Shown here: positions 1 through 64,000 of the stretch, one piece after another
Layout of the letters: every line of letters starts with the position of its first letter
Position numbering within the stretch: the first letter of the stretch is position 1
Origin: Aurantiacibacter sp. D1-12
GTDB taxonomy: Bacteria; Pseudomonadota; Alphaproteobacteria; Sphingomonadales; Sphingomonadaceae
DNA: 64,000 bases
NCBI RefSeq assembly: GCF_028858515.1
Contig: NZ_JAPJZJ010000005.1
Span: forward strand, 62,001 to 126,000
Direction of reading: 5' to 3'
The notes under the pieces: generated by a model
Databases searched by the model: none
Told to the model about the DNA's origin: nothing
The model's input: the letters and a program-made list of their open reading frames with translations, nothing else
Program-made: the position numbers and the translations under genes

Positions 1-353
1 AAGGCAACATCCGGTTCAAACAACGGGCAACCAATCGCGATTTCGAGGCCGTCAACAATCTGCCCTCCTTCGGCTTGAAGAGCTTCGTAGAGAGTGCTTC
101 CATTCATTGGAGGCTGGTCTCCAATCAGTGGCGCATCGGGCAGATCCAAAAAAACCCGATGACCGGATCTCGCCATCAAGAACGCTGATGTGGTAATCGC
201 CACCTGCCCGGACAAAGTCGAAACGGTCGCCTCGTCCGCTACCAACAGAAAACTGGCGCCGGTTAAAGCACGAAGGACAGAATCCGCATCTTTGATCCCT
301 AGATCATCTTGGAAAAGCTGAACTGTCCGAGCGAATTGTTGAGCGCTAACCAT
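1..353 (-). CDS. ThiF/E1-like adenylyltransferase, N-terminal part (truncated by window edge)
   Basis: Only about the first 117 codons are visible; the gene runs off the left edge. It starts with ATG at 353 and overlaps the JAB gene stop by 8 bp, so it is translated in the same operon. The visible part has a hydrophobic strand-rich region (SFLLVAD, HRVFLDLPDAPLIG) and a conserved-looking end (EIAIGCPLFEPDVA). From memory this resembles the N-terminal domain that precedes the ThiF/E1 domain in bacterial ubiquitin-like operons. The diagnostic E1 features (GxGxxG loop, ATP-binding Arg/Lys, catalytic Cys) would lie beyond the edge, so the E1 assignment is inference from position after a ubiquitin-like gene and a JAB gene. 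An E2-like gene would be expected further left. Confidence 0.5.
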   Translation of the reverse strand, partial: MVSAQQFARTVQLFQDDLGIKDADSVLRALTGASFLLVADEATVSTLSGQVAITTSAFLMARSGHRVFLDLPDAPLIGDQPPMNGSTLYEALQAEGGQIVDGLEIAIGCPLFEPDVA

Positions 354-792
354 CGATCTGTATCCTCGCCTCTATATCAACCTGTTGCCAACTGCCATCC
401 GACTGAATCTCGGTCAGGTAAGCTCTATCAAAACCGACAGGCCCCATTGCGAAATCCGGGATAACCAAGCTCAAGAAACCGGCCTCGGGCAGCAATGGGT
501 AGGCGTCGTCTGTAGCGGAGTGAAAAGCTTCTGATGGGTGCGTATGCACTTGTACTCGGACGCCCATTCCCCTGTCGGCTAGATCATTCCAAAATTCATT
601 GATCCACCCACTATCGATGCTGAGCGCATACGCGGACGACAAATGGCGGGGATGCACAACTTCAAGCAATTTTAGCGGGTCATTCCAGCTGCTCACCCAG
701 TACAATTGGCACTCGCGGCGGTTGTCGCCGCATGATCGTAGAACATGGAATGTCTCTTCGATCATGCGGCGCGGAAGCGAAAACAAAGGCAT
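346..792 (-). CDS. JAB/JAMM-family isopeptidase (Mov34/MPN-like)
   Basis: A 148-residue single-domain protein. The metal-binding JAMM signature is visible: Glu27 in RRECQL, then His83-x-His85 in VHTHPS, then Ser92-x2-Asp95. This is the pattern of zinc deubiquitinase-like proteases. In bacterial ubiquitin-like systems the JAB protein processes the modifier or removes it from targets. The gene starts 1 bp after the ubiquitin-like gene stop and overlaps the E1-like gene by 8 bp, so the three are one transcript. There is no signal peptide, so a cytoplasmic location is expected. The fold is shared with RadC at 48705-49412, but the context here points to Ubl processing. The exact substrate is unknown. 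Confidence 0.75.
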   Translation of the reverse strand: MPLFSLPRRMIEETFHVLRSCGDNRRECQLYWVSSWNDPLKLLEVVHPRHLSSAYALSIDSGWINEFWNDLADRGMGVRVQVHTHPSEAFHSATDDAYPLLPEAGFLSLVIPDFAMGPVGFDRAYLTEIQSDGSWQQVDIEARIQIDG

Positions 793-793
793 C

Positions 794-1093
794 TCAGCCG
801 GCCTTCACAGCGGACGGGCGGAGGAGAAGCGTGTCTTTTTTCTTGACCTTCGATTGCTTGACGGTTTCGGCGTCTTTCAGTTCGGAGCCCTCTTCATCGA
901 ACAGCGACAGGATGTGCTGGTTGGACGTGATGCCAAACGTACTGATCGCCTTCTGCAGCAGAGCGCTGATCAGCTCTGCATTCGACGTTTCGACCTGCTT
1001 CGTGAGGCCATTGTACTTCACACCGATTTCGAACGGCTTGTTCTGGCCGACATCGTCGGGCCGCTTGCTCGTCATTCCATTCTCGCTCGCCAT
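794..1093 (-). CDS. small ubiquitin-like beta-grasp protein (modifier)
   Basis: A 99-residue protein. A charged tail of about 18 residues is followed by what reads as one ubiquitin-fold domain (residues 19-93): strand KPFEIGVKYNG, strand TKQVET, helix AELISALLQKAI, then HILSLFDEEG and a last strand KKDTLLLRP. The chain ends Ala-Gly immediately before the stop, so a C-terminal glycine is already exposed for adenylation. It resembles the DUF2604-type ubiquitin-like family from memory. The start is taken at ATG 1093 because GGAG precedes it at good spacing; an in-frame TTG at 1105 lies on that Shine-Dalgarno. It is first in the operon, followed by JAB and E1-like genes, and that context carries much of the call. 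Confidence 0.65.
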   Translation of the reverse strand: MASENGMTSKRPDDVGQNKPFEIGVKYNGLTKQVETSNAELISALLQKAISTFGITSNQHILSLFDEEGSELKDAETVKQSKVKKKDTLLLRPSAVKAG

Positions 1094-1124
1094 GGTTATC
1101 TCCAAATTTGCGAATCAAACAATT

Positions 1125-1142
1125 GATTGCTAGGAAGCAATC
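1125..1142. promoter_or_regulatory. candidate operator 1, dyad GATTGC-N6-GCAATC
   Basis: A perfect 6-bp inverted repeat with a 6-bp spacer lies in the divergent intergenic region, 32 bp upstream of the ubiquitin-like gene start. A near-identical dyad is centred 45 bp away at 1170-1187. A repeated dyad between a divergent XRE regulator and its neighbour operon is the classic arrangement for repressor binding. Confidence 0.6.
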
Positions 1143-1169
1143 GGCAGCTTGATGAAGGAGACTCGCCAT

Positions 1170-1187
1170 GATTGCAAGATCGCAATT
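1170..1187. promoter_or_regulatory. candidate operator 2, dyad GATTGC-N6-GCAATT
   Basis: This repeats the same half-sites and the same 6-bp spacer as the dyad at 1125-1142, with one mismatch at the outer position. It lies 33 bp upstream of the preferred XRE start at 1220, so it may serve autoregulation while the other copy controls the ubiquitin-like operon. Confidence 0.6.
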
Positions 1188-1219
1188 TATTTCATTTGTG
1201 GAATTTCGTCGGTGACCGC

Positions 1220-1567
1220 ATGAGTCCCGGCTTTAACCAAGAGGCCTTTTACGCGGCACTCGATACCGAGCGCCTATCGAGACGAAAAACTTGGAAGCAG
1301 GTTGCGGAAGAAAGCACAGTCCCAGCTTCCTCGCTTTCAAGAATGAAAAAGGGAAAAAAGCCAGATGTAGACAGTCTAGCAAAATTGATCAGCTGGTCGA
1401 ATTTAAAAACAGAATATTTCATCGATCAGTCCGGAGAGGAAAATGCGTCTTCAATTGCAAGAATTACAGCTCTCTTAAGAGCCGATCCGAAATTGGATCA
1501 AACCGCCAAAGATACTTTGGAGAAGGTAATTCTTTCTACTTATAACGTTTTGCTGCCAAAGGGATAA
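1220..1567 (+). CDS. XRE-family helix-turn-helix regulator (likely repressor)
   Basis: A 115-residue protein with an N-terminal helix-turn-helix (KTWKQVAEESTVPASSLSRM, then the recognition-helix region KKGKKPDVDSLAKLISW) and a C-terminal helical segment. ATG 1220 is preferred because the next in-frame upstream start (TTG 1172) lies inside the second operator dyad. The metallopeptidase gene follows 3 bp downstream, the pairing seen for ImmR/ImmA and CapH/CapP, where the protease cleaves the repressor after a damage or infection signal. It is divergent from the ubiquitin-like operon, which it probably represses. Base composition is clearly more AT-rich than the core genes to the right, consistent with transfer. 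Confidence 0.8.
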   Translation: MSPGFNQEAFYAALDTERLSRRKTWKQVAEESTVPASSLSRMKKGKKPDVDSLAKLISWSNLKTEYFIDQSGEENASSIARITALLRADPKLDQTAKDTLEKVILSTYNVLLPKG

Positions 1568-1570
1568 GAC

Positions 1571-2122
1571 GTGAAGCACGGTTTCAAGGCTCAAGCCAAT
1601 CGAATTGCCCTTGAAATGAGAAGAGAGTTCGGGCTCGCGCCCGAGGCTCCCATGTGCCCTTTCATTCTTTGCGAACATTTTGAAATCCGAGTGCTGCCTC
1701 TGTCGCAATTCAGCGACGAGGCAGCCTATTTCCTTTCGGAAGGATCAAGCGCATTCTCGGCCGTCACCGTCCAACGCGGAATTAACCGCGCGATTGTTCA
1801 TAACGATAGTCATTCTGTAGTTCGGCAACATAGCAACCTGATGCATGAACTCGCTCATGCCTTTCTGGGGCATCCACCTTGCGAGGCTTTCGATGAGGAT
1901 GGAGAGAGGGTATATAGTTCGGACATTGAGCAAGAAGCCAACTTTCTTGCTGGGTGTCTCAAAGTCACAAACGAAGCCGCGTGGCACATTGTAAAGAATG
2001 GGCTTCAAAGTACTGCGCCAGAAATCTACAAAGTTAGCAACGCGATGCTCAATTGGCGCCTTCAGGTATCTGGCGCAAATATCCGAGCTATGAGGAGCAA
2101 GAGTAAAAGGCGAGCTAGCTAG
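1571..2122 (+). CDS. ImmA/IrrE-family metallo-endopeptidase
   Basis: A 183-residue protein starting with GTG 3 bp after the XRE stop. The zinc site is visible: His92-Glu93-x2-His96 in MHELAHAFLGH, with a likely third ligand Glu in QEANFLAG (about residue 122). ImmA/IrrE proteins cleave or inactivate a partner XRE repressor, as in ICEBs1 ImmA, Deinococcus IrrE/PprI and CapP of CBASS operons. The inferred job here is to relieve repression of the divergent ubiquitin-like operon. There is no signal peptide. The gene ends 8 bp before a duplicated piece of the lepA 3' end and converges with lepA. Confidence 0.85.
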   Translation: MKHGFKAQANRIALEMRREFGLAPEAPMCPFILCEHFEIRVLPLSQFSDEAAYFLSEGSSAFSAVTVQRGINRAIVHNDSHSVVRQHSNLMHELAHAFLGHPPCEAFDEDGERVYSSDIEQEANFLAGCLKVTNEAAWHIVKNGLQSTAPEIYKVSNAMLNWRLQVSGANIRAMRSKSKRRAS

Positions 2123-2130
2123 AGGTTTTC

Positions 2131-2188
2131 ACTCCTCCCCATCCGCAGCGCAGCGACAAACGCCTCCTGCGAAATGCTCACATTCCCC
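2131..2188 (-). pseudogene. diverged duplicate of the lepA 3' end (island junction)
   Basis: This 58-bp stretch aligns with the last 59 bp of lepA (2251-2309) with 10 mismatches and one 1-bp gap, about 81% identity by eye. Translated on the minus strand it gives GNVSISQEAFVAALRMG against [17 protein letters not shown] in LepA. The gap removes one G just before the stop, so the reading continues as RSENL. The changes are largely conservative at protein level, so this looks like the 3' end of another lepA allele rather than a fresh duplication. The 60 bp between the copies holds two small GC hairpins (CCGGC-CTAC-GCCGG and CGCCC-TGC-GGGCG). Confidence 0.75.
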
Positions 2189-2248
2189 ACCGGCCTACGC
2201 CGGGGCAGGCCGCCCTGCGGGCGTTCCCTCATCTTCAGACTGAGAGAC

Positions 2249-4066
2249 TCACTCCTCCCCCATCCGAAGAGCAGCAATGAACGCCTCCTGCGGGATAGAC
2301 ACATTCCCATATTCCCGCATCCTTGCCTTCCCCTTCTTCTGTTTTTCCAACAGCTTCTTCTTGCGCGAGATATCGCCGCCGTAGCATTTGGCGGTCACGT
2401 CTTTGCGCAGGGCGGCAATCGTCTCCCTCGCAATAATTTTCCCGCCGATCGCGGCCTGGATGGGGATCTTGAAGAGGTGGCGGGGGATGAGGTCTTTCAG
2501 GCGTTCGCACATGCCGCGGCCGCGTTCTTCGGCCACGCTGCGGTGGACGATCAGCGATAGCGCGTCGACCGGTTCGGCGTTCACCAGGATGTTCATTTTC
2601 ACGAGGTCGCCTTCGCGCAGGCCAATCTGCTCGTAATCGAAGGAGGCATAGCCGCGGCTGATGCTTTTCAGGCGGTCGTAGAAGTCGAACACCACCTCGT
2701 TCAGCGGCAGCTCATAGCTCACCTGCGCGCGGCCGCCGACATAGGTGAGGTTCGTCTGCACGCCGCGCCGGTCCTGACACAGTTTGAGGATCGCGCCGAG
2801 GTATTCGTCGGGGGTGTAGATCGTCGCCTTGATCCACGGTTCCTCGATCATCTCGATGCGGTTGACGTCCGGCCAGTCGGCGGGATTGTGGATGTCGCGC
2901 GTTTCTTCGCCCTCGTTCTTGGTCTTTGCGAGGTGCACGCGGTAAACCACTGAAGGTGCGGTGGTAATCAGATCGAGATCGTATTCGCGGCTGAGGCGTT
3001 CCTGGATGATCTCAAGGTGCAGCAGGCCGAGGAAGCCGGCGCGGAAACCGAAGCCCAGCGCGGCGGAGGATTCCATTTCGTAGCTGAAGCTCGCATCGTT
3101 GAGGCGCAGCTTGCCGATGCTCTCACGCAGCTTTTCAAAGTCCGCCGCATCGACCGGGAAGAGGCCGCAGAACACCACGGGCTGGACTTCCTTGTAGCCT
3201 TTGAGCGCCTCGGGCGCTCCGCCCTTCACCGTGGTGATCGTGTCACCCACGCGGGCCTGTTCGACCTCTTTGATCTGCGCGGTGATAAAGCCGATTTCGC
3301 CGGGGCCGATTTCGGGCAGATCGGTGCGTTTGGGGCTGAAGCAGCCGACGCGGTCGATCAGGTGCTGGGTGCCGCCCTGCATGAATTTGACGTCCAGGCC
3401 CTTCTTGATGACGCCGTCCATCACACGCACGAGGATGACGACGCCGAGGTAGGGATCGTACCAGCTGTCCACCAGCATGGCCTTGAGCGGGGCGTCGCGG
3501 TCTCCGCCGGGTGCGGGGATTTTGGCGACGACGGCTTCGAGCACGTCCTCGATCCCGATGCCGGACTTGGCGGAGGTGAGGACGGCTTCGCTGGCGTCGA
3601 GGCCGATGACTTCCTCGATTTCCTCTTTGACGCGTTCGGGCTCTGCAGCGGGGAGATCGATCTTGTTGATGACGGGGACGATTTCGTGATCGTGCTCGAT
3701 CGACTGGTAGACGTTGGCGAGTGTTTGCGCCTCGACACCCTGCGCCGCGTCCACCACCAGCAGCGCGCCTTCGCACGCGGCGAGGCTGCGCGAGACCTCG
3801 TAGGCGAAGTCGACATGGCCGGGAGTGTCCATGAGGTTGAGCTCATAGGTCTGCCCGTCCTTCGCGGTGTAATTGAGGCGCACCGTCTGCGCCTTGATGG
3901 TGATGCCGCGCTCACGCTCAATGTCCATATTATCAAGGACTTGCTCGGACATTTCGCGCTCGGTCAGGCCGCCGCAATGCTGGATCAGGCGATCCGCAAG
4001 AGTGCTTTTTCCGTGGTCAATGTGCGCAATAATCGAGAAATTGCGAATGAGGGACAGGTCAGTCAT
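2249..4066 (-). CDS. lepA: elongation factor 4 (LepA), ribosome-associated GTPase
   Basis: A full-length 605-residue LepA, the back-translocating GTPase acting on stalled or misplaced ribosomes. The G domain is intact: [13 protein letters not shown] (G1), [16 protein letters not shown] (G3), NKIDLP (G4). EF-G-like domains and the LepA-specific C-terminal domain follow, ending in the conserved [17 protein letters not shown]. The start is the ATG giving [19 protein letters not shown]. It converges with the ImmA/IrrE gene, and its 3' end is partly duplicated at 2131-2188. No strong terminator is visible in the short downstream spacer. Confidence 0.98.
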
Positions 4067-4136
4067 GCAGCGCCCATTAGCGCGCTCTTGTGCCCCTGTC
4101 AGCAGGATTGAAAGGCACCAAAGTGTACAGCTGCAA

Positions 4137-6377
4137 TTATCTGGCCCGAGAGGAACCGGCGCTCACGTCAACTTGCATGAAACGCGGCGTGCTGTCGGGC
4201 CCGGAATCGCGTGTCGGCATCTTGTAATTGCCCGGCGGCAGAGCCTGCAACGGCATGCCGGCAGACGCGAGCATATACGGTGAGACGCGGTGACGTGTGC
4301 AAAGGCCGCCTGCGCCATCGGTAACCAATGACGTCTCGAATGAAAGTCCCTGTGTCGCATCCTGCGAGCGCATCACCGTGCAGACCACAAGTTGCCCCTC
4401 GCCCAGATCGAGCACCAGCTGCGTACCGACAGGCACATCCACAAGCCCTTCAATGCGTGCCCCGGTCCGCGAAAGATCACGCAGCATCACGGTATAGTGA
4501 TGATTTTCATGAATTACGCTGATCCGGCGGAACAACGTGCGGCGATCCGCCCGGCTTTTGGCAGGTCCGATAGGCTCGTATTTTAGCTCACCCGCCTCAA
4601 GCTTGGCGAGCACATCGGCCTGCGGCACGGCTCGTGAGAAGATGAAGCCCTGAACCATGTCGGCGTCGAGCGCAGCAATCTTGTCGAGCTCATCGAGAGC
4701 TTCGACGCCTTCCGCGGTTGTCACCATGTCCATCGCCCGCGCTAGGCTGACGATCGCTGTAATGATGGCAGCGTTGGAATTGTCGTCTTCAGTGCAACCA
4801 CGCACAAAGCTTTGGTCAATCTTGATCTTGTCGAACGGAGCGCGCCGGAGATAGGCCAGCGAAGAATAGCCCGTACCAAAGTCATCAAGCGCCAGCTTCA
4901 CTCCAAGCTTGCTCAGCGTCTTGAACATGGCATCCGTCGCTTCGACATCACCCATGAAAACACTTTCGGTGATCTCCAGCTCGAGCTGATCCGGGTTGAG
5001 CCCCGAAGTCTGCAAGGCGCTTTGGACAACGGAAGGCAGGTTGTCGCTGACAAACTGCTGCGCGGACACATTGACCGAAACTGTCAGGTCACTGGGCCAG
5101 CTCCCGGCGTCTTCGCAAGCTTGTCGCAACGCCCATGCGCCCAGCTCGTCGATAAGGTTGCTGTCTTCCGCGATCGGGATGAATATGCCGGGGCTAACCG
5201 CGCCGTGCACGGGGTGTTCCCACCGCATGAGCGCTTCGAACCCACGCACAATATGCGTTTTGGCGTCGACAACGGGCTGGTAGTGCATTTCCAGCTCGCC
5301 GCGCACCAGCGCGTCTCGCAGATCCTCTTCGATCTCGCGGCGATCTTCCGCAGTTTCCTTGAGGTCATTGGAATAGAAACGAAACTGGCCACGACCGCCA
5401 CCTTTGGCGGCATAAAGCGCAAGGTCGGTCGCCTTAATCAGTTCGTTAGGCTCAATCCCGTCGTACGGCGCGATAGCTACACCGATGGAGGTGCCGATAA
5501 TCGCGCGGCTTCCCTCAATCGAATAAGGCTGCGAGATCATCGAGATAATGCGGTTTGAGAGTTCCCCCAGGTCACCGCGATCATCCATGTCGGGAATCAT
5601 GATCTGAAACTCGTCACCGCCCAGGCGTCCGATTTCCGATCCTTCTGGCACGATGCGTTGCAAGCGCTGCGACACCTGGCGAAGCAGTTCGTCACCGGCC
5701 GGGTGGCCCAATGTATCGTTGACCTGCTTGAACCGGTCGAGATCGAGCATCAGCAATGCGCAGCTACGCTTTTCAACCTTGTAGGCATTAAGAATTGCGG
5801 TGAGCCTGCGGGTCATCCGGTGACGGTTTGCCAATCCGGTGAGCGAGTCATACTCTGCCATGCGCGAGGAATCGCGCTGGTCCTGATAGACTGCGGTTAT
5901 ATCTTTCGCAGAGCCACGATAGCCGAGGAAGTTCTCTTTGGCATCGTATTGCGGTTTGCCGGTCAAGGCCCACCAGGTTTCGCTATCTTCGGACGCGCGC
6001 CCCTCTTGAGGTTCGATGACACGGACCGGCTGTTCGACAAAGCTGGTCCGCGAGCTCAGCAAGAACGATAGAGGGCGGGTACGGCCTTCGCTTTCTGTCT
6101 CGCAAACCGTCTCGATCAGCTTGCCCAGCGGCTCGCCAATTACCGGTCGCTTGTCGTCGAAAGTCTCGACAGCAGAATCGGAAAGATAAATTAGATTGCC
6201 TTCAGGATCGGTTGCCCAAAGCCAGGCAATCCCGGCAGCTTCGAACGCATCGAGCATCTCGAGCCGTTCTTTGGCGTCAACCTTGGATATCTTGCGAGCA
6301 GCTGCTTCCGCGTCGGGCACGCTAATCGGTTCGGCACCCTGGCCGCCCAGATTCTTGAACATGCCTCGAACACCCAT
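4137..6377 (-). CDS. soluble PAS-GGDEF-EAL-PilZ cyclic-di-GMP signalling protein
   Basis: A 746-residue protein. A PAS-like sensor region (about 40-165, [20 protein letters not shown]) is followed by GGDEF (about 175-335; intact GGDEF in [12 protein letters not shown]), EAL (about 350-600; [22 protein letters not shown] and TAEGVE all intact) and a C-terminal PilZ domain with RxxxR (RTLFR) and DLSRTG motifs. Both catalytic domains therefore look competent, and PilZ could bind the product. No RxxD inhibitory site precedes GGDEF. There are no obvious membrane helices. A related membrane-anchored paralogue lies just upstream on the same strand. The direction of net activity cannot be told from sequence. 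Confidence 0.9.
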
Positions 6378-6478
6378 GTGCTCTGGCTCCCTTTACATTG
6401 CCTTGGTCAATCAACGAGTTCCCACCCGCTACGCGTTCCACCATAGGCCATTTAAACTTACTAAAGCGCTAAGCTCGT

Positions 6479-9217
6479 CTAACTTGCCTTCTTGAGTTCT
6501 TCCGGTTCCAGCTGTTTCGGAGGCGCCCCTTGAAGTGCCGTGATGTTGCCATCCTTGTCCTTCTGCAACGGATTGGCGAACTCCACACCCATACGATCAT
6601 CAAGTGCCCAGATCACCCTGATGCCGACGGTAAAATCCTGCGCAAGCTGCAGCTGGAACTCGGTGCCCACGGGAACATTCCAGAGCCCTTCGATCATGGC
6701 TCCCGTTACCGAGAGGTTGCGGACCGTCCCGTTATAGATGTGACCACCGTGATCGAGAACGACCTTGCGCAGCATTTTCTGACGCGGCGAGCGCGAGCAT
6801 TTGGGACCCTTGGCGATGGCAGTCAGATCGCCGGCAAGCCTGCTCGTGGCGACATCGAAGGTCAGGGCACGATCGTAGATAAAGCCCTGAACATGGCTGC
6901 AACCATGCGCACGGATCAGCTCCAGCTCATCATGCGTCTCAACACCCTCTGCCGTCGTATCCATGCCCAGTGATTGGGCAAGCGAAGTGATCGACGAGAT
7001 GATGGCCGCGTTACGGCTCCCCTTCTCCGTCATTCCGCGCACAAAGCTCTGATCGATCTTGATCTTGTCGAACGGAGCCTTCTTCAGATAGCCGAGCGAC
7101 GAATAGCCGGTCCCGAAGTCATCGAGCGCCAAGCGCACACCAATCGCCTTGAGGTTGGCGAACATGGCATCGGTGCCTTCATCATCACCCAGGAAAACGC
7201 TCTCGGTGATTTCCAGCTCTAGGCGCGATGAACGCACCCCGGCAGCGGCGATGGCATTGGCAACGATTGTCGGCAGCTGCGGGTTCGAAAACTGAACGGG
7301 TGACACGTTCACCGCCACACGCACTTCTTCCGGCCATTGTGCAAGATCGCGGCACGCCTGACGCAGGGCCCATTCGCCGATCTGCTGGATGAGCCCGCTG
7401 TCCTCGGCAATGCCGACAAAGCGTTCTGGCGAGATCCAGCCTTTGACCGGATGTTGCCAACGCAGCAGAGCCTCAAAGCCCGAAATCTTGTTCGTCGCCA
7501 TGGCGACAACCGGCTGGTAGTGTAGCTCCAACTCGCCGTTGGCCACGGCGTCACGCAGGTCCTCCTCCAACTTCGCCTTCGCTTCAGCCTCGGCATGCAA
7601 GTCTTCGGAGTAGAAGTGATATCGGCCCCGGCCGCCATCTTTTGCGGCGTAAAGGGCAAGGTCGGCATTGCGGATCAGCTCTTCGGAACTGCGGCCATGA
7701 TCTGGCGCAATGGCGATACCGACAGATGCGCCAATCACGACACGCTGGCCATCAATCGAATACGGTTGGGACAGCGAATGAATGATCTCGCGCCCGAGGC
7801 CAGCCAAGTCGCTTTCGGCAACCTTGGCGGGAACGATGACCTTGAATTCGTCTCCTCCCAGACGCCCAACTTGACCAAGCTTGCCAACCGCACGCTCCAG
7901 ACGTTGGGCAACCTGCTTGAGCAAGGCATCACCAGCCGGGTGCCCCATCGTATCGTTGACCTGCTTGAAGCGGTCGAGGTCGAGAAGCAGAATGGCGCAG
8001 TTACGGCTGGCCTCGGAATAGGAGGTCAAGATCTTCTCGAGCGCCTGCGACATCTGCAGACGGTTAGCGAGGCCCGTAAGAGCGTCATACCGTGCCAGCC
8101 GGGTCGCCTGTTCCTGGCTCCGTTTCCGTTCGGTCAAATCGGTACCCGATCCGCGAAAACCGACGAAGTTTTCAAACTGATCGAAGATCGGACGACCCGA
8201 AACCGACCACCAGCGTTCCTCATTGTTGATCGCGGCGCGTACCGGTAGCTCTGCGAAAGCAGAACGCGCAGAAAGGTGGAACATCAGCGTGCGTTCACCT
8301 TCATCGCCGGTATCGTTCAGGTCAAAAAGACAGGTCAGTGGCTGACCGATCAACCGTTCCGGGTTGCGGCGGAGCGCCTTGGCGACCGGAGGGGAAACAT
8401 AGGTGAGGAGTGAGCGCCGGTCGGTTTCCCAGAACCAGCCCTGCCCGGTTTCTTCATAGTCCGAAAGAATGTCCCGTGCACGCGTCTGGACGCGGTCCTG
8501 CGCCTCCAGCCGTTCGCGCTCCTCGCGCTGCTCGATCAGTTGTTCGCGGCTGACAAGTACTGCAATGGCAGACGCGACGAGGAGACCGATGACGCCAACT
8601 AGCGCACCCAATGCGAACACTGTTGCAGACCAGATCGCGAACTGTGCTGCAAAAATCGCTATTGGCTGGCGGCGCATGTAGGCGGTGGCAATCGCGCTTA
8701 GGCTGAGGATTCCCGCAAGCGCCACGTCCCAGCTTATCCCGCCGTTGCTTGCCCAATTGGAAATTCCGAGTCCAAGCGCGAAGAGCGGAAGCATCACGCC
8801 GATAGCAAGACCAACGCCCTGCGCCACGACACCTCGTTCCGCAACGTGATCGTAAACGCGGTGCAGTTGCATCGCCATCAACAGGGAGAACCCGAGCAAG
8901 GCCCATGTGGACATACTCGGCATTGCAACTGCGAATGCAGCACAAACGGCAACCGCTGCTACCATGCTCAGGATGAGGTAGTTCCAGCTCCTCGGAAAGA
9001 GGAGGGCCGGTTTATTTTCCTGCGTAGGTGCGTTCACAGCACGATCGACATGGGGCGTTCTGCGTGGGCCCTTGCGCCGTTCTTTTGCAAGATCGGGCCG
9101 TGCAACCTCACGCGGCACTTGGCGCGTAGCAGCATCCCCTCCCCCACGCGCGGACGTGGGAGACGGTGCGCTGGCCTTCGCGGCTTGGCGGGTCGCACGT
9201 GTCATAGGCAAAGCCAT
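6479..9217 (-). CDS. membrane-anchored PAS-GGDEF-EAL-PilZ cyclic-di-GMP signalling protein
   Basis: About 912 residues from ATG 9217; the open frame extends further upstream but would run into the divergent reductase promoter. A basic, Ala/Pro-rich N-terminus is followed by roughly six hydrophobic helices (NYLILSMVAAVAVCAAF to VGVIGLLVASAIAVLV), a coiled segment, PAS, GGDEF ([12 protein letters not shown] intact, no RxxD I-site), EAL ([22 protein letters not shown] intact) and PilZ. The PilZ NLSVTG motif is present, but the expected RxxxR reads QKMLR, so one c-di-GMP-binding arginine appears lost. It is paralogous to the gene at 4137-6377, which has the same order, suggesting tandem duplication followed by gain of a membrane sensor. 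Confidence 0.9.
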   Translation of the reverse strand: MALPMTRATRQAAKASAPSPTSARGGGDAATRQVPREVARPDLAKERRKGPRRTPHVDRAVNAPTQENKPALLFPRSWNYLILSMVAAVAVCAAFAVAMPSMSTWALLGFSLLMAMQLHRVYDHVAERGVVAQGVGLAIGVMLPLFALGLGISNWASNGGISWDVALAGILSLSAIATAYMRRQPIAIFAAQFAIWSATVFALGALVGVIGLLVASAIAVLVSREQLIEQREERERLEAQDRVQTRARDILSDYEETGQGWFWETDRRSLLTYVSPPVAKALRRNPERLIGQPLTCLFDLNDTGDEGERTLMFHLSARSAFAELPVRAAINNEERWWSVSGRPIFDQFENFVGFRGSGTDLTERKRSQEQATRLARYDALTGLANRLQMSQALEKILTSYSEASRNCAILLLDLDRFKQVNDTMGHPAGDALLKQVAQRLERAVGKLGQVGRLGGDEFKVIVPAKVAESDLAGLGREIIHSLSQPYSIDGQRVVIGASVGIAIAPDHGRSSEELIRNADLALYAAKDGGRGRYHFYSEDLHAEAEAKAKLEEDLRDAVANGELELHYQPVVAMATNKISGFEALLRWQHPVKGWISPERFVGIAEDSGLIQQIGEWALRQACRDLAQWPEEVRVAVNVSPVQFSNPQLPTIVANAIAAAGVRSSRLELEITESVFLGDDEGTDAMFANLKAIGVRLALDDFGTGYSSLGYLKKAPFDKIKIDQSFVRGMTEKGSRNAAIISSITSLAQSLGMDTTAEGVETHDELELIRAHGCSHVQGFIYDRALTFDVATSRLAGDLTAIAKGPKCSRSPRQKMLRKVVLDHGGHIYNGTVRNLSVTGAMIEGLWNVPVGTEFQLQLAQDFTVGIRVIWALDDRMGVEFANPLQKDKDGNITALQGAPPKQLEPEELKKAS

Positions 9218-9368
9218 GCCATTTTCCGTTTGAAGAACGGTTAACTGCAGGCGAAATATTCTTGCGTGGTCGTAACAGGGTATAGCTGTCCACCGTGTAT
9301 TGCCGCGCCTCTCAAAAAGGTTAATATCCAGCAAGCTTTCGACCATGCCACAGCTGGTGGGAGAGACC

Positions 9369-10685
9369 ATGCGGCATATTGCTATTATCGGTTCGGGACC
9401 GGCGGGATATTACACCGCCGAAGCAGCGCAAAAGACATTTGGAGATAACGTCCGTGTGGACGTGTTCGATATGCTGCCCGTCCCCTATGGCCTGATCCGC
9501 ACAGGCGTGGCTCCTGATCACCAGTCGATCAAAGGTGTTTCTCGTCGCTATGAAAAGACAGCACTGACGGAAAATGTCCGCTTTGTCGGCAACGTAGCTG
9601 TCGGGCGCGATGTGTCGGTTGCACAGTTGCAGGAACTCTACGACGCCGTGGTCCTGGCAACAGGTGCTCCCAAGGATCGGGCGCTCGGTCTTCCGGGAGA
9701 AGATCTGGACAATGTGATCGGCAGCGCGGCCTTTGTCGGCTGGTACAACGGGCATCCTGAATTCGCCGACCTTAATCCCGATCTCTCCGGCGATACCGCG
9801 GTGGTTATCGGGATGGGCAATGTTGCGCTGGATGTTGCCCGGATGCTCGCCAAGACGCCTGCCGAACTTGAAGGCAGCGATATCGTCGGCCACGCATGGG
9901 ATGCGCTAAAAGCGAGCAATATCGAACGGATCGTCATCCTTGGTCGCCGCGGTCCGCACCAGATCATGATGACGCCCAAGGAGCTCGGCGAACTCGGTCA
10001 GCTGGATCGCGCCGCGCCGCATGTCGATGCCGATGACCTGCCGGAAGAAGGTGATGATGCCCTCCTGGAGCCGGGTCTGCGCAAATCGGTCACTCTTCTT
10101 CGCGAATATGCTGCCACGCCCGAACACATCCGTGCAGAAAAACCTGTGGCGATCGAGTTTGCTTTCTTCAGCCAACCCAATGCCTTACACGGAGACGGGA
10201 AGGTTTCATCGATCGAGATCGAGGAAACCGAACTGCAAAAAGGCCGTGCCGTTGGTACCGGTAAAACAACCACACTGCCTGCCAACATGGTGGTCAGTTG
10301 CATCGGCTATCGCACTGCGCCCATTCCCGGGATCCCGTTTGACGAACGGGCCGGGCGCTTTGCCAATGATGAAGGGCGCATCCTGCGTGGCCTCTATTGC
10401 GTCGGCTGGGCGCGGCGCGGTCCATCCGGAACGATCGGGACGAACAAGCCTGACGGAGTGGCCATAGTCGGCCATATCGCAGAAGATATCGAAAGCGGCA
10501 CGCTTGGCCGCAGCGGCAAAAAAGGCCGTGCCGGATTTGATGCACTCGCTGCAGAAAGCGGCCTCGATGTGGTTACTTTCCAGGACTGGAAAAAAATCGA
10601 AGAGGCAGAGGAAGCCGCTGCTCGTGAAGGCGCCCCGCGCGAAAAATTCGTCGACATTGAAGCGATGATCAGAGCGGTGAACTAG
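9369..10685 (+). CDS. ferredoxin--NADP(+) reductase, adrenodoxin reductase/FprA type
   Basis: A 438-residue FAD/NADPH oxidoreductase passing electrons between NADPH and ferredoxin. The FAD-binding Rossmann motif is at the very N-terminus (IAIIGSGPAGYYTAEAA), and the NADPH-binding GMGNVALDVAR region lies at about 160. The C-terminus (GWARRGPSGTIGTNKPDG) is characteristic of the adrenodoxin-reductase family. The start is ATG 9369, preceded by GGGAGAG; in-frame upstream starts at 9300 lack a comparable site. It is divergent from the membrane GGDEF-EAL gene across a 150-bp spacer. The physiological ferredoxin partner is not in the window. Confidence 0.92.
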   Translation: MRHIAIIGSGPAGYYTAEAAQKTFGDNVRVDVFDMLPVPYGLIRTGVAPDHQSIKGVSRRYEKTALTENVRFVGNVAVGRDVSVAQLQELYDAVVLATGAPKDRALGLPGEDLDNVIGSAAFVGWYNGHPEFADLNPDLSGDTAVVIGMGNVALDVARMLAKTPAELEGSDIVGHAWDALKASNIERIVILGRRGPHQIMMTPKELGELGQLDRAAPHVDADDLPEEGDDALLEPGLRKSVTLLREYAATPEHIRAEKPVAIEFAFFSQPNALHGDGKVSSIEIEETELQKGRAVGTGKTTTLPANMVVSCIGYRTAPIPGIPFDERAGRFANDEGRILRGLYCVGWARRGPSGTIGTNKPDGVAIVGHIAEDIESGTLGRSGKKGRAGFDALAAESGLDVVTFQDWKKIEEAEEAAAREGAPREKFVDIEAMIRAVN

Positions 10686-10697
10686 CCGGAGGTAGCC

Positions 10698-11096
10698 TTA
10701 CTTCCTGCTGCCGGCACCGCGCTCACTGTACTCGATCATTTCCGCGCCGAGACGTTGCAGACGACCGCCGAACGAATCCATCCGGTTGCCGCAAATCGTC
10801 GCGAACCGCTCCAGGTTGAGAACGACCTCTTCGGCTGCCTGCCCATTCCAGTCTTCATCAATCCCGCGCCCTGTAAGGCCTTCATATCGGCCCACAAAAA
10901 AGCCAAGCGCGACGTTGAAGCCGGTTTGCACTTCCGGGTCCTGTGCAAGCGGCGTGGACGCGATGATCGAAACCCACACAGCGCACTGGAAGTCTTCTGT
11001 CGCGCTGGCTTCGATCGAGCGATCCTGCGCAAGGACCGGCGTTGTAACCGCCATTGCTGTTGCAGCAACTAGCGAAGCAAGCGCTTTGCGCATCAT
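10698..11096 (-). CDS. exported protein of unknown function
   Basis: About 132 residues. It begins with a clear signal peptide (RKALASLVAATAMAVTTPVLAQ), so it should be periplasmic. The mature part contains two cysteines (QCAVW and TICGN) that could form a disulfide. No family is recognised. The start overlaps the dnaN stop by one base (TGATG), so it is translationally coupled to dnaN. A GTG one codon upstream is an alternative start. It converges with the ferredoxin reductase gene, with a 12-bp gap. Confidence 0.75.
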   Translation of the reverse strand: MMRKALASLVAATAMAVTTPVLAQDRSIEASATEDFQCAVWVSIIASTPLAQDPEVQTGFNVALGFFVGRYEGLTGRGIDEDWNGQAAEEVVLNLERFATICGNRMDSFGGRLQRLGAEMIEYSERGAGSRK

Positions 11097-12223
11097 CACA
11101 CCCGCATCGGCATGAGAACGTAGAGCGCGGGGCTCTTTTCGTCTTCACGGATCAGCGTTGGCGCACCGGCGTCAGCGAAATGCAGTTCCACCGTATCACT
11201 GCCAAGCTGCGCCAGCACATCTTTGAGGTAGCCCGCGTTAAAGCCGATTTCTAGCGAGTCCGAACCATAACTGGAGCTGACCTCTTCCACGGCGTTCCCG
11301 TTATCGGGCGAAGTCACGGTCAGCGTCACCTTGTCGGTTTCCAGCCCCATCTTCACCGCGCGGGTCTTCTCCGTCGCGATGGTGGCTACACGATCGACAC
11401 CGGCAAACAGGCTCTTCGGATCGACTTTCAGCAGCTTGTCATTCCCCGTCGGGATTACGCGGCTGTAATCGGGGAAAGTACCGTCGATCAGCTTGCTGGT
11501 GAGGACAACACCGCCCTCGCCGCCGATGGCGAAGCGGATCTTCGACGGACTGAGATCAATCTGCACATTGCCTTCGCTCGCCTCTTCCAGAAGCTTGCGC
11601 AGCTCTGCAATCGCTTTGCGCGGCACGATCACATCGGGCATGCCCTCTGCACCGGCCGGGCGGGCCAGCGTGAAGCGAGCGAGCCGGTGGCCGTCAGTGG
11701 CAGCAGCTTTCAGCACGCCGCCATCGTCATCCGCCACGTGGAAGAAGATGCCATTGAGATAGTAACGCGTTTCCTCTGTCGAGATCGCGAAACGCGTGCG
11801 GTCGATCATTTCCGCCAGGGTGGTGGCGGGAAGCTCGAAACTGGTCGGCAGGTCGCCTTCGACAATCACCGGGAAGTCATCGCGCGGCAGCGTCGGCAGC
11901 GAGAAGCGGCTGCGCCCTGCCTTGATCGTCATGCGGTTATCACCCGTCTCCAGGCTGACTTCGCTGCCATCGGGCAACTTGCGCGCGATATCGAACAGCA
12001 GGTGTGCCGAGACCGTGATCGAGCCTTCGCTCTCGACTGCATTGGCCTGCAGATTGTCGACCACCTGCAGGTCTAGGTCGGTCGCCATGATCCGCACATG
12101 TCCACCTGCCTCGGCCTCAATCAGGACGTTGGAGAGGATGGGGATCGTGTTGCGACGTTCCACCACGCTCTGCACGTGGGACAGAGAGCGAAGCAGCTCT
12201 GCGCGTTCAATGGTGACCTTCAT
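11096..12223 (-). CDS. dnaN: DNA polymerase III beta subunit (sliding clamp)
   Basis: A 375-residue DnaN that forms the ring tethering polymerase III to DNA. It has the typical N-terminus MKVTIERAELLRSLSHVQSVVERRNTIPILSN and the three-domain length of the family, and ends with LYVLMPMRV, the usual clamp C-terminus. The ATG at 12223 is used rather than an in-frame TTG two codons upstream. The gene is not next to dnaA or recF here, which is common in Sphingomonadales. A small exported-protein gene is coupled directly downstream. Confidence 0.98.
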   Translation of the reverse strand: MKVTIERAELLRSLSHVQSVVERRNTIPILSNVLIEAEAGGHVRIMATDLDLQVVDNLQANAVESEGSITVSAHLLFDIARKLPDGSEVSLETGDNRMTIKAGRSRFSLPTLPRDDFPVIVEGDLPTSFELPATTLAEMIDRTRFAISTEETRYYLNGIFFHVADDDGGVLKAAATDGHRLARFTLARPAGAEGMPDVIVPRKAIAELRKLLEEASEGNVQIDLSPSKIRFAIGGEGGVVLTSKLIDGTFPDYSRVIPTGNDKLLKVDPKSLFAGVDRVATIATEKTRAVKMGLETDKVTLTVTSPDNGNAVEEVSSSYGSDSLEIGFNAGYLKDVLAQLGSDTVELHFADAGAPTLIREDEKSPALYVLMPMRV

Positions 12224-12369
12224 GGACAATCATTCCCTTGTCGGGCGCTGCGGTATGCCGGGAAACCCGGAATCGCTCACCAGCGCCGGTAAATTGCTCC
12301 ACTATCCTTAGCGGAGGCGCGGATACGGGCAAGCGAACCACCGCCATGAGGGCGATTCCTTGGGGAAAA

Positions 12370-13134
12370 CTAAGAAATCATCGCCATGCCGCCATTCACG
12401 TGAATGGTCTGGCCGGTGACATAGCCTGCTTCCTTGCTTGAAAGGAACGCGACCGCGGCGCCAATATCGTCACCCTCGCCCATGCGGCCCATGGGGATGC
12501 GGCCGTTGATCGCGTCCTTCTGCTTGTCATCAAGCGCGTCGGTCATCGCGGTGCGGATGAAACCGGGCGCGACGCAATTGACGGTGATACCGCGGCTGGC
12601 GACTTCCTGTGCGAGGCTTTTGGACATGCCGACCAAGCCCGCTTTCGCCGCCGTGTAATTCATCTGACCCGGATTACCCGTCGCGCCCACTACGCTGGTG
12701 ATATTCACGATGCGGCCAAAGCGCGCCTTCATCATCGGACGCACGCTGGCGCGCATCAGGCGGAAAGCGGCTTCCAGGTTGATGCTGATCACCTGCTCCC
12801 ATTCCTCGTCCTTCATGCGCATCGCGAGGTTATCGCGCGTGATGCCCGCGTTATTGATGAGGATGTCGATCCCACCGAGCGTATCGACCGCTGCAGGCAC
12901 CAGTTCCTCGACCTGCTGCGTGTCGGACAGGTTGCAGGTCACCTCGACATGCCCGTCATGATCGTGGTGCGCAAATTCGCTGTTCAGCTCTTCACGAAAC
13001 GCCCGCAGCTTGTCACCGTTCGAACCGGACAAGGCCAGCCGTGCGCCCTGCGAAGCAAGCGCGCGGGCAATCGAAGACCCGATCCCGCCGCTGGCACCGG
13101 TAACAAGGGCGTTCATTCCTTCGAGTGAGAACAT
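12370..13134 (-). CDS. fabG: 3-oxoacyl-[acyl-carrier-protein] reductase
   Basis: A 254-residue short-chain dehydrogenase that reduces beta-ketoacyl-ACP with NADPH in fatty acid synthesis. It has the cofactor motif TGASGGIG, the catalytic Ser in NITSVVG and Tyr-x3-Lys in NYTAAKAG. The ATG at 13134 has AAGGAG eight bases upstream, inside the end of fabD. It sits 2 bp after fabD, and the fabD-fabG order supports the fatty-acid role over other SDR functions. Confidence 0.95.
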   Translation of the reverse strand: MFSLEGMNALVTGASGGIGSSIARALASQGARLALSGSNGDKLRAFREELNSEFAHHDHDGHVEVTCNLSDTQQVEELVPAAVDTLGGIDILINNAGITRDNLAMRMKDEEWEQVISINLEAAFRLMRASVRPMMKARFGRIVNITSVVGATGNPGQMNYTAAKAGLVGMSKSLAQEVASRGITVNCVAPGFIRTAMTDALDDKQKDAINGRIPMGRMGEGDDIGAAVAFLSSKEAGYVTGQTIHVNGGMAMIS

Positions 13135-13136
13135 GG

Positions 13137-14069
13137 TCAAATCTCCTTGGACAGCGTTTCGATGTCGTCCATCGAGATAACGCTCGTGATCGTAGCATCG
13201 GGGGCAATCTTCTTGATCATCGGGCCGAGCACTTTGCCGCCCAGCTCGATAAAGTGGGTGATGCCCGCCGCATGCATCGCGGCAACGCTTTCGCGCCAGC
13301 GGACGCGGCCGGTGATTTGCTGAACCAGCAGGTCACGCTCGGTCGCAGCGTCGGTGACAGGTGCGGCGGTGACATTGGCATAGACCGGCAAGCGAAAAGT
13401 CTGAGGCTGCGTCTCGTTCAGCGCCACGTCCATGCGCTGCGCTGCCGGCTCCATCAGCGAGCAGTGGAATGGTGCTGACACCGGCAATTTGATTGCGCGC
13501 TTGATTCCGTGCTCTTTCGCAAGCTCGACTGCGCGGTCGATAGCTGAAAGGTGGCCCGACAGCACGACCTGTCCAGGGTCATTATCGTTGGCGACTTCGC
13601 AAACATCACCCTGCGCCGCCGCGTCTGCCAAAGCCTGTGCCTTCTCCAGATCGGCACCCAGCAACGCGCACATGCCGCCCACGCCAATTGGCACAGCCTC
13701 TTGCATGGCATTGCCACGAATGCGCAGCAGCCTTGCGGTATCGGCGAGCGAGAATGCACCAACTGCTGCCAGCGCCGAGTATTCACCGAGCGAGTGACCT
13801 GCAACCGCCTCGCCCTTTTCGGCGAGGCTTACGCCGCCGGCTTCGAGCACGCGAGCAACGGCGAGGGCATTGGCCATAATCGCTGGCTGCGCGTTGGCAG
13901 TGAGCGTCAGCTCGCTTTCCGGACCTTCGCTCATCAGCTGGAACAACTTCTGGTTAAGCGCGTCATCGACTTCTTCGAACACTTCGCGCGCGGCGGAGCT
14001 GGCCTCTGCCAGTTCTACGCCCATGCCGACCTTCTGGCTGCCCTGTCCGGGAAAAACGAAAGCAATCAT
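13137..14069 (-). CDS. fabD: malonyl-CoA:ACP transacylase
   Basis: A 310-residue enzyme that loads malonyl groups onto acyl carrier protein. The nucleophile motif GHSLGEYSALAA (Ser near residue 92) and the catalytic His in PVSAPFHCSLM are present, and the N-terminus IAFVFPGQGSQKVGMG is diagnostic. A good Shine-Dalgarno (AAGGAG) precedes the ATG. It forms an operon with fabG downstream. acpP and fabF are not adjacent in the window. Confidence 0.97.
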   Translation of the reverse strand: MIAFVFPGQGSQKVGMGVELAEASSAAREVFEEVDDALNQKLFQLMSEGPESELTLTANAQPAIMANALAVARVLEAGGVSLAEKGEAVAGHSLGEYSALAAVGAFSLADTARLLRIRGNAMQEAVPIGVGGMCALLGADLEKAQALADAAAQGDVCEVANDNDPGQVVLSGHLSAIDRAVELAKEHGIKRAIKLPVSAPFHCSLMEPAAQRMDVALNETQPQTFRLPVYANVTAAPVTDAATERDLLVQQITGRVRWRESVAAMHAAGITHFIELGGKVLGPMIKKIAPDATITSVISMDDIETLSKEI

Positions 14070-14124
14070 GTGAATCTCCTTGATGGGCGCGGATTAGGCG
14101 CGCTGAAGCGTCCTCGCAACCGTC

Positions 14125-14937
14125 CTAGCGTGAACCGAAGGGGACAATCGCATTCTGCGCATCGTGCCCGATGTCGGCGCGGCCAAGGTAGGGGATGTCA
14201 GTCTTGTCGCACCAGAAACGGGCGATTTGCTCTTCGTCCATGCCGAAGGGGCGATCATTCTCCGGCACAGCGGAGACCCGGCCCAGCCGCAGTCCGGCGA
14301 CGCCTTCTAGATGCGCGGTGACGTGGAAGAACAGCCGGTCGACAGCATAGAGATGCTCTGCCACTTCCTCGACCAGGACAACGTGATCGGTGAGATCGGG
14401 CATCATGTCGGTGCCCACCAGCATCGCGAGTGTCATCAGGTTGAACGCGACTGTCGGACGGTCATCGAGGCCCGCCTCTAGCGCAACCTCCTGACCCGAA
14501 AGGTAGCGCAGCACGCGGCGCACTGCGTCATCACCATCTTCGCGTTTGATATCGCCTGCCAGCGGGCCGTGGACAGGCTTGCCAATCTGGTTGCGATAGA
14601 GCGCACCCAGCAGCGTTCCAGCGTCCGAATAGCCGAGATAGGTCTTGCCCCGCGCGGTGTCTCCCATCGCGGCAATCGCATCGGCGGCAATGCGGTTTGA
14701 GCCGTATCCGCCCATCGCAAACCACACCGCATCCACCTCAGGATCATTGGCAGTTGTAACCAGTGCGTCGAGGCGTGTCGCGTCGTCTCCGGCGAAATGT
14801 CCATGCTCGAGGAAGCATTGTTGGTGGAAGGTCAGCTCGACCTTCGGAAACTCCGTCGCAACCAGTGCCAGCACCGCATCGGCCCGTTCACGCAGGATCG
14901 GCTTTCCGGGACAGAGACAGGTAATGCATGTTGTCAT
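14125..14937 (-). CDS. S66-family LD-carboxypeptidase (murein tetrapeptide carboxypeptidase)
   Basis: A 270-residue S66 serine peptidase, the family that trims the terminal D-Ala from cytoplasmic murein tetrapeptides. The nucleophile is Ser104 in LGYSDAGTLL; FAMGGYGSNR matches the family's GGYGS region, and the C-terminal GHDAQNAIVPFG carries the catalytic His. The VLVEEV segment likely carries the Glu. The start is ATG 14937 because GAGGG precedes it; a longer in-frame start at 14988 would crowd the divergent ligase. It is divergent from a Mur ligase that can consume its tripeptide product, which strongly suggests peptidoglycan recycling. Confidence 0.85.
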   Translation of the reverse strand: MTTCITCLCPGKPILRERADAVLALVATEFPKVELTFHQQCFLEHGHFAGDDATRLDALVTTANDPEVDAVWFAMGGYGSNRIAADAIAAMGDTARGKTYLGYSDAGTLLGALYRNQIGKPVHGPLAGDIKREDGDDAVRRVLRYLSGQEVALEAGLDDRPTVAFNLMTLAMLVGTDMMPDLTDHVVLVEEVAEHLYAVDRLFFHVTAHLEGVAGLRLGRVSAVPENDRPFGMDEEQIARFWCDKTDIPYLGRADIGHDAQNAIVPFGSR

Positions 14938-14994
14938 CCATTTCCCTCTAACATCCGCTTCACAAAGCGCCAGCGTGCGCATAGTCACATCCCC

Positions 14995-16410
14995 ATGAAT
15001 GATACTTCAAGCGTGACCGCCCAACCCTATTTCTTCTGTGGCATCGGCGGATCGGGCATGCTGCCGCTCGCACAGATCGTGAAGGGTCTGGGCGGCGAAG
15101 TGGCCGGGTCTGACCGCAGCTTTGACCAAGGCCGCACGCCCGAGAAGTTCGCGGCGCTCGAGGCGCAAGGCTTCACGCTCTTCCCTCAGGATGGCAGCGG
15201 AATCACCTCCGGCGAGCAGGTGCTTATTGCCTCCGCGGCGATCGAGGACACTGTTCCAGAAATCGCCAAGTCGAAAGAATTGGGCTGCGAACGGCTCACC
15301 CGTGCAGAACTGCTCGCGCGGCTGTTCAACGATGCCCCGCAATCGTTGGCTGTTGGCGGGACAAGCGGCAAGTCGACCACCACCGCGATGCTCGGCTGGA
15401 TCATGGAGGCGACTGGCAATGCACCGACGATCATGAACGGTGCGGTGATGAAGAACTTCGTTTCCAAGGAACGCCCCTATGCCAGCGCGGTGGTGGGTGA
15501 TGGAGGCACTTTCGTGAGCGAGGTCGACGAAAGCGACGGCTCGATCGCGCTCTACCACCCATCTGTCGCACTACTGCTCAATGTGAGTCTCGACCACAAG
15601 AGTATGGAAGAACTGCGCGAATTGTTTGGTAATTTCCTGAGCGCGGCGGATCGCGGCGTCGTGAATGCGGACGATGTCGAGGCGTTTCGGCTGGTCGCCC
15701 ATGCGAATGAGCCCCTCACCTTTGGCATCGACAATTCCTGCGCCGCCTTGGGCATTGCCGAGGGCAGTATTGCCGACGGGCCGACCAAACAGGCTGCGCT
15801 GGTGGTGGACCGCCGCGATGGCAGCGAGCACGCGCTGCGCCTCGCCATGCCTGGACGGCACAACCTGTCGAACGCCCTCGCCGCGATTGCCGCTGCCAAT
15901 GCCGCAGGTGTGCCGGTAGCGGATGCCGTGGCTGCACTGGCGGACTTTAAAGGCCTCGCCCGCCGCTTCGATATTGTCGGCACCAGCGCGAGCGGGATCA
16001 CCGTGATCGACGATTTCGGGCACAACCCCGAGAAAGCCCGTGCGACGCTCAAGACCCTCAAGAGCCATGAAGGCCGCGTGATCGCCTTCTTCCAGCCGCA
16101 CGGCTACGGCCCGCTACGCCAGATGGGGCATGAATTGGCCGAGACCTTTGCCGAGGAATTGGATGACACCGATCTTACCCTGCTATGCGACCCGGTCTAC
16201 TTCGGCGGCACCGTGGATCGCAGCGTCGGCAGCGAGCGGATCATCGACATGATCCACGCTGCGGGCGGCAAAGCACTCCACATCAACACCCGCGAAGGCT
16301 GCGGCGATTTCATCGTGCAGAACGCCAAAGCCGGCGACCGCGTGGTCGTGATGGGCGCGCGTGATGACACGCTGACCGAATTCGCCGAAGACCTGCTGGC
16401 ACGGCTGTGA
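14995..16410 (+). CDS. mpl: MurC/Mpl-family Mur ligase (probable murein-peptide ligase)
   Basis: A 471-residue ATP-dependent Mur ligase. A MurC-like N-terminus (YFFCGIGGSGMLPLAQIV) is followed by the ATP loop GGTSGKSTTTAMLG, the central motif SEVDESDGSI and the C-terminal ligase domain (VIDDFGHNPEKA). A second MurC outside the division cluster is usually Mpl, which joins recycled L-Ala-gamma-D-Glu-mDAP tripeptide to UDP-MurNAc. The neighbouring divergent S66 carboxypeptidase supplies that tripeptide, and an AmpG-like importer is at 61724-63445. MurC itself cannot be excluded without knowing whether another copy exists. Confidence 0.75.
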   Translation: MNDTSSVTAQPYFFCGIGGSGMLPLAQIVKGLGGEVAGSDRSFDQGRTPEKFAALEAQGFTLFPQDGSGITSGEQVLIASAAIEDTVPEIAKSKELGCERLTRAELLARLFNDAPQSLAVGGTSGKSTTTAMLGWIMEATGNAPTIMNGAVMKNFVSKERPYASAVVGDGGTFVSEVDESDGSIALYHPSVALLLNVSLDHKSMEELRELFGNFLSAADRGVVNADDVEAFRLVAHANEPLTFGIDNSCAALGIAEGSIADGPTKQAALVVDRRDGSEHALRLAMPGRHNLSNALAAIAAANAAGVPVADAVAALADFKGLARRFDIVGTSASGITVIDDFGHNPEKARATLKTLKSHEGRVIAFFQPHGYGPLRQMGHELAETFAEELDDTDLTLLCDPVYFGGTVDRSVGSERIIDMIHAAGGKALHINTREGCGDFIVQNAKAGDRVVVMGARDDTLTEFAEDLLARL

Positions 16411-16487
16411 GCACCTCAAAAATAAGCCTTTCGCAACACTTCGAGGGTTAAAGCGGGTTTCCCAATCGTCACCAGAAGGCTCCGAAA

Positions 16488-16787
16488 GTGCAGAAAAGTT
16501 ATCGTGAAAGCGGCGTCGGCATGTTCGATGCCCATCCGGGCACCTACCTCATCTCCGCCTATTTTGACGATAATCAGGTGGATCTTGTCTACGCCAATGT
16601 TCTTGGCTGGCAGGTCGGCAAGGATCGCCGCCTAACGCCGATCACGCTCGATCCGCGCGCGGCTGACGAAAGCCCCTGGTTCGTGATGCATCCCGATGGC
16701 CGCGTTGAAAGCAGCGACGGCCGAGGGTGGGACAACAAGGACGCCTGGATAGCAGAAGAACGCAGAGTCCAACGCGCGGCCGCATAG
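16488..16787 (+). CDS. conserved hypothetical protein
   Basis: A 99-residue protein from GTG 16488, preceded by AGAAGG; ATG 16521 is an alternative. It has no signal peptide or membrane helix. It is rich in aromatic and acidic residues (GTYLISAYFDDNQVDLVYANVLGW, ESPWFVMHPDGRVES). No family is recognised with confidence. It follows the Mur ligase by 77 bp and converges with the DUF808 gene 7 bp away. Confidence 0.6.
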   Translation: MQKSYRESGVGMFDAHPGTYLISAYFDDNQVDLVYANVLGWQVGKDRRLTPITLDPRAADESPWFVMHPDGRVESSDGRGWDNKDAWIAEERRVQRAAA

Positions 16788-16794
16788 ACGCAGA

Positions 16795-17763
16795 TTAGTG
16801 CGCGGCTGCTTCTTCGGCTTCCTCGGTATGACCCAGCCCCAGCACGTTGTGTAGCACAAACACGATCACCGCACCCAGCACCAGCCCGAGCAGCGCTGAT
16901 AGCGACGCGAAGGTCAGCCAGCCGAGAACACCGCCAAGACCGCCGGCAATATGCTCGACCCAGTGCTGTGCAGAATGGATGACCTCTTCAGGGAAGAGAA
17001 TGCCGAGTTCGTGCAGGCCGTGAATGATAATTCCGCCTCCGACCCAGAGCATGGCCACCGTCCCGATCAGCGAGAGCGCCGTGAGCAAATGCGGCATAGC
17101 ATTGACCAGACCGGTACCGAACTTGCGCCCCGCTTCTGTCCGGCCCTCTTGCGCCAGATGCAGGCCCACATCGTCCATCTTCACGATTAGTGCCACAGCG
17201 CCATAGACGACCAGCGTGACGGCAATGCCCACCAGCGCCAGCACGCCAGCGCGGGTAATCAGCGTTTCGGTCGCCACCTCACTGAGCGTGATCGCCATGA
17301 TCTCTGCCGATAGGATCAGATCGGTGCGGATGGCACCCGCCACGCGCTCTTTCTCGAACGCAACCGGGTCTTCGATTGGGCTGTCCAGGTTCTTTCCGTG
17401 CTTTGCCCCGCCCAGCTTCTCCATCACCTTTTCCGCGCCTTCATAGCAAAGGAAGGCGCCGCCCAGCATCAGGATAGGGATGATCAGCCACGGCAGGAAC
17501 TCGCTCAGCAACAGAGCCGCCGGCAGCAGGATGATCAGCTTGTTGAACAGGCTGCCCTTGGTGATTTTCCAGATAATCGGCAGCTCGCGCGCTGGGGAAA
17601 GTCCCGTGACGTAGCTCGGCGTCACGGCCGCATCATCAATCACCACGCCTGCCGTCTTGGAGCCTGCACGGCCAGCGGCGGCCGCAATATCATCGACCGA
17701 AGCCGATGCCGTACGGGCGATGATGGAAACGTCGTCTAAAAGGGCGGCAAGGCCTGAAGGCAT
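16795..17763 (-). CDS. DUF808 family integral membrane protein (YedI-like)
   Basis: A 322-residue inner-membrane protein of the DUF808/YedI family, function unknown. The N-terminus MPSGLAALLDDVSIIART is typical of the family, as are KGSLFNKLIIL and the FLCYEGAEKVMEKL segment. Several hydrophobic helices follow, up to the C-terminal LLGLVLGAVIVFVL. ATG 17763 is chosen on family length; the open frame continues upstream without resemblance. It is divergent from the rpsF operon. Confidence 0.85.
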   Translation of the reverse strand: MPSGLAALLDDVSIIARTASASVDDIAAAAGRAGSKTAGVVIDDAAVTPSYVTGLSPARELPIIWKITKGSLFNKLIILLPAALLLSEFLPWLIIPILMLGGAFLCYEGAEKVMEKLGGAKHGKNLDSPIEDPVAFEKERVAGAIRTDLILSAEIMAITLSEVATETLITRAGVLALVGIAVTLVVYGAVALIVKMDDVGLHLAQEGRTEAGRKFGTGLVNAMPHLLTALSLIGTVAMLWVGGGIIIHGLHELGILFPEEVIHSAQHWVEHIAGGLGGVLGWLTFASLSALLGLVLGAVIVFVLHNVLGLGHTEEAEEAAAH

Positions 17764-17860
17764 TGAAGGACACTCCCTGTTTCGTGCTTCATCCGCTGCC
17801 CTGCCTGTCAGTTTCCATTCCGGCAAGCCCCGGAGGGCCTGTTTTCGCCCCTTATTGCGC

Positions 17861-17888
17861 TTGCATTTCCCCCCAATCCCGCTATGTG
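17861..17888 (+). promoter_or_regulatory. candidate promoter of rpsF-rpsR-rplI
   Basis: TTGCAT (17861-17866) and TATGTG (17883-17888) are 16 bp apart and followed by a GC-only discriminator (CGCGCC). The surrounding CGCTTGC-A-TTTCCCC recurs upstream of rpsA (38401), which supports it as a shared ribosomal-protein promoter style. Predicted by eye only. Confidence 0.4.
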
Positions 17889-17896
17889 CGCGCCTT

Positions 17897-17918
17897 CCCT
17901 GCGGTAATGCCGCACGGG
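17897..17918 (+). promoter_or_regulatory. hairpin in the rpsF 5' leader
   Basis: CCC-T-GCGG-TAATG-CCGC-AC-GGG forms a short interrupted stem-loop about 80 nt before the rpsF start. Many bacterial rpsF operons are autoregulated by the S6:S18 complex binding a leader hairpin with exposed CCG; whether this is that element is not established here. Confidence 0.3.
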
Positions 17919-17999
17919 AAACCCAAGAAAGCCGGAGGGGCACCAGCGGATTCGCCGCAGGATCGCCAGCGATCGGCATTGAAGTGAAAGGAAGCGTGC

Positions 18000-18365
18000 A
18001 TGGCTCTTTACGAGCATGTTTTCCTCGCGCGTCAGGATCTGAGCCAGGCTCAGGTTGATGCGCTTGCTGCTGGCGCCACGGAAATCGTGGAAGGCAATGG
18101 CGGCAAGGTCGTGAAGACCGAGACCTGGGGCCTGAAGTCCCTCGCCTACAAGATTGACCGCAACCGCAAAGCCCACTTTGTGATGCTCAACATCGATGGC
18201 CCTGGTAGCCTCGTTGCCGAGCTGGAGCGTCAGAACCGCATCAACGAAGACATCATCCGTTGGCTGACCATCGCTGTTGAACAGCATGAAGACGGCCCGT
18301 CTGTGATGATGAAGAAGAACGACCGCGACAAGAAAAAGCGGTCCGACCGTGAGGAGCGTAACTGA
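18000..18365 (+). CDS. rpsF: 30S ribosomal protein S6
   Basis: A 121-residue S6 with the usual N-terminus [16 protein letters not shown] and a basic/acidic C-terminal tail ([17 protein letters not shown]). It binds S18 on the 30S platform. AAGGAAG precedes the ATG. It is the first gene of rpsF-rpsR-rplI and overlaps rpsR by one base (TGATG). Confidence 0.98.
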
Positions 18366-18589
18366 TGGCTCGTCCGTTCTACCGTCGTCGCAAGTCCTGC
18401 CCGTTTGCTGGCAAGGACGCACCGCAAATCGATTACAAAGACACGCGTCTGCTGCAGGGCTTCATGTCCGAACGTGGCAAGATCGTGCCCAGCCGTATCA
18501 CTGCTGTTTCTGCCAAGAAGCAGCGTGAACTGGCCAAGGCCATCAAGCGTGCTCGCCATCTGGGCCTGCTGCCCTACATCGTGAAGTAA
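18365..18589 (+). CDS. rpsR: 30S ribosomal protein S18
   Basis: A 74-residue S18 of typical length. [19 protein letters not shown] and [25 protein letters not shown] match the family; CPF starts the conserved N-terminal segment. It is translationally coupled to rpsF by a one-base overlap and followed 13 bp later by rplI. Confidence 0.98.
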
Positions 18590-18602
18590 GGGAGAAAAGA
18601 CC

Positions 18603-19265
18603 ATGGATATCATTCTCCTCGAACGCGTTGGCGGTCTCGGCCAGATCGGTGACATTGTCACCGTGAAGGACGGCTACGCCCGCAACTTCCTGCTGCCGCA
18701 GAAGAAGGCTCTTCGCGCCAACGAAGCCAACAAGAAGGTTTTCGAAGCCAACCGCGACAAGCTGGAAGCTGAAAACGCCGAAAAGCGTACCGCTGCTGAA
18801 AAGCAGGGCAGCAAGGTCGAAGGCACCGAGATCGTTCTGATCCGCGCCGCTTCGAACGCTGGCCAGCTGTACGGCTCGGTCAACGTGCGTGACGTGGCTG
18901 CCGGTCTGACCGACAAGGGTCACGACATCGACAAGAAGCAGGTCATCATGGGCGCGCCGATCAAGACGATCGGCATGTTCGACGTGACCATTCGCCTCCA
19001 CCCCGAGGTGGAAGTTCTGGTCAAGGCCAACGTCGCCCGTTCGGATGACGAAGCCGAACTGCAGAGCCAGGGCGTCGACGTCATCGCGCAGATGAACGAA
19101 GAAGAAGCTGCTGCCGACGCAGAAGCCGGCTTCCAGCACGAGCTCGACCCTGACCACGAACTGGGCGACCTGCCCGGTGCAGAGGGTGAAGAAGGTGAAG
19201 CAGCCGTTGCGGAAGAAGCTCCGGCTGAAGAAGCTGCCGAAGGTGAAGAAACCACCGAAGGCTGA
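18603..19265 (+). CDS. rplI: 50S ribosomal protein L9 with long acidic tail
   Basis: A 220-residue L9; the normal protein is about 150 residues. The core is complete: N-terminal MDIILLERVGGLGQIGDIVTVKDGYARNFLLP, connecting helix, and C-terminal domain to about residue 160. A highly acidic Ala/Glu tail follows ([13 protein letters not shown] among others). A similar tail occurs on S16 in this window (31628-32140). It is the last gene of the rpsF operon, followed by a strong terminator. Confidence 0.97.
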   Translation: MDIILLERVGGLGQIGDIVTVKDGYARNFLLPQKKALRANEANKKVFEANRDKLEAENAEKRTAAEKQGSKVEGTEIVLIRAASNAGQLYGSVNVRDVAAGLTDKGHDIDKKQVIMGAPIKTIGMFDVTIRLHPEVEVLVKANVARSDDEAELQSQGVDVIAQMNEEEAAADAEAGFQHELDPDHELGDLPGAEGEEGEAAVAEEAPAEEAAEGEETTEG

Positions 19266-19290
19266 TCGCTTCTCACCGCGACACAGAAAC

Positions 19291-19323
19291 AAGGGCGCTG
19301 CCAGCAATGGCGGCGCCCTTTTT
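19291..19323 (+). terminator. intrinsic terminator after rplI
   Basis: AAGGGCGC and GCGCCCTT form a perfect 8-bp stem around a 14-nt loop, directly followed by TTT on the plus strand. It ends the rpsF-rpsR-rplI transcript; its A-rich left flank could also serve the converging acetyltransferase gene. Confidence 0.85.
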
Positions 19324-19794
19324 CTATGGCTCCCAGCCCAGCACGCCATCCGGCTGCACAAACCCGCACCGCTCATAGAACGCAAAAGCACGCTCGCTAG
19401 GCCAGACGAGCATCAACTCTGCTTCGCCGTCAACGGCCCAAGACTTGATTTCCGACAACAGGGCTTCGCCTATCCCTCGATTGCGATGTTTCGGGAGAAC
19501 ATAACAATTGGTCAGGTAAAACCAGTGCCCGGATTCACCGTCCGGCGAGGGGACCTTCTGCACACGGATCACAGTCATTACTGCACCAATCTCACCGTCC
19601 AGTTCCGCAACCCAATGATGAGCCTCCTCCGGCGCACGTTCGGCACTTTCGAATCGGATAAAATGACTGACGAATTGATCAAATGCGATGCCAGTTGCGG
19701 CAGCCTCATCGCCCATTTTCAGGTGCCAGCGAAGCATAGCGACCTGGCGCAAGTCTTCACGACCTGCGACACGAATGTGAATTTCACCATTCAT
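19324..19794 (-). CDS. GNAT-family N-acetyltransferase
   Basis: A 156-residue acetyltransferase of unknown substrate. The acetyl-CoA pyrophosphate-binding motif is visible in RNRGIGEALL, preceded by the typical strand LTNCYVLPKH, with the late FYERCGF motif near the C-terminus. ATG 19794 is used; a GTG one codon earlier lies immediately after the upstream gene's stop. It is the last gene of a minus-strand unit with the beta-propeller lipoprotein, from which it is separated by only a few bases. Confidence 0.85.
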   Translation of the reverse strand: MNGEIHIRVAGREDLRQVAMLRWHLKMGDEAAATGIAFDQFVSHFIRFESAERAPEEAHHWVAELDGEIGAVMTVIRVQKVPSPDGESGHWFYLTNCYVLPKHRNRGIGEALLSEIKSWAVDGEAELMLVWPSERAFAFYERCGFVQPDGVLGWEP

Positions 19795-19797
19795 CAC

Positions 19798-20793
19798 TCA
19801 GTCGATCACAGCAAGCCCATCGCCGCCCGGCCCCGTCGCAATGCGGCGGAGCACTTCGCCACTGGCGAAATCGACCTCGGCTATCGTGTCGGTTGCAGTT
19901 TCGGCTGCGTAGAGGCGCGATCCGTCCTCGCTGAACACGAGCGTCACCTGCACCGCATCGCTGCCGTCGGAAACGGGGATCGTGCGGACAACTTCGTTGG
20001 TCGCGGTGTCGATTACGGAGAGGTCTCCGGTGCCGTAATTGCTGCTCACCACGAAGTCGCCTGAGGGATGCATGGCCAAGCGGATTGGCACTGCACCCGT
20101 TGCGACCTCCGCCTGTACCTCCAGCGTCATGGCATCGAGGCGGTAGGCAGTGCTGTCGGCATTGGAGGAGACCCACAGAGTCTCGCCATCGGGAGAAAGT
20201 GCCAATGCCTCGATCTGGTCACCGATGCGAACACGGGTGGCCTCGCTTGCGCCTGAAAGATCATAGCGCACCACTTCGCCTGTCGGGATGATTGTACCCC
20301 AGGCCATCGAGCCATCGGCATTGACCGCGACGAGATGAGCGCCCGGCCCGCCGCCGCCGATTTCGGTCAGGGCAGGCGTCCCCGCGCTATCCTCGATCAC
20401 GTAGAAAGAACCGCGCCCTTCCGCGCCCGCGATCACCCTGCCATCGTCAAGCCAAAGCGCGGCGTGAACACGTGCGCGTTCGCCCAGCTCAACCTCGTTG
20501 ACTGGCACAAGATCATCGGTACCGTAGACCTGCACTGAACGCCCCGAATAGCATGCGACCATCACCATGCTCTCATCAGGTGACACGGTCAGCTCATGCG
20601 GGTTCTCACAGGTATCCGCCCTTTGCGTCTCCTCGCCTGTCGCCAGATCGATCCGCGAAAGACTCGCCCCGCGCTTGTTCGCGACAAACATTGTACCGGT
20701 CACACTGTCAGAGGGGACTGGCTCCTGCGGCGGAGACGCAGACGTACAGGCGGCCAGCACAACGGGTGCGACGATCAGGGTGGCAAGGCGCAT
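19798..20793 (-). CDS. YVTN-type beta-propeller lipoprotein
   Basis: A 331-residue protein with a lipoprotein signal (LIVAPVVLAAC, lipobox LAAC with Cys at about 15) and repeated beta-propeller blades. The blade motifs include NKRGASLSRIDLATGE, LSPDGETLWVSSN, MHPSGDFVVSSN, GDLSVIDTATNEVVR and FSEDGSRLYAAET. Such seven-bladed propellers often bind metals, quinoproteins or partner proteins in the envelope; the ligand here is not evident. The start has GGAG upstream. It is followed directly by the acetyltransferase gene. Confidence 0.8.
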   Translation of the reverse strand: MRLATLIVAPVVLAACTSASPPQEPVPSDSVTGTMFVANKRGASLSRIDLATGEETQRADTCENPHELTVSPDESMVMVACYSGRSVQVYGTDDLVPVNEVELGERARVHAALWLDDGRVIAGAEGRGSFYVIEDSAGTPALTEIGGGGPGAHLVAVNADGSMAWGTIIPTGEVVRYDLSGASEATRVRIGDQIEALALSPDGETLWVSSNADSTAYRLDAMTLEVQAEVATGAVPIRLAMHPSGDFVVSSNYGTGDLSVIDTATNEVVRTIPVSDGSDAVQVTLVFSEDGSRLYAAETATDTIAEVDFASGEVLRRIATGPGGDGLAVID

Positions 20794-20835
20794 GGAATTT
20801 CTCCGGCTTTATGTCCCGGAGCGCAATGTGCCGTA

Positions 20836-21603
20836 TCAGTCTTCCAAAAGAAAGCGTGCGATTTCCACACCCAGCGGATCACCCAGAACACAGCTCATAT
20901 GCGTGCCGGGAATTGTGCGTACCTGCGCATCGGGTATTGCCTCAGCCAACCGCTCTGGAGAGCCGTTGTCGCGGTCCTTATCGCCGATCAGCACGAGTGT
21001 CGGCATGGTGATTTTGGCCAGGTCCGCAACATCGATGTTGTCCACGCCGTTCACCAGAAGCTGGCGTGCAGCCACCGGGTCAATGCCCTGCGTTTTCATG
21101 AAGCTCTTGGCAATAAAGCGCGGATCGCCGTGCTTGATCTCGTCAAAATGGTCGATCATGTCGATGAAGAAAGCGGTACGCTTCTGCCAGTTGGTGAGGC
21201 CTTCCAGCCCCATACCCGTCACGATCAACTTGCGCGGTGTCAGTCCCGCAATCACGGCGCTGATCGCCGTACGCGACCCGAGCGAGAAGCCAACGAGATC
21301 GTAGTCGGTCAGACCCAGCTTCTCGACCACCGCGAAGGTGTCCTTCACCAGCACGCCAGCCGGAAATGCCGCAGCATCGGTCGGGGAGTCGCTTTGTCCA
21401 TGCACACGCCAATCGGGCATAATGGCTTCAAAGCCCTGCTCTGCCAGATACGCAGCATGACCGTATTTGATCCAGTTCACATTGGCATCGGAGAACAGGC
21501 CGTGCAGCAACAGGACCGGGCGGCCACCCCCGCCCTTTGGCCCAATGCGGTGAATGGCCATGCGGGTGCCATCTGATGCGGAGATAAATTCTGGTTCTGC
21601 CAT
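20836..21603 (-). CDS. alpha/beta hydrolase
   Basis: A 255-residue cytoplasmic alpha/beta-fold hydrolase. The nucleophile elbow is GFSLGS, with the oxyanion region LLLHGLF. A likely acid is Asp in LIGDKDRDNG and the base His in IPGTHMSCVLGDP. The substrate is not predictable from sequence; it resembles esterase/lipase-like small-molecule hydrolases. It lies 42 bp upstream of the beta-propeller gene on the same strand and is divergent from the secreted acetamidase homologue. Confidence 0.85.
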   Translation of the reverse strand: MAEPEFISASDGTRMAIHRIGPKGGGGRPVLLLHGLFSDANVNWIKYGHAAYLAEQGFEAIMPDWRVHGQSDSPTDAAAFPAGVLVKDTFAVVEKLGLTDYDLVGFSLGSRTAISAVIAGLTPRKLIVTGMGLEGLTNWQKRTAFFIDMIDHFDEIKHGDPRFIAKSFMKTQGIDPVAARQLLVNGVDNIDVADLAKITMPTLVLIGDKDRDNGSPERLAEAIPDAQVRTIPGTHMSCVLGDPLGVEIARFLLED

Positions 21604-21664
21604 CTACTCCTCATGCCGCTCGATTAGATTGCGAGCAAGCCCAAACCAATGGGTGACCAAAGCA

Positions 21665-21693
21665 TTGAAATTTCCAATATGCCTTGTTACGAT
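21665..21693 (+). promoter_or_regulatory. candidate sigma-70 promoter of the acetamidase homologue
   Basis: TTGAAA (21665-21670) and TACGAT (21688-21693) are exactly 17 bp apart, 28 bp before the start codon. A strong dyad overlaps the -10 box and the expected start site. Confidence 0.45.
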
Positions 21694-21706
21694 TACATTT
21701 GTAGTC
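21691..21706. promoter_or_regulatory. BlaI/MecI/CopY-like operator (TACA-N2-TGTA dyad)
   Basis: GATTACATTTGTAGTC is a near-perfect dyad with core TACA-TT-TGTA, which fits the BlaI/MecI box. It overlaps the predicted -10 and start point of the downstream gene, so binding would repress. No BlaI-type gene is in the window. Confidence 0.5.
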
Positions 21707-21720
21707 AATTGGAGTCAGGC

Positions 21721-23043
21721 ATGAGAACGCTGGTTTGCTTCATCCTGTTGCTCACGATCGCCACTCCTGCAGCGGCAGAGCAATGGATCGTTCGCGCCGA
21801 TATGTGGGGTGTTTCAGCCTACTACACGCTCAACGTCGAACGCACAGATAACAACTGGGTAGGCGATCTCGACGGCGGAGAAATTCGCGGAACCGCCGAT
21901 GAGGATCGCATCACATTTTCCGTGCGGTCAGGACACGATAGCGGAGCCGTGTTTACGGGCCGGATAGTTGAGGACCGGATGAGCGGGTTTGCTACTTTCC
22001 CGGATAGGAATGGCGGTGAAGGCGCGACCACCCGCCACGAATTCTCGGCATGGCGAGTGCCCGAGCGCGCTCCAGGAGGGGTGCAAACTCACCGATATGA
22101 TCCAAGTGACTTCTCCCATACATGGAATCCCGATCGCGAGCCCGTGTTGGTAATCTGGCCGGGCGATACGGTAATCACAGAAACCATCGACTCGGGCGGT
22201 ATCGACAGCAACGGCAATACACAGAGCCTGTTCGGCAATCCGCAAACCGGCCCATTCTTCATCGCCGGAGCTGAGCCGGGCGATACGCTTGCTATCAGGA
22301 TCATCTCTCTTACGCCCAATCGCGACTATGCCGACAGCCTCGACCACATCGTACAGCGTGTGCGCGGCCCTCAATTGACATCTGATTCCGAGCAGATCGG
22401 TCGGTTCGTCCGTTGGAATATTGATCGTGAGGCAGGTGTCGCGCGACCGGCCAATGTCAGTGATGCCCTGGCCGAACTCGAAGTCCCGCTGCGACCGATG
22501 CTGGGCGGTTTGGGCGTCGCTCCCAGTTTCGGATGGCCAGCAATTTCAACCGGCGACACCGGCCACTTCGGCGGCAACATGGATTTCTCTGAAGTGGTCG
22601 CAGGCAACACGGTTTATCTGCAAGTCCAGCGGCCGGGAGCATTGCTTTATCTCGGCGATGCTCATGCCGCACAAGGCGACGGGGAGACTACACAATTTGC
22701 GTTAGAAACGTCGATGGATGTTGTTTTTAGCGTATCTTTGATCAAGCAAAGCGCCACCCCGATGCCGCGTGTGGAGTCTCCCGATGCGATCATGGTGCTT
22801 GGTCAAGCCGGAACGATGGAAGACGCGCTCCAGATCGCTACTGGCGGTATGGTGTCATGGTTGCGCACAGACTACGGTCTCACCTTGTCTGATTCCGCCC
22901 AACTTATGGGCGCGGCAATCGAATATCGGATTGCGAACCTTGCCGGACGCAACATTGGTATTGCCGCGATTATCGACAAGTCCCTGCTCCCAGAGTCGCA
23001 AAACACACTTACCCTCGCGCCCGAGGATAGCAGGGAGGACTAG
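21721..23043 (+). CDS. exported acetamidase/formamidase-family (FmdA/AmdA) protein
   Basis: A 440-residue protein with a signal peptide (MRTLVCFILLLTIATPAAAEQ), so periplasmic or secreted. After a small N-terminal beta domain (to about 120), the FmdA/AmdA domain is recognisable: VLVIWPGDTVITETIDSGG, GPFFIAGAEPGDTLAIRI and GGNMDFSEV. The family hydrolyses formamide or short amides to ammonia and the acid, but export and a prefixed domain suggest a changed substrate. ATG 21721 has GGAG upstream, and longer in-frame starts would add residues before the signal peptide. A BlaI/MecI-like operator covers the promoter. Confidence 0.8.
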   Translation: MRTLVCFILLLTIATPAAAEQWIVRADMWGVSAYYTLNVERTDNNWVGDLDGGEIRGTADEDRITFSVRSGHDSGAVFTGRIVEDRMSGFATFPDRNGGEGATTRHEFSAWRVPERAPGGVQTHRYDPSDFSHTWNPDREPVLVIWPGDTVITETIDSGGIDSNGNTQSLFGNPQTGPFFIAGAEPGDTLAIRIISLTPNRDYADSLDHIVQRVRGPQLTSDSEQIGRFVRWNIDREAGVARPANVSDALAELEVPLRPMLGGLGVAPSFGWPAISTGDTGHFGGNMDFSEVVAGNTVYLQVQRPGALLYLGDAHAAQGDGETTQFALETSMDVVFSVSLIKQSATPMPRVESPDAIMVLGQAGTMEDALQIATGGMVSWLRTDYGLTLSDSAQLMGAAIEYRIANLAGRNIGIAAIIDKSLLPESQNTLTLAPEDSRED

Positions 23044-23063
23044 CCTCTCCCGTATAACGCCGC

Positions 23064-23606
23064 CTATCGCGCGATGCAGTTTTCGCCGGCCCAGAGCGCC
23101 TCGACAGCGGCTTCATCTTCGGCGCCTGCAAACACGCCGCCGATGCCTTCGCCTTGAGGGTCTCCGATCACGAATTCGTTTTCGATTGTGCTGTCTTCCA
23201 GCAGAGTGACACCCGCATCGCCGAGCATTTCGGCGCGAGGTATTTCCGGCACATAGGGTGCTTCCGCCATGTAACCGACGAAGGCATCCTCACGGAATTG
23301 CAGCGTCACGCCTGCGTAGGAGGTGTATTCCAGGCCGCAATCATTCGGCCCGCCTGTGTCGATGGCTTCACCCAGCACATTCGCGAGCGTTGCTTCGGTC
23401 GCAGAGCGGTTGGAGCCGAACGGCACATCGAGCCGCTCGAACCCGTTCTGCGGCGGCACGATCAAACCGGTTGCCTGTAGATCGAGCGATGCCTCTTCCA
23501 TCACCTCAACTGGTGCCTCTGCATCACCATTTTCTGCGTCACCATCGGCCGGTTGGCAGGCTGCAAGCATCAACGGAATGGTGAGGAGAGCAGCATATTG
23601 ACGCAT
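23064..23606 (-). CDS. hypothetical lipoprotein
   Basis: A 180-residue protein with a lipoprotein signal (LLTIPLMLAACQPA, lipobox LAAC). An acidic linker is followed by a small domain ending in NCIAR. Cysteines in DCGLEY and ENCIAR may pair. No family is recognised. The gene sits 5 bp downstream of asd on the same strand and may be co-transcribed with it. It converges with the acetamidase homologue. Confidence 0.7.
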   Translation of the reverse strand: MRQYAALLTIPLMLAACQPADGDAENGDAEAPVEVMEEASLDLQATGLIVPPQNGFERLDVPFGSNRSATEATLANVLGEAIDTGGPNDCGLEYTSYAGVTLQFREDAFVGYMAEAPYVPEIPRAEMLGDAGVTLLEDSTIENEFVIGDPQGEGIGGVFAGAEDEAAVEALWAGENCIAR

Positions 23607-23611
23607 GACGA

Positions 23612-24637
23612 TTATCCCTTTTGCAAGTGGCGGCGGCCGAGCAGTTCGGCGATCTGCACCGCGTTCAATGCAGCACCCTTACGCAAATTGTCGCTGACAC
23701 ACCACAGGACGAGGCCGTTATCGACCGTCGGGTCCTCGCGCACGCGGCTGACATAGGTCGCACCGTCGCCCGCGCTTTCCACCGGAGTGACGTATCCGCC
23801 ATCCTCGCGCTTATCGACCAGCATGATGCCGGGCGCTTCCCGAAGTATCTCCTGCGCTGCGTCAGCCGAAAGCTCGTTCTCGAATTCGATATTCACCGCT
23901 TCGGAATGACCGACAAACACCGGCACGCGCACACAGGTGGCGTTGAGCTTGATCCTGGGGTCGAGGATCTTCTTGGTCTCGACCACCATCTTCCACTCTT
24001 CCTTGGTGGCGCCATCATCCATGAACACGTCAATATGCGGGATGACATTGAAGGCGATCTGCTTGGTGAACTTGGCGGGCTCAACCGGATCGCCGACAAA
24101 GATCGCGCGGCTCTGATTGAACAGCTCGTCCATGCCATCCTTACCCGCGCCGGAAACCGACTGGTAAGTGCTAACCACCACACGCTTGATCTTGGCCGCA
24201 TCGTGCAGCGGTTTGAGCGCCACTACCAGCTGCGCGGTAGAGCAGTTGGGATTGGCGATGATGTTCTTGGCCTTGTAGCCATCAATCGCATCGGGGTTCA
24301 CTTCCGGCACGATCAGCGGCACGTCCGGATCCATACGGTAGAGCGAGCTGTTGTCGATCACCACGCAGCCGGCCTTGGCGGCCTTGGGTGCATATTCTTT
24401 CGTCGCAGCGCTGCCGCAAGCGAACAGGGCGATATCCCATCCGGCAAAGTCGAAGTGCTCGAGATTCTTGCACTTCACCATCTTGCCGGAATCGCCGATT
24501 TCGATCTCGGTCCCGGTCGAGCGACTGGAGGCAACTGCTGCCACCTCGTCCATCGGAAATTCGCGCTCAGCCAAAATGGCGAGCATCTCGCGCCCGACAT
24601 TCCCCGTCGCCCCGACTACCGCAACCTTGTAACCCAT
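23612..24637 (-). CDS. asd: aspartate-semialdehyde dehydrogenase
   Basis: A 341-residue enzyme that reduces aspartyl phosphate to aspartate semialdehyde with NADPH, for lysine/mDAP, threonine and methionine. The cofactor loop GATGNVGREML is at the N-terminus and the active-site Cys is in NPNCSTAQLVVAL; the STYQSVSGAG segment is also characteristic. Length is normal. It is followed by a small lipoprotein gene and divergent from an alpha/beta hydrolase. Confidence 0.97.
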   Translation of the reverse strand: MGYKVAVVGATGNVGREMLAILAEREFPMDEVAAVASSRSTGTEIEIGDSGKMVKCKNLEHFDFAGWDIALFACGSAATKEYAPKAAKAGCVVIDNSSLYRMDPDVPLIVPEVNPDAIDGYKAKNIIANPNCSTAQLVVALKPLHDAAKIKRVVVSTYQSVSGAGKDGMDELFNQSRAIFVGDPVEPAKFTKQIAFNVIPHIDVFMDDGATKEEWKMVVETKKILDPRIKLNATCVRVPVFVGHSEAVNIEFENELSADAAQEILREAPGIMLVDKREDGGYVTPVESAGDGATYVSRVREDPTVDNGLVLWCVSDNLRKGAALNAVQIAELLGRRHLQKG

Positions 24638-24708
24638 CGAAACTCTGCTCCGTAAAGTGCTTGCGCGTCCCGCTGCCTATCATCACAACACTTGGCAAGG
24701 GGAAACCG

Positions 24709-25578
24709 ATGAAAGTGGATGTGCAGGACTGGGCGAGCCGCGCCAGTCATTTTGATTTTCAGGGACACAAGATCGCCTATTGGACAGGTGGCAGCGGCCC
24801 TGCGCTGCTGCTGGTCCACGGCTTTCCGACATGCAGCTGGGACTGGTGCGAGGTGTGGGATGATCTCGCGCAGCACCACACGCTGATCGCCTGCGACATG
24901 CTGGGCTTCGGCCTGTCAGACAAACCCAAGGCGCCCTACTCGCTCTTCCGCCAAGCCGATTTGCAGGAGGCACTGCTATCGCACCTTGGCGTGACCGAGT
25001 GGGACGCGCTGGTGCACGATTATGGCGTGTCAGTCGGGCAGGAAATGCTCGCGCGGCAGCAAGAGGGATCGGGGGCCGCGAGACTCGGCTCCATGGTCTT
25101 CCTCAACGGCGGCATATTCCCGGGTGAGCACCGCCCTCGCCTGATCCAGAAGCTTGGTGCATCACCGCTCGGCCCGCTGGTGAGCCTGATGATGAACCGC
25201 AAGCGCTTCGACAAAAGCTTCGCGCCAATCTTCGGGCCTGACACCCAGCCTAGCGAGGCCGAGCTCGACGGGTTCTGGCAGATGATCGCTGCGCAGGACG
25301 GGCATCGCAACGCACACCGCCTTCTCGCCTATATGGCCGAACGCACGCGCAACAAGGCGCGTTGGGTCGGCGCGCTTGAGAAGGCGCAGGACAGGATCGG
25401 CCTGATCGATGGTGCGCTTGATCCCATCTCCGGCGAGCATGTCTATCACGTGTGGCGCAAGACGTTGCCAAACGCGTGGCACCACTTGCTGCGCCACGTC
25501 GGCCATTACCCCCAGGTTGAAGCGCCTGAGGAAGTCGCAAGGATCACGCTAGAGTGGCTGGCCGCCAAGTGCGGTTAA
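24709..25578 (+). CDS. alpha/beta hydrolase (epoxide hydrolase/haloalkane dehalogenase-like)
   Basis: A 289-residue alpha/beta hydrolase. It has the oxyanion segment LLVHGFPTCSWDW, a CDMLGFGLSDKP loop, and the nucleophile elbow DYGVSVGQE (Ser in GVSVG). The late HVGHYPQVEAPEEV supplies the base His. The HDYGVSVG elbow with Ser argues for an esterase-like rather than a dehalogenase mechanism, which would use Asp. ATG 24709 follows AAGGGG at good spacing. It is a single-gene unit between the asd promoter and a strong bidirectional terminator. Confidence 0.85.
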   Translation: MKVDVQDWASRASHFDFQGHKIAYWTGGSGPALLLVHGFPTCSWDWCEVWDDLAQHHTLIACDMLGFGLSDKPKAPYSLFRQADLQEALLSHLGVTEWDALVHDYGVSVGQEMLARQQEGSGAARLGSMVFLNGGIFPGEHRPRLIQKLGASPLGPLVSLMMNRKRFDKSFAPIFGPDTQPSEAELDGFWQMIAAQDGHRNAHRLLAYMAERTRNKARWVGALEKAQDRIGLIDGALDPISGEHVYHVWRKTLPNAWHHLLRHVGHYPQVEAPEEVARITLEWLAAKCG

Positions 25579-25701
25579 CTTCATGCTAACCATACCTGTT
25601 AGGCTGGTCTTAACCAATGGAGCACAGTTTTGCCTTGTGTCCGCAGGCGAGTCATCCCTGGTAAACCGCCTTCGTCCACTTCATCTATGCCCTGATAAGA
25701 A

Positions 25702-25732
25702 GGGGCGGCTTCCCGGGTAAGGAAGCCGCCCC
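25702..25732. terminator. bidirectional intrinsic terminator
   Basis: GGGGCGGCTTCC and GGAAGCCGCCCC form a perfect 12-bp stem with a 7-nt loop, followed by GATTTTCATTT on the plus strand. It separates the converging hydrolase and S9 peptidase genes. Confidence 0.85.
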
Positions 25733-25753
25733 GATTTTCATTTCGCGGTCTGA

Positions 25754-28000
25754 TTAGTCTTCTTCAGAAGCCTCATCAGACGGCGGCACAATCCCGTTGC
25801 GTTCAAGGAAGTTGAACACCGTGTTGTAGCGGTGCGGAGAGATTTGCTCGCCCGATACGCGGTGCGTGTACCCAGGATAGAGCATCATCTCGAACGGCAC
25901 GTTGTTTTCCTGCATGACCGAAATGATCTCAGTCGCATTCTCGAACACCACGTTATCGTCCGCCATACCGTGGATGATCAGCAGTGGGTCGCTGATACCG
26001 GTCGCGTTAGGGATCGCGCTCGATGCCTCATAGGCCGCACCATCGGCCTGAGGCGTGCCCATGTAACGCTCGGTGTAGTGGGTATCGTAAAGCTCCCACC
26101 GCGTTACCGGCGCGCCGCTGATACCCGCGGCGTAAACGCCCGGTTCGGCCTGCAGGCGCTTCAGCGTCATGTACCCGCCGTAGGACCAGCCATCGATGGC
26201 GATCATTTCCGGATCGACGAAATCGAGCGTCTGGAGGAAGGCCGTGCCTGCCGCCTGGTCGCGCACTTCGACACCACCCATCGCGCGATAGATCGGCTGC
26301 TCGAAGGCGACCCCGCGATTGTTCGAACCGCGATTGTCGAGCGCGAACCAGATATAACCCCGATCAACGATGGCCTGCCGTAGTGCACCGTTCCAGCCGC
26401 GGTTGACGATCTGCGGTCCCGGTCCGCCGTAGTGGTAGAAATAGACCGGATAGCGCTGCCCTGGCTCCATCTCCGGCGTGACCATCTCCCAGTAAAGCGG
26501 TGTACCGTCTTCGGCTTCGATCGTGCCATATTGCGTAGGGCGATGGCTCGCGACGAAGGGCGCATAGGGATGGTCCGCATCCAGCGCGTTTTCCTCAACC
26601 CACGCCACGCGCTGGCCGGACTGGTCAGCAATGTAGATCTGCGGCGGTGTGTCATCGTTGGAGCGACTGATAAGCATCGTCTGACCCGATCCGTCCATGC
26701 TCGCACCGTAGGTGAAGCCCGGCTCGGTCAGCCGCTGCACTTCGCCGGGTAGCGCGAGGTCGAGGCTATAGACATGCTGTTCCAGCACATCATCGCGCGT
26801 GCCCTGGAAGAACACACGGCCGGCATCCTGATCCACACCGGCGAGTTTGGTTACGACCCACTCGCCTTCGGTCAGCTGCTGCCAGCCATCATTACCGAGC
26901 AGGTAGAGGTGCCCGAAACCATCGCGCTCGGACCACCAGATCAGGCGGCCATCATCCAGAAACTTGTAATTGTCACTGAGGTTGATCCAGTAATCCTCCA
27001 CCGCAGCATTCTCGGTGAAGAACACCTCGCTTTCGCCCGTCGCCGGATCGACGCGCAACATATCGAGCACTGTCTGCTCGCGGTTCTGCCGCTGGACGTA
27101 GATCGCGCTTCCATCGGGTGCCCAATCGACACGGGCGAGATAGATGTCGGTCTCATCGCCCAGGTCCACTTCGACGCTGTTACCGCCATCGGGGTCCATC
27201 ACGAAGAGCTGGACGATGGCATTGTCGCTGCCCGCGACCGGATAGCGTTGGTCGTAAACCTCGGTGCCCGTCGCGCCGATGGCCGCGCGGGTGACGATGC
27301 CGACAGGGCTTTCATCGGTGCGCTGCACAACCACGCGGCTGTCATCAGGTGACCACCAGTACCCGGTGAGACGGCTCATTTCCTCTTGCGCCACGAATTC
27401 GGCTTCACCCCAGCGGATGGTGTCAGCTTCTGCGGGCGTGATCGGCTGGGCTTCTGCGCCGACTTCACCCACCCACAGGCGGCGGTCACGCACGAAGGAA
27501 ACATAGCCGCCATCGTCGCTGAGCGATGGGTTGAGCTCGCTCTCCTCGGTATCGGTCAGACGAACGACTTCGCCGCCGATGCGCGCGAGATAGAGGTCAC
27601 CATCGAGCGGCACGAGCAGGCCCGTTCCGTCCGGCGTCCACTGGTAGGAGATGATACCGCGCAGGTTGCCCACGCGCGCGCGCTCACGCTGCATGCGCTC
27701 ATCCTCACTCAGCTCGCGCCCGGTGCCGAGCGCCTCGCTATCGACCAGCATCGACCATTCGCCGGTCTCGCGGTCAAAGGCCCACAGGTCATACCGCTCG
27801 CGCTCGTCCTCGCGGTTGCGCAGCACGGTGAGATAGCGGCCATCGGGCGAAAGCTTTGCCTGGCGCGGTGTCGGGCCGTTGAGCGATGGGCTAGCGAAGA
27901 CCCGCTCGAAAGTGAGTTCGGGCGCTGCTGCGGTAGTATCCTGAGCCATTACAGGCGTGGCCATTGTGGTTGCCGCAAGGGCGATAAGCAGGTTGCGCAT
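25754..28000 (-). CDS. exported S9 prolyl oligopeptidase (dipeptidyl peptidase IV-like)
   Basis: About 748 residues from ATG 28000, which begins a signal peptide (MRNLLIALAATTMATPVMAQ); an in-frame start seven codons earlier lies outside it. The N-terminal part is a DPP-IV-type beta-propeller (KLSPDGRYLTVLRN, QWTPDGTGLLVPLDG, YWWSPDDSRVVVQR). The C-terminal hydrolase domain carries the nucleophile in DGWSYGGYM, the Asp in HGMADDNVVFEN and the His in YPGYTHRVSGE. It should release Xaa-Pro dipeptides from peptides in the periplasm. Single-gene unit upstream of the shared terminator. Confidence 0.92.
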   Translation of the reverse strand: MRNLLIALAATTMATPVMAQDTTAAAPELTFERVFASPSLNGPTPRQAKLSPDGRYLTVLRNREDERERYDLWAFDRETGEWSMLVDSEALGTGRELSEDERMQRERARVGNLRGIISYQWTPDGTGLLVPLDGDLYLARIGGEVVRLTDTEESELNPSLSDDGGYVSFVRDRRLWVGEVGAEAQPITPAEADTIRWGEAEFVAQEEMSRLTGYWWSPDDSRVVVQRTDESPVGIVTRAAIGATGTEVYDQRYPVAGSDNAIVQLFVMDPDGGNSVEVDLGDETDIYLARVDWAPDGSAIYVQRQNREQTVLDMLRVDPATGESEVFFTENAAVEDYWINLSDNYKFLDDGRLIWWSERDGFGHLYLLGNDGWQQLTEGEWVVTKLAGVDQDAGRVFFQGTRDDVLEQHVYSLDLALPGEVQRLTEPGFTYGASMDGSGQTMLISRSNDDTPPQIYIADQSGQRVAWVEENALDADHPYAPFVASHRPTQYGTIEAEDGTPLYWEMVTPEMEPGQRYPVYFYHYGGPGPQIVNRGWNGALRQAIVDRGYIWFALDNRGSNNRGVAFEQPIYRAMGGVEVRDQAAGTAFLQTLDFVDPEMIAIDGWSYGGYMTLKRLQAEPGVYAAGISGAPVTRWELYDTHYTERYMGTPQADGAAYEASSAIPNATGISDPLLIIHGMADDNVVFENATEIISVMQENNVPFEMMLYPGYTHRVSGEQISPHRYNTVFNFLERNGIVPPSDEASEED

Positions 28001-28085
28001 GTCAGAAGGGAACCTCTCCATTTGTGTTTGGCGCCCTGCCTAAGGCGCGCACGGCCTGCTGGCAACATGGCCTATCGACATACGA

Positions 28086-28120
28086 AAAGGGCGGCTCTCC
28101 GCTTTAGAGAACCGCCCTTT
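28086..28120 (-). terminator. intrinsic terminator after rplS
   Basis: AAAGGGCGG and CCGCCCTTT pair around an imperfect CTCT/AGAG extension, with a T-rich tail (TTTTCG) on the minus strand. It lies 24 bp beyond the rplS stop and ends the ffh-rplS operon. Confidence 0.8.
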
Positions 28121-28143
28121 GTTGTTTCGCTTGGAAGCGCGGC

Positions 28144-28509
28144 TTACGAAGCCACGTTTTCCCGACGCTCGGCGATACGAGCGCGCTTACCGGTACGGCC
28201 ACGCAGATAGTACAGCTTGGCACGACGCACGACGCCGCGGCGAACCACGGTGATGCTGTCGACGATCGGCGAGTAGAGCGGGAACACACGTTCCACGCCT
28301 TCGCCGAAGCTGATCTTGCGCACGGTGAAGTTGCTACCCATGCCGCGGTTGGAGCGGGCGATGCACACGCCTTCGAAATTCTGGACGCGTTCGCGGTTGC
28401 CTTCCTTAACCTTCACGCCGACACGCAGGGTATCGCCGGGGCGGAAGTCCGGAACGTCTTTGCCGAGAGCTTCAATTGCTTCGGCTTCGAGAGTCTGGAT
28501 CAGGTTCAC
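28144..28509 (-). CDS. rplS: 50S ribosomal protein L19
   Basis: A 121-residue L19. The start is GTG at 28509, giving [15 protein letters not shown], the normal N-terminus; the open frame extends upstream only into trmD. Conserved [26 protein letters not shown] and the C-terminal [17 protein letters not shown] are present. It overlaps the trmD stop by 4 bp and is the last gene of the operon. It sits at the 30S-50S interface. Confidence 0.97.
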
Positions 28510-29363
28510 TGGTCCGTTTCCTTCTTTTTTCGCTGCACGCCAGAGGCAGGCTGGACCGGAGCGCCACCGTGGCGTTCCCATAAATCCGGCCTGCGTAACC
28601 GAGTATCATCTTCCGCGCGGGCTTTCCTCCACGCGGCGATTTTCGCATGATCCCCTGATCGCAGCACTTCGGGGATCGTGCGCCCTTCCCATTCCTGAGG
28701 TCGGGTATATTGCGGGTATTCGAGCAAACCGTCCTCGAACGATTCCTCTGTCCCGCTGGATGGCGCGCCCATTACCCCCGGAAGCAGCCGAATGCAAGCG
28801 TCGAGTATGGCCAATGCAGCAGGCTCTCCGCCCGAGAGGACAATGTCGGCAAGGCTGACCTGCTCAATCTCCGGCCGCGCCTCGAACAGCCGCTCGTCGA
28901 AACCTTCGAAACGCCCGCACAACATTATGACGCCGGGGCCAGAGGCGATTGCGCGAATGCGATCCTGCGTGATGGGTTTCCCGCGCGGCGTCATGGCGAG
29001 AATCGGGCGTGTTACTTCCCCTCCCTTGAGGGAGGAGATCGAGGGGTAGGTGTTCGAGGTTTCTGGCGCAGAATCCCCATCACCTGCCGCACCCCCATCC
29101 CCAACCCCTTCCCCCATGGGAAGGGACTTTCCCGTGACTGAATCCAAAGCCCGCCCAAGCACATCCGCCTTCAACACCATTCCCGCTCCGCCCCCGGCAG
29201 GAGTATCATCGACATTGCGGTGCTTGTCGGTCGCGAAATCGCGGATCTGAACGGTCTCGCAAGACCACTTCGCTTCCTCTAGCGCACGCCCCGCAAGCGA
29301 GACACCCAGCGGCCCGGGAAACATCTCCGGATAGAGTGTAAGGATGGTGGCGGCGAAGGTCAT
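28506..29363 (-). CDS. trmD: tRNA (guanine-N1-)-methyltransferase TrmD with an internal insertion
   Basis: A 285-residue SPOUT methyltransferase that makes m1G37 in tRNAs, needed to prevent frameshifting. Typical TrmD proteins are about 240 residues. Core motifs are intact: [40 protein letters not shown] and [12 protein letters not shown] (knot region). Residues about 77-118 are an extra low-complexity segment ([16 protein letters not shown] and more) between ALDSV and RPILAM, encoded by a hairpin-bearing repeat (29010-29135). The insertion sits in a surface loop before the knot, so function is probably kept. Co-transcribed with rplS. Confidence 0.95.
29010..29135. repeat. palindromic repeat inserted in frame in trmD
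   Basis: This segment carries two short hairpins in opposite regions, CCTCCC-TTGA-GGGAGG (29020-29035) and CTTCCC-CCAT-GGGAAG (29108-29123), in a C/G-skewed context of CCCC-ATCC-CCAACCCC type. It encodes about 42 extra residues without a stop or frameshift. The structure resembles coding-region palindromic elements such as the RPE of Rickettsia, but family membership is not tested. Confidence 0.6.
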
Positions 29364-29375
29364 CGATCAGTCGAC

Positions 29376-29765
29376 TCAATAGTCACGAAAGTAAGTGCCA
29401 TTCCGCTGGGCCTCGACTCGTCGAGCATCGAAATACGAGGCTCCAGCAGCAAACAAGCCGCCCGCGAAGAATGGCAGAGTATCGTAAAACAGATTGCGCA
29501 AAGCATAACCTGATGCGGATAGGATTCCGTCTGCCCATCCAGCGCCAGCCTGCCCAGAAAACCAGACAAACCAAAACAAAGGAACGGTCATCGCGACAAC
29601 AACCAGCCGGGCAGAAATTGTATACTGGTCAAATTGCCGATGCACCCACATGCCCACAAGAAACCCCGGCGCAGCGAGAACTGCTGCAAACAAAAACGCA
29701 TTCAGAAATGGCGCGATCGAGAATCCAGGATCTTCCACCGGACAGTCAAAACAAAAACTCGTCAT
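29376..29765 (-). CDS. small membrane protein of unknown function
   Basis: About 129 residues from ATG 29765; a TTG at 29810 is possible but would overlap the nitrilase stop. Three to four hydrophobic helices are visible (PFLNAFLFAAVLAAPGFLVGMWV, LVVVAMTVPLFWFVWFSG, LPFFAGGLFAAGASYF). An N-terminal Cys pair (FCFDCP) is notable. It is more AT-rich than neighbouring genes. It lies between nitrilase and trmD on the same strand, 12 bp before trmD. No family is recognised. Confidence 0.6.
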   Translation of the reverse strand: MTSFCFDCPVEDPGFSIAPFLNAFLFAAVLAAPGFLVGMWVHRQFDQYTISARLVVVAMTVPLFWFVWFSGQAGAGWADGILSASGYALRNLFYDTLPFFAGGLFAAGASYFDARRVEAQRNGTYFRDY

Positions 29766-29791
29766 CTCAACGGCAGCGATGGATGTAAAGC

Positions 29792-30751
29792 TCAAGAGTC
29801 CGCTCCCCAATTTACCCCATCCTTCGCCCGCGTTTCGACGCTCAGCTCAAACACATCGGGCCGCGAGTAGTGGCCGTCGGTGTCGAGGTTCGCCAGACCC
29901 TCGTCGCGCAGTGACAGGTCGAGCTCGGCGAACAAAGTCTCCTCGCCCTCGCCCGCTTGCGCGACTACACTCGCATCGGGTGCGGCGATCAGGGAGCCGC
30001 CGCGGTTGATCACATCGGCTTCGATGCTTTCGATGAGTTCACGGCCCTCTGCCGAGCCACCGGCACGCTCCAGCCCATCGAATACGTCGTCCTTCGTCTG
30101 CACCAATCCCGCCGCCAGCACGAAGCAGCGGCCTTCCATTGCGTAGTGGCGGCTGGCGATCGCGTAGCTTTCGCGCACGGTCGGCCATGCGGCGACGTGG
30201 ACGCTTTCGCCGAGGTTGTGCATCGCCGCGCGCGCGAGCGGCATCCAGTGCTCCCAGCAGATCAGGCTCCCGACATTTCCCCATTCGGCCTGATGCACGC
30301 CGAGCGTCGAGCCGTCGCCGCGCATCCACACCAGCCGCTCGCCATGCGTTGGCACCAGCTTGCGATGGCCAAGCACTGGCAAGCCGGAGCGGAAGGTCAT
30401 CTGGTTATTGTAGAGGCTCTGGCGCACTCGCTCGTGCGCACCGATGGAAATCACCGCGCCGCTTTCGTCAGCCAGTTCCTGCAAGGGCAGCAGCCGCTCG
30501 TCCCCCGGCACCACCGCCTGCTCCATCAGGATGCGGTGCAGCGCCTTGCTGCCCGGATGGTCCCACAGGGCAGCTCCCGGAGCCTCGTCCAGCCACAGCG
30601 GATAACCGCCAAGGAAGGTCTCCCCAAAGGCCACGACCTGCGCCCCGCCCTCGACAGCCTCGCGCGCCAGACGCACGGCCTTCTCGATCCCGTCCGAAAT
30701 GGCGAGCGGCACAGGCGCGGCCTGACAAATGGCGACGTTGAGTTTGGTCAT
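29792..30751 (-). CDS. nitrilase-superfamily hydrolase (nitrilase branch)
   Basis: A 319-residue carbon-nitrogen hydrolase. The catalytic triad is visible as Glu44 (GETFLGGYP), Lys131 (HRKLVPTHGER) and Cys165 (SLICWEHWMPL). The CWEHWMP motif and the early GGYP place it with true nitrilases, which turn organic nitriles into acids and ammonia, rather than amidases. The physiological substrate is unknown. It is embedded in the rpsP-rimM-trmD-rplS operon, an unusual place, flanked by two small membrane-protein genes. Confidence 0.9.
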   Translation of the reverse strand: MTKLNVAICQAAPVPLAISDGIEKAVRLAREAVEGGAQVVAFGETFLGGYPLWLDEAPGAALWDHPGSKALHRILMEQAVVPGDERLLPLQELADESGAVISIGAHERVRQSLYNNQMTFRSGLPVLGHRKLVPTHGERLVWMRGDGSTLGVHQAEWGNVGSLICWEHWMPLARAAMHNLGESVHVAAWPTVRESYAIASRHYAMEGRCFVLAAGLVQTKDDVFDGLERAGGSAEGRELIESIEADVINRGGSLIAAPDASVVAQAGEGEETLFAELDLSLRDEGLANLDTDGHYSRPDVFELSVETRAKDGVNWGADS

Positions 30752-30796
30752 GGTGAGCGTTTAGGCGCGGAGTTTCGCCACGGCAACCGGCACAGA

Positions 30797-31126
30797 TCAG
30801 CGGAACGTATCGCCTACAGGGTCTGACTTTGCGATCTTACGCGACATGATGAAGGCGCCGGGCAAAGAGGCCACTGCGCATACCGCGAAGAAAAAGAACA
30901 TCGCGATAGTGCTTTCGAAAGCCGCGCTCATTCCGTCGACCGCAAGGGGACCAAGCATGGTTCCTGCGATCATCAGGCCCGAAACAGCTGAACCTGCGAG
31001 TGCGCGCTGCGTTGTGTTGCGGTTGTTCCGCCAGAAATAGAGGATCGAGACGATCCCCGCCGCCAAACCGTTGAGGATGGCAAGCCCGAAGACGAATACC
31101 GATGCGATAATGATGATGTCAGACAT
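30797..31126 (-). CDS. small membrane protein of unknown function
   Basis: About 109 residues from ATG 31126, which lies inside the rimM end (8-bp overlap). It has three predicted helices: IIIIASVFVFGLAILNGLAAGIV, AVSGLMIAGTMLGPLAV and IAMFFFFAVCAVASLPGAFIM. Short loops contain NNRNTTQRA. No family is recognised. The overlap with rimM indicates coupled translation. Confidence 0.65.
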   Translation of the reverse strand: MSDIIIIASVFVFGLAILNGLAAGIVSILYFWRNNRNTTQRALAGSAVSGLMIAGTMLGPLAVDGMSAAFESTIAMFFFFAVCAVASLPGAFIMSRKIAKSDPVGDTFR

Positions 31127-31622
31127 CGGCGAAGTCCGCATTGATCACCAGCCGTGCGGTATCCCATTCGGGCACGGCTTCCTTACGCATCGGCACCATG
31201 AATTTCTTGCCTGCCTTCGGGCCGCTGGTGCGCGCGATTTCGATCACGTCTCCCGCACCGAAATTGTGCACGGCAATGACCTCGCCAATGGCCTCTCCTG
31301 CATCGGACTCGGCAGCGAGACCGATCAGATCGGCATGGTAGTACTCGCCCTCACCCAGCTTGGGCAGAGCATCGCGCGTGACGGTAAGGACAGTGCCGCG
31401 CAGCTTTTCGGCGGCGGTGCGATCAGTGACTTCGGCAAAGCGCGCAATGGCGCCGCCCTTGTTATCGTCACGGACCTTCTTGAGGGTGAGATCACCCCCG
31501 TTGAAGCTCTTGTGCGGTTTGAAGGTCGCCAGACCCTCGCCAAACAGCTTCAGGCGGACTTCGCCCGTCACGCCGTGCGCGCCGGTGATGGCAGCAAGGG
31601 TGACGGGCTTGTCCCGAGACAA
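31119..31622 (-). CDS. rimM: 16S rRNA processing protein RimM
   Basis: A 167-residue 30S maturation factor with an N-terminal RimM domain (VTLAAITGAHGVTGEVRLKLFG) and a C-terminal PRC-barrel (EYYHADLIGL, FGAGDVIEI, FMVPMRKEAVPEWD). It binds S19 and helps assemble the 30S head. It follows rpsP by 5 bp in the conserved rpsP-rimM-trmD-rplS order. Confidence 0.96.
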   Translation of the reverse strand: MSRDKPVTLAAITGAHGVTGEVRLKLFGEGLATFKPHKSFNGGDLTLKKVRDDNKGGAIARFAEVTDRTAAEKLRGTVLTVTRDALPKLGEGEYYHADLIGLAAESDAGEAIGEVIAVHNFGAGDVIEIARTSGPKAGKKFMVPMRKEAVPEWDTARLVINADFADV

Positions 31623-31627
31623 GAGGA

Positions 31628-32140
31628 TCAGTCCTCTTTCTTCTCTTCTTCGGCTGCTTCTTCAGCCGGAGCTTCCTCTGCAGCGGCTTCCTCGGCGGGA
31701 GCTTCCTCAGCGGCAGCTTCTTCGGCCGGAGCTTCTTCAGCAGCGGGCTCTTCTGCAGGAGCCTTGGCTTCCTCTTCAGCAGCCTTCTTGGCTTCTTCTG
31801 CTTCGGCAGCCTTGGCAGCCTTTTCTTCAGCGCGTTCCTTGGCGGCTTCGCCCGGCTCGGCCTTCTGCGGGTTGTTGCGCGGCGTACGCTCCATGATACC
31901 GGCAGCATCGAGGAAGCGGAGGACGCGGTCGCTCGGCTGCGCGCCAACGCCGAGCCAGTACTTGATGCGATCTTCGATCAGCGTCACGCGCTTCTCGTCA
32001 CCCTTCGGCAGCATCGGGTTGTAGGTGCCGAGCTGCTCAAGATACTTGCCGTCACGTGCACGGCGGCTGTCAGCAGCCACGATGCGGTAGTACGGGCGCT
32101 TCTTTGCGCCACCGCGCGAGAGGCGAATTGCGATTGCCAT
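31628..32140 (-). CDS. rpsP: 30S ribosomal protein S16 with long acidic repeat tail
   Basis: A 170-residue S16; the family is usually 80-110. The core ([21 protein letters not shown] to about residue 85) is normal. The rest is a Lys/Ala/Glu-rich stretch and then three near-perfect copies of an eight-residue unit EEAPAEEA, ending EEEKKED. Extended tails are known in alphaproteobacterial S16, but this one is long. A matching sequence occurs at the end of L9 in the same window. Confidence 0.97.
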
Positions 32141-32183
32141 GATAGATTACCTTTCGAAATTAAACTTTTGAAATTGATATAAA

Positions 32184-33653
32184 TTACTTCTTGTTCAACA
32201 AATTCTGGAGATCGGGCGGGAGACCTGCGCCACCACTACCGCCAGGCAGTCCGGGCATCCCGCCGGGAGCGCCGCCACCGGGCATTCCCGGCATGCCGCC
32301 CCCGCCGCCGAACATGGCGGCAAGGCCTTTCAGGCCGCCCATTTTCTTGATCTGCTTCATCGCGCGACCCATTTCCTGGTGCATCTTGAGGATCTTGTTG
32401 ACCTCTTGCACGCTGGTGCCGCTGCCAGCCGCCACGCGCTTTTTGCGCTTGGCGTTGAGCAGCTGCGGATGGGTGCGTTCCTTCTTGGTCATGGAGCCGA
32501 TGATGGCATCCATGTGAAGCAGAACCTTGTCGTCCATGTCGGCATTGGCCATCGCGGCCTTGGCCTTCTTCATGCCTGGCATCATGCCTGCCAGCATGCC
32601 GAGGCCGCCCATGTTCTGCATCTGCTGAAGCTGTTTGCGCAGGTCGTTCATATCGAACTTGCCTGCCATCATCTTCTTGGCGAGCTCTTCGGCGTCTTCC
32701 GCCTTGATCGTCTCCGCCGCCTTTTCGACTAGCGAAACGACATCGCCCATGCCGAGGATGCGATCGGCAACACGCGCCGGGTGGAAACGCTCGATCGCGT
32801 CGAGCTTTTCGCCAGTGCCTGCAAACTTGATCGGCTTGCCCGTGACAGCGCGCATCGAAAGCGCCGCGCCGCCGCGCGCATCGCCATCCATACGGGTGAG
32901 CACGACGCCGGTCAGCGGAACTTCATCGGTGAAGCTCTGCGCGACGTTCACCGCGTCCTGACCTGTCAGGCTGTCGACAACGAGCAGCACTTCTGCAGGA
33001 TCGGATGCGCCCGCGACAGCCTTCATTTCGGCCATCAGCGCTTCGTCGACATGCAGGCGGCCTGCGGTGTCGAGCAGCAGCACGTCGATATTTTGCAGCT
33101 TTGCCGCGTTCAGCGCGCGCTTGGCGATGTCGACCGGCTGCTGGCCGGGAACGATGGGGAGCGTTGCGACGTCCGCCTGCTCGCCCAGAACAGCCAGCTG
33201 TTCCTGCGCTGCCGGACGGTTGACGTCGAGCGAGGCCATCATGGCCTTCTTGCCTTCTTTCTCCTTCAGCAGCTTGGCGATCTTGGCGGTGCTGGTGGTT
33301 TTACCCGAACCCTGCAGGCCGACCATCATGACCACGGCTGGCGGAGTGACGTTGAAGTTGAGCGGCGATGCTTCGCCGTCCGACTCTTCACCGCCGAGCA
33401 TATCGATCAGCTCGTCATTGACAATCTTGATGACCTGCTGGCCCGGTGTGACCGATTTCAGGACTTCCTGACCAATGGCGCGCTCGGTTACGCGGTTGAT
33501 AAATTCGCGGGCGACGGGAAGCGCGACATCGGCTTCGAGCAATGCCACGCGCACTTCGCGCATGGCATCGCGCACGTCCTGTTCGTTCAATGCCCCGCGA
33601 CCGCGCAGGCGATCGAAAACATTGGTCAAACGATCAGACAGCGTATCAAACAT
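32184..33653 (-). CDS. ffh: signal recognition particle protein (Ffh)
   Basis: A 489-residue SRP GTPase that binds 4.5S RNA and signal sequences. The N domain is followed by the G domain with GLQGSGKTTSTAK, DTAGRLHVDE and TRMDGDARGGAALS. The Met-rich M domain runs from about 320 (MMAGKFDMNDLRKQLQQMQNMGG) and includes MTKKERTHP. It ends in a Gly/Pro-rich tail (MPGMPGGGAPGGMPG). GAGGAG precedes the ATG at long spacing. It heads the operon toward rplS; a candidate promoter is at 33693-33721. Confidence 0.98.
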   Translation of the reverse strand: MFDTLSDRLTNVFDRLRGRGALNEQDVRDAMREVRVALLEADVALPVAREFINRVTERAIGQEVLKSVTPGQQVIKIVNDELIDMLGGEESDGEASPLNFNVTPPAVVMMVGLQGSGKTTSTAKIAKLLKEKEGKKAMMASLDVNRPAAQEQLAVLGEQADVATLPIVPGQQPVDIAKRALNAAKLQNIDVLLLDTAGRLHVDEALMAEMKAVAGASDPAEVLLVVDSLTGQDAVNVAQSFTDEVPLTGVVLTRMDGDARGGAALSMRAVTGKPIKFAGTGEKLDAIERFHPARVADRILGMGDVVSLVEKAAETIKAEDAEELAKKMMAGKFDMNDLRKQLQQMQNMGGLGMLAGMMPGMKKAKAAMANADMDDKVLLHMDAIIGSMTKKERTHPQLLNAKRKKRVAAGSGTSVQEVNKILKMHQEMGRAMKQIKKMGGLKGLAAMFGGGGGMPGMPGGGAPGGMPGLPGGSGGAGLPPDLQNLLNKK

Positions 33654-33962
33654 GCGCGTCTCTACTCCTCAATTTGGACATCCCACCCGGCCCATATGGG
33701 TAGAGGGAAGCCAAATGCCAAAAACGCCGGCGGACGAGAACTCGTCGGCCAGCGTGAGCCCGAAACCTTGGGCCCGCTCAATAATCGTGCCGCAGAATAC
33801 CACGGCGGTGTTCAGAACATCCATCGCGTCGGATTTCGGTTCAGGGTGGAAGCGAAAATGGTGGAGTGCGAGAACCGGAGCGCAGCGGGCATCAAGCCCG
33901 TGAGCACCGGAAGCGCAGCGATCCGCCATTTGCAGCCCGCCCTGGGCCGAAAGACGATGCGA
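33654..33962. other. spacer between the tRNA-Ala gene and ffh; no convincing gene
   Basis: This 309-bp stretch has open frames on both strands but none with a recognisable protein, a good start signal or conserved features. On the minus strand TTGGCA (33721-33716) and CATATG (33698-33693) are 17 bp apart, a plausible ffh promoter. The remainder probably holds the tRNA 3' flank. Confidence 0.5.
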
Positions 33963-34038
33963 TGGTGGAGCCTAGCGGGATCGAACCGCTGACCTCAACA
34001 CTGCCAGTGTTGCGCTCTCCCAGCTGAGCTAAGGCCCC
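33963..34038 (-). tRNA. tRNA-Ala (anticodon GGC)
   Basis: A 76-nt cloverleaf with encoded CCA. The acceptor stem GGGGCCT pairs with AGGCTCC and contains the G3:U70 wobble pair, the alanine identity element. The D arm is GCTC-AGCTGGGA-GAGC, the anticodon stem CAACA/TGTTG with loop CTGGCAG (anticodon GGC), and the T arm contains GGTTCGATCC. Confidence 0.98.
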
Positions 34039-34123
34039 GTATCCATCGATGTCTGCACCCCGTTAGGAGTGCGGAGTGGCCCTTTATGCCTGAGTGGCGT
34101 GAGAGGCAACCCCTTTTGTTTTT

Positions 34124-34400
34124 CGAAGCCGCCTCCGCGGCTTCGTCCTCGCTAGATGTATTGCTTGTTTAGCCTCAAGCGCCGGCGGTCGCGTCCGCTC
34201 CCTTAGGCTTCCGCCCTACCGGGCGGCGCGCAGTCGCGCGCTGTCGGTCGCTAGTCGCGCCCGATTCCAGCGCAGGACAGCTACCGTGTCGCGGAGCTCG
34301 CTCGGCGCCTAGCCGAGGGCAAGGGCGACTGCCCGCCCGCAGCGGGCGCGCAGCGAAGCGGAGCGCGTCTAGCGAGGACGCATCGACGGAGGTCGATGCG
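34124..34400. repeat. BIME-like element: two inverted hairpin units flanking a GC-rich core
   Basis: At each end is the same architecture pointing inward: a 9-bp perfect stem with loop CTCC followed at once by TCCTCGCTAGA. On the plus strand these are at 34124-34145 and 34146-34156; on the minus strand at 34400-34379 and 34378-34368. The stems differ in sequence (CGAAGCCGC and CGCATCGAC) while loop and flank are identical, so the structure is conserved rather than the arm sequence. The core is very GC-rich with further small palindromes and has no convincing gene. This fits a REP-type non-autonomous element. Confidence 0.65.
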
Positions 34401-34414
34401 CAACACAAGTGGCC

Positions 34415-34747
34415 TTAATTATCATCTTCCTTGCCATCAGAGGCATCAGCGGTATCGACACCAAGGTCGTCATCGCCGCCAAGGTCAACGTCATTGTCCG
34501 GCGAATCGTCATCTTCATCGATATCGTCCAGATCATCATCGGCGAGATCGGAATCCTTCTCGTCGTCTTTCTTCTTCTTGTCGTCCTGTTCGTCGAACGG
34601 GATCGGCTGCTTGGACTTGAGCACAGGCTCCGGCGTCCATTCGTTGCCGCATTCGATGCAGGTGACCGGGTCTTCATTGCCCAGGTCATAAAAGCGTTCA
34701 CCGCATTTGGGGCAGCTGCGCTTGGTACCCCATTCTGGCTTGACCAT
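34415..34747 (-). CDS. TIGR02300-family zinc-ribbon protein with acidic tail
   Basis: A 110-residue protein. The N-terminal zinc ribbon has two CxxC pairs (CPKCGERFYDLGNEDPVTCIECG), including the FYDL and DPVTC pieces typical of the TIGR02300 family found in alphaproteobacteria. From about residue 50 the protein is a Lys/Asp-rich, then almost pure Asp/Glu tail, likely disordered. Function is unknown; a nucleic-acid- or protein-binding role is possible. It is divergent from aroA, its usual neighbour. Confidence 0.88.
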   Translation of the reverse strand: MVKPEWGTKRSCPKCGERFYDLGNEDPVTCIECGNEWTPEPVLKSKQPIPFDEQDDKKKKDDEKDSDLADDDLDDIDEDDDSPDNDVDLGGDDDLGVDTADASDGKEDDN

Positions 34748-34896
34748 TTCGTTGTGTCCTTAATCCATCCGGAGAGCTTCTCCGGGAAATTCGTATGCGA
34801 TTGCCGATAGTGCGGAATCACGAGCGGGCGCGCCTTGCCATAGGGCACACCCCCTGTCAAAGCGCCGATGAGAGACGCGATCAAATAGGTAGCCCG

Positions 34897-36237
34897 TTGA
34901 GCCATTCCAACACCCCCTCCCCCAAACGCTTTGCAAGCAGCGGCGCGCTGACCGGGCGGATCGCTGTGCCGGGCGACAAATCTATCAGCCACCGTTCGCT
35001 AATGCTGGGTGCGCTGGCGGTAGGCGAAACGCGGGTTTCCGGTCTGCTGGAAGGCGAAGACGTACTCGCTACTGCCGCCGCCATGCAAGCGATGGGGGCA
35101 ACGATCAATCGCGGTAATGACGGCACATGGGGCATTCACGGCGTGGGTGTCGGATCGCTGCTCCAGCCCGAGCAGGCGCTCAACATGGGAAACAGCGGCA
35201 CAAGCACGCGGCTGCTGATGGGCCTTGTCGCCAGCCACCCGATCCGCGCGGCCTTCACTGGCGATGCCAGCCTTTCCAATCGACCGATGGGCCGTGTGAT
35301 TACTCCGCTCAGCCAAATGGGCGCGAGCTTCGAAGCAAGCCCCGGTGGCACCCTCCCGCTGATGCTGCGCGGTATCTCGCCCGCAGTACCGATCACTTAC
35401 CGCCTCCCCGTTGCAAGTGCACAGGTGAAGAGCGCCGTTCTGCTCGCAGGTCTCAATACCGCTGGCATCACCCGCGTGATTGAGCCAGTGCCGACGCGCG
35501 ACCACTCAGAGCGCATGCTGCGCGGCTTTGGTGCCAAGCTGGAAGTTGGCGAGGAGAACGGTGAGCGCGTTATCGAAATTCACGGTGAGGCTGATCTTCA
35601 GCCGCAGACCATTACTGTGCCGGGCGATCCTTCGTCCGCCGCCTTTTTCACCGTCGCCGCATTGCTGGTACCGGGCAGCGACCTTGTGATCGAAAATGTC
35701 GGTCTCAACCCCACACGCGCTGCGCTGTTCGATGTGCTGCGCGATATGGGCGGAAGCATCGAGGAGCTGGACCGGCGCGAGGTCGGAGGCGAGCCGGTCG
35801 CGGACTTGCGTGTGAAGCATTCAGCACTCACCGGGGTGGAAGTCGATCCCGCAGTCGTTCCCGCAATGGTCGACGAATTCCCGATCCTTTTCGTCGCTGC
35901 TTCGCTTGCCCAAGGCACCACAATCACTCGCGGCCTCGAAGAATTGCGCGTCAAGGAAAGCGACCGCCTTGCCGCGATGGCTGCCGCGCTGACTCTGGCA
36001 GGTGCGAAGGTGGAAGAGTACGGCGACGGACTGGTGATCGAAGGCACCGGAGGCGATCCGCTCCCTGGCACGGCAGACGACACCTGCGTGACCACCCATC
36101 TCGACCACCGCATCGCCATGAGCATGGCCGTGGCGGGTCTTGCCAGCGACAACGGTGTGGAAGTGGACGATACCGCGCCAATTGCGACCAGTTTTCCGAC
36201 CTTTGAAACACTACTTGCAGACGCTACCTCTGGCTGA
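34897..36237 (+). CDS. aroA: 3-phosphoshikimate 1-carboxyvinyltransferase (EPSP synthase)
   Basis: A 446-residue shikimate-pathway enzyme joining PEP and shikimate-3-phosphate. PGDKSISHRSLM, GNSGTSTRLLMG, DPSSAAFF and the late LDHRIAMS are all present. TTG at 34897 is preferred: it gives MSHSNTPSPKRF, the usual type of N-terminus, and has AGG upstream. An in-frame ATG at 34795 would add 34 atypical residues over the divergent promoter. The sequence looks like a class II-type alphaproteobacterial EPSP synthase. It heads a plus-strand run with DUF411, a small membrane protein and cmk. Confidence 0.95.
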   Translation: MSHSNTPSPKRFASSGALTGRIAVPGDKSISHRSLMLGALAVGETRVSGLLEGEDVLATAAAMQAMGATINRGNDGTWGIHGVGVGSLLQPEQALNMGNSGTSTRLLMGLVASHPIRAAFTGDASLSNRPMGRVITPLSQMGASFEASPGGTLPLMLRGISPAVPITYRLPVASAQVKSAVLLAGLNTAGITRVIEPVPTRDHSERMLRGFGAKLEVGEENGERVIEIHGEADLQPQTITVPGDPSSAAFFTVAALLVPGSDLVIENVGLNPTRAALFDVLRDMGGSIEELDRREVGGEPVADLRVKHSALTGVEVDPAVVPAMVDEFPILFVAASLAQGTTITRGLEELRVKESDRLAAMAAALTLAGAKVEEYGDGLVIEGTGGDPLPGTADDTCVTTHLDHRIAMSMAVAGLASDNGVEVDDTAPIATSFPTFETLLADATSG

Positions 36238-36263
36238 ACCCCATTCAAACGGAGACCTAACCC

Positions 36264-36713
36264 ATGATCCGCCGCTTTATCGCCCCCGCCTTGCTCACCC
36301 TCGCCGCGTGCTCCAGCGCGGTGCAGGCCGCAACATACGAGATGTTCCGAGATCCCAATTGCGGCTGCTGCGAGCAGTGGGCCGACCATGTCCGCAGCGA
36401 AAACGAAGTAACTGTCAGCGAAGTCGAGACTGCGCAGATAAACGCGGTCAAGACATCCAATGGCGTGCCGCAGGACCTTTGGAGCTGTCACACAGTGCTG
36501 GTCGATGGCTACGTAATCGAAGGCCACGTGCCCGCCGAACAGATCGCCCGACTGCTCGAAGAACGCCCCGCCGGCGTGCGCGGCCTCGCCGTTCCGGGCA
36601 TGCCCGTCGGTTCTCCCGGCATGGAAATGGGTGACCGTGTGGACGCCTATGACGTGATTGCCTTCACCGATACCGGCGAGCGCTACGTTTTCGCGAGCTA
36701 CGGCGCTTCGTGA
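36264..36713 (+). CDS. DUF411-family exported metal-binding protein
   Basis: A 149-residue protein with a signal peptide (RRFIAPALLTLAACSSAVQAA; the LAAC could also be a lipobox). Family features are the CGCC motif in DPNCGCCEQW, the SCHTVLVDGYVIEGHVPA segment and the late AYDVIAF. DUF411 proteins bind copper or other metals and are often linked to metal resistance. It lies 26 bp after aroA and overlaps the next gene by 4 bp. Confidence 0.88.
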   Translation: MIRRFIAPALLTLAACSSAVQAATYEMFRDPNCGCCEQWADHVRSENEVTVSEVETAQINAVKTSNGVPQDLWSCHTVLVDGYVIEGHVPAEQIARLLEERPAGVRGLAVPGMPVGSPGMEMGDRVDAYDVIAFTDTGERYVFASYGAS

Positions 36714-36985
36714 ACACACCGCTCGACATCTATTCGATCATCGGTTTCATCGGTACAGCCTGCATTATCGGGGCCTATTTCTACCTGACTGCGGTCGAGA
36801 AGCCGAACCCGTGGGTACTCCACGGCACCAACCTGACAGGCGCCGCTCTGCTCACCATTTCGCTGCTGGTGCACACCAATTGGCCGAGCCTTGTGCTTGA
36901 GGGTTTCTGGGCGGCGATTGCGCTGTGGGGGCTTTGGAAGGCGTGGTCCGCGCATCAAAAGCGCGCTGAGGAGAGCCAACCATGA
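36710..36985 (+). CDS. small CBU_0592-like membrane protein
   Basis: A 91-residue protein starting with GTG in a 4-bp overlap with DUF411, and overlapping cmk by 4 bp. Three hydrophobic segments are visible: IYSIIGFIGTACIIGAYFYLTAV, LTGAALLTISLLVH and GFWAAIALWGLWKAW. The pattern IG..cIIGAYFY...N..GA.L..S matches the CBU_0592 family from memory. Function is unknown. Tight overlaps show it is part of the aroA-cmk transcript. Confidence 0.7.
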   Translation: MNTPLDIYSIIGFIGTACIIGAYFYLTAVEKPNPWVLHGTNLTGAALLTISLLVHTNWPSLVLEGFWAAIALWGLWKAWSAHQKRAEESQP

Positions 36986-37605
36986 TCATCGCCGTCGACG
37001 GGCCTACCGCCTCGGGTAAAGGTACGATCGCCAAGGCGCTCGCCGCGCATTTTGGCCTGCCGCACCTCGACACGGGCCTGCTTTACCGCGCGGTGGGCAA
37101 GCAGGTTGCCATCAATGGCGGCGATCCGGATTCTCCCGATGACGCGCTGGCAGCAACCACCTTTCCCGATAGCCTGCTCGATGATCCCGAGCTGCGCAGC
37201 GAGGCGACCGGCGGCCTTGCGAGCCGTGTCTCGGTCCATCCGGCAGTGCGCCAGGCGCTATTCGAGCGGCAGCGCGCGTTCGCCATGCAGGATGGCGGCG
37301 CTGTGCTCGACGGTCGTGATATCGGCACCGTCGTTGCGACCGATGCCGATGTGAAGCTGTTCATCACCGCCAGCGTGCAAGCGAGGGCGAAGCGTCGCTG
37401 GCTGGAAATGCAGGGCAGGGAAATGGAAATCACGCTTGATGCAATCGAGCAGGACATTGCCGCCCGCGATGCGCGAGATACCACGCGCAAGGATGCGCCG
37501 TTGCGGATTGCCGAAGGTGCGCTGGTGATAGACACCACTGCTCTCGGCAAGGATGAGGCGATTGCGGCTGCGATTGCGGCTGTTGAGGCTGCCAAGGCCT
37601 CCTGA
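36982..37605 (+). CDS. cmk: cytidylate kinase
   Basis: A 207-residue (d)CMP kinase. The P-loop is IAVDGPTASGKGTIAKALA; HLDTGLLYRAVG and DGRDIGTVVATDADVKLFITA are characteristic. It starts at ATG 36982, overlapping the previous gene by 4 bp. The aroA-cmk-rpsA order is widely conserved; here a DUF411 and a membrane-protein gene intervene, and a minus-strand gene separates cmk from rpsA. Confidence 0.97.
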   Translation: MIIAVDGPTASGKGTIAKALAAHFGLPHLDTGLLYRAVGKQVAINGGDPDSPDDALAATTFPDSLLDDPELRSEATGGLASRVSVHPAVRQALFERQRAFAMQDGGAVLDGRDIGTVVATDADVKLFITASVQARAKRRWLEMQGREMEITLDAIEQDIAARDARDTTRKDAPLRIAEGALVIDTTALGKDEAIAAAIAAVEAAKAS

Positions 37606-37612
37606 CCAGACC

Positions 37613-38122
37613 TTACTCCGCCGGTTGCGGCTCCATCAGGCTGTGGACCTCTGCCTTGAGCCCCTTGGCCAGCCCAAGCGCCCACAAACCCTCAACCGCC
37701 ATGAACAGTGGTCCGTGCAGCAATCCGCGCAGGTCATCGACGAAGGCAGGTTTGCGCCCTTCCCAGTGGTGACCGAGGAACTGGAACGCCCAGCCCACTA
37801 CGAAGAGGCCGATACCTCCGCCAATCCACGCGGTGGTGGAGACTGCGGCAATTTGCACACCCACGGCATAGAACAGCGCCAGCAGAACGGTCATCATCAA
37901 ACCGGCCTTGGTGTCGAGCTGGAGATACCAGACGGCGGCTAGCACATTCACGATAAGCGCCGGAGTGGCCGCCACGCCCAGCAACGGCACCATGAAAACC
38001 GGTCGCGCGAGCAATACATCAATCGCCAGCACGATCATGGGAACGCCGACGGCATGGGTCAGCACATTGCGACGGTCACGGTGATATTCGCCGTAATTGG
38101 CGAGAGTCTGTGCAAGTGTCAT
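37613..38122 (-). CDS. Mpo1/DUF962-family membrane protein
   Basis: A 169-residue protein with about four transmembrane segments. The family motifs are NYGEYHRDRRNVLTHAVGVP near the N-terminus and QFLGHHWEGRKPAFVDDLRGLLHGPLFM near the C-terminus, with conserved His residues. Yeast Mpo1 is an Fe(II)-dependent dioxygenase for alpha-oxidation of 2-hydroxy fatty acids, so a similar role in sphingolipid or 2-hydroxy fatty acid metabolism is plausible in Sphingomonadales. It converges with cmk (7-bp gap). Confidence 0.85.
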   Translation of the reverse strand: MTLAQTLANYGEYHRDRRNVLTHAVGVPMIVLAIDVLLARPVFMVPLLGVAATPALIVNVLAAVWYLQLDTKAGLMMTVLLALFYAVGVQIAAVSTTAWIGGGIGLFVVGWAFQFLGHHWEGRKPAFVDDLRGLLHGPLFMAVEGLWALGLAKGLKAEVHSLMEPQPAE

Positions 38123-38600
38123 TTCACTTTCCTACACGCAAAATGCGCTGGCAGGAAATGCGCATATGGAAAAACCGCCCCGCCGCTGTCCTGTCAAAGT
38201 GTCAACTTCGCCCTTGACCGTGTGTCCCGCGCAATTCTGCCAATTATGCGGATTTGGCGGCATCGTCACGATGTCAACTTCGTCAATTTTGTGGCTGGCG
38301 AAAACGACCAGGCCGATTCCTTCGCCAAGACACTGTAACAGGTGTAACAGGTTAGCCTTGGTAAGATCCGCGGCACGCCTGCACGCCCCACCCCATTTCG
38401 CTTGCCTTTCCCCTCCGTATCGCCTAGGCGCGCGCCCGTCTCTTGCATCACTGGATGTACATGGACCCGGGCGGTGGCATTCGGCTTCGCACGGAATTCG
38501 GCCTCTTGCCCCGTACACCTTTGCAATGGTGCGAAGGAGACGGACCAAGACCCGGGGAAAACCCGTGGCCGGTAGCAAATGTGAACAGGAACTCTAACCT
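38123..38600 (+). promoter_or_regulatory. long upstream region of rpsA with candidate promoter
   Basis: This 478-bp region holds no convincing gene. A candidate promoter is TTGCCT (38402-38407), a 17-bp spacer and TAGGCG (38425-38430) followed by CGCGCCC. It shares CGCTTGC-C-TTTCCCC with the rpsF promoter. That gives a leader of about 165 nt, room for autoregulation by S1. GTAACAG is repeated twice at about 38335-38352. AGGA precedes the rpsA ATG. Confidence 0.45.
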
Positions 38601-40307
38601 ATGGCAACTTCTGCCAATCCAAGCCGCGACGATTTCGCGGCAATGCTCGACGAACAGCTCGGTGGAGCTGATGGCGGTTTCGAAGGCCGCGTCGTCAAGG
38701 GCACCGTGACCTCTATCGAAAATGGCATGGCCATCATCGATGTCGGCCTCAAGAGCGAAGGCCGCGTAAACCTCAAAGAATTCGAACGTGGCGATGACGC
38801 GCACGGCCTCGAAATCGGCAGCGAAGTCGAAGTCTTCGTTGACCGTGTCGAGAATGCCGACGGCGAAGCCATGCTCAGCCGCGACCGCGCGCGCCGCGAA
38901 GCCGCCTGGGACAAGCTGGAAAGCGAATTTGGCGAAAACTCCCGCGTGGAAGGCCGCATCTTCGGCCGCGTGAAGGGTGGCTTCACCGTCGATCTCGACG
39001 GCGCCGTGGCCTTCCTCCCCGGTTCGCAGGTCGATATCCGCCCTGTGCGCGACGTCACTCCGTTGATGGACATGCCGCAGCCGTTCCAGATCCTGAAGAT
39101 GGACCGTCGCCGTGGCAACATCGTCGTTTCGCGTCGTGCAGTTCTCGAAGAGACGCGTGCGGAACAGCGCAGCGAACTGATCGACAAGCTGGCTGAAGGC
39201 CAGATCACCGATGGTGTCGTGAAAAACATCACCGATTACGGTGCCTTCGTCGACCTCGGCGGTATCGACGGCCTGCTGCATGTCACCGACATGAGCTACA
39301 AGCGCGTCAACCACCCGAGCGAAGTGATCGAGATCGGCCAGACCGTGACTGTCCAGATCATCCGCATCAATTCCGATACGCAGCGTATCTCGCTGGGCAT
39401 GAAGCAGCTGGAAAGCGATCCGTGGGAAGGCGTTGGCGCCAAGTATCCGGTCGGCGCGAAGGTCACCGGCCAGGTCACCAACATCACCGAATACGGCGCA
39501 TTCGTGGAACTGGAAGCCGGCATCGAAGGCCTCGTCCACGTTTCCGAAATGAGCTGGACGAAGAAAAACGTCCATCCGGGTAAGATCGTCTCGACCTCAC
39601 AGGAAGTCGAAGTGATGGTTCTGGAAGTGGATGCCGAAAAGCGTCGCATCAGCCTTGGTCTCAAGCAGGCCCAGCGCAACCCGTGGGAAGAGTTCGCCGA
39701 AGCGAACCCGGTTGGCGCAACGGTTACCGGTGAAGTCAAGAACGCGACCGAATTCGGTCTGTTCATCGGCCTTCCGGGCGACGTCGACGGCATGGTCCAC
39801 ATGTCCGACATCGCATGGGGCATCTCGGGTGAAGACGCCCTCGCCCTGCACCGCAAGGGTGAAGAGGTTCAGGCCGTTGTTCTCGATGTCGACATCGAGA
39901 AGGAACGCATCAGCCTCGGCATGAAGCAGCTCGAAAAGGGCGCACCGGCAGAAGGCGGCGCTGGCGATGCCTTGCGTCGTGGCCAGGTTGTCACCGTCAC
40001 TGTTCTCGAAGTTCGCGATGGCGGCCTCGAAGTTCAGGTTGGCGACGATGGTGCTACCGGCTTCATCAAGCGCTCGGATCTCGGCCGTGACCGTGACGAG
40101 CAGCGTCCGGACCGTTTCCAGACCGGCCAGAAGGTCGATGCCATGGTCACCGGTTTCGATCGTTCGAAGAAGCCGAACTTCTCGATCAAGGCACACCAGA
40201 TCGCCGAAGAGAAGGAAGCAGTTGCACAGTTCGGTTCGGCCGACAGCGGCGCTTCGCTCGGCGACATCCTCGGCGCCGCTCTGAAGGGCGACGACGACAA
40301 GAAGTAA
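38601..40307 (+). CDS. rpsA: 30S ribosomal protein S1
   Basis: A 568-residue S1 with six S1 (OB-fold) repeats. Repeats 1-2 bind the ribosome. The later ones show the canonical pattern GxVxxITxYGAFVDLxxGxxGLxHxSxM (GVVKNITDYGAFVDLGGIDG, GQVTNITEYGAFVELEAGIE, GEVKNATEFGLFIGLPGDVD). It unfolds and delivers mRNA to the 30S subunit. Length is normal for alphaproteobacteria. It is monocistronic, ended by a strong terminator. Confidence 0.98.
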   Translation: MATSANPSRDDFAAMLDEQLGGADGGFEGRVVKGTVTSIENGMAIIDVGLKSEGRVNLKEFERGDDAHGLEIGSEVEVFVDRVENADGEAMLSRDRARREAAWDKLESEFGENSRVEGRIFGRVKGGFTVDLDGAVAFLPGSQVDIRPVRDVTPLMDMPQPFQILKMDRRRGNIVVSRRAVLEETRAEQRSELIDKLAEGQITDGVVKNITDYGAFVDLGGIDGLLHVTDMSYKRVNHPSEVIEIGQTVTVQIIRINSDTQRISLGMKQLESDPWEGVGAKYPVGAKVTGQVTNITEYGAFVELEAGIEGLVHVSEMSWTKKNVHPGKIVSTSQEVEVMVLEVDAEKRRISLGLKQAQRNPWEEFAEANPVGATVTGEVKNATEFGLFIGLPGDVDGMVHMSDIAWGISGEDALALHRKGEEVQAVVLDVDIEKERISLGMKQLEKGAPAEGGAGDALRRGQVVTVTVLEVRDGGLEVQVGDDGATGFIKRSDLGRDRDEQRPDRFQTGQKVDAMVTGFDRSKKPNFSIKAHQIAEEKEAVAQFGSADSGASLGDILGAALKGDDDKK

Positions 40308-40337
40308 GAGCTCAGCTCTTCTTCCCGAAAGGGATCA

Positions 40338-40376
40338 GGAAAGGCCCGTCTGCGAAACCCGCAGGCGGGCCTTTCC
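40338..40376 (+). terminator. intrinsic terminator after rpsA
   Basis: GGAAAGGCCCG and CGGGCCTTTCC form an 11-bp perfect outer stem, with an inner CTGCG/CGCAG extension. The hairpin ends 31 bp before gloB. The U-run is weak (only CTTTCCT), but the stem is strong. Confidence 0.75.
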
Positions 40377-40406
40377 TACATCTGCCGGATGTGTAAGCTT
40401 GGCGGC

Positions 40407-41165
40407 ATGGCCCTTGAAATCCACCAGTTCCCCTGCCTGTCCGACAACTACGGCTTTCTCGTTCACGATAGCGAGAGCGGCGAGACGGCCTGTATCGATA
40501 CGCCCGATGGCGAGGAATACTTGAAACAGGCCAAAGCCAAGGGCTGGACGATTACGGCGATCTGGAACACGCACTGGCATCCCGACCATGCGGGTGGAAA
40601 TGAGGCGATCAAGGCCGCAACCGGCTGTACGATCATCGCGCCGCAGGAAGTCGAGCGGATCTCGACTATCGATCATGTCGTGAGCGACGGGGACACGGTG
40701 TCACTTGGAGCCCATGAAGCGCGCATCATCGATGTTGGGGGCCATACAAACGGCCATATCGCGTACCATATGCCTGATAGCTCACTCGCCTTCGTTGGCG
40801 ACAGCGTGTTTGCCCTCGGCTGCGGTCGGATGTTTGAAGGCACGCCAGAGCAATTCTGGGCCAGCTTGGAGCGGCTCAAGGCGCTTCCTGCGGACACTGC
40901 CCTCTACTGCGCGCACGAGTACACACAGGCCAATGCGCGCTTCGCTCTACATGCCGATCCTGGCAACGATGAGCTGGTGGCTTACGGGCAGGAGATCGGC
41001 CGCAAGCGTGCGGCAGGAACACCCACGGTGCCGACAACGCTGGAGCGCGAGTTGGCTACCAACCCCTTCCTGCGTGCCGACGATCCCGACATGATGGCCC
41101 GCTGGGGCGGTGATGCCCCACACGAGACCTTTGCTGCTCTCAGAGCAGCAAAGGACGCGTTTTGA
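40407..41165 (+). CDS. gloB: hydroxyacylglutathione hydrolase (glyoxalase II)
   Basis: A 252-residue metallo-beta-lactamase-fold enzyme that hydrolyses S-D-lactoylglutathione to D-lactate. The metal motif THWHPDH (HxHxDH) is present, with later ligands in GGHTNGHI and GDSVFALGCGRMFEGT; the latter is the glyoxalase II signature. The C-terminal CAHEYTQANARFAL helix region binds glutathione. ATG 40407 gives MALEIHQFPCLSDNYGF, the family's N-terminus. Confidence 0.95.
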   Translation: MALEIHQFPCLSDNYGFLVHDSESGETACIDTPDGEEYLKQAKAKGWTITAIWNTHWHPDHAGGNEAIKAATGCTIIAPQEVERISTIDHVVSDGDTVSLGAHEARIIDVGGHTNGHIAYHMPDSSLAFVGDSVFALGCGRMFEGTPEQFWASLERLKALPADTALYCAHEYTQANARFALHADPGNDELVAYGQEIGRKRAAGTPTVPTTLERELATNPFLRADDPDMMARWGGDAPHETFAALRAAKDAF

Positions 41166-41166
41166 C

Positions 41167-41370
41167 TTAGTCGTTCAGGACGAAAGTGATCTTGAGCGTA
41201 CAGCGCCATTCGGTAATGGCATTGTCGTTCACCGTGCACTTGATGTCACTGACCCAGACGCCGGAAATGTTGTTGAGTGTCTTGGAAGCCCGGGCGACGC
41301 CCTGCTTGACGGCATCTTCGATCCCTACGGTCGAGGAACTGATAACTTCGGTAACTTTTGCAATAGACAT
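41167..41370 (-). CDS. dodecin-family flavin-binding protein
   Basis: A 67-residue dodecin. SIAKVTEVISSSTVGIEDAV and the long helix VKQGVARASKTLNNISGVWV are followed by three strands ending EWRCTLKITFVLND. Dodecins form hollow dodecamers that store riboflavin or FMN and limit flavin photochemistry. The Shine-Dalgarno GGGAG lies in the 3' arm of a 13-bp perfect hairpin (41380-41409). It is downstream of the F0 operon on the same strand and converges with gloB. Confidence 0.92.
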   Translation of the reverse strand: MSIAKVTEVISSSTVGIEDAVKQGVARASKTLNNISGVWVSDIKCTVNDNAITEWRCTLKITFVLND

Positions 41371-41379
41371 AGCTTTTCT

Positions 41380-41409
41380 CCCTTGAGTTGATGGATATCA
41401 ACTCAAGGG
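41380..41409. promoter_or_regulatory. 13-bp perfect inverted repeat over the dodecin Shine-Dalgarno
   Basis: CCCTTGAGTTGAT-GGAT-ATCAACTCAAGGG on the plus strand. In the dodecin mRNA the 3' arm contains the GGG of the ribosome-binding site, 9 nt before the ATG. No U-run follows, so it is not a standard terminator for atpF. It may act as a translational switch, an mRNA end or an operator. Confidence 0.7.
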
Positions 41410-41444
41410 ATAGCTCGCGGTAACGTTCCCGAAATTACAGCTTG

Positions 41445-42020
41445 TTACAGGCTGTCGATCACGTCGTCTGCCAGCGCCTTGTCGGCGTCGGCATCGTGGT
41501 TGGCAGCGATCAGCGCGGCAGCAGCAGCGGTCGAGGCATTGGCAGCTTTCGCCTTGAGCTCGTCCACTGCGGCACGCTCGGCCGCGGCAATCTTGTCCTG
41601 CGCCATACGCTCGCGGCGAGCGACCATTGCAGCGGTGTCTTCCTTCGCCTTCTTGACGATACCGTCCGCCTCTTTCTTGGCGTTATCGAGCATGGCCTCG
41701 GCGTCCTGTTCTGCACCGGCAATCTTGTCGGCATATTCCTGACGGAGTGCCTCGGCTTCGGCGCGCAGCTGCTTGGCTTCTTCAAGGTTGTCCTTGATCG
41801 CCTGGATCTTGCTGTCGAGTCCGCCAGCGATGGTCTTGTGAACCTTTGCCACAAAGAACACGAACAACAGCAGGACGGCCATGGAGATGGACACCCACTG
41901 GTAAGGTTCGAGGCCAAGCAGCGTCGGATCGACGTGGCCTGTGCTCTGCCCGTGTGCCGCTTCGATGAATACTTCCGCGGGCTCGGTCTCGAAGACTTCT
42001 GGCGTGCTGGTATTAGACAC
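41445..42020 (-). CDS. atpF: F0F1 ATP synthase subunit b
   Basis: A 191-residue stator subunit. The N-terminal membrane helix (WVSISMAVLLLFVFFVA) is followed by a long charged coiled coil (LEEAKQLRAEAEALRQEYADKIAG and onward) that reaches the F1 head. With b' it forms a heterodimeric stalk. It overlaps the b' gene by 8 bp and is the last gene of the F0 operon. The F1 genes are elsewhere, as is normal in alphaproteobacteria. Confidence 0.95.
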   Translation of the reverse strand: MSNTSTPEVFETEPAEVFIEAAHGQSTGHVDPTLLGLEPYQWVSISMAVLLLFVFFVAKVHKTIAGGLDSKIQAIKDNLEEAKQLRAEAEALRQEYADKIAGAEQDAEAMLDNAKKEADGIVKKAKEDTAAMVARRERMAQDKIAAAERAAVDELKAKAANASTAAAAALIAANHDADADKALADDVIDSL

Positions 42021-42507
42021 GGCTCATCGCCTCCTTCACGGCGGACTTGGCAGCCGCCTTGGTCGCTTTCACACCGGCGAGGCGCTTGGCGATATCCTGC
42101 GCAGCTTCGGTCGCCACAGCCTCGATCTCGGCACCAGCTTCCTTGCGGCTTGCTTCGATGCGCGCCTCGGCCTCTTCAAGCTGCGTATCAATCGCAGCCT
42201 GCACCTTGGCGAGCTTGGTGTCAGTGGACTTCTGCGCCTTGGCCTTGGCCTTGTTCACAAGATCCTGAGCCGCTTCGCGATTGGCGTTTTCACGCTGGCG
42301 CCAGGCTTCCTCAGCCTCATCCGCCGCATCGCGAGCTGCCTGCGCAGCTGCAAGGTCATCCGCGATCTGCTTGTCGCGCATGCCAACAGTATCCATCACC
42401 TTGGGGACCATGCCCCGACCGATGACGAAAAACACGAAGCCGAAAGTGATCAGCAGCCAGAACAGCTGGCTCGACCAGATTTCGAACATTTGATCTATCT
42501 GAGGCAT
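42013..42507 (-). CDS. F0F1 ATP synthase subunit b'
   Basis: A 164-residue second b-type subunit. The N-terminus MPQIDQMFEIWSSQLFWLLITFGFVFFVI is typical of b' proteins, followed by a long coiled coil rich in Ala/Glu/Lys. It lies between the c and b subunit genes, the usual b' position in alphaproteobacteria and cyanobacteria. It partners subunit b in the peripheral stalk. Confidence 0.94.
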   Translation of the reverse strand: MPQIDQMFEIWSSQLFWLLITFGFVFFVIGRGMVPKVMDTVGMRDKQIADDLAAAQAARDAADEAEEAWRQRENANREAAQDLVNKAKAKAQKSTDTKLAKVQAAIDTQLEEAEARIEASRKEAGAEIEAVATEAAQDIAKRLAGVKATKAAAKSAVKEAMSRV

Positions 42508-42582
42508 GGACGGATTCCGCCTATTGGCAACAAGTCAGGTCAAAACCGGCCGGACGCGAACCGCTCGGCCAGTCAAAGTCGA

Positions 42583-42807
42583 TTAGACGAAGAGGATGAT
42601 CATCGCCACGACGAAAGCCAGCAGGCCGAGAAGTTCGGCTGCGGCGAAGCCGATGAACAGGCGACCCTGCTGGCCGTCTGCTGCACCCGGGTTACGCAGT
42701 GCGCTTTCGAGGAACGAGCCGAACACGTTACCCACACCGATGGCGGCCATGCCGGCACCGATAGCGGCGAGACCAGCACCGAGCATCTTTGCAGATTCGA
42801 GATCCAT
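42583..42807 (-). CDS. atpE: F0F1 ATP synthase subunit c
   Basis: A 74-residue proteolipid with two helices. The first is glycine-rich (AGLAAIGAGMAAIGVG), followed by a polar loop RNPGAADGQQGR, and the second carries the proton-binding Glu58 (AAAELLGLLAF). There is no sign of an extra Na+-binding Gln/Ser pattern in helix 1, so H+ coupling is expected. It forms the rotor ring. Confidence 0.97.
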   Translation of the reverse strand: MDLESAKMLGAGLAAIGAGMAAIGVGNVFGSFLESALRNPGAADGQQGRLFIGFAAAELLGLLAFVVAMIILFV

Positions 42808-42857
42808 TTGAATTTCCTTTCAGAGGTAAACTTGTAAGCGATTAATTCGGGTTGAAC

Positions 42858-43643
42858 TTAGTGCAGATGCTCTGCGTCATTTATGTAGAGCGACGAGAGC
42901 AGCGCAAAAACATAGGCCTGGATACCGGCAACGAGGATTTCCAGCGCGGAAATGCCGATCATCAGAACGAAACTTGGCACGCCCACCAGCACGCCGTATC
43001 CGGCGCCAGCATTCCAGCCGTTGATCACAAAGCCCGACAGCACCTTCAGAAGGATATGGCCGGCCATCATGGCAACGAACAGTCGCAGCGCGAGGCTGAA
43101 CGGGCGGAACAGGAACGAGACGAACTCAATCGGCGCGATCACGAAGACCATCGGCAGCGGCGTACCTGCAGGTACGAACAGGCTGAAGAAGTGCAGCCCG
43201 TGCTTCCAGAAACCGACGATGAGGACGATCGCGAAGCTCATGATCGCGAACACGCCAGTCACGGTGAAGTGGCTGGTGAAGGTGAACGGGTGAACGCCGA
43301 TAAGGCCGACCGGTAGCAGACCGAGCAGGTTAGCGAAGAGGATGAACATGAACAGGCTGAAGATGTAGGGCACGTATTTGCGCCCTTCCTTGCCGATGTT
43401 CGCATCCAGCATATCATCGATAAAGCCGGTAAAGGTCTCCACCATCATCTGCCAGCGACCGGGCACAAGCTCGCGCTTCATTCCACCAAGCATGAAGACG
43501 AACAGCACCACAGCGGTGATCGTCATCCACAGCGCGGAATTGGTGAAGGCAATGTTGTAACCCGCAATATTCCAGTCCTGGCCGAGCAGAGGCTCGACGG
43601 TGAACTGGTACATCGGGTCGACCTTGGCTGATTCAGCTGCCAC
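42858..43643 (-). CDS. atpB: F0F1 ATP synthase subunit a
   Basis: A 261-residue proton-channel subunit with about five to six helices. The essential Arg is in the conserved LALRLFVAMMAGHILLK segment. The N-terminal FTNSALWMTI and C-terminal LEILVAGIQAYVFALLSSLYINDA are typical. It lies between atpI and atpE. It works with the c-ring in proton translocation. Confidence 0.97.
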   Translation of the reverse strand: MAAESAKVDPMYQFTVEPLLGQDWNIAGYNIAFTNSALWMTITAVVLFVFMLGGMKRELVPGRWQMMVETFTGFIDDMLDANIGKEGRKYVPYIFSLFMFILFANLLGLLPVGLIGVHPFTFTSHFTVTGVFAIMSFAIVLIVGFWKHGLHFFSLFVPAGTPLPMVFVIAPIEFVSFLFRPFSLALRLFVAMMAGHILLKVLSGFVINGWNAGAGYGVLVGVPSFVLMIGISALEILVAGIQAYVFALLSSLYINDAEHLH

Positions 43644-43666
43644 GTCTGTCTTGTCCCTTGCGCTTC

Positions 43667-43999
43667 TTAACTGCCGCTGCCCGCAGAGGGGCCGCTGCCT
43701 GAATTACGAATAATGTTCCTGAAGGCGACCACGATCCCGAGGAACAGGCCAACCAACAGAGCCCAAGGATTGACATCGAAAAACCATCCAACGGTCCAGC
43801 CGACTACCAATCCACCGAAAACACCACCGACCAGATCTGCCAATGCCCGATTGCCGGCTTTCTCGCTGGCAGAGGCACCTTTGACCCGTGGCTGGTTGCG
43901 TTGATCTTCTCGCTCGCGTGCAGCTTTCAGCCGCTCTTCGAGCGCGTCAATCCGCGCATCCTCACCGATGGGTTCCCGTGCGGGTTTCTCGTCGCTCAT
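43667..43999 (-). CDS. atpI: ATP synthase assembly protein AtpI
   Basis: A 110-residue protein. A charged N-terminal region (EERLKAAREREDQRN) is followed by two helices (ALADLVGGVFGGLVVGWTVGWFF and WALLVGLFLGIVVAFRNI) of the AtpZ/AtpI type. The protein helps c-ring assembly and may move Mg2+ or Ca2+. It is the first gene of the F0 operon, preceded by AAGGAGAAGG and a good promoter match. Confidence 0.92.
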   Translation of the reverse strand: MSDEKPAREPIGEDARIDALEERLKAAREREDQRNQPRVKGASASEKAGNRALADLVGGVFGGLVVGWTVGWFFDVNPWALLVGLFLGIVVAFRNIIRNSGSGPSAGSGS

Positions 44000-44060
44000 G
44001 CCTTCTCCTTCGTGTAAGGGTTATGGCACGGGCAAAGAGGTGCCCGCCAAGGGCGCCGCC

Positions 44061-44089
44061 CCCTTAGAAGGGGGGTGTTGGCGAGTCAA
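44061..44089 (-). promoter_or_regulatory. candidate promoter of the F0 ATP synthase operon
   Basis: On the minus strand TTGACT (44089-44084), 17 bp and TAAGGG (44066-44061), followed by a GC-only discriminator GGCGGCGCCC. The start point would be about 55 nt before atpI. Confidence 0.5.
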
Positions 44090-44152
44090 CACGTCCAAAG
44101 GTGGAAAAGGACCTTATCGGGGAAATAAAATTGTCATCGTGGCCGGTCGTAA

Positions 44153-44638
44153 TCACTCGGCTACGGCGCCGTCCTGCGCAGCGTCGTCATCTTCGCTTTC
44201 GTTCGGCTCCCAGTTATCCTGCTCGCACAGATTTACAGCCTCGGGATTCCCGCTAGCGCGCGCTTGCAGACAGGCGCCTGCCGCCTGCGAGTAGAGACGT
44301 CCGTCGACCGGTTCGGTCGGCATGTCGCAGCCATTGGCCTCAAGCAGCGTGAGCATATTTGCCAGCCGCGCCTCGTAGTGGACGACCGAGAACTGCGCGA
44401 GTGCAGTCGGATCAATGTCTGGATTGTCAAGCGCACCCTGCGCGCGCATCTGGTTGAGCATCACGGCTTCACCCAACTCGCCTGAAGCCCGCTTTTGCAG
44501 ACTGACAAGGTCTTCCTGCAGGGATTCGCACACAGCGATCTGCTCATCTGTCAGTGCAGGCTCACCAGCCTGGTTGCAGGCGGAAAGGACCAGCGCGGTG
44601 AGACCGAGGGCGGGAATGGCAAGAAGCGACGTGCGCAT
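44153..44638 (-). CDS. hypothetical lipoprotein
   Basis: A 161-residue protein with a lipoprotein signal (LLAIPALGLTALVLSAC, lipobox LSAC). The mature part is mostly helical with four cysteines (AVCESLQ, NGCDMP, GACLQA, NLCEQD) that could form two disulfides. It ends in an acidic tail. No family is recognised. It lies downstream of the YdbL-YnbE-YdbH set on the same strand, with a 70-bp gap. Confidence 0.7.
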   Translation of the reverse strand: MRTSLLAIPALGLTALVLSACNQAGEPALTDEQIAVCESLQEDLVSLQKRASGELGEAVMLNQMRAQGALDNPDIDPTALAQFSVVHYEARLANMLTLLEANGCDMPTEPVDGRLYSQAAGACLQARASGNPEAVNLCEQDNWEPNESEDDDAAQDGAVAE

Positions 44639-44708
44639 AGAAAATACCTTTGGGTGTCTGAAAAGTCACCCGCGGGCTACGCGTCATGCCAGTGGGTTTC
44701 AACCCCGG

Positions 44709-45095
44709 CTACGGACACCGCGGGTCGCGCAGCGGAGCACCCTGCCCGCGCTGCTGCCAGGTTCCGTCAGGAGCCTGATACATCTCGCCCGGTGTCGTGC
44801 GTGCGATGGCGAGACAGCCAGCGGTGAAGGCGTATTCTTCCAGCGTTGCATTCTCCGCCTGCGCACGCTCGGCATAGACCGCACGGCGGCGAATGTTGAT
44901 GTCGTCCACCATCGCCTGCAGCGACGGGTTGGATGCGCCGACGATGCCAAGATAGCCATCCATCTTCTCGCCGACCTGCCCGTTATCGCGGGCAGCCTGA
45001 TAGGCAGGATCGCGCTGCGCGGAGGCAGGTGAAGCCACAAGACCAATGGCAAGCGCCGCAGCGGTTGCGGCAATAAGGCTTTTGCGCGTCATCAT
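44709..45095 (-). CDS. YdbL-like (DUF1318) periplasmic protein
   Basis: A 128-residue protein with a signal peptide (MTRKSLIAATAAALAIGLVASPASAQ). The DUF1318 pattern is clear: NGQVGEKMDGYLGIV, DINIRRRAVYAERAQ, then PGEMYQAPDGTWQQR. YdbL is encoded with YnbE and YdbH in many proteobacteria and is linked to that AsmA-like lipid-transport bridge. ATG 45095 is chosen to begin the signal peptide. It follows ynbE by 22 bp. Confidence 0.88.
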   Translation of the reverse strand: MMTRKSLIAATAAALAIGLVASPASAQRDPAYQAARDNGQVGEKMDGYLGIVGASNPSLQAMVDDINIRRRAVYAERAQAENATLEEYAFTAGCLAIARTTPGEMYQAPDGTWQQRGQGAPLRDPRCP

Positions 45096-45117
45096 CAGTC
45101 CAACTCCAAGTCGCCGA

Positions 45118-45309
45118 TCAAAAAATATCGGCATTTTCGTCAATCGTGTTTTCGGCATCATCTGCCAAGCGGTAGATGACTTCCTGAGTTATATTGATGT
45201 TGAGCTCGATCACGATCGGCTCATCAGGTGCTTCAAGATTGATACACCCGCCGAGCGCCAATGCACCCAACATCGCTACCAGTCCCATGATCCGCTTTGC
45301 CCCGTTCAT
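45118..45309 (-). CDS. YnbE-family outer-membrane lipoprotein
   Basis: A 63-residue lipoprotein starting at ATG 45309; the signal IMGLVAMLGALALGGC has lipobox LGGC. The mature sequence INLEAPDEPIVIELNINI is the YnbE signature, which adds a strand to the C-terminal beta-groove of YdbH. The function is to link YdbH to the outer membrane in phospholipid transport. It follows the YdbH gene by 47 bp and precedes the ydbL-like gene. Confidence 0.9.
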   Translation of the reverse strand: MNGAKRIMGLVAMLGALALGGCINLEAPDEPIVIELNINITQEVIYRLADDAENTIDENADIF

Positions 45310-45356
45310 GGCGGGACTATGCGCATCCCGGGCGCAGGTCGTCAATTTCGCAAATG

Positions 45357-48300
45357 TCATCGCATGGCCTCGCTTTCGGGGGGCTGAATAGTCTCGTCTG
45401 GTGATTGTTCACGTCGGCGTTCGTCAGGTGGCACCAGCGCATCGCTTAGTTCGCGTGCGGCTTCCTCGGCGGCAGCCTCGTCCTGTGCGTCCACCGTCTC
45501 TTGATCCACGGCATCGCGAGCGCGGGTGCCATCGCTGAGTATCAAGCCGAGATCGCGCGGGTCGCGAACACTGGCAGGATCATAGAGCGCGCGCAGCGAA
45601 CTCATGAGTTTGAAGAATGGTGCGCGGATATTGATCCGCAGCTCTATCGGCAGGTCCGCGATGGCGCGGCTGACGAAATTTCTGCTGGCACTCGGTCCCT
45701 GGCTGATCCCTTCGAAGCGGACCTGCGTCACCAGTTCCCCGGTTAGCGGGCCGTTCATGTCGATTTCCATGCGGTCGTAGGCGAGATCGCGCAAGGTCTG
45801 GAACGCGTAATTGGCGAAGAAGCCCATATCCTCGTAAGTCAGTTCACCAATGTAGGAGAGGTTGCCGCCGGGTTCTCTCGAAATGAGCTGACCGCCGACA
45901 AGATGGCCATTGCCTTCCGGGTCAAAAATGATGGGTATCGTGCCGTCGAACGTACCGCTCGCGGCAAGATTGCTCATCTCCATCCGCTCGATGAAGCGCG
46001 CAGCCTGCAAGCCTTCGATCTCCATTGTGTATGTGCGGTATTCCTCCACACCGATATTGATGTCGACGGGGTGCATCCGCAGCGTCCCGCCCATGAATGG
46101 CCAACTCCCGCCAGTCACGGCGAGCGTCTCTCCATTGATCAGCCGGAAGCCTACTTCCCCGTCATAGACCTCGATGCCCGGGTTGATGGCGGCGAGCCGG
46201 ATACGCTGGTCAGGAGCGGTCGTGCGGCCCAGCAGATCGGTGAAGACGACCGCACCGCTCGCACCCTGAACCGGTCCGAATGGCGCCGCCAGATCGAGCG
46301 AATCCGTGGAAAATTCACCGGAGCTTGTTACCGCCTCGGGCGTCCACTCGATCCGCCCCTCGCCGGTAACTGTCCCCTCCATATTCGCCACCACGCCCAG
46401 CGCGAGCTGCGTAAGGTCGGTGATTTCGAGGCGTTCTCCAAAGGTGATGCCGGGTACAGCGAGCCTCGCGTTGCCCGTGGCGGTGGCAAGGTCGTGTGCG
46501 ATGGTGACATCTGACACCACGCTGTCGCTACCCGGATGGCGCAGCAGTGCGTCTGCCGTGATGCGGTTGTCCGCCAACGTCAGGCTTGCACCGCGGGCAT
46601 AGAGCGGCTGGAACCGGTCGACCTCTTCGCGGTCCTCCAGCATGAAGCGGACCTCGTCGATCTCCAGACGGCTGTCGGCGTAACGCCAGGTCCCGCTGGC
46701 CTCCAGAACATCGAGTGGTACTGCCCCGAGGAAAACATCCACTCCGGAGAACTCACCACCGATATCCTGTGCGAACAGATTCGCCCGCAGGTCCGAGATC
46801 ACGAAATTCTGCCCGCTCTCCTGCGGTCCGAGACCGATCTGCATGTCCCGCGCTGCGAGAGCCCCCGGATAGGCAAAACCGATGGGGCCACTTGCAACCC
46901 GCAGAGGCGTTTCTGCCAACTCGCCAACCAGATTGAGCGCGTTGGTCCCCGCAGCCAGACGCAATCCGGAATTGTCATAGCGCAGGATCGGTTGACCCTG
47001 CGCGGGACAAAGCCGGAGCGCCTGTCGCGCAAGTGTAAGGTTGGAATAGGCCAGCCGGTCGAAACGCATGTCACGGCAACCGTTCCAAAGCGCAATCGCG
47101 CCATCGCCATTGACCGTTCCATCCACCGGCAGCCGCAGGTTGTCCGCAAAACCGCCCGGAAGAGGGCCGCTCGCGAGCACTTCCCCGTCCAGCACGAATC
47201 TATCACCGGTTCCTTGCGAAATCGCCATTCGGGGCACTGCAAGACGCGCCTCACCAGCCGCATATTCGCGCATGGTCATGCGGAAAACGAGCGCACCGCC
47301 ACGTGCCTGCTCCATCCGGCCGGAAATCTGCGGCAAGCCTGTGCCACCGGTCAGCACATTGCCGGAGAATGCAGGCAGACCGCCTTCGCCTAGACTGACG
47401 GTGGTGCGTGAAAGGGCGAGAATGCTTGCGCCGCTCGATCCACGCAATCGCGCCTCGGGAACCACGACACTGGTCAACTCGCCCATTCGCCGCGCATCGA
47501 AACGTGCGCTCAGCTCGCTCCCGGCCAATTCGCGCCCAAGGTTGCGGCGCAACCGCGTGAGAAGCGGCGCAGCAAACGTGCCTTCGCTCGATACGGCAAG
47601 CCCTGCGAGCTGTGTGTCGAGCGCCTCGCCCAACTCGATGGCTTCTCCGGCAACATCTCCCTCTACGTCGACCCGAGCGAAGCTATCGGTCGCGCGCACT
47701 CTCCCGTCGACGGAAAGCAAGCCCGCACTGACCGCCCCCGTCGCGAGATCGCGCAGCCCAAGATCATAAAGCGCCACGAGCGCTCCATCCCGCCAGCTGA
47801 AACGCCCTTCTCCAGTGATCTCGCCCGAACGCGTATCGCCAACCGTTGCGCCGGCGAGAGCGAGGCCATAATCCCCTTCAAAGTCGACGAAGTTGCGATG
47901 GGTGAGCACATCCAGTTGCACTGCAGCGCCTTGCAGCGCCAATTCGGTGTCGGGACAATCAAGCGCATCAAACCGCAGCGGACCCACGAAATGTGGGCGT
48001 TCGGCATCGATAGAGGCGGTACCGTAAATGCTTGGCGCTTCGAGAAAGCAACCGCCTAACACGACATCTTCGCCAACCGCCGCAAGCTCTGCATTGAACC
48101 CGCCGCGCAAGTGACCGCCACCGTCCAGCCGGAAGCCGACCCGTCCGAAGTCGGCATCGAGCATTCCCCGACCGTCCTCGATGAACAGTTCCATGTTGGG
48201 AAATTCGCCTTGTGCCTCATCCTCGGTGAAGATCAGCGGATCGAGCGCCCCGAAACTCAGCGTGCCGTCACGATAGGTGCCGTAGAGGCGCGGCCGCACG

Positions 48301-48635
48301 ATCCGTAGCTCGGCAATATCGGGCAGACCCCAACGCGGCGAAAGGCTGAGCTCAAGCCGCTCTATGGTCATGTCAGGTTCGTCAGGATCGCCAATCACAA
48401 GGTTGGTGAGCACTTGCCGCGTCGGTCCGATTTCTTCAATTTCGTATGTTGCCGGCAAGCCGCTTTCGGCCAGTGCGTCGGTAATCAGGCCATCGGCGAT
48501 CTGCTCGCGTTGGAACCAGCCGATTGCAAGCGTAACGAGCAGCAAGAGCAACGCTCCGCGCAGACCATTGCGCAGCCAGCTGCGCTTGCGACCCTTCTTC
48601 GGAGACCCGGTTTCGTCTGCAGCATCCTGCGCCAT
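45357..48635 (-). CDS. YdbH-like AsmA-family intermembrane lipid transport protein
   Basis: A 1092-residue protein. One N-terminal membrane anchor (LRGALLLLLVTLAIGWF) after a basic start is followed by a very long periplasmic beta-rich region, and the C-terminal YdbH/Dicarb_transp-type domain ends near residue 1020. A charged tail follows (QDEAAAEEAARELSDAL). In E. coli, YdbH, YhdP and TamB form redundant bridges carrying phospholipids between inner and outer membranes, and YdbH works with YnbE. Adjacent ynbE- and ydbL-like genes support the same role here. It is divergent from radC. Confidence 0.85.
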   Translation of the reverse strand: MAQDAADETGSPKKGRKRSWLRNGLRGALLLLLVTLAIGWFQREQIADGLITDALAESGLPATYEIEEIGPTRQVLTNLVIGDPDEPDMTIERLELSLSPRWGLPDIAELRIVRPRLYGTYRDGTLSFGALDPLIFTEDEAQGEFPNMELFIEDGRGMLDADFGRVGFRLDGGGHLRGGFNAELAAVGEDVVLGGCFLEAPSIYGTASIDAERPHFVGPLRFDALDCPDTELALQGAAVQLDVLTHRNFVDFEGDYGLALAGATVGDTRSGEITGEGRFSWRDGALVALYDLGLRDLATGAVSAGLLSVDGRVRATDSFARVDVEGDVAGEAIELGEALDTQLAGLAVSSEGTFAAPLLTRLRRNLGRELAGSELSARFDARRMGELTSVVVPEARLRGSSGASILALSRTTVSLGEGGLPAFSGNVLTGGTGLPQISGRMEQARGGALVFRMTMREYAAGEARLAVPRMAISQGTGDRFVLDGEVLASGPLPGGFADNLRLPVDGTVNGDGAIALWNGCRDMRFDRLAYSNLTLARQALRLCPAQGQPILRYDNSGLRLAAGTNALNLVGELAETPLRVASGPIGFAYPGALAARDMQIGLGPQESGQNFVISDLRANLFAQDIGGEFSGVDVFLGAVPLDVLEASGTWRYADSRLEIDEVRFMLEDREEVDRFQPLYARGASLTLADNRITADALLRHPGSDSVVSDVTIAHDLATATGNARLAVPGITFGERLEITDLTQLALGVVANMEGTVTGEGRIEWTPEAVTSSGEFSTDSLDLAAPFGPVQGASGAVVFTDLLGRTTAPDQRIRLAAINPGIEVYDGEVGFRLINGETLAVTGGSWPFMGGTLRMHPVDINIGVEEYRTYTMEIEGLQAARFIERMEMSNLAASGTFDGTIPIIFDPEGNGHLVGGQLISREPGGNLSYIGELTYEDMGFFANYAFQTLRDLAYDRMEIDMNGPLTGELVTQVRFEGISQGPSASRNFVSRAIADLPIELRINIRAPFFKLMSSLRALYDPASVRDPRDLGLILSDGTRARDAVDQETVDAQDEAAAEEAARELSDALVPPDERRREQSPDETIQPPESEAMR

Positions 48636-48704
48636 TATGCATCAGGTCTTGCGCGAGCTTGCCCGTAAAGGCAATGCACCATTGCAAGGGGGCATGCGAA
48701 GAAC

Positions 48705-49412
48705 ATGGCGCAAGGTGCCGAAAATCCGCCGAAAAGCACTCCGCAGGGCGCAGCGGGCCACCGTGCGCGCCTGCGCGAACGGCTGCTTTCGGGCGGAGCA
48801 GAGGCGCTCGCGGACTACGAAGTGCTCGAATATCTGCTGTTCGGCGCGCTTGCTCGCGGCGACACCAAGCCGCAAGCGAAGGCACTGCTCGACCGCTTCG
48901 GGTCGCTCGCAGGCGTACTGAATGCCGATGCCGGCGCACTCAAGCAGGTAAAGGGCGTGTCCGATGCGAGCGTCGGTCAGATCAAAATCGCCGCGCTTGT
49001 TGCCCGGCGCATGGCCCGCAGCCAGGTGGCAGACAAACCCGTGCTGGGCAGCTGGCAAGCGCTGCTCGACTACCTCGCGATCGACATGGCGCACCTCAAT
49101 GTGGAGCGCGTGCGCGTGCTTTACCTCAACACCAAGAATCGCCTTCTGCTCGATCACCTTGTGGGGGATGGCACGGTGGACGAAGCCGCTATCCACCCAC
49201 GCGAAGTGATCAAACGCGGCCTCGATTGCGGCGCGAGCGCCCTCATCCTCGTCCACAACCACCCGAGCGGGAACCCGGAGCCCAGCCGAGCCGACATCCA
49301 GATCACCAAGGCGATTGCAGAGGCCGGACGTCACGTGGGCATCACCGTGCACGACCACGTGATCGTGGGCAGCGAGGGCCATGTGAGCCTTCGCGCGAAG
49401 GGCGTGATTTAG
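48705..49412 (+). CDS. radC: RadC/YsxA-family JAB-domain protein
   Basis: A 235-residue protein. An N-terminal helix-hairpin-helix region (FGSLAGVLNADAGALKQVKGV) is followed by an MPN/JAB domain with the metal motif VHNHPSGNPEPSRADI (HxH...S..D). Despite the name, a role in DNA repair is not established; the domain is a likely metallohydrolase of unknown substrate. It is divergent from the YdbH gene and converges with the DUF3857 gene (10-bp gap). Confidence 0.92.
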   Translation: MAQGAENPPKSTPQGAAGHRARLRERLLSGGAEALADYEVLEYLLFGALARGDTKPQAKALLDRFGSLAGVLNADAGALKQVKGVSDASVGQIKIAALVARRMARSQVADKPVLGSWQALLDYLAIDMAHLNVERVRVLYLNTKNRLLLDHLVGDGTVDEAAIHPREVIKRGLDCGASALILVHNHPSGNPEPSRADIQITKAIAEAGRHVGITVHDHVIVGSEGHVSLRAKGVI

Positions 49413-49422
49413 ACCCGCCCCA

Positions 49423-52212
49423 TTATCGCGGAGGAACAATTCCGTGACGACTGTAGATCGCCTCCAGCTCGGGAGCGATCAACAGGCCCGTCGCGATATC
49501 CTCTTCACCGCCTTCGTCGCCCGCATGCAGCCGCACGACGCCGCGCAGATAGTGCGATGCAGCCTGCCCCGGCTCCATCGCCAGCGCCTGATCGAGATCA
49601 GCAATAGCCTGGCCGAACTGACCAAGCCGGAAATAGATCAGCGCGCGGCTATCAATGGCGTTCGCCGGATTGGCCGCACGTTCGACAGCCTGCGTGCAGC
49701 GATCCAGCGCGGTGTCTAGCGCGAAGGCAAAAAGGCCGCGGAACCAGCAGTCGCCGTTCAGCGCGCTAGAATTCTGCGGGAAGGCGGCGATCATATCGAC
49801 GATTATCGCATGGCCGCCCGCTACATTTCCGCCCATCGCAATGGCAGTGCCAATATCATCGTCGTGATAAGGCCGCTCATCCTCGCTCACCGGCAGGTAA
49901 TCGAGCAGTTCGATCGCCTCATCGGTATTTCCTGCATAGGAAAGCAGGTCGGCCAGACCGCGCGTATTGCTGGCGTCGGGGTCAAGATCATAGGCAGCGC
50001 GCATGTCTGCAATGGCCTGATCCATATTACCAAGCCGGCGATGCAGCAGTGAACGCTGGCGATAGACCCACACTGACGGTTGTTCTTCCACCAGCATGTC
50101 GAAATCAACCAGTGCCGCATGGTAATCGAACATGCTCATCAGAAACATGGCGCGAGCGCGTTGTACCGAGTAATCGTCCTCGTCGGTAATGGAGATGGCA
50201 TCGTTGTAGGCGTCAAGAATCGGCGCGGCGCGTTGCAAGCGCTGGTCTTCGGTCAGTTCCCATCGCCAGATTACGTTTTCCGGCACCGTGATTTCCGGAA
50301 CTTCGCCCGCCAAGCGGCGCGCTTCACGCTTTAGGCGTGGCAGCTCGCTCGCAGGAATCTCTCCCAGCGTCGCAAAAATCTCGCTGTCGATCCTGATCGT
50401 ATCGCCTTCGAGTGCGATCGTTTCGACATTCCGGACATTGGCAAGGTTGTATTCGCTGCGACCAGCATCTTCGACGATGAAGCCGGCCCCGTCCTGCGGC
50501 AGCCTGGTGACGATACTCGTCCGCACACGACCGGGACCGGACGTGGCGACGGGGATATCACGCCATTCTGGTCGGGCGCGATCGGGATTGAATGAAAACT
50601 GCTCCAGCGAATTGTCATCGGCCCAGCGCAGGCGGCCGTCCTGCCATTCGAAGCCGGTTTCGCCGATGCCTTCCACGCGGATTATCGCCGCAGCCAGATC
50701 CACATCGTAATCGATAGATATGTCACTTACCCGGGCAGATTGCGAACCGCTGAAAGATCGTGCGAGCCGTCGCATGTTTTCCGGATCGTTGGCATCGACC
50801 ATCGCCTGAATAGACGCTGCCGCCGGGCCGGTTGCATGCATGTCGAGCGTAAATAGCGGCGGGAAGTCGACACCCGCCGAATGGTCCACCGTCATGGTCA
50901 TCGTCATTTGCGGTTCTGCCAGATCGCGCTGGGTCATGGGAACGAGTTCCGACCCGCCTTCGCGCAGGGGCAAGGCATAGTGGAAGGGCGGAACATCGGC
51001 GAGGTTGGCAAGACGCGTCGCCGTGCTCGTCCCGTCGAGCCAGTATTCCACGCCATCGATCTCCGCCCGCACGATCATGTGATCGAATGCAGCGGGAAGC
51101 GGCAGCAATTCGGGTACGGCATCGCCAGCACGCGAACTTACCAAAACCACTTCGGAGGAAATGCCCATTTCGCGCAGCAGCGAGAGCAGGAGCACCGACT
51201 TTGCCTTGCAGTCGCCGTAGCGGATATCCCAAGTCTCATCGGCGCTTTGGGGCAGGTAATTGCCGCCATCAAGACCGTTGAGCAGGTAGCTGATTTCATC
51301 CTGCACAAGGCGCACGGCCATCGCGGTGCGGGCGCGCGGGTCATCTGTTGCGGCCATGATCTCGGCAGCGCGCTCTCGGATTGGCGAACCATCGGCGAGC
51401 TGTGCAGCCTGCTCGAAATGCGGCAGCATCACGCGGCTGAGCTCGCTCCAACTGTCGAAACTGCCGACGCGAAGGACAGGGGGACGACGGAACCGGAAGG
51501 GTGCGTCGCTTGGCATCTGGTCAGCCTCTGCCAAGGGGAGATTCACTGTCAGGTAGAGGAAACCGTCTTCCTCCACCGGATCAGTTAGCGCAACGCGATC
51601 TTCAGCACGCCAGTACATCTCCTCGTCCGCCGGCCAGCTCATCACTGTGCGCGAGAAGCCAACCTGCCAGGGTGCGCTGCGTAACCATTGGGTTGCCTGT
51701 ACCTCGTCGCCAAGCGCCTGGTCATCAGTCGAAACCGAGTGTGCGATGCGCAACACGTCACCTTCGCGCAGACCGGGGACAGAAACGCTGGCCGTCAACT
51801 GGCCGTCGAGCAGGCGCTGTTCCAGCCCGCGTTCGCGGCGCAGTACATCGAATGCCACACCTTGCGCGACCAGATCAATTACCTCGCCGTCACGGTGAAT
51901 TTCAAAGCGATGGACAGTCAGGTCACCCTTGTCCGGCAGCCAGGTGAGCGTCTGCGTGTTCTGCGCCATCAGAGCCTGCGGGTTGTCGATCCGGATCGCG
52001 GCATCGTGATAGGCAACGACCACACCGTCTTCGATGCGATACTGCCAGTCCCGCAGCAATTCGGCAGGCGCATCATCGTCTGCGAGCAGACCATCAAGGT
52101 CAGCTTCTTCCACCCATTCAGGCGTAGCGCCGTAGAGCGGATCTTCGCCTGCCTGCGCGGTGCTGCTCATAAGGACTGCCATAAGCGACATTGTCGCCAG
52201 CGAATTGCGCAT
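49423..52212 (-). CDS. exported DUF3857-transglutaminase-like protein with TPR repeats
   Basis: A 929-residue protein with a signal peptide (ATMSLMAVLMSSTAQAG). The DUF3857 domain spans about 50-230. The transglutaminase-like core shows Cys335 (YGDCKAKS), His378 (AFDHMIV) and Asp393 (WLDGTS), a full triad. A beta-rich region follows, and from about 660 several TPR helices (ALVDFDMLVEEQPSVWVYRQRS, LGQFGQAIADLDQALAMEP). Such proteins are thought to be periplasmic peptidases or cross-linking enzymes; the substrate is unknown. Single-gene unit. Confidence 0.85.
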   Translation of the reverse strand: MRNSLATMSLMAVLMSSTAQAGEDPLYGATPEWVEEADLDGLLADDDAPAELLRDWQYRIEDGVVVAYHDAAIRIDNPQALMAQNTQTLTWLPDKGDLTVHRFEIHRDGEVIDLVAQGVAFDVLRRERGLEQRLLDGQLTASVSVPGLREGDVLRIAHSVSTDDQALGDEVQATQWLRSAPWQVGFSRTVMSWPADEEMYWRAEDRVALTDPVEEDGFLYLTVNLPLAEADQMPSDAPFRFRRPPVLRVGSFDSWSELSRVMLPHFEQAAQLADGSPIRERAAEIMAATDDPRARTAMAVRLVQDEISYLLNGLDGGNYLPQSADETWDIRYGDCKAKSVLLLSLLREMGISSEVVLVSSRAGDAVPELLPLPAAFDHMIVRAEIDGVEYWLDGTSTATRLANLADVPPFHYALPLREGGSELVPMTQRDLAEPQMTMTMTVDHSAGVDFPPLFTLDMHATGPAAASIQAMVDANDPENMRRLARSFSGSQSARVSDISIDYDVDLAAAIIRVEGIGETGFEWQDGRLRWADDNSLEQFSFNPDRARPEWRDIPVATSGPGRVRTSIVTRLPQDGAGFIVEDAGRSEYNLANVRNVETIALEGDTIRIDSEIFATLGEIPASELPRLKREARRLAGEVPEITVPENVIWRWELTEDQRLQRAAPILDAYNDAISITDEDDYSVQRARAMFLMSMFDYHAALVDFDMLVEEQPSVWVYRQRSLLHRRLGNMDQAIADMRAAYDLDPDASNTRGLADLLSYAGNTDEAIELLDYLPVSEDERPYHDDDIGTAIAMGGNVAGGHAIIVDMIAAFPQNSSALNGDCWFRGLFAFALDTALDRCTQAVERAANPANAIDSRALIYFRLGQFGQAIADLDQALAMEPGQAASHYLRGVVRLHAGDEGGEEDIATGLLIAPELEAIYSRHGIVPPR

Positions 52213-52374
52213 TCAGATTTCCCCTGTCATCAGACGCTTAGTCGCCTACGCCATCTTTATGGCAGCGCCGTGTCCACAATTGCAATCCCTCACTATTACC
52301 CTATCCGACTTGCCAATCGCGCGCACCTGACCTAGCCGCGCTCGCAACCGCAAACATCACTTCCGGAGTCTTTC

Positions 52375-53688
52375 ATGGTCCCCCGTTATGCCCGCCCGCA
52401 GATGACAGCGATCTGGGAGCCGGAATCGAAGTACGAAATCTGGTTCCTGATTGAAGCGCATGCGACGCAAAAGCTCGCCGAGCTGGGCGTGGTGCCCGAA
52501 AGCGGGGCGAAGGCGCTGTGGGACTGGTGGAAGACCAATCCCGGCATCGATGTCGCCGCGATTGATGCCAAGGAAGCAGTACTCAAGCACGACGTGATCG
52601 CCTTCCTCGACTGGGTGGCCGAGCAGGTTGGCCCCGAAGCGCGCTTCATGCACCAGGGCATGACCTCCTCCGACGTGCTCGATACAACGCTGGCAGTGCA
52701 GCTTGTCCGCGCTACCGACTTGCTGCTCGAAGACATGGATGCGTTGCTTGCCGCGATCAAACGCCGCGCGGAAGAACACAAGTACACCGCCACCATCGGC
52801 CGTAGCCACGGCATCCACGCCGAGCCGACCACCTTCGGCCTCAAGCTGGCCCAGGCCTATGCCGAGTTCGACCGCTGCCGCGAGCGTCTGGTCGCCGCGC
52901 GCGCCGAAATCGCGACCTGCGCCATCAGCGGCGCCGTGGGCACCTTCGCCAATATCGATCCTTCGGTTGAGGAATATGTCGCCGAGCAGCTTGGCCTGAC
53001 GGTCGAGCCGGTGAGTACGCAGGTTATACCGCGCGATCGCCACGCGGCCTATTTCTCCACGCTCGCGGTGATCGCCTCCAGTATCGAGCGTCTCGCAGTG
53101 GAAGTACGTCACTTGCAGCGCACCGAAGTCCTTGAAGCGGAGGAGTATTTCTCCCCCGGCCAGAAGGGTTCATCGGCCATGCCGCACAAGCGCAACCCGA
53201 TCCTGACCGAGAACCTGACCGGTCAGGCGCGCATGATCCGCAGCTACGCCATGCCTGCGCTTGAAAACGTGGCACTGTGGCACGAGCGCGATATCTCGCA
53301 CTCTTCGGTCGAGCGGTTCATCGGACCGGATGCCACTATCACGCTCGACTTCGCCCTCGCCCGTCTTACCGGCGTGATCGACAAGCTATTGGTTTACCCT
53401 GACCGCATGCAGAAGAACCTCGACCGGATGGGCGGCCTCGTCCACTCACAGCGCGTGCTGCTGGCGCTCACGCAGGCCGGGATCACCCGCGACAACGCCT
53501 ATCGTCTTGTCCAGCGCAACGCGATGAAGGTGTGGGAATCGGACGGCCAGCTTTCGCTCCTCGAGCTGCTGAAGGCAGATGAGGAAGTCGCGGCCGCGAT
53601 GAGCGAGGAAGAGCTCGAGGACAAGTTCAACCTCGATTACCATTTCAAGCACGTGGACACGATTTTCGCGCGGGTGTTTGGCGAATAA
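52375..53688 (+). CDS. purB: adenylosuccinate lyase
   Basis: A 437-residue lyase acting twice in purine synthesis (SAICAR to AICAR, adenylosuccinate to AMP). The fumarase-superfamily signature SSAMPHKRNPILTEN is present, with HQGMTSSDVLDT and TIGRSHGIHAEP. Length is typical of the short bacterial type. ATG 52375 gives MVPRYARPQMTAIWEPE, the usual start. It is followed by lapA, pyrF and a SIMPL gene on the same strand. Confidence 0.97.
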   Translation: MVPRYARPQMTAIWEPESKYEIWFLIEAHATQKLAELGVVPESGAKALWDWWKTNPGIDVAAIDAKEAVLKHDVIAFLDWVAEQVGPEARFMHQGMTSSDVLDTTLAVQLVRATDLLLEDMDALLAAIKRRAEEHKYTATIGRSHGIHAEPTTFGLKLAQAYAEFDRCRERLVAARAEIATCAISGAVGTFANIDPSVEEYVAEQLGLTVEPVSTQVIPRDRHAAYFSTLAVIASSIERLAVEVRHLQRTEVLEAEEYFSPGQKGSSAMPHKRNPILTENLTGQARMIRSYAMPALENVALWHERDISHSSVERFIGPDATITLDFALARLTGVIDKLLVYPDRMQKNLDRMGGLVHSQRVLLALTQAGITRDNAYRLVQRNAMKVWESDGQLSLLELLKADEEVAAAMSEEELEDKFNLDYHFKHVDTIFARVFGE

Positions 53689-53758
53689 GCGCCCCCTTCC
53701 CATAGCGGCGAGGCTCGCCTAGCATCGCGGCAATTGTTGGGTTTTGAGGAATCGACTA

Positions 53759-54139
53759 ATGCAAATTGTACGCACTGTGATTTGGGTTCTCTTGCTCGTT
53801 GGGCTGCTGCTCTTCTCGATTGCCAATTGGGATCCGACCGTCACAGTGCGAATCTGGGATGATATTGTGGTCGACACGAAGATCCCGGCGATTGTAATCG
53901 TGTCCTTCATGATCGGCTTCGTACCGATGTGGCTCTACCACCGGGCCAGCAAGTGGGCGATGCAGCGCAAGGTTTCGAGCCTCGAAAGCGCAGCGCGCAC
54001 CGCCGCAGCTACCCCCGTTGCCCCGCCGCAAGAAGAAGAGCCCGCACCGAGCCCGGCGCCAGCACCCGCGCCTGACGTTGAAGAGCCCAGCAGCGAACTC
54101 AGCCCTCCGGACGATTCCGCGAGCAGCGATAAGGCATGA
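53759..54139 (+). CDS. LapA-family membrane protein
   Basis: A 126-residue protein with two helices in the LapA pattern (MQIVRTVIWVLLLVGLLLFSIANWDPTVTVRIWD and IPAIVIVSFMIGFVPMWLYHRA). A Pro/Ala-rich cytoplasmic tail follows (PAPSPAPAPAP). LapA/YciS with LapB/YciM regulates LPS synthesis in E. coli, but sphingomonads lack classical LPS, so the role here is uncertain. It overlaps pyrF by 4 bp, and the LapA-pyrF pairing is common. Confidence 0.88.
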   Translation: MQIVRTVIWVLLLVGLLLFSIANWDPTVTVRIWDDIVVDTKIPAIVIVSFMIGFVPMWLYHRASKWAMQRKVSSLESAARTAAATPVAPPQEEEPAPSPAPAPAPDVEEPSSELSPPDDSASSDKA

Positions 54140-54810
54140 GCAACCCGGTCTATCTCGCGCTCGATGTCCCGCAACTCGATGCCGCGAAGGCGCTCTGCGA
54201 GAAGGTGAAAGGCCACATCGGCGGGGTGAAGCTGGGGTTAGAATTTTTCTGCGCCCACGGCCACCACGGCGTGCACGAGATTTCGCATCTCGGCCTTCCC
54301 GTTTTTCTCGACCTGAAGCTGCATGACATCCCCAACACCGTTGCGGGTGCGATGCAGTCTATCCACGTGCTCGAGCCTGCCATCGTGACTGTTCACGCCA
54401 GTGGCGGTCGCGCGATGATGGAGGATGCCAAGGCGGCGGCAGGAGAAGACTGCAAGGTTGTTGCCGTCACAATGCTGACCAGTCTCGACGAGCGAGACTT
54501 GGAACGTACCGGCGTTGGCGGGACTCCGCACGACCATGTGATGCGTCTGGCCGACCTTGCGCATGATGCCGGGCTCGACGGGATTGTCTGCTCGGGTCAG
54601 GAAATCAAATCGGTCCACGATCAGTGGAAGGATGGTTTCTTCGTCGTCCCTGGCCTCCGCCCCGGCGGCAAGGCCGCAGGCGACCAGAAGCGCGTTGTGA
54701 CACCGAGACAAGCACGCGACGATGGCGCAAGCTGCCTCGTGATAGGCCGCCCGATCAGTCGCGCGGACGATCCGCTGGCGGCAGCGAGAGAAATTGAGGG
54801 GACGCTATAA
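54136..54810 (+). CDS. pyrF: orotidine 5'-phosphate decarboxylase
   Basis: A 224-residue TIM-barrel enzyme producing UMP. The catalytic DxKxHD is in FLDLKLHDIPNTV. The N-terminus YLALDVPQLDAAKAL and the phosphate-binding C-terminal VIGRPISRADDPLAA are typical. It overlaps LapA upstream by 4 bp and touches the SIMPL gene by one base (TAATG). Confidence 0.97.
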   Translation: MSNPVYLALDVPQLDAAKALCEKVKGHIGGVKLGLEFFCAHGHHGVHEISHLGLPVFLDLKLHDIPNTVAGAMQSIHVLEPAIVTVHASGGRAMMEDAKAAAGEDCKVVAVTMLTSLDERDLERTGVGGTPHDHVMRLADLAHDAGLDGIVCSGQEIKSVHDQWKDGFFVVPGLRPGGKAAGDQKRVVTPRQARDDGASCLVIGRPISRADDPLAAAREIEGTL

Positions 54811-55709
54811 TGAATCGTATGGGCAACTTTCTGGTGGCGGCGATGGTGGCGATTGGCTTGGCTACGCTTGCACAACCCGGGCACGCGCAATCAATGCGCG
54901 GTCTGGGTGCGTTTGCGATGGACCCCGCCAACGATGGCAACGCCATTCTCAGCATCACAGGCCGTGGTAGCGTCCCCAGCCCGCCGGATGTTGCCGTTTT
55001 CACTGCCGGTATCGAAACGACCGGCGCAACCGCTCAGCAAGCGCTCGCGGAGAATTCACGTGTCGCACAGCGACTGATGTCAACTCTTGATCGAGCTGGC
55101 ATTGCGCCAAGGGACATTCAGACCAGCCGCATCTCGCTCCGTCCGATAATGAGTAACGAGCGTAACTCTTACGCCCGCAACTATCCGACAATGATGATGG
55201 ATGGGGCCAACGAAGCGGCCATCGTAGCCGAAATGGTAATGGCTGATGCTGAAGCGAACGCAGCTGCCATGGTTTCCGCAGCAGAGGGCGAGGAGCCTCG
55301 CATCATTGGTTATCGCGCAAGCAATACAATCACCATCCGTCAACGCAATCTGGAGGAGTATGGCTCGCTCGTCGATGCGCTCGTGGCTGCCGGCGCTAAC
55401 ACCGTGAATGGGCCGCGCTTCACGCTGGAAGACAGCGAAAGCGTAGAGCGCGAGGCACGCGATCTCGCCATTGCAAACGCGCGTCGGGAAGCAGAGGAGT
55501 ATGCGGCAGCCGCCGGCTTGCGCGTCTACCGCATCATGATGATCGAACAGGGTCAGACGAGCGGGCTATCGTCGAGCTCAAACGCGCAGTTCGGCTTCTA
55601 TGAGGCGATGTCCTCAGATGCGATGTATGCGCCGCCTCCACCATCAGCACCTGGTGAGCTCAATGTAACCGTTTCTGTCGGAATCCTTTTCGAACTCACT
55701 CCCACCTAA
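54810..55709 (+). CDS. exported SIMPL-domain protein
   Basis: A 299-residue protein with a signal peptide (FLVAAMVAIGLATLAQPGHAQ). The SIMPL (DUF541) domain is visible: ITGRGSVPSPPDVAVFTAGIETTGATAQQAL, then YRASNTITIRQRNLEEYGSLVDALVAAGANTVNGPRF, and the C-terminal ELNVTVSVGILFEL. Members are periplasmic with oligomeric structures of unclear function. Translationally coupled to pyrF. Confidence 0.9.
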   Translation: MNRMGNFLVAAMVAIGLATLAQPGHAQSMRGLGAFAMDPANDGNAILSITGRGSVPSPPDVAVFTAGIETTGATAQQALAENSRVAQRLMSTLDRAGIAPRDIQTSRISLRPIMSNERNSYARNYPTMMMDGANEAAIVAEMVMADAEANAAAMVSAAEGEEPRIIGYRASNTITIRQRNLEEYGSLVDALVAAGANTVNGPRFTLEDSESVEREARDLAIANARREAEEYAAAAGLRVYRIMMIEQGQTSGLSSSSNAQFGFYEAMSSDAMYAPPPPSAPGELNVTVSVGILFELTPT

Positions 55710-55712
55710 ACC

Positions 55713-56186
55713 CTACTCTACCGGCTCCACAGCAGGTCGCTCATCGTCGGGCCGGTATTCGTCCGCACCCTCTGGCGCGGTGTAACCGTTCAGCAGGTCG
55801 CTTTCGACATAGTAGTAGAAGATCTTCTGCTCCTCTCCGTGACCGCGCAGGAAGAATTGCTCGACACCTTCACCATTGGCGAACTGCGTGCGCATCATGA
55901 TGGTCGTTGTCGTCACACCGTTCTGGGTGTTGATGTTGAAACTCTCGCGTTCGGTGCTTTCGACTTCGCCCAGCACGCCGCCAAAATCGCCCATAACCTT
56001 GTCAAACTGTTGCTGCGTGAGTCCGGTGCGGAATTCCGGGTGAGTCGCATGCCACATGGCATCAAGATTGCCCGCATTCCAGTGATCGTGGAACTGCTCG
56101 ATTGCAGTGTCGCTATCGCCCATGACCTCCACCGGATTGCACGCCGACAGGCCCAGTACCGCCGTCATCAGAAGCAAATTGCGCAT
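55713..56186 (-). CDS. hypothetical lipoprotein (NTF2-like/DUF4019-like)
   Basis: A 157-residue protein from ATG 56186 with a lipoprotein signal (LLLMTAVLGLSACNP, lipobox LSAC). The mature part (AIEQFHDHWNAGNLDAMWHATHPEF, then strands FNINTQNGVTTTTIMMRTQF and KIFYYYVESDLL) looks like a small cone-shaped NTF2-like or DUF4019-like domain. It ends in an acidic tail. It converges with the SIMPL gene and is divergent from trpF. Confidence 0.7.
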   Translation of the reverse strand: MRNLLLMTAVLGLSACNPVEVMGDSDTAIEQFHDHWNAGNLDAMWHATHPEFRTGLTQQQFDKVMGDFGGVLGEVESTERESFNINTQNGVTTTTIMMRTQFANGEGVEQFFLRGHGEEQKIFYYYVESDLLNGYTAPEGADEYRPDDERPAVEPVE

Positions 56187-56263
56187 GATCCCTCCAAAAC
56201 CTTCAATGTTCACATGAATGCCCCACTTCCCCTGTCCTGTCGAATCGCATAACAGGCTCCCCT

Positions 56264-56911
56264 ATGCCGAAGACGCTTATCAAGATTTGCGGGCTTTCTA
56301 CGCCCGAAACGATCGATGCTGCAGTGGATGCTGGGGCGACCCACGTGGGCCTCGTCCATTTCGAAAAGAGCCCGCGCCACGTTTCCATCGCCGATGCTGC
56401 AAAATTGCGCGCCCGTGCGCCGAAGGGCGTGAAGGTCGTACTGCTGACGGTGAACATGGAGCCCAAGGCGATGGCAGCGGCGCTGCAGGAAGTTCAACCC
56501 GATGTCATCCAGATGCATGGCGGCGAAACACCTGAATGGCTGGGGCTTATCAAGGGCAATTCGAAGCTGGAGGTGTGGAAAGCCATTGGTGTGAAAAGCC
56601 GTACCTCGCTCGAAAACACCGCCAAATTCGTCGATGCGGCGCACCGTCTTATCTACGATGCCCCCGCAGGCGCGCTTCCCGGTGGCAACGGGCTGGCACT
56701 CGATTGGCGCTTGCTGATGAACTTCCGCCACCTCATGCCGTGGGGGCTGGCTGGTGGCCTCAATGCAGACAATGTCGCCGATGCGATCCGATATACAGGC
56801 GCAGAACTGGTTGACGCTTCCTCCGGGCTCGAAAGCGAGCCGGGTGTCAAGGATACAGCCAAAATACGCGCTTTCTGTGAAGCGGCGCTTGGCGCTAAGG
56901 CGTCGGCATGA
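56264..56911 (+). CDS. trpF: phosphoribosylanthranilate isomerase
   Basis: A 215-residue TIM-barrel enzyme of tryptophan synthesis. The catalytic Cys is in [13 protein letters not shown], with [16 protein letters not shown] and the C-terminal AGGLNADNV and [14 protein letters not shown]. It is first in the trpF-trpB-(membrane gene)-trpA-accD-folC run and overlaps trpB by 4 bp. Confidence 0.97.
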
Positions 56912-58125
56912 CCGAAAGCACACCCAACTCCTTCCGCAACCAGCCTGATGATCGCGGGCACTTCGGCCAGTTTGGCGGGCGCTATGTCGCCGAAACGCTG
57001 ATGCCGCTGATTCTCGATCTGGAGAAGGAATACCGCGCAACACAGGGCGATCCGGCGTTTCAGGAGCAGTTTGACGACCTGCTGACGCACTATGTCGGCC
57101 GCCCCAGCCCGCTCTATTTCGCCCCTCGCCTGACCGAGGAGCTAGGCGGCGCGCAGGTGTGGTTCAAGCGCGACGAACTCAACCACACGGGCGCGCACAA
57201 GATCAACAATTGCATCGGGCAGATCCTGCTCGCGATCCGCATGGGCAAGACGCGAATTATCGCGGAGACCGGCGCGGGCCAGCACGGCGTGGCGACCGCC
57301 ACCGTGTGCGCGCGTTTCGGCCTCCCCTGCGTCGTGTACATGGGCGCAGAGGACGTGCGGCGGCAATCTCCGAACGTGTTCCGCATGAAGCTGCTCGGCG
57401 CGGAAATCGTGCCGGTGGAGGCTGGACGCGGCACGCTGAAGGATGCCATGAACGAGGCGCTGCGCGACTGGGTCGCGAATGTGCACGACACGTTCTACAT
57501 CATCGGCACCGCTGCGGGCCCACACCCCTATCCCGAGCTTGTCCGCGACTTCCAGAGCGTGATCGGGCGAGAGGCGCGCCAACAGATGCTCGACCGCGCG
57601 GGCAAGCTGCCCGACCTGTGCGTCGCGGCCATCGGCGGCGGCTCCAACGCCATCGGCCTGTTCCATCCCTTCCTCGATGATAAAGACGTGAAACTCCTCG
57701 GCGTAGAGGCGGCAGGCAAAGGGCTGCACGGAGATGAACACGCAGCCAGCCTCGCCGGCGGCTTCCCCGGAGTCCTCCACGGCAACAAGACCTACCTGCT
57801 GCAGGACGAAGACGGCCAGATCACCGAAGGCCACTCGATCAGCGCGGGGCTCGACTATCCCGGCATCGGGCCGGAGCACGCATGGCTGAAGGAAACGGGC
57901 CGCGTGGAGTATACTTCGGCCACCGATACTGAGGCGCTCGACGCCTTCCAGCTGCTCTGCCGTACCGAAGGCATCATCCCTGCGCTGGAGCCGAGCCACG
58001 CCATCGCCGCAATAGCCAAACGCGCGCCGGAGATGCCGAAAGACTCGATCATCCTCGCAAACCTGTGCGGGCGCGGGGACAAGGACATTTTCACCGTGGC
58101 TGACGCGCTGGGAGTGGAGATTTGA
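56908..58125 (+). CDS. trpB: tryptophan synthase beta chain
   Basis: A 405-residue PLP enzyme condensing indole and serine. The Schiff-base Lys is in [12 protein letters not shown]. The phosphate-binding loop is GGGSNAIG, and [12 protein letters not shown] and NLCGRGDKD are typical. It overlaps trpF by 4 bp; the following membrane gene starts with TTG in an overlap with its stop. Confidence 0.98.
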
Positions 58126-58652
58126 CGGCCACGGTAAAAACGAACCGTGAAAGATTGCAAAACTGGCTTTCGCACGTAGGCGTCTTATTGCTGTTTTGGT
58201 GGTTGTCGATGACCGCCTTCTGGCTGTTTGGACGCGTCAACCCTGAAATAGCGCGACACCAAGCCTATCCGTCAGATGTTTACTGGTTTATGGCCGATCC
58301 ACTGACGCTCTACATCCTATGGCTTCCGATCATCCTGATCTGGCATGGAACAAATCCTCCGAAAACTGGGAAGCTCTCCTCGCTACTTTTGAGCTTCCGA
58401 CCTTTTCTAGCAATTTCTACAATCGGCATGGCCGCCCATTCGGTCGCCAGCTCCGGTATACTGACGGGCGAGAGATGTCCGGACGTGCCAAGAGGATTTG
58501 ATGGAGAAACTTCGTTCGGCTTTATCAATTGCTCTTATGGACCGCCGAGTTGGCTCTCTCTATTGGTCGTAGGGCCGCTTATTTTCGCGTCATTTATGAC
58601 TTTATCCAAGACAATCATAGCAATCCTGATTCTCAATCGACAACGCAAATGA
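58122..58652 (+). CDS. AT-rich membrane-protein gene inserted between trpB and trpA
   Basis: A 176-residue protein starting with TTG inside the trpB stop (TTGA) and ending inside the trpA start (ATGA). Four helices are predicted: [55 protein letters not shown] and [16 protein letters not shown]. Two Cys lie in the last loop ([14 protein letters not shown]). Base composition is markedly more AT-rich than trpB and trpA. No family is recognised and no link to tryptophan is evident. Open frame and start/stop overlaps support a real, translated gene. Confidence 0.65.
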
Positions 58653-59428
58653 CCCGCCTTTCCAACGCCTTCTCCGCTCCCCACCCCGCCCTTGTCGCCT
58701 TTATCACCGCTGGCGATGGCGACACTGCAGCCAATCTCGATGCACTCGTTGCGGGCGGCGCTGATGTGATTGAGCTGGGCATGCCCTTCACCGATCCGAT
58801 GGCCGACGGCCCCGCGATTCAGGCGGCGAATATCCGCGCTCTCGGCAATGGCACGACCACCGCCGATGTCTTCGCGCTCGCCACCGCCTTTCGCCAGCGC
58901 CACCCGGACGTTCCGCTGGTGCTGATGGGCTATGCCAATCCAATGATCCGACGCGGACCTGAGTGGTTTGCCGATGCTTGTGAACAAGCGGGCGTTGACG
59001 GTGTGATCTGCGTTGATCTCGCGCCCGAAGAGGACGGGGACCTTGGTCCTGCCCTGCGCGACAAAGGCATTGCCCCAATCCGTCTTTCCACCCCCACCAC
59101 GTCGGACGCGCGGCTGCCTGCCGTGCTCGATGGATCGGGCGGTTTCCTCTACTACGTCAGCGTCGCAGGGATCACCGGCAAGCAGGCTGCTGCAATCGAG
59201 AGCATCGAGGCAAACGTTAGCCGCATCAAGTCGCACACCGATCTGCCCGTCGCGGTCGGATTCGGCGTGCGCGAGCCGGAACAGGCCGAGGCAATCGCCA
59301 GGGTCGCCGATGGCGTTGTTGTCGGTTCGGCCTTCATCGACCTCGTCGAAAAGCACGGGAAAGATGCTCCGGAACACTTGCGCGAACTCACCGCAAGGCT
59401 TGCCAAAGCCGTGCATTCTGCCCGATAG
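58649..59428 (+). CDS. trpA: tryptophan synthase alpha chain
   Basis: A 259-residue enzyme cleaving indole-3-glycerol phosphate. The catalytic Glu is in VIELGMPFTDP and the Asp in PMADGPAIQAAN. GVDGVICVDLAPEE and YYVSVAGITG are typical. ATG 58649 gives [25 protein letters not shown]; longer in-frame starts lie inside the membrane-protein gene. It is followed 9 bp later by accD. Confidence 0.97.
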   Translation: MTRLSNAFSAPHPALVAFITAGDGDTAANLDALVAGGADVIELGMPFTDPMADGPAIQAANIRALGNGTTTADVFALATAFRQRHPDVPLVLMGYANPMIRRGPEWFADACEQAGVDGVICVDLAPEEDGDLGPALRDKGIAPIRLSTPTTSDARLPAVLDGSGGFLYYVSVAGITGKQAAAIESIEANVSRIKSHTDLPVAVGFGVREPEQAEAIARVADGVVVGSAFIDLVEKHGKDAPEHLRELTARLAKAVHSAR

Positions 59429-59437
59429 GCTCAGCCC

Positions 59438-60286
59438 ATGTCCTGGTTAACCCGAGTCCGTGAACGTCTGCCGTTCATCAACAAGCGCGAAACGCCCGAC
59501 AACCTCTGGGTGAAATGCCCACGCTGCAAGGAAATGATCTTCGCCAAAGAGTACGAGGCGAACCTCTCGGTCTGCCCCAAGTGCGATCATCATGGCCGGA
59601 TCGGTGCGGACGAACGGCTGGCGCAGTTGCTGGATGAGGGTTTCGAACTTCTGCCTGCACCGGAAGTCACCGAGGACCCGCTCAAGTTCAAGGATTCCAA
59701 ACGCTACACGGATCGCCTGAAAGCCGCACGTGCGGCCAATCCACACCACGATGCTTTCACCTCGGGCTTCGGAACGATCGAAGGCAAGCCTGCGGTGGTT
59801 GGCGTGCAGGACTTCACTTTCATGGGCGGCAGCATGGGCATGGCGGTGGGCGATGCCTTCATCACCGCCGCGCAGAAGGCTCTCGACAACAAGTGCGGCT
59901 TCGTCTGCGTGACCGCTGCAGGCGGCGCGCGCATGCAGGAAGGCATCCTGAGCCTGATGCAGATGCCGCGCGCGACCGTAATGACGCGCCGCCTGCGTGA
60001 GGCTGGCCTTCCCTACATCGTCGTGCTGGCAGACCCGACCACGGGCGGCGTCACCGCCAGCTACGCCATGCTGGGTGACATTCACATTGCCGAGCCCGGT
60101 GCCCTGATCGGCTTTGCCGGCCAGCGTGTGATCCAGGAAACCATTCGCGAGCAATTGCCCGAAGGTTTTCAGCGCGCCGAGTACTTGCACAAGCACGGCA
60201 TGGTCGATCTGGTGGTTAGCCGTCAGGACCTGAAAGGCACGCTTGCTGAACTGCTCGACTATCTGACGCCTGCAAAGGCGGCCTAG
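59438..60286 (+). CDS. accD: acetyl-CoA carboxylase carboxyltransferase subunit beta
   Basis: A 282-residue carboxyltransferase subunit making malonyl-CoA with AccA. The N-terminal zinc ribbon has four Cys ([10 protein letters not shown] and VCPKCDHHG). The crotonase-like core includes [20 protein letters not shown] and [16 protein letters not shown]. The trpA-accD-folC order is standard in proteobacteria. Only a palindromic repeat separates it from folC. Confidence 0.97.
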
Positions 60287-60294
60287 TGGCACAT

Positions 60295-60375
60295 CGTCAT
60301 CCCAGCGAAAGCTGGGATCGCTTGCAGAATCGTCTCAGCTTGCCGAGAGAGATCCCAGCTTTCGCTGGGATGACG
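60295..60375. repeat. palindromic repeat with 25-bp perfect inverted arms
   Basis: Arms at 60295-60319 and 60351-60375 are exact reverse complements, separated by 31 bp. Each arm is itself largely palindromic around GCGAAAGC/GCTTTCGC (TCCCAGC...GCTGGGA). The element fills nearly all of the accD-folC gap and ends 5 bp before the folC ATG, so it sets the folC ribosome-binding context. This looks like a common alphaproteobacterial intergenic repeat; copy number is not visible here. Confidence 0.8.
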
Positions 60376-60380
60376 GTGAT

Positions 60381-61727
60381 ATGAAAGACTTCGCCATTTC
60401 CGATAACGCAGCGGTCCAGAAACAACTGGACCGCCTCGCCGACCTACCGCTGCCACGTGGTGGGCTTGGCCTCGACACCATCCGCGAAATGTGCGCACGG
60501 CTGGGTAATCCCGAACGCGACCTGCCGCCCGTGTTCCACGTTGCTGGGACCAACGGCAAAGGCTCCACATGCGCCTTCCTGCGCGCCATGCTGGAGGCCG
60601 ACGGCAAGCGGGTCCATGTCCACACCAAGCCGCATCTGGTGCGCTATAACGAACGTATCCGCATCGCTGGCGAGCTGGTTTCCGATACGGAGCTGGCGAG
60701 CCTGCTGGAAGAGGTACTCGACGCCTCCGCTGATCTCACCCCAAGCTTTTTCGAAGTCACCACCGCCGCCATGTTTCTCGCTTTCGCGCGCCATCCGGCG
60801 GATGCCTGTGTGATCGAGGTCGGGCTTGGCGGACGCTTCGATGCAACGAACGTACTGGGGCCGGAGGTGCTGGTCGCCTGCGGCATCGCCTCGCTCGGGG
60901 TCGATCACGATCATTTTCTGCTGCAGCCGGACCCGACCGCCCCCTCGTCCGAGAACAAACTGGTGCGGATCGGATTCGAAAAGGCAGGCATCGCCAAGCT
61001 GGGCGTTCCGCTGGTCACGCAGGGCTACGCCGACGACATCGCTGCACAAATTAGCGAATGTTCGCATCAAGCCGGAGCGCCGCTCTATGCGTGTGACCAG
61101 CAATGGTCAGCGCAGGCGAACGATACCGGTATTGCCTACCGTGACGCATGGGGCACGCTTGACTTGCCGCTCCCCACAATTCCGGGCGCGCATCAGGCGG
61201 AAAATGCCGCCCTCGCCGTGGCGATGATTCGGCACCAGAATGTCGTAGAAGGTTCCGAGGACACGTTCGCCGATGGTATCCGCAACGCAAGCTGGCCCGC
61301 CCGCTTGCACGAACTTGGGCCGGGACCGCTCACGGAAATGCTGGCTGGCCGCAAGGTCATTCTGGACGGCGGGCACAATCCCGACGCCGCGCGGGCGATG
61401 GCGGCTTTCCTCGCAGGCGCCGAAAAGCCAGTGCACGCGATTGTCGGGATGATGGCGGCAAAGGATGCAGGCCAATTCCTCGAGATACTCAGTCCGCACT
61501 TGGCCAGCGTAACGGGCATCCCGATTGCCGGGCACGATAGCTTGAGCAGCGAGGAAATCGCAAAGCTGGCCGGTGAGCATGTGTCTGAGGCGACGAGCGC
61601 TCCCGATATGACATCGGCAGCGGCACTATTGGCTGAGCGCACCGAAGCTAGCGGAACGCTGCTGATCGCAGGCTCGCTCTACCTCGCCGGGCAAGTATTG
61701 AAGCTCAACCGCGAGTGGCCTGACTAA
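60381..61727 (+). CDS. folC: bifunctional folylpolyglutamate synthase/dihydrofolate synthase
   Basis: A 448-residue Mur-ligase-superfamily enzyme adding glutamate to folates. The ATP loop is GTNGKGSTCAFLRAML, HTKPHLVRYNERI binds folate, and EVGLGGRFDATNVL plus the C-terminal ILDGGHNPDAARAM are characteristic. No strong Shine-Dalgarno is visible; the upstream sequence comes from the palindromic repeat. It converges with the AmpG-like gene with a 4-bp overlap. Confidence 0.95.
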   Translation: MKDFAISDNAAVQKQLDRLADLPLPRGGLGLDTIREMCARLGNPERDLPPVFHVAGTNGKGSTCAFLRAMLEADGKRVHVHTKPHLVRYNERIRIAGELVSDTELASLLEEVLDASADLTPSFFEVTTAAMFLAFARHPADACVIEVGLGGRFDATNVLGPEVLVACGIASLGVDHDHFLLQPDPTAPSSENKLVRIGFEKAGIAKLGVPLVTQGYADDIAAQISECSHQAGAPLYACDQQWSAQANDTGIAYRDAWGTLDLPLPTIPGAHQAENAALAVAMIRHQNVVEGSEDTFADGIRNASWPARLHELGPGPLTEMLAGRKVILDGGHNPDAARAMAAFLAGAEKPVHAIVGMMAAKDAGQFLEILSPHLASVTGIPIAGHDSLSSEEIAKLAGEHVSEATSAPDMTSAAALLAERTEASGTLLIAGSLYLAGQVLKLNREWPD

Positions 61728-63445
61728 GCCGCGGCCTCCGGCGCAACAACACCGCTGTCTTTGCCAGCACGCTTCTGCCTGATCCATTCGAAAATACACA
61801 GGACAACCGCCACACCGCCGATCAAGGTCGTCAGGATGAAGACGTCAAAATAGCCGCGATCTTCGATCATTTCGCCTAGCGCGCCGCGGCCCAAAGTGCC
61901 CACCAGCAGCGTGAGTGAGGAGAGCAGCGCGTATTGCACGGCGGAATACTTCTTCGACACGATTGAGCTGAGCCACGCGACATAGGCTGCACCGGCGATA
62001 CCGATGGCGAGGTTCTCCCACATGATCGTGAAGGTCAGCCGCGGCAAAGCCTCTGAACCGAACGGTGCCATGAAGTTGATCAGAGCGGAGAAGCCGATTG
62101 CATCGCTGGCCGCCTGCATGTTCGCCCCGCCGATTGCCATATCGGCGTAGAGCAGATTGGTCAGCGCGGCGATCAGCGCACCGAAGGTTAGCGTCGCCAT
62201 TCGGCCTACAACGGTAAGCATGTAGCCGCCCAGCGCCAGCCCAGCGATGATCGCACCCACGCCGAAGAACTTGGAAGCGAAGGCCACCTCGTCGTTCGTG
62301 TAGTTCAGTTCACCCAGATAGAACGGATAGGCAAAGGTGCCCCAGATCGCGTCGCAGATGCGATAGGTCAGGACGAGCGAGAGGATCAGCACAAGCGACC
62401 AGCCCATGCGGCCGACAAATTCGACCAGCGGCATCACCAGCGCGCGGTAGAGATGGTCGATGGCAAACGAACCGCCCTCGCCTGCAACCATGTCTTCGGT
62501 CATCACGTTCTCGCCCTTGCGCTTTTGCGAAGCGAGCCAGCCGGCAATGAAGGCCGGAATCACCACCGTCGCCACGATGATCCACGGACCGAAGTTCACC
62601 GTGAACTCAGTCGGATTCGGTCGCTCTTCGGGCGAATAGGCGAGCGACATATACATGAACGTCAGCACCGTCCCGATGGCAACCGCCCAAAGCAGGCCGA
62701 CCGCGCCCAGCGCTTTGGCGCGGACCGATGGCTTAAGCTCACCCGCTTTACGAAGGCTCAGGAGAAGCTCGTCTTCTTCACCCTCACCCGCTTCGCTGAC
62801 CTTGGTATCCGGCGCCCAAAGACCCGCGATGCCGATGGCGAGCAGGATGCCGCCCATGATCAGGTAAGTCTGCGGCCAACCGATGCGCGCCGCAATGATG
62901 AGGCCAAGCGCGCCGCCGACGAGTGCGGCAAGTCGGTAGCCCATCTGATAAACGGTCGAGAGGATATCTAGTGTCGCCTCCTCATCCGCCACATCGATAC
63001 GCCAGGCATTGATCGCAATATCCTGCGTCGCACTCGCGAGTGCCCCGATGCCGGCGAGCAGGCTGAACCAGCCGATTGCCTCGTTGGTCGGGTTGGACAG
63101 GCTCAACGCTATCAGGATCACGCCAAGAAGGATCTGTGCAGGTACGATCCATTGCTTGCGCTTGCCAAGCCTGGAAAAGCCGGGGATCGAAACCTTGTCG
63201 ATCAGCGGCGACCACAGGAACTGGAAAGCATAGGCAAGGCCGATAAGCGAGAAGACACCCATCGTCTCCAGCTCTACCTCTGCTTCGGAAAGCCAGGCGT
63301 AGAGCGTGCCGAGGAACAGCGAGAACGGCAGGCCGCTGGCGAACCCGAACAGCGCGGTGTATCCGCTCTTCGGATTACGCAGGCTCCTGAACAGCGTGCC
63401 CCAACCGGGCTTTTTCTTGGTCGTTTCAGCTGTGGCTTCGGCCAT
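61724..63445 (-). CDS. ampG: AmpG-family muropeptide MFS transporter
   Basis: A 573-residue MFS permease, longer than E. coli AmpG. AmpG landmarks are GYTALFGFASGLPFSLFLGTLYAWL, FQFLWSPLIDKV, RKQWIVPAQILLG and ASATQDIAINAWRIDV. About 14 hydrophobic segments are visible. It imports GlcNAc-anhydroMurNAc peptides for recycling, which matches the S66 carboxypeptidase and Mur ligase at 14125-16410. It is divergent from the pseudouridine synthase gene, overlapping folC at its 3' end. Confidence 0.9.
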   Translation of the reverse strand: MAEATAETTKKKPGWGTLFRSLRNPKSGYTALFGFASGLPFSLFLGTLYAWLSEAEVELETMGVFSLIGLAYAFQFLWSPLIDKVSIPGFSRLGKRKQWIVPAQILLGVILIALSLSNPTNEAIGWFSLLAGIGALASATQDIAINAWRIDVADEEATLDILSTVYQMGYRLAALVGGALGLIIAARIGWPQTYLIMGGILLAIGIAGLWAPDTKVSEAGEGEEDELLLSLRKAGELKPSVRAKALGAVGLLWAVAIGTVLTFMYMSLAYSPEERPNPTEFTVNFGPWIIVATVVIPAFIAGWLASQKRKGENVMTEDMVAGEGGSFAIDHLYRALVMPLVEFVGRMGWSLVLILSLVLTYRICDAIWGTFAYPFYLGELNYTNDEVAFASKFFGVGAIIAGLALGGYMLTVVGRMATLTFGALIAALTNLLYADMAIGGANMQAASDAIGFSALINFMAPFGSEALPRLTFTIMWENLAIGIAGAAYVAWLSSIVSKKYSAVQYALLSSLTLLVGTLGRGALGEMIEDRGYFDVFILTTLIGGVAVVLCIFEWIRQKRAGKDSGVVAPEAAA

Positions 63446-63510
63446 TGAGGCGCTCCCGTATTATCTTCCCTCTCCCGCATTACCGCTAAACCATCGCAAT
63501 GGAAGGCTAG

Positions 63511-64000
63511 ATGAACGGGCAATCACCGCCTATGGCGCTGCTCATGTCGAATGAACCACGTCCCGAAGGCGATCGGATCGCCAAATTGCTCGCCCGTGCG
63601 GGTGTCGCCAGTCGCCGCGAGATCGAGCGGATGATCGAGGCGCGCCGGATCAAGATCGGGAACGAGCTGGTGACCACGCCCGCCACCTTCCTCACCAGCC
63701 TGAAGGGTGTGACGGTGGACGGCAAACCTGTCGGAAAGCCCGAACGCACGCGGCTATTCGCCTTTCACAAGCCCACCGGCCTGCTGACGGCGGAGCGCGA
63801 TTTCTCGGGTCGCCCAACCATCTACACCGCACTCCGCAACGCTCTGCCCAAGGACACGCCCCGCCTGATGCCTGTCGGACGTCTCGATATGAATACCGAA
63901 GGCCTGCTGCTGCTTACCAACGATGGTGAGTTCAAGCGCACGCTGGAGCTGCCATCCTCTGAAATCCCTCGCACCTACCGCGCGCGCACATTTGGCGAGA
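63511..64000 (+). CDS. RsuA/RluB-family pseudouridine synthase (truncated by window edge)
   Basis: About 163 codons are visible. An S4 RNA-binding domain (DRIAKLLARAGVASRREIERMIEARRIKIG) is followed by the synthase domain with the catalytic Asp in VGRLDMNTEGLLLLTNDGEF. RluB (23S U2605) is the likelier member given the PKDTPRLMPVGRLD form, but RluE/RsuA cannot be excluded from a partial sequence. Starts at 63511, 63532 and 63544 are all in frame; the last gives MSNEPRPEGDRIAK. Divergent from ampG. Confidence 0.9.
   Translation, partial: MNGQSPPMALLMSNEPRPEGDRIAKLLARAGVASRREIERMIEARRIKIGNELVTTPATFLTSLKGVTVDGKPVGKPERTRLFAFHKPTGLLTAERDFSGRPTIYTALRNALPKDTPRLMPVGRLDMNTEGLLLLTNDGEFKRTLELPSSEIPRTYRARTFGE

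Follow-up and report, generated by a model that had tools for sequence, protein, structure and literature searches.

A Bil-related ubiquitin-like operon with an E1 lacking the Cys domain, no detected E2 and an adjoining XRE/M78 gene pair in Aurantiacibacter sp. D1-12

Can a bacterial ubiquitin-like modifier be attached to its targets by an E1 that has no Cys domain and no evident E2 partner? The question is raised by a locus at the left edge of a 64,000-nucleotide stretch (hereafter the window) of contig NZ_JAPJZJ010000005.1 from Aurantiacibacter sp. D1-12. On the minus strand lie genes for a ubiquitin-like modifier (Ubl; positions 794–1093, 99 amino acids (aa), C-terminus ...LRPSAVKAG, with a possible alternative TTG start at 1105), a BilC-like JAMM/JAB metalloprotease (346–792, 148 aa, motif E27...HTHP(x5)SATD) and an E1-like adenylating enzyme, of which the N-terminal 117 codons fall within the window (3–353). 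The whole E1 has 435 aa and extends left of the window on the host contig (locus L004, 11046–12353). The JAB gene starts 1 nt past the Ubl stop and the E1 gene overlaps the end of JAB by 8 nt. Divergent from these genes, on the plus strand, are an XRE/HTH_3 regulator gene (1220–1567, 115 aa), whose product is a predicted repressor, and, beginning 3 bp after its stop, a gene for an M78 (ImmA/IrrE type) zinc peptidase (1571–2122, GTG start, 183 aa, HELAH ... EQEAN). No consensus promoter was found at 1000–1300.

The Ubl matches Pfam DUF2604 (4.3e-6) and UN_NPL4 (2.4e-4), both above the curated cut-offs; no mention of DUF2604 was found in the literature searched, and NCBIfam gave no name for the window Ubl or JAB. 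AlphaFold predicts a single beta-grasp domain (mean pLDDT 82.6), and the top Foldseek match of this model is the Ubl chain of the solved Bil complex (8tyz_B), followed by ubiquitin and ISG15. The JAB protein matches BilC in PADLOC (1.5e-15) and in the PDB (8tyx, 2.1e-14) and, below the curated cut-off, Pfam Prok-JAB (0.003); its JAMM motif is intact in 17/17 sequences, the window included. The E1 matches BilD in PADLOC (1.6e-14) and in the PDB (8tyz, 9.1e-12, with a two-row profile), and Pfam ThiF below the curated cut-off (7.9e-6). The sequence evidence supports one Bil-related operon comprising Ubl, JAMM protease and E1. Much of an earlier sequence-only reading is borne out: (i) its five reading frames lie where it placed them and, with these domain matches, are not chance frames; (ii) the edge-cut gene that it called E1-like matches BilD and is completed by the host contig; (iii) its 99-residue beta-grasp-like protein with a terminal Gly has a predicted beta-grasp fold and ends in ...RPSAVKAG; (iv) its JAMM-motif protein is a BilC-like JAMM protease with the motif complete; and (v) its XRE regulator and HExxH peptidase 3 bp apart are confirmed as frames, the latter being matched to M78 (HELAH).

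Scanning 84,980 species genomes with two short E1 peptides, of which one spans the CxxC motif, yielded 17 related loci, and one Rhizobium plasmid brings the carriers to 18; L020, a copy of L019, is left out of locus counts. This rare clade occurs in Alphaproteobacteria, Acidobacteria and one Actinomycetes MAG. The gene order (multi)Ubl-JAB-E1 is found in 17/18 carriers, those holding the region upstream of E1, with intergenic gaps of −14 to +2 nt at the chosen starts; Ubl and JAB form one frame in L012, L017 and L019. The E2-less loci form one clade in the E1 tree (support 98/98), in which the multi-Ubl loci, with tandem modifiers (Pfam Multi_ubiq) and a protease–helicase fusion, are a derived branch. 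In a 15-row Ubl alignment the last Gly of the GG pair is invariant, and the window Ubl terminates in AG rather than GG. A tail follows GG in 8/8 single-Ubl relatives (VLCG, A, GGCE, SSDCGK, S or a fused JAB), compared with 0/8 multi-Ubl proteins.

The sequence-only reading had also proposed to look to the left of position 1 for an E1 Cys domain and an E2 gene, and neither was found. The Cys domain is absent in the alignment, the profile match and an orthologue model. The catalytic Cys position is a gap in 16/16 E1s (the window and 15 others, without the L020 copy and the partial E1s of L021 and L022), whereas the Cys is present in 6/6 alphaproteobacterial BilD sequences of the alignment. BilD residues 346–435, the Cys domain region, have no counterpart in the E1 profile match. 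The E1 model of a Brevundimonas orthologue (L007; pLDDT 91.7, pTM 0.93) has two adenylation-type halves, inactive and active, with CxxC and CxxxC cysteines and only a short loop at the Cys-domain site; its top fold match is BilD (8tyz_A, TMq 0.80), and ThiF and MoeB are also among the matches. The four conserved E1 cysteines form a CxxC ... CxxxC pattern, with the CxxC aligned to that of ThiF, and may have a zinc role. C350 and C353 are kept in 16/16 E1s; conservation of the CxxC is partly built in, because one query peptide covered that motif, and in L017 the E1 frame ends prematurely within the contig, so that the second pair is not seen.

BilB-type profiles found no E2 beside the operon or elsewhere in the host genome. 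Among the 18 carriers, several of which are MAGs and one of which (Rhizobium) was searched as a plasmid only, neither the BilB profile nor a broader E2 profile gave a match at E ≤ 0.01 (0/18 each; one carrier at 0.0147 with the broader profile), and both recovered 3/3 controls. Prok-E2_B (PF14461) matched none of 21 genomes or records, a silence that says nothing on E2 because no control matched either. An E2 might belong to a different family or be borrowed from some other system; only the BilB-type profiles are informative. Because an E2 and an E1 Cys domain were both sought without success, we do not file the locus as a canonical Bil or Bub cascade. Of the ubiquitin-like conjugation operon proposed from the letters of the DNA, the Bil-related Ubl-JAMM-E1 operon is supported and an E1–E2 cascade of the Bil kind is not.

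We also analysed the adjoining gene pair. The XRE protein matches Pfam HTH_3 below the cut-off (3.7e-4) and the peptidase matches Peptidase_M78 above it (8.4e-9); in PADLOC both are closer to RmrA (2.5e-5 and 7.8e-7) than to capH (0.0019) and capP (2.6e-5), while the XRE protein of L007 matches capH at 1e-11. The window peptidase has HELAH and a candidate Glu ligand. Among single-Ubl loci with upstream sequence (without L022, with 480 nt upstream, and L021, which starts inside E1), XRE adjoins 8/8 and M78 7/8 across three phyla, against a background of 19 M78 matches summed over the eight genomes. At multi-Ubl loci, M78 is fused to a UvrD helicase in 7/7, most with PD-(D/E)XK (L021 again left out, as is L011 with 72 nt upstream). 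The M78 motif of L012 is EEITH; in L017 no M78 could be recognised. Orientation of the pair differs in L007, where it lies on the same strand, and the two kinds of protein are diverse, with fusions in some cases.

Between the divergent genes lie two candidate operators, a GATTGC-N6-GCAATC palindrome (1125–1142), which on the minus strand also scores weakly as a terminator-like hairpin, and, 45 bp from it, GATTGC-N6-GCAATT (1170–1187). Exact matches to the pattern number three in the 2.57-Mb genome, and two of these are the sites above. By itself the half-site is unremarkable, because it is common with one mismatch (40 + 33 genomic occurrences, against 1 + 1 for the reversed-pattern control) and at chance level with two (12 in the window versus 16.3 expected, no excess). 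The best single inverted repeat of the region is ordinary (35/200 shuffles equally good), and the matching pair is rare (0/2000 as good, in a test devised after the pair was seen). Equally good shuffles in the other divergent regions numbered, of 200, 3 (L012), 12 (L008), 74 (L019), 86 (L015), 175 (L017) and 200 (L023).

The genomic site supports a link with defence, in that it holds defence genes in several relatives: PADLOC-listed genes occur at the lepA-side site of the host in 5/7 relatives inspected. lepA lies >1.5 kb from the flank protein in 7/7 loci, the flanks are 2.4–6.5 kb apart in 13/13 relatives having both on one contig, and no relative has both flanks adjacent, as an empty site would.

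Two other assignments were rejected. For type II CBASS, PADLOC assigned no CBASS cyclase or E1/E2 family to the five proteins, and the capH/capP matches are weak. For a phage origin, the E1 had no match in 50,697 phage records, and a single-protein query, able to reach only close kin, gave five pattern matches in viral contigs, none of them confirmed.

Bil, which protects against phage through virion modification, provides the nearest relatives of E1, JAB and Ubl (BilD, BilC and the Bil Ubl) by sequence or fold. An E1 with inactive and active adenylation halves and a BilC-type JAMM protease with a complete motif are shared with it, but here the E1 has no Cys domain with a catalytic cysteine and is shorter (435 aa versus 535 aa for BilD in 8tyz), no BilB E2 was detected, and the window Ubl has one Ubl domain where BilA is described as having two (PMC11354881). 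Row 6e (PolyUbl) of Iyer, Burroughs and Aravind 2006 (PMC1779556) lists a similar set of E1, JAB and one to three Ubl with no active E2, the JAB mostly fused to E1 and inactive E2/RWD domains occurring. Unlike in that row, JAB is here separate or Ubl-fused (L012, L017 and L019), XRE/M78 is attached, the window Ubl is single and no domain is fused to the E1 N-terminus; the multi-Ubl branch probably lies in or near row 6e.

Bub systems, taken here by description, comprise an E1, an E2, a Ubl and a DUB-like protein; in this locus E1 and JAB are Bil-like and no BilB-type E2 was found. An HTH regulator with an M78 peptidase beside the operon resembles CapH+CapP (the window matches to capH/capP being weak), and an HTH–peptidase pair also adjoins Bub operons, 219/544 of which are reported to have CapW or CapH+CapP (PMC13373217). 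The sequence-only reading did not know its combination to be described; with CapH+CapP beside Bub operons already published (PMC13373217), the pairing of such a switch with a ubiquitin-like operon has a general precedent. The less expected part, relative to this published XRE–peptidase control, is the joint absence of the E1 Cys and the E2, and the E2-less group may already have been described in the literature on Bil structure, Bub or bacterial Ubl oligomers. The SAMP enzyme UbaA is of MoeB type, whereas the E1 here has a Bil-type double adenylation fold, its own JAMM gene and an operon with a switch. Archaeal SAMP conjugation is described as using E1-like enzymes without a Cys domain and no E2 or E3 (PMC11354881).

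Sequence, model and analogy together point, with a confidence that we would put midway between doubt and acceptance, to a Bil-derived, E2-free pathway that is de-repressed by proteolysis, uses the adenylate directly to attach its modifier and probably acts in defence. In the resting state, the XRE protein would bind the paired palindromes and repress the divergent genes. Upon stress or infection, the M78 peptidase would, by homology, cleave the XRE protein, probably after activation by ssDNA, to which CapP and PprI are reported to respond (PMC10904395, PMC13373217). Judging from the tails, the JAMM protease would trim the modifier precursor where a tail follows Gly-Gly, and it may also reverse conjugates. 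Conserved ThiF-type residues suggest that the E1 adenylates the terminal glycine of the modifier. The acyl-adenylate would then pass straight to a target amine, as in SAMP conjugation without E2 or E3; we favour this hand-over, although direct transfer from an adenylate is uncommon, because neither sequence nor model shows a Cys domain in the E1 and the searches for an E2 detected none. By analogy, the benefit would most likely be phage defence. More tentatively, and with doubt somewhat outweighing belief, an immune ubiquitin-like lineage may have dropped both thioester steps, conjugating from the E1-bound adenylate and keeping a protease-cleaved repressor across at least three phyla.

A stress-response (DNA-damage) pathway, in which the Ubl would serve not against phage but to mark the cell's own proteins after ssDNA signals, fits the ssDNA response of CapP and PprI, the M78-UvrD helicases (most with PD-(D/E)XK) at multi-Ubl loci and the account in PMC13373217 that phage protection by Bub operons is not yet demonstrated; a site common to defence genes in relatives and a sparse distribution (1/296 genomes drawn from the order and 1/297 from the phylum of L012) make it rather unlikely, at about one chance in four. 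Ordinary Bil/Bub-type conjugation would need an E2 that acts in trans or goes unrecognised, and its acceptor would be either an E1 cysteine that is not conserved or one of the CxxC pair. In the closest relatives that have an E2 (L030, L053 and L054) it is encoded beside E1, and C350 and C353 could serve such a route, but with no BilB-type E2 in the 18 carriers at E ≤ 0.01, the CxxC aligned to ThiF and a model that has no Cys domain we regard it as unlikely. Sulfur-carrier pathways also include JAMM proteases, as in CysO-Mec+ and QbsE-QbsD, so the adenylate might instead lead to a thiocarboxylate, the protease maturing or releasing the carrier; an adenylating half without a Cys domain, as in ThiF and MoeB, agrees with this, but the top sequence and fold matches are Bil proteins, the XRE/M78 linkage and defence-type neighbours point elsewhere, and the neighbour proteins scanned, unlike ThiS/ThiF or MoaD/MoeB systems, include no sulfurtransferase or biosynthetic partner, which leaves it improbable. 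It is very improbable that the XRE/M78 pair is the switch of an unrelated mobile element and adjoins the operon by chance: ICEs and prophages are also governed by pairs of this kind, and the diversity, occasional fusion and same-strand L007 arrangement noted above would suit it, but the recurrence of XRE and M78 at single-Ubl loci of three phyla and of fused M78 at every multi-Ubl locus counted argues otherwise.

Bil demonstrates a eukaryote-like E1–E2 cascade in bacteria. If the E2-free, adenylate-based reading is true, a lineage of modifier, E1 and deconjugase would reveal the smallest working ubiquitin-like pathway and would test whether adenylate transfer suffices for a regulated immune response. 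With its probable on-switch and a candidate operator open to testing, the three-gene system would be a model for the gain and loss of thioester relays, and the later branch of the E1 tree, with its tandem modifiers and protease–helicase fusion, would offer related designs for comparison.

The left edge of the window cuts a minus-strand operon of three genes, the remainder of which is supplied by the host contig (G000:C8, with the window at 62001–126000; the genome is estimated to be 100% complete, in 12 contigs). It encodes a ubiquitin-like modifier (Ubl; window 794–1093), a JAMM protease (JAB; window 346–792) and, completed from the contig piece reaching left (L004, 11046–12353), a 435-aa E1-like protein. 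The gap between Ubl and JAB is 1 nt, and JAB overlaps E1 by 8 nt; the operon terminates at E1 because the gene to its left (326 or 373 aa, depending on the start) has the opposite orientation. Divergent from the operon are an XRE regulator gene (window 1220–1567) and, 3 bp past it, an M78 (ImmA/IrrE-type) peptidase gene (window 1571–2122), followed by lepA.

The beta-grasp fold proposed in the sequence-only reading is borne out by prediction: the AlphaFold model of the Ubl (15-row alignment, pLDDT 82.6) shows a beta-grasp core preceded by a loose N-terminal segment, and its top Foldseek match is the Ubl chain 8tyz_B of a solved bacterial E1–E2–Ubl complex (4.2e-7), followed by ubiquitin and ISG15. 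In Pfam, the Ubl matches DUF2604 (4.3e-6) and, weakly, ubiquitin (0.043). JAB matches BilC (PADLOC 1.5e-15; solved BilC 2.1e-14) and E1 matches BilD (PADLOC 1.6e-14; solved BilD 9.1e-12 with a two-row profile). These results establish the gene content, homology and predicted fold class of the operon.

Both an E1 and an E2 had been expected to the left of the window; the E1 is present, but it lacks the Cys domain, and no E2 was found. According to PMC11354881, BilD consists of two adenylation halves and a ~80-residue Cys domain with the reactive Cys417, and BilB is the E2. BilD residues 346–435 are skipped when the operon E1 profile is aligned with solved BilD. In a 23-row E1 alignment, the BilD cysteine column holds Cys in 6/6 alphaproteobacterial BilD proteins and a gap in 16/16 E1s of the operon's clade and in locus L030. 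Cysteines conserved in the clade form a CxxC (16/16), which aligns to the CxxC of ThiF and which we infer to be a zinc site, and a CxxxC (15/16, the exception being L017 with its early-stopping frame). In the E2-bearing L030, L053 and L054, the loop that follows contains a Cys and an E2 match adjoins E1. The AlphaFold model of the Brevundimonas aveniformis E1 (pLDDT 91.7, pTM 0.93) has a short loop (~357–370) in place of the Cys domain; its best match is BilD (1.9e-27, TMq 0.80), with ThiF, UBA6 and MoeB lower. A BilB profile detects no E2 in the host genome at E ≤ 1 and, at E ≤ 0.01, none in the 18 carriers (17 genomes plus a plasmid record; controls 3/3). A six-E2 profile likewise gives 0/18 at E ≤ 0.01, with one match at 0.0147 (the genome of L013) and controls again 3/3, one of which (L053) is outside the profile. 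Among the open reading frames of the fetched loci, E2 matches below 0.1 occur in Bil-type loci only.

Homologues are rare: one of the 296 genomes sampled in the order (the host only). In the class, 16/385 genomes match the BilD profile at E ≤ 1e-6; besides the host's, each match inspected is either of BilD type or the E2-bearing L030. L028 is fragmentary, and for L032–L039, outside the inspected set, the tabulated open frames are short (255–300 aa). In the phylum of L012, 3/297 genomes match at E ≤ 1e-20 (its own and two E2-bearing relatives). Among 72,556 plasmids one matches, Rhizobium beringeri pRlX1, and phage records give no E1 match. Two short E1 peptides, scanned against 84,980 species genomes, retrieve 17 loci, a lower bound biased to E1s containing these peptides, from Brevundimonas, Sphingomonas, Novosphingobium, Caulobacter, an Afipia MAG, Acidobacteria MAGs and one Actinomycetes MAG. 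With the plasmid, the order (multi)Ubl–JAB–E1 holds in 17/18; the remaining locus, L021, starts within E1.

Two architectures occur: (i) group A, with a multi-Ubl protein whose last domain carries the GG end (the plasmid locus L006, with a Multi_ubiq match, and L009, L010, L011, L013, L014, L016 and L018); and (ii) group B, with a single Ubl (the window, the Brevundimonas orthologue L007, L008, L012, L015, L017, L019 with its copy L020, L022 and L023). Upstream of the multi-Ubl gene, all seven loci covering that region encode a large fusion of an N-terminal M78 domain with a UvrD helicase (L006 3281–6700; counterparts in L009, L010, L013, L014, L016 and L018), with a PD-(D/E)XK nuclease match at E ≤ 0.001 in 6/7 (L014 excepted); this protein is possibly a fused DNA sensor/protease. 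In L006, the fusion gene comes after a sigma-like gene and a small gene, and beyond the operon lies a second helicase/nuclease pair. The plasmid also carries a second, divergent multiubiquitin–ThiF gene pair near the first operon (L006 1–1114, minus strand).

In an E1 tree rooted on six BilD rows, in which the program flags long branches, the 16 E1s of the operon's type form one clade (support 98/98) separate from nine Bil-type E1s. Because group A nests within group B (93/91), a single Ubl appears to be the ancestral form. The E1s of the E2-bearing Bil-like operons L030, L053 and L054 branch next to the E2-less clade, of which these operons may be the nearest extant sisters.

Five of eight single-Ubl relatives have residues past Gly-Gly, and three of the eight (L012, L017 and L019) continue in-frame into JAB; the JAMM motif is intact in 17/17 sequences. 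Taken together, these features suggest that the terminus of the modifier is released by the protease, the role given to BilC with respect to BilA in PMC11354881. Since the window Ubl ends in AG as encoded and multi-Ubl proteins end in GG (8/8), the protease would act as a deconjugating enzyme in the window operon and group A.

The XRE/M78 switch is linked to the operon: XRE adjoins all eight single-Ubl loci with sufficient upstream sequence (window, L007, L008, L012, L015, L017, L019 and L023) and M78 adjoins seven; M78 is scarce (19 matches in total over these eight genomes). The switch is divergent in seven and on the same strand in L007; XRE and M78 are fused in L015 and L023. HExxH is intact in 6/7 M78 proteins (EEITH in L012). 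The L007 XRE matches PADLOC capH (1e-11); for the window XRE and M78, RmrA (2.5e-5 and 7.8e-7) outscores capH and capP. In L012, a second M78-like gene lies directly downstream of E1 (8522–9904, plus strand), and the genome's two M78 matches flank the operon. In L017 (77–1484, minus strand), the XRE protein lacks a recognizable M78 domain and the gene after it matches DUF3368, which may make this a switch of another kind.

The window's intergenic region contains two GATTGC-N6-GCAATY palindromes spaced 45 bp apart. The exact pattern occurs at three places genome-wide. Counting against its being special, it occurs 40 + 33 times with one mismatch (1 + 1 for the reversed control), a single palindrome is ordinary, and the test of the pair, which arose in 0/2000 shuffles, was devised after the pair was seen. 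On the operon strand, palindrome 1 has a weak score as a hairpin terminator, and attenuation there may therefore occur. Single-stranded DNA is reported to activate CapP and PprI to cleave CapH and DdrO (PMC13373217, PMC10904395).

At the genomic site, lepA and the 326-aa flank protein share a contig in 13/30 genus relatives, their matches lying 2.4–6.5 kb apart. Five of the seven whose lepA side was inspected (L056, L057, L061, L062 and L065) have defence genes there, with PADLOC matches no weaker than 1e-10: a UG5-nitrilase (DRT-type) reverse transcriptase (7.8e-108), PDC-M38A/PD-Lambda-5_A (1.2e-16), HEC-05 with Pfam GmrSD_N (1.1e-19), PDC-M63A with DUF6932 (1.8e-15) and a C-terminal portion of a HerA protein (3.3e-33). 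PDC and HEC are candidate families. Genome G711 has a weakly matching ParA-like ATPase at the site and G019 a multicopper oxidase without a PADLOC match. The operon's G+C is 0.46–0.56 versus 0.60–0.68 for the two flanking genes; a stretch farther left is also low (~0.51). The site genes and G+C contrast support, short of proof, the view that the operon was acquired by transfer and serves in defence. The host has a second copy of the final ~60 bp of lepA just past the gene (window 2129–2187 and 2249–2308, 82%), which may point to insertion at the 3' end of lepA; shorter lepA-end repeats occur in 2/11 other congeners examined (L056 and L066). A congener without the shared second flank has a mads_2 match (1.8e-9) adjoining lepA (L064 2459–3595, minus strand).

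PolyUbl–JAB–E1 operons lacking an active E2 have been on record since 2006 (PMC1779556, section 14), and a switch of the XRE–peptidase kind beside a ubiquitin-like operon, as in the window, is already published for Bub (PMC13373217). In contrast to Bil as described, with its BilD Cys domain and BilB, the operon belongs to a coherent, Bil-derived clade without Cys domain or detected BilB-type E2 and with a switch, which is new relative to the open-access papers searched (a set without the main Bil and Bub papers). In the proposed mechanism, the peptidase would cleave the XRE repressor, E1 would adenylate the modifier and the modifier would be conjugated directly; the operon would probably function in phage defence.
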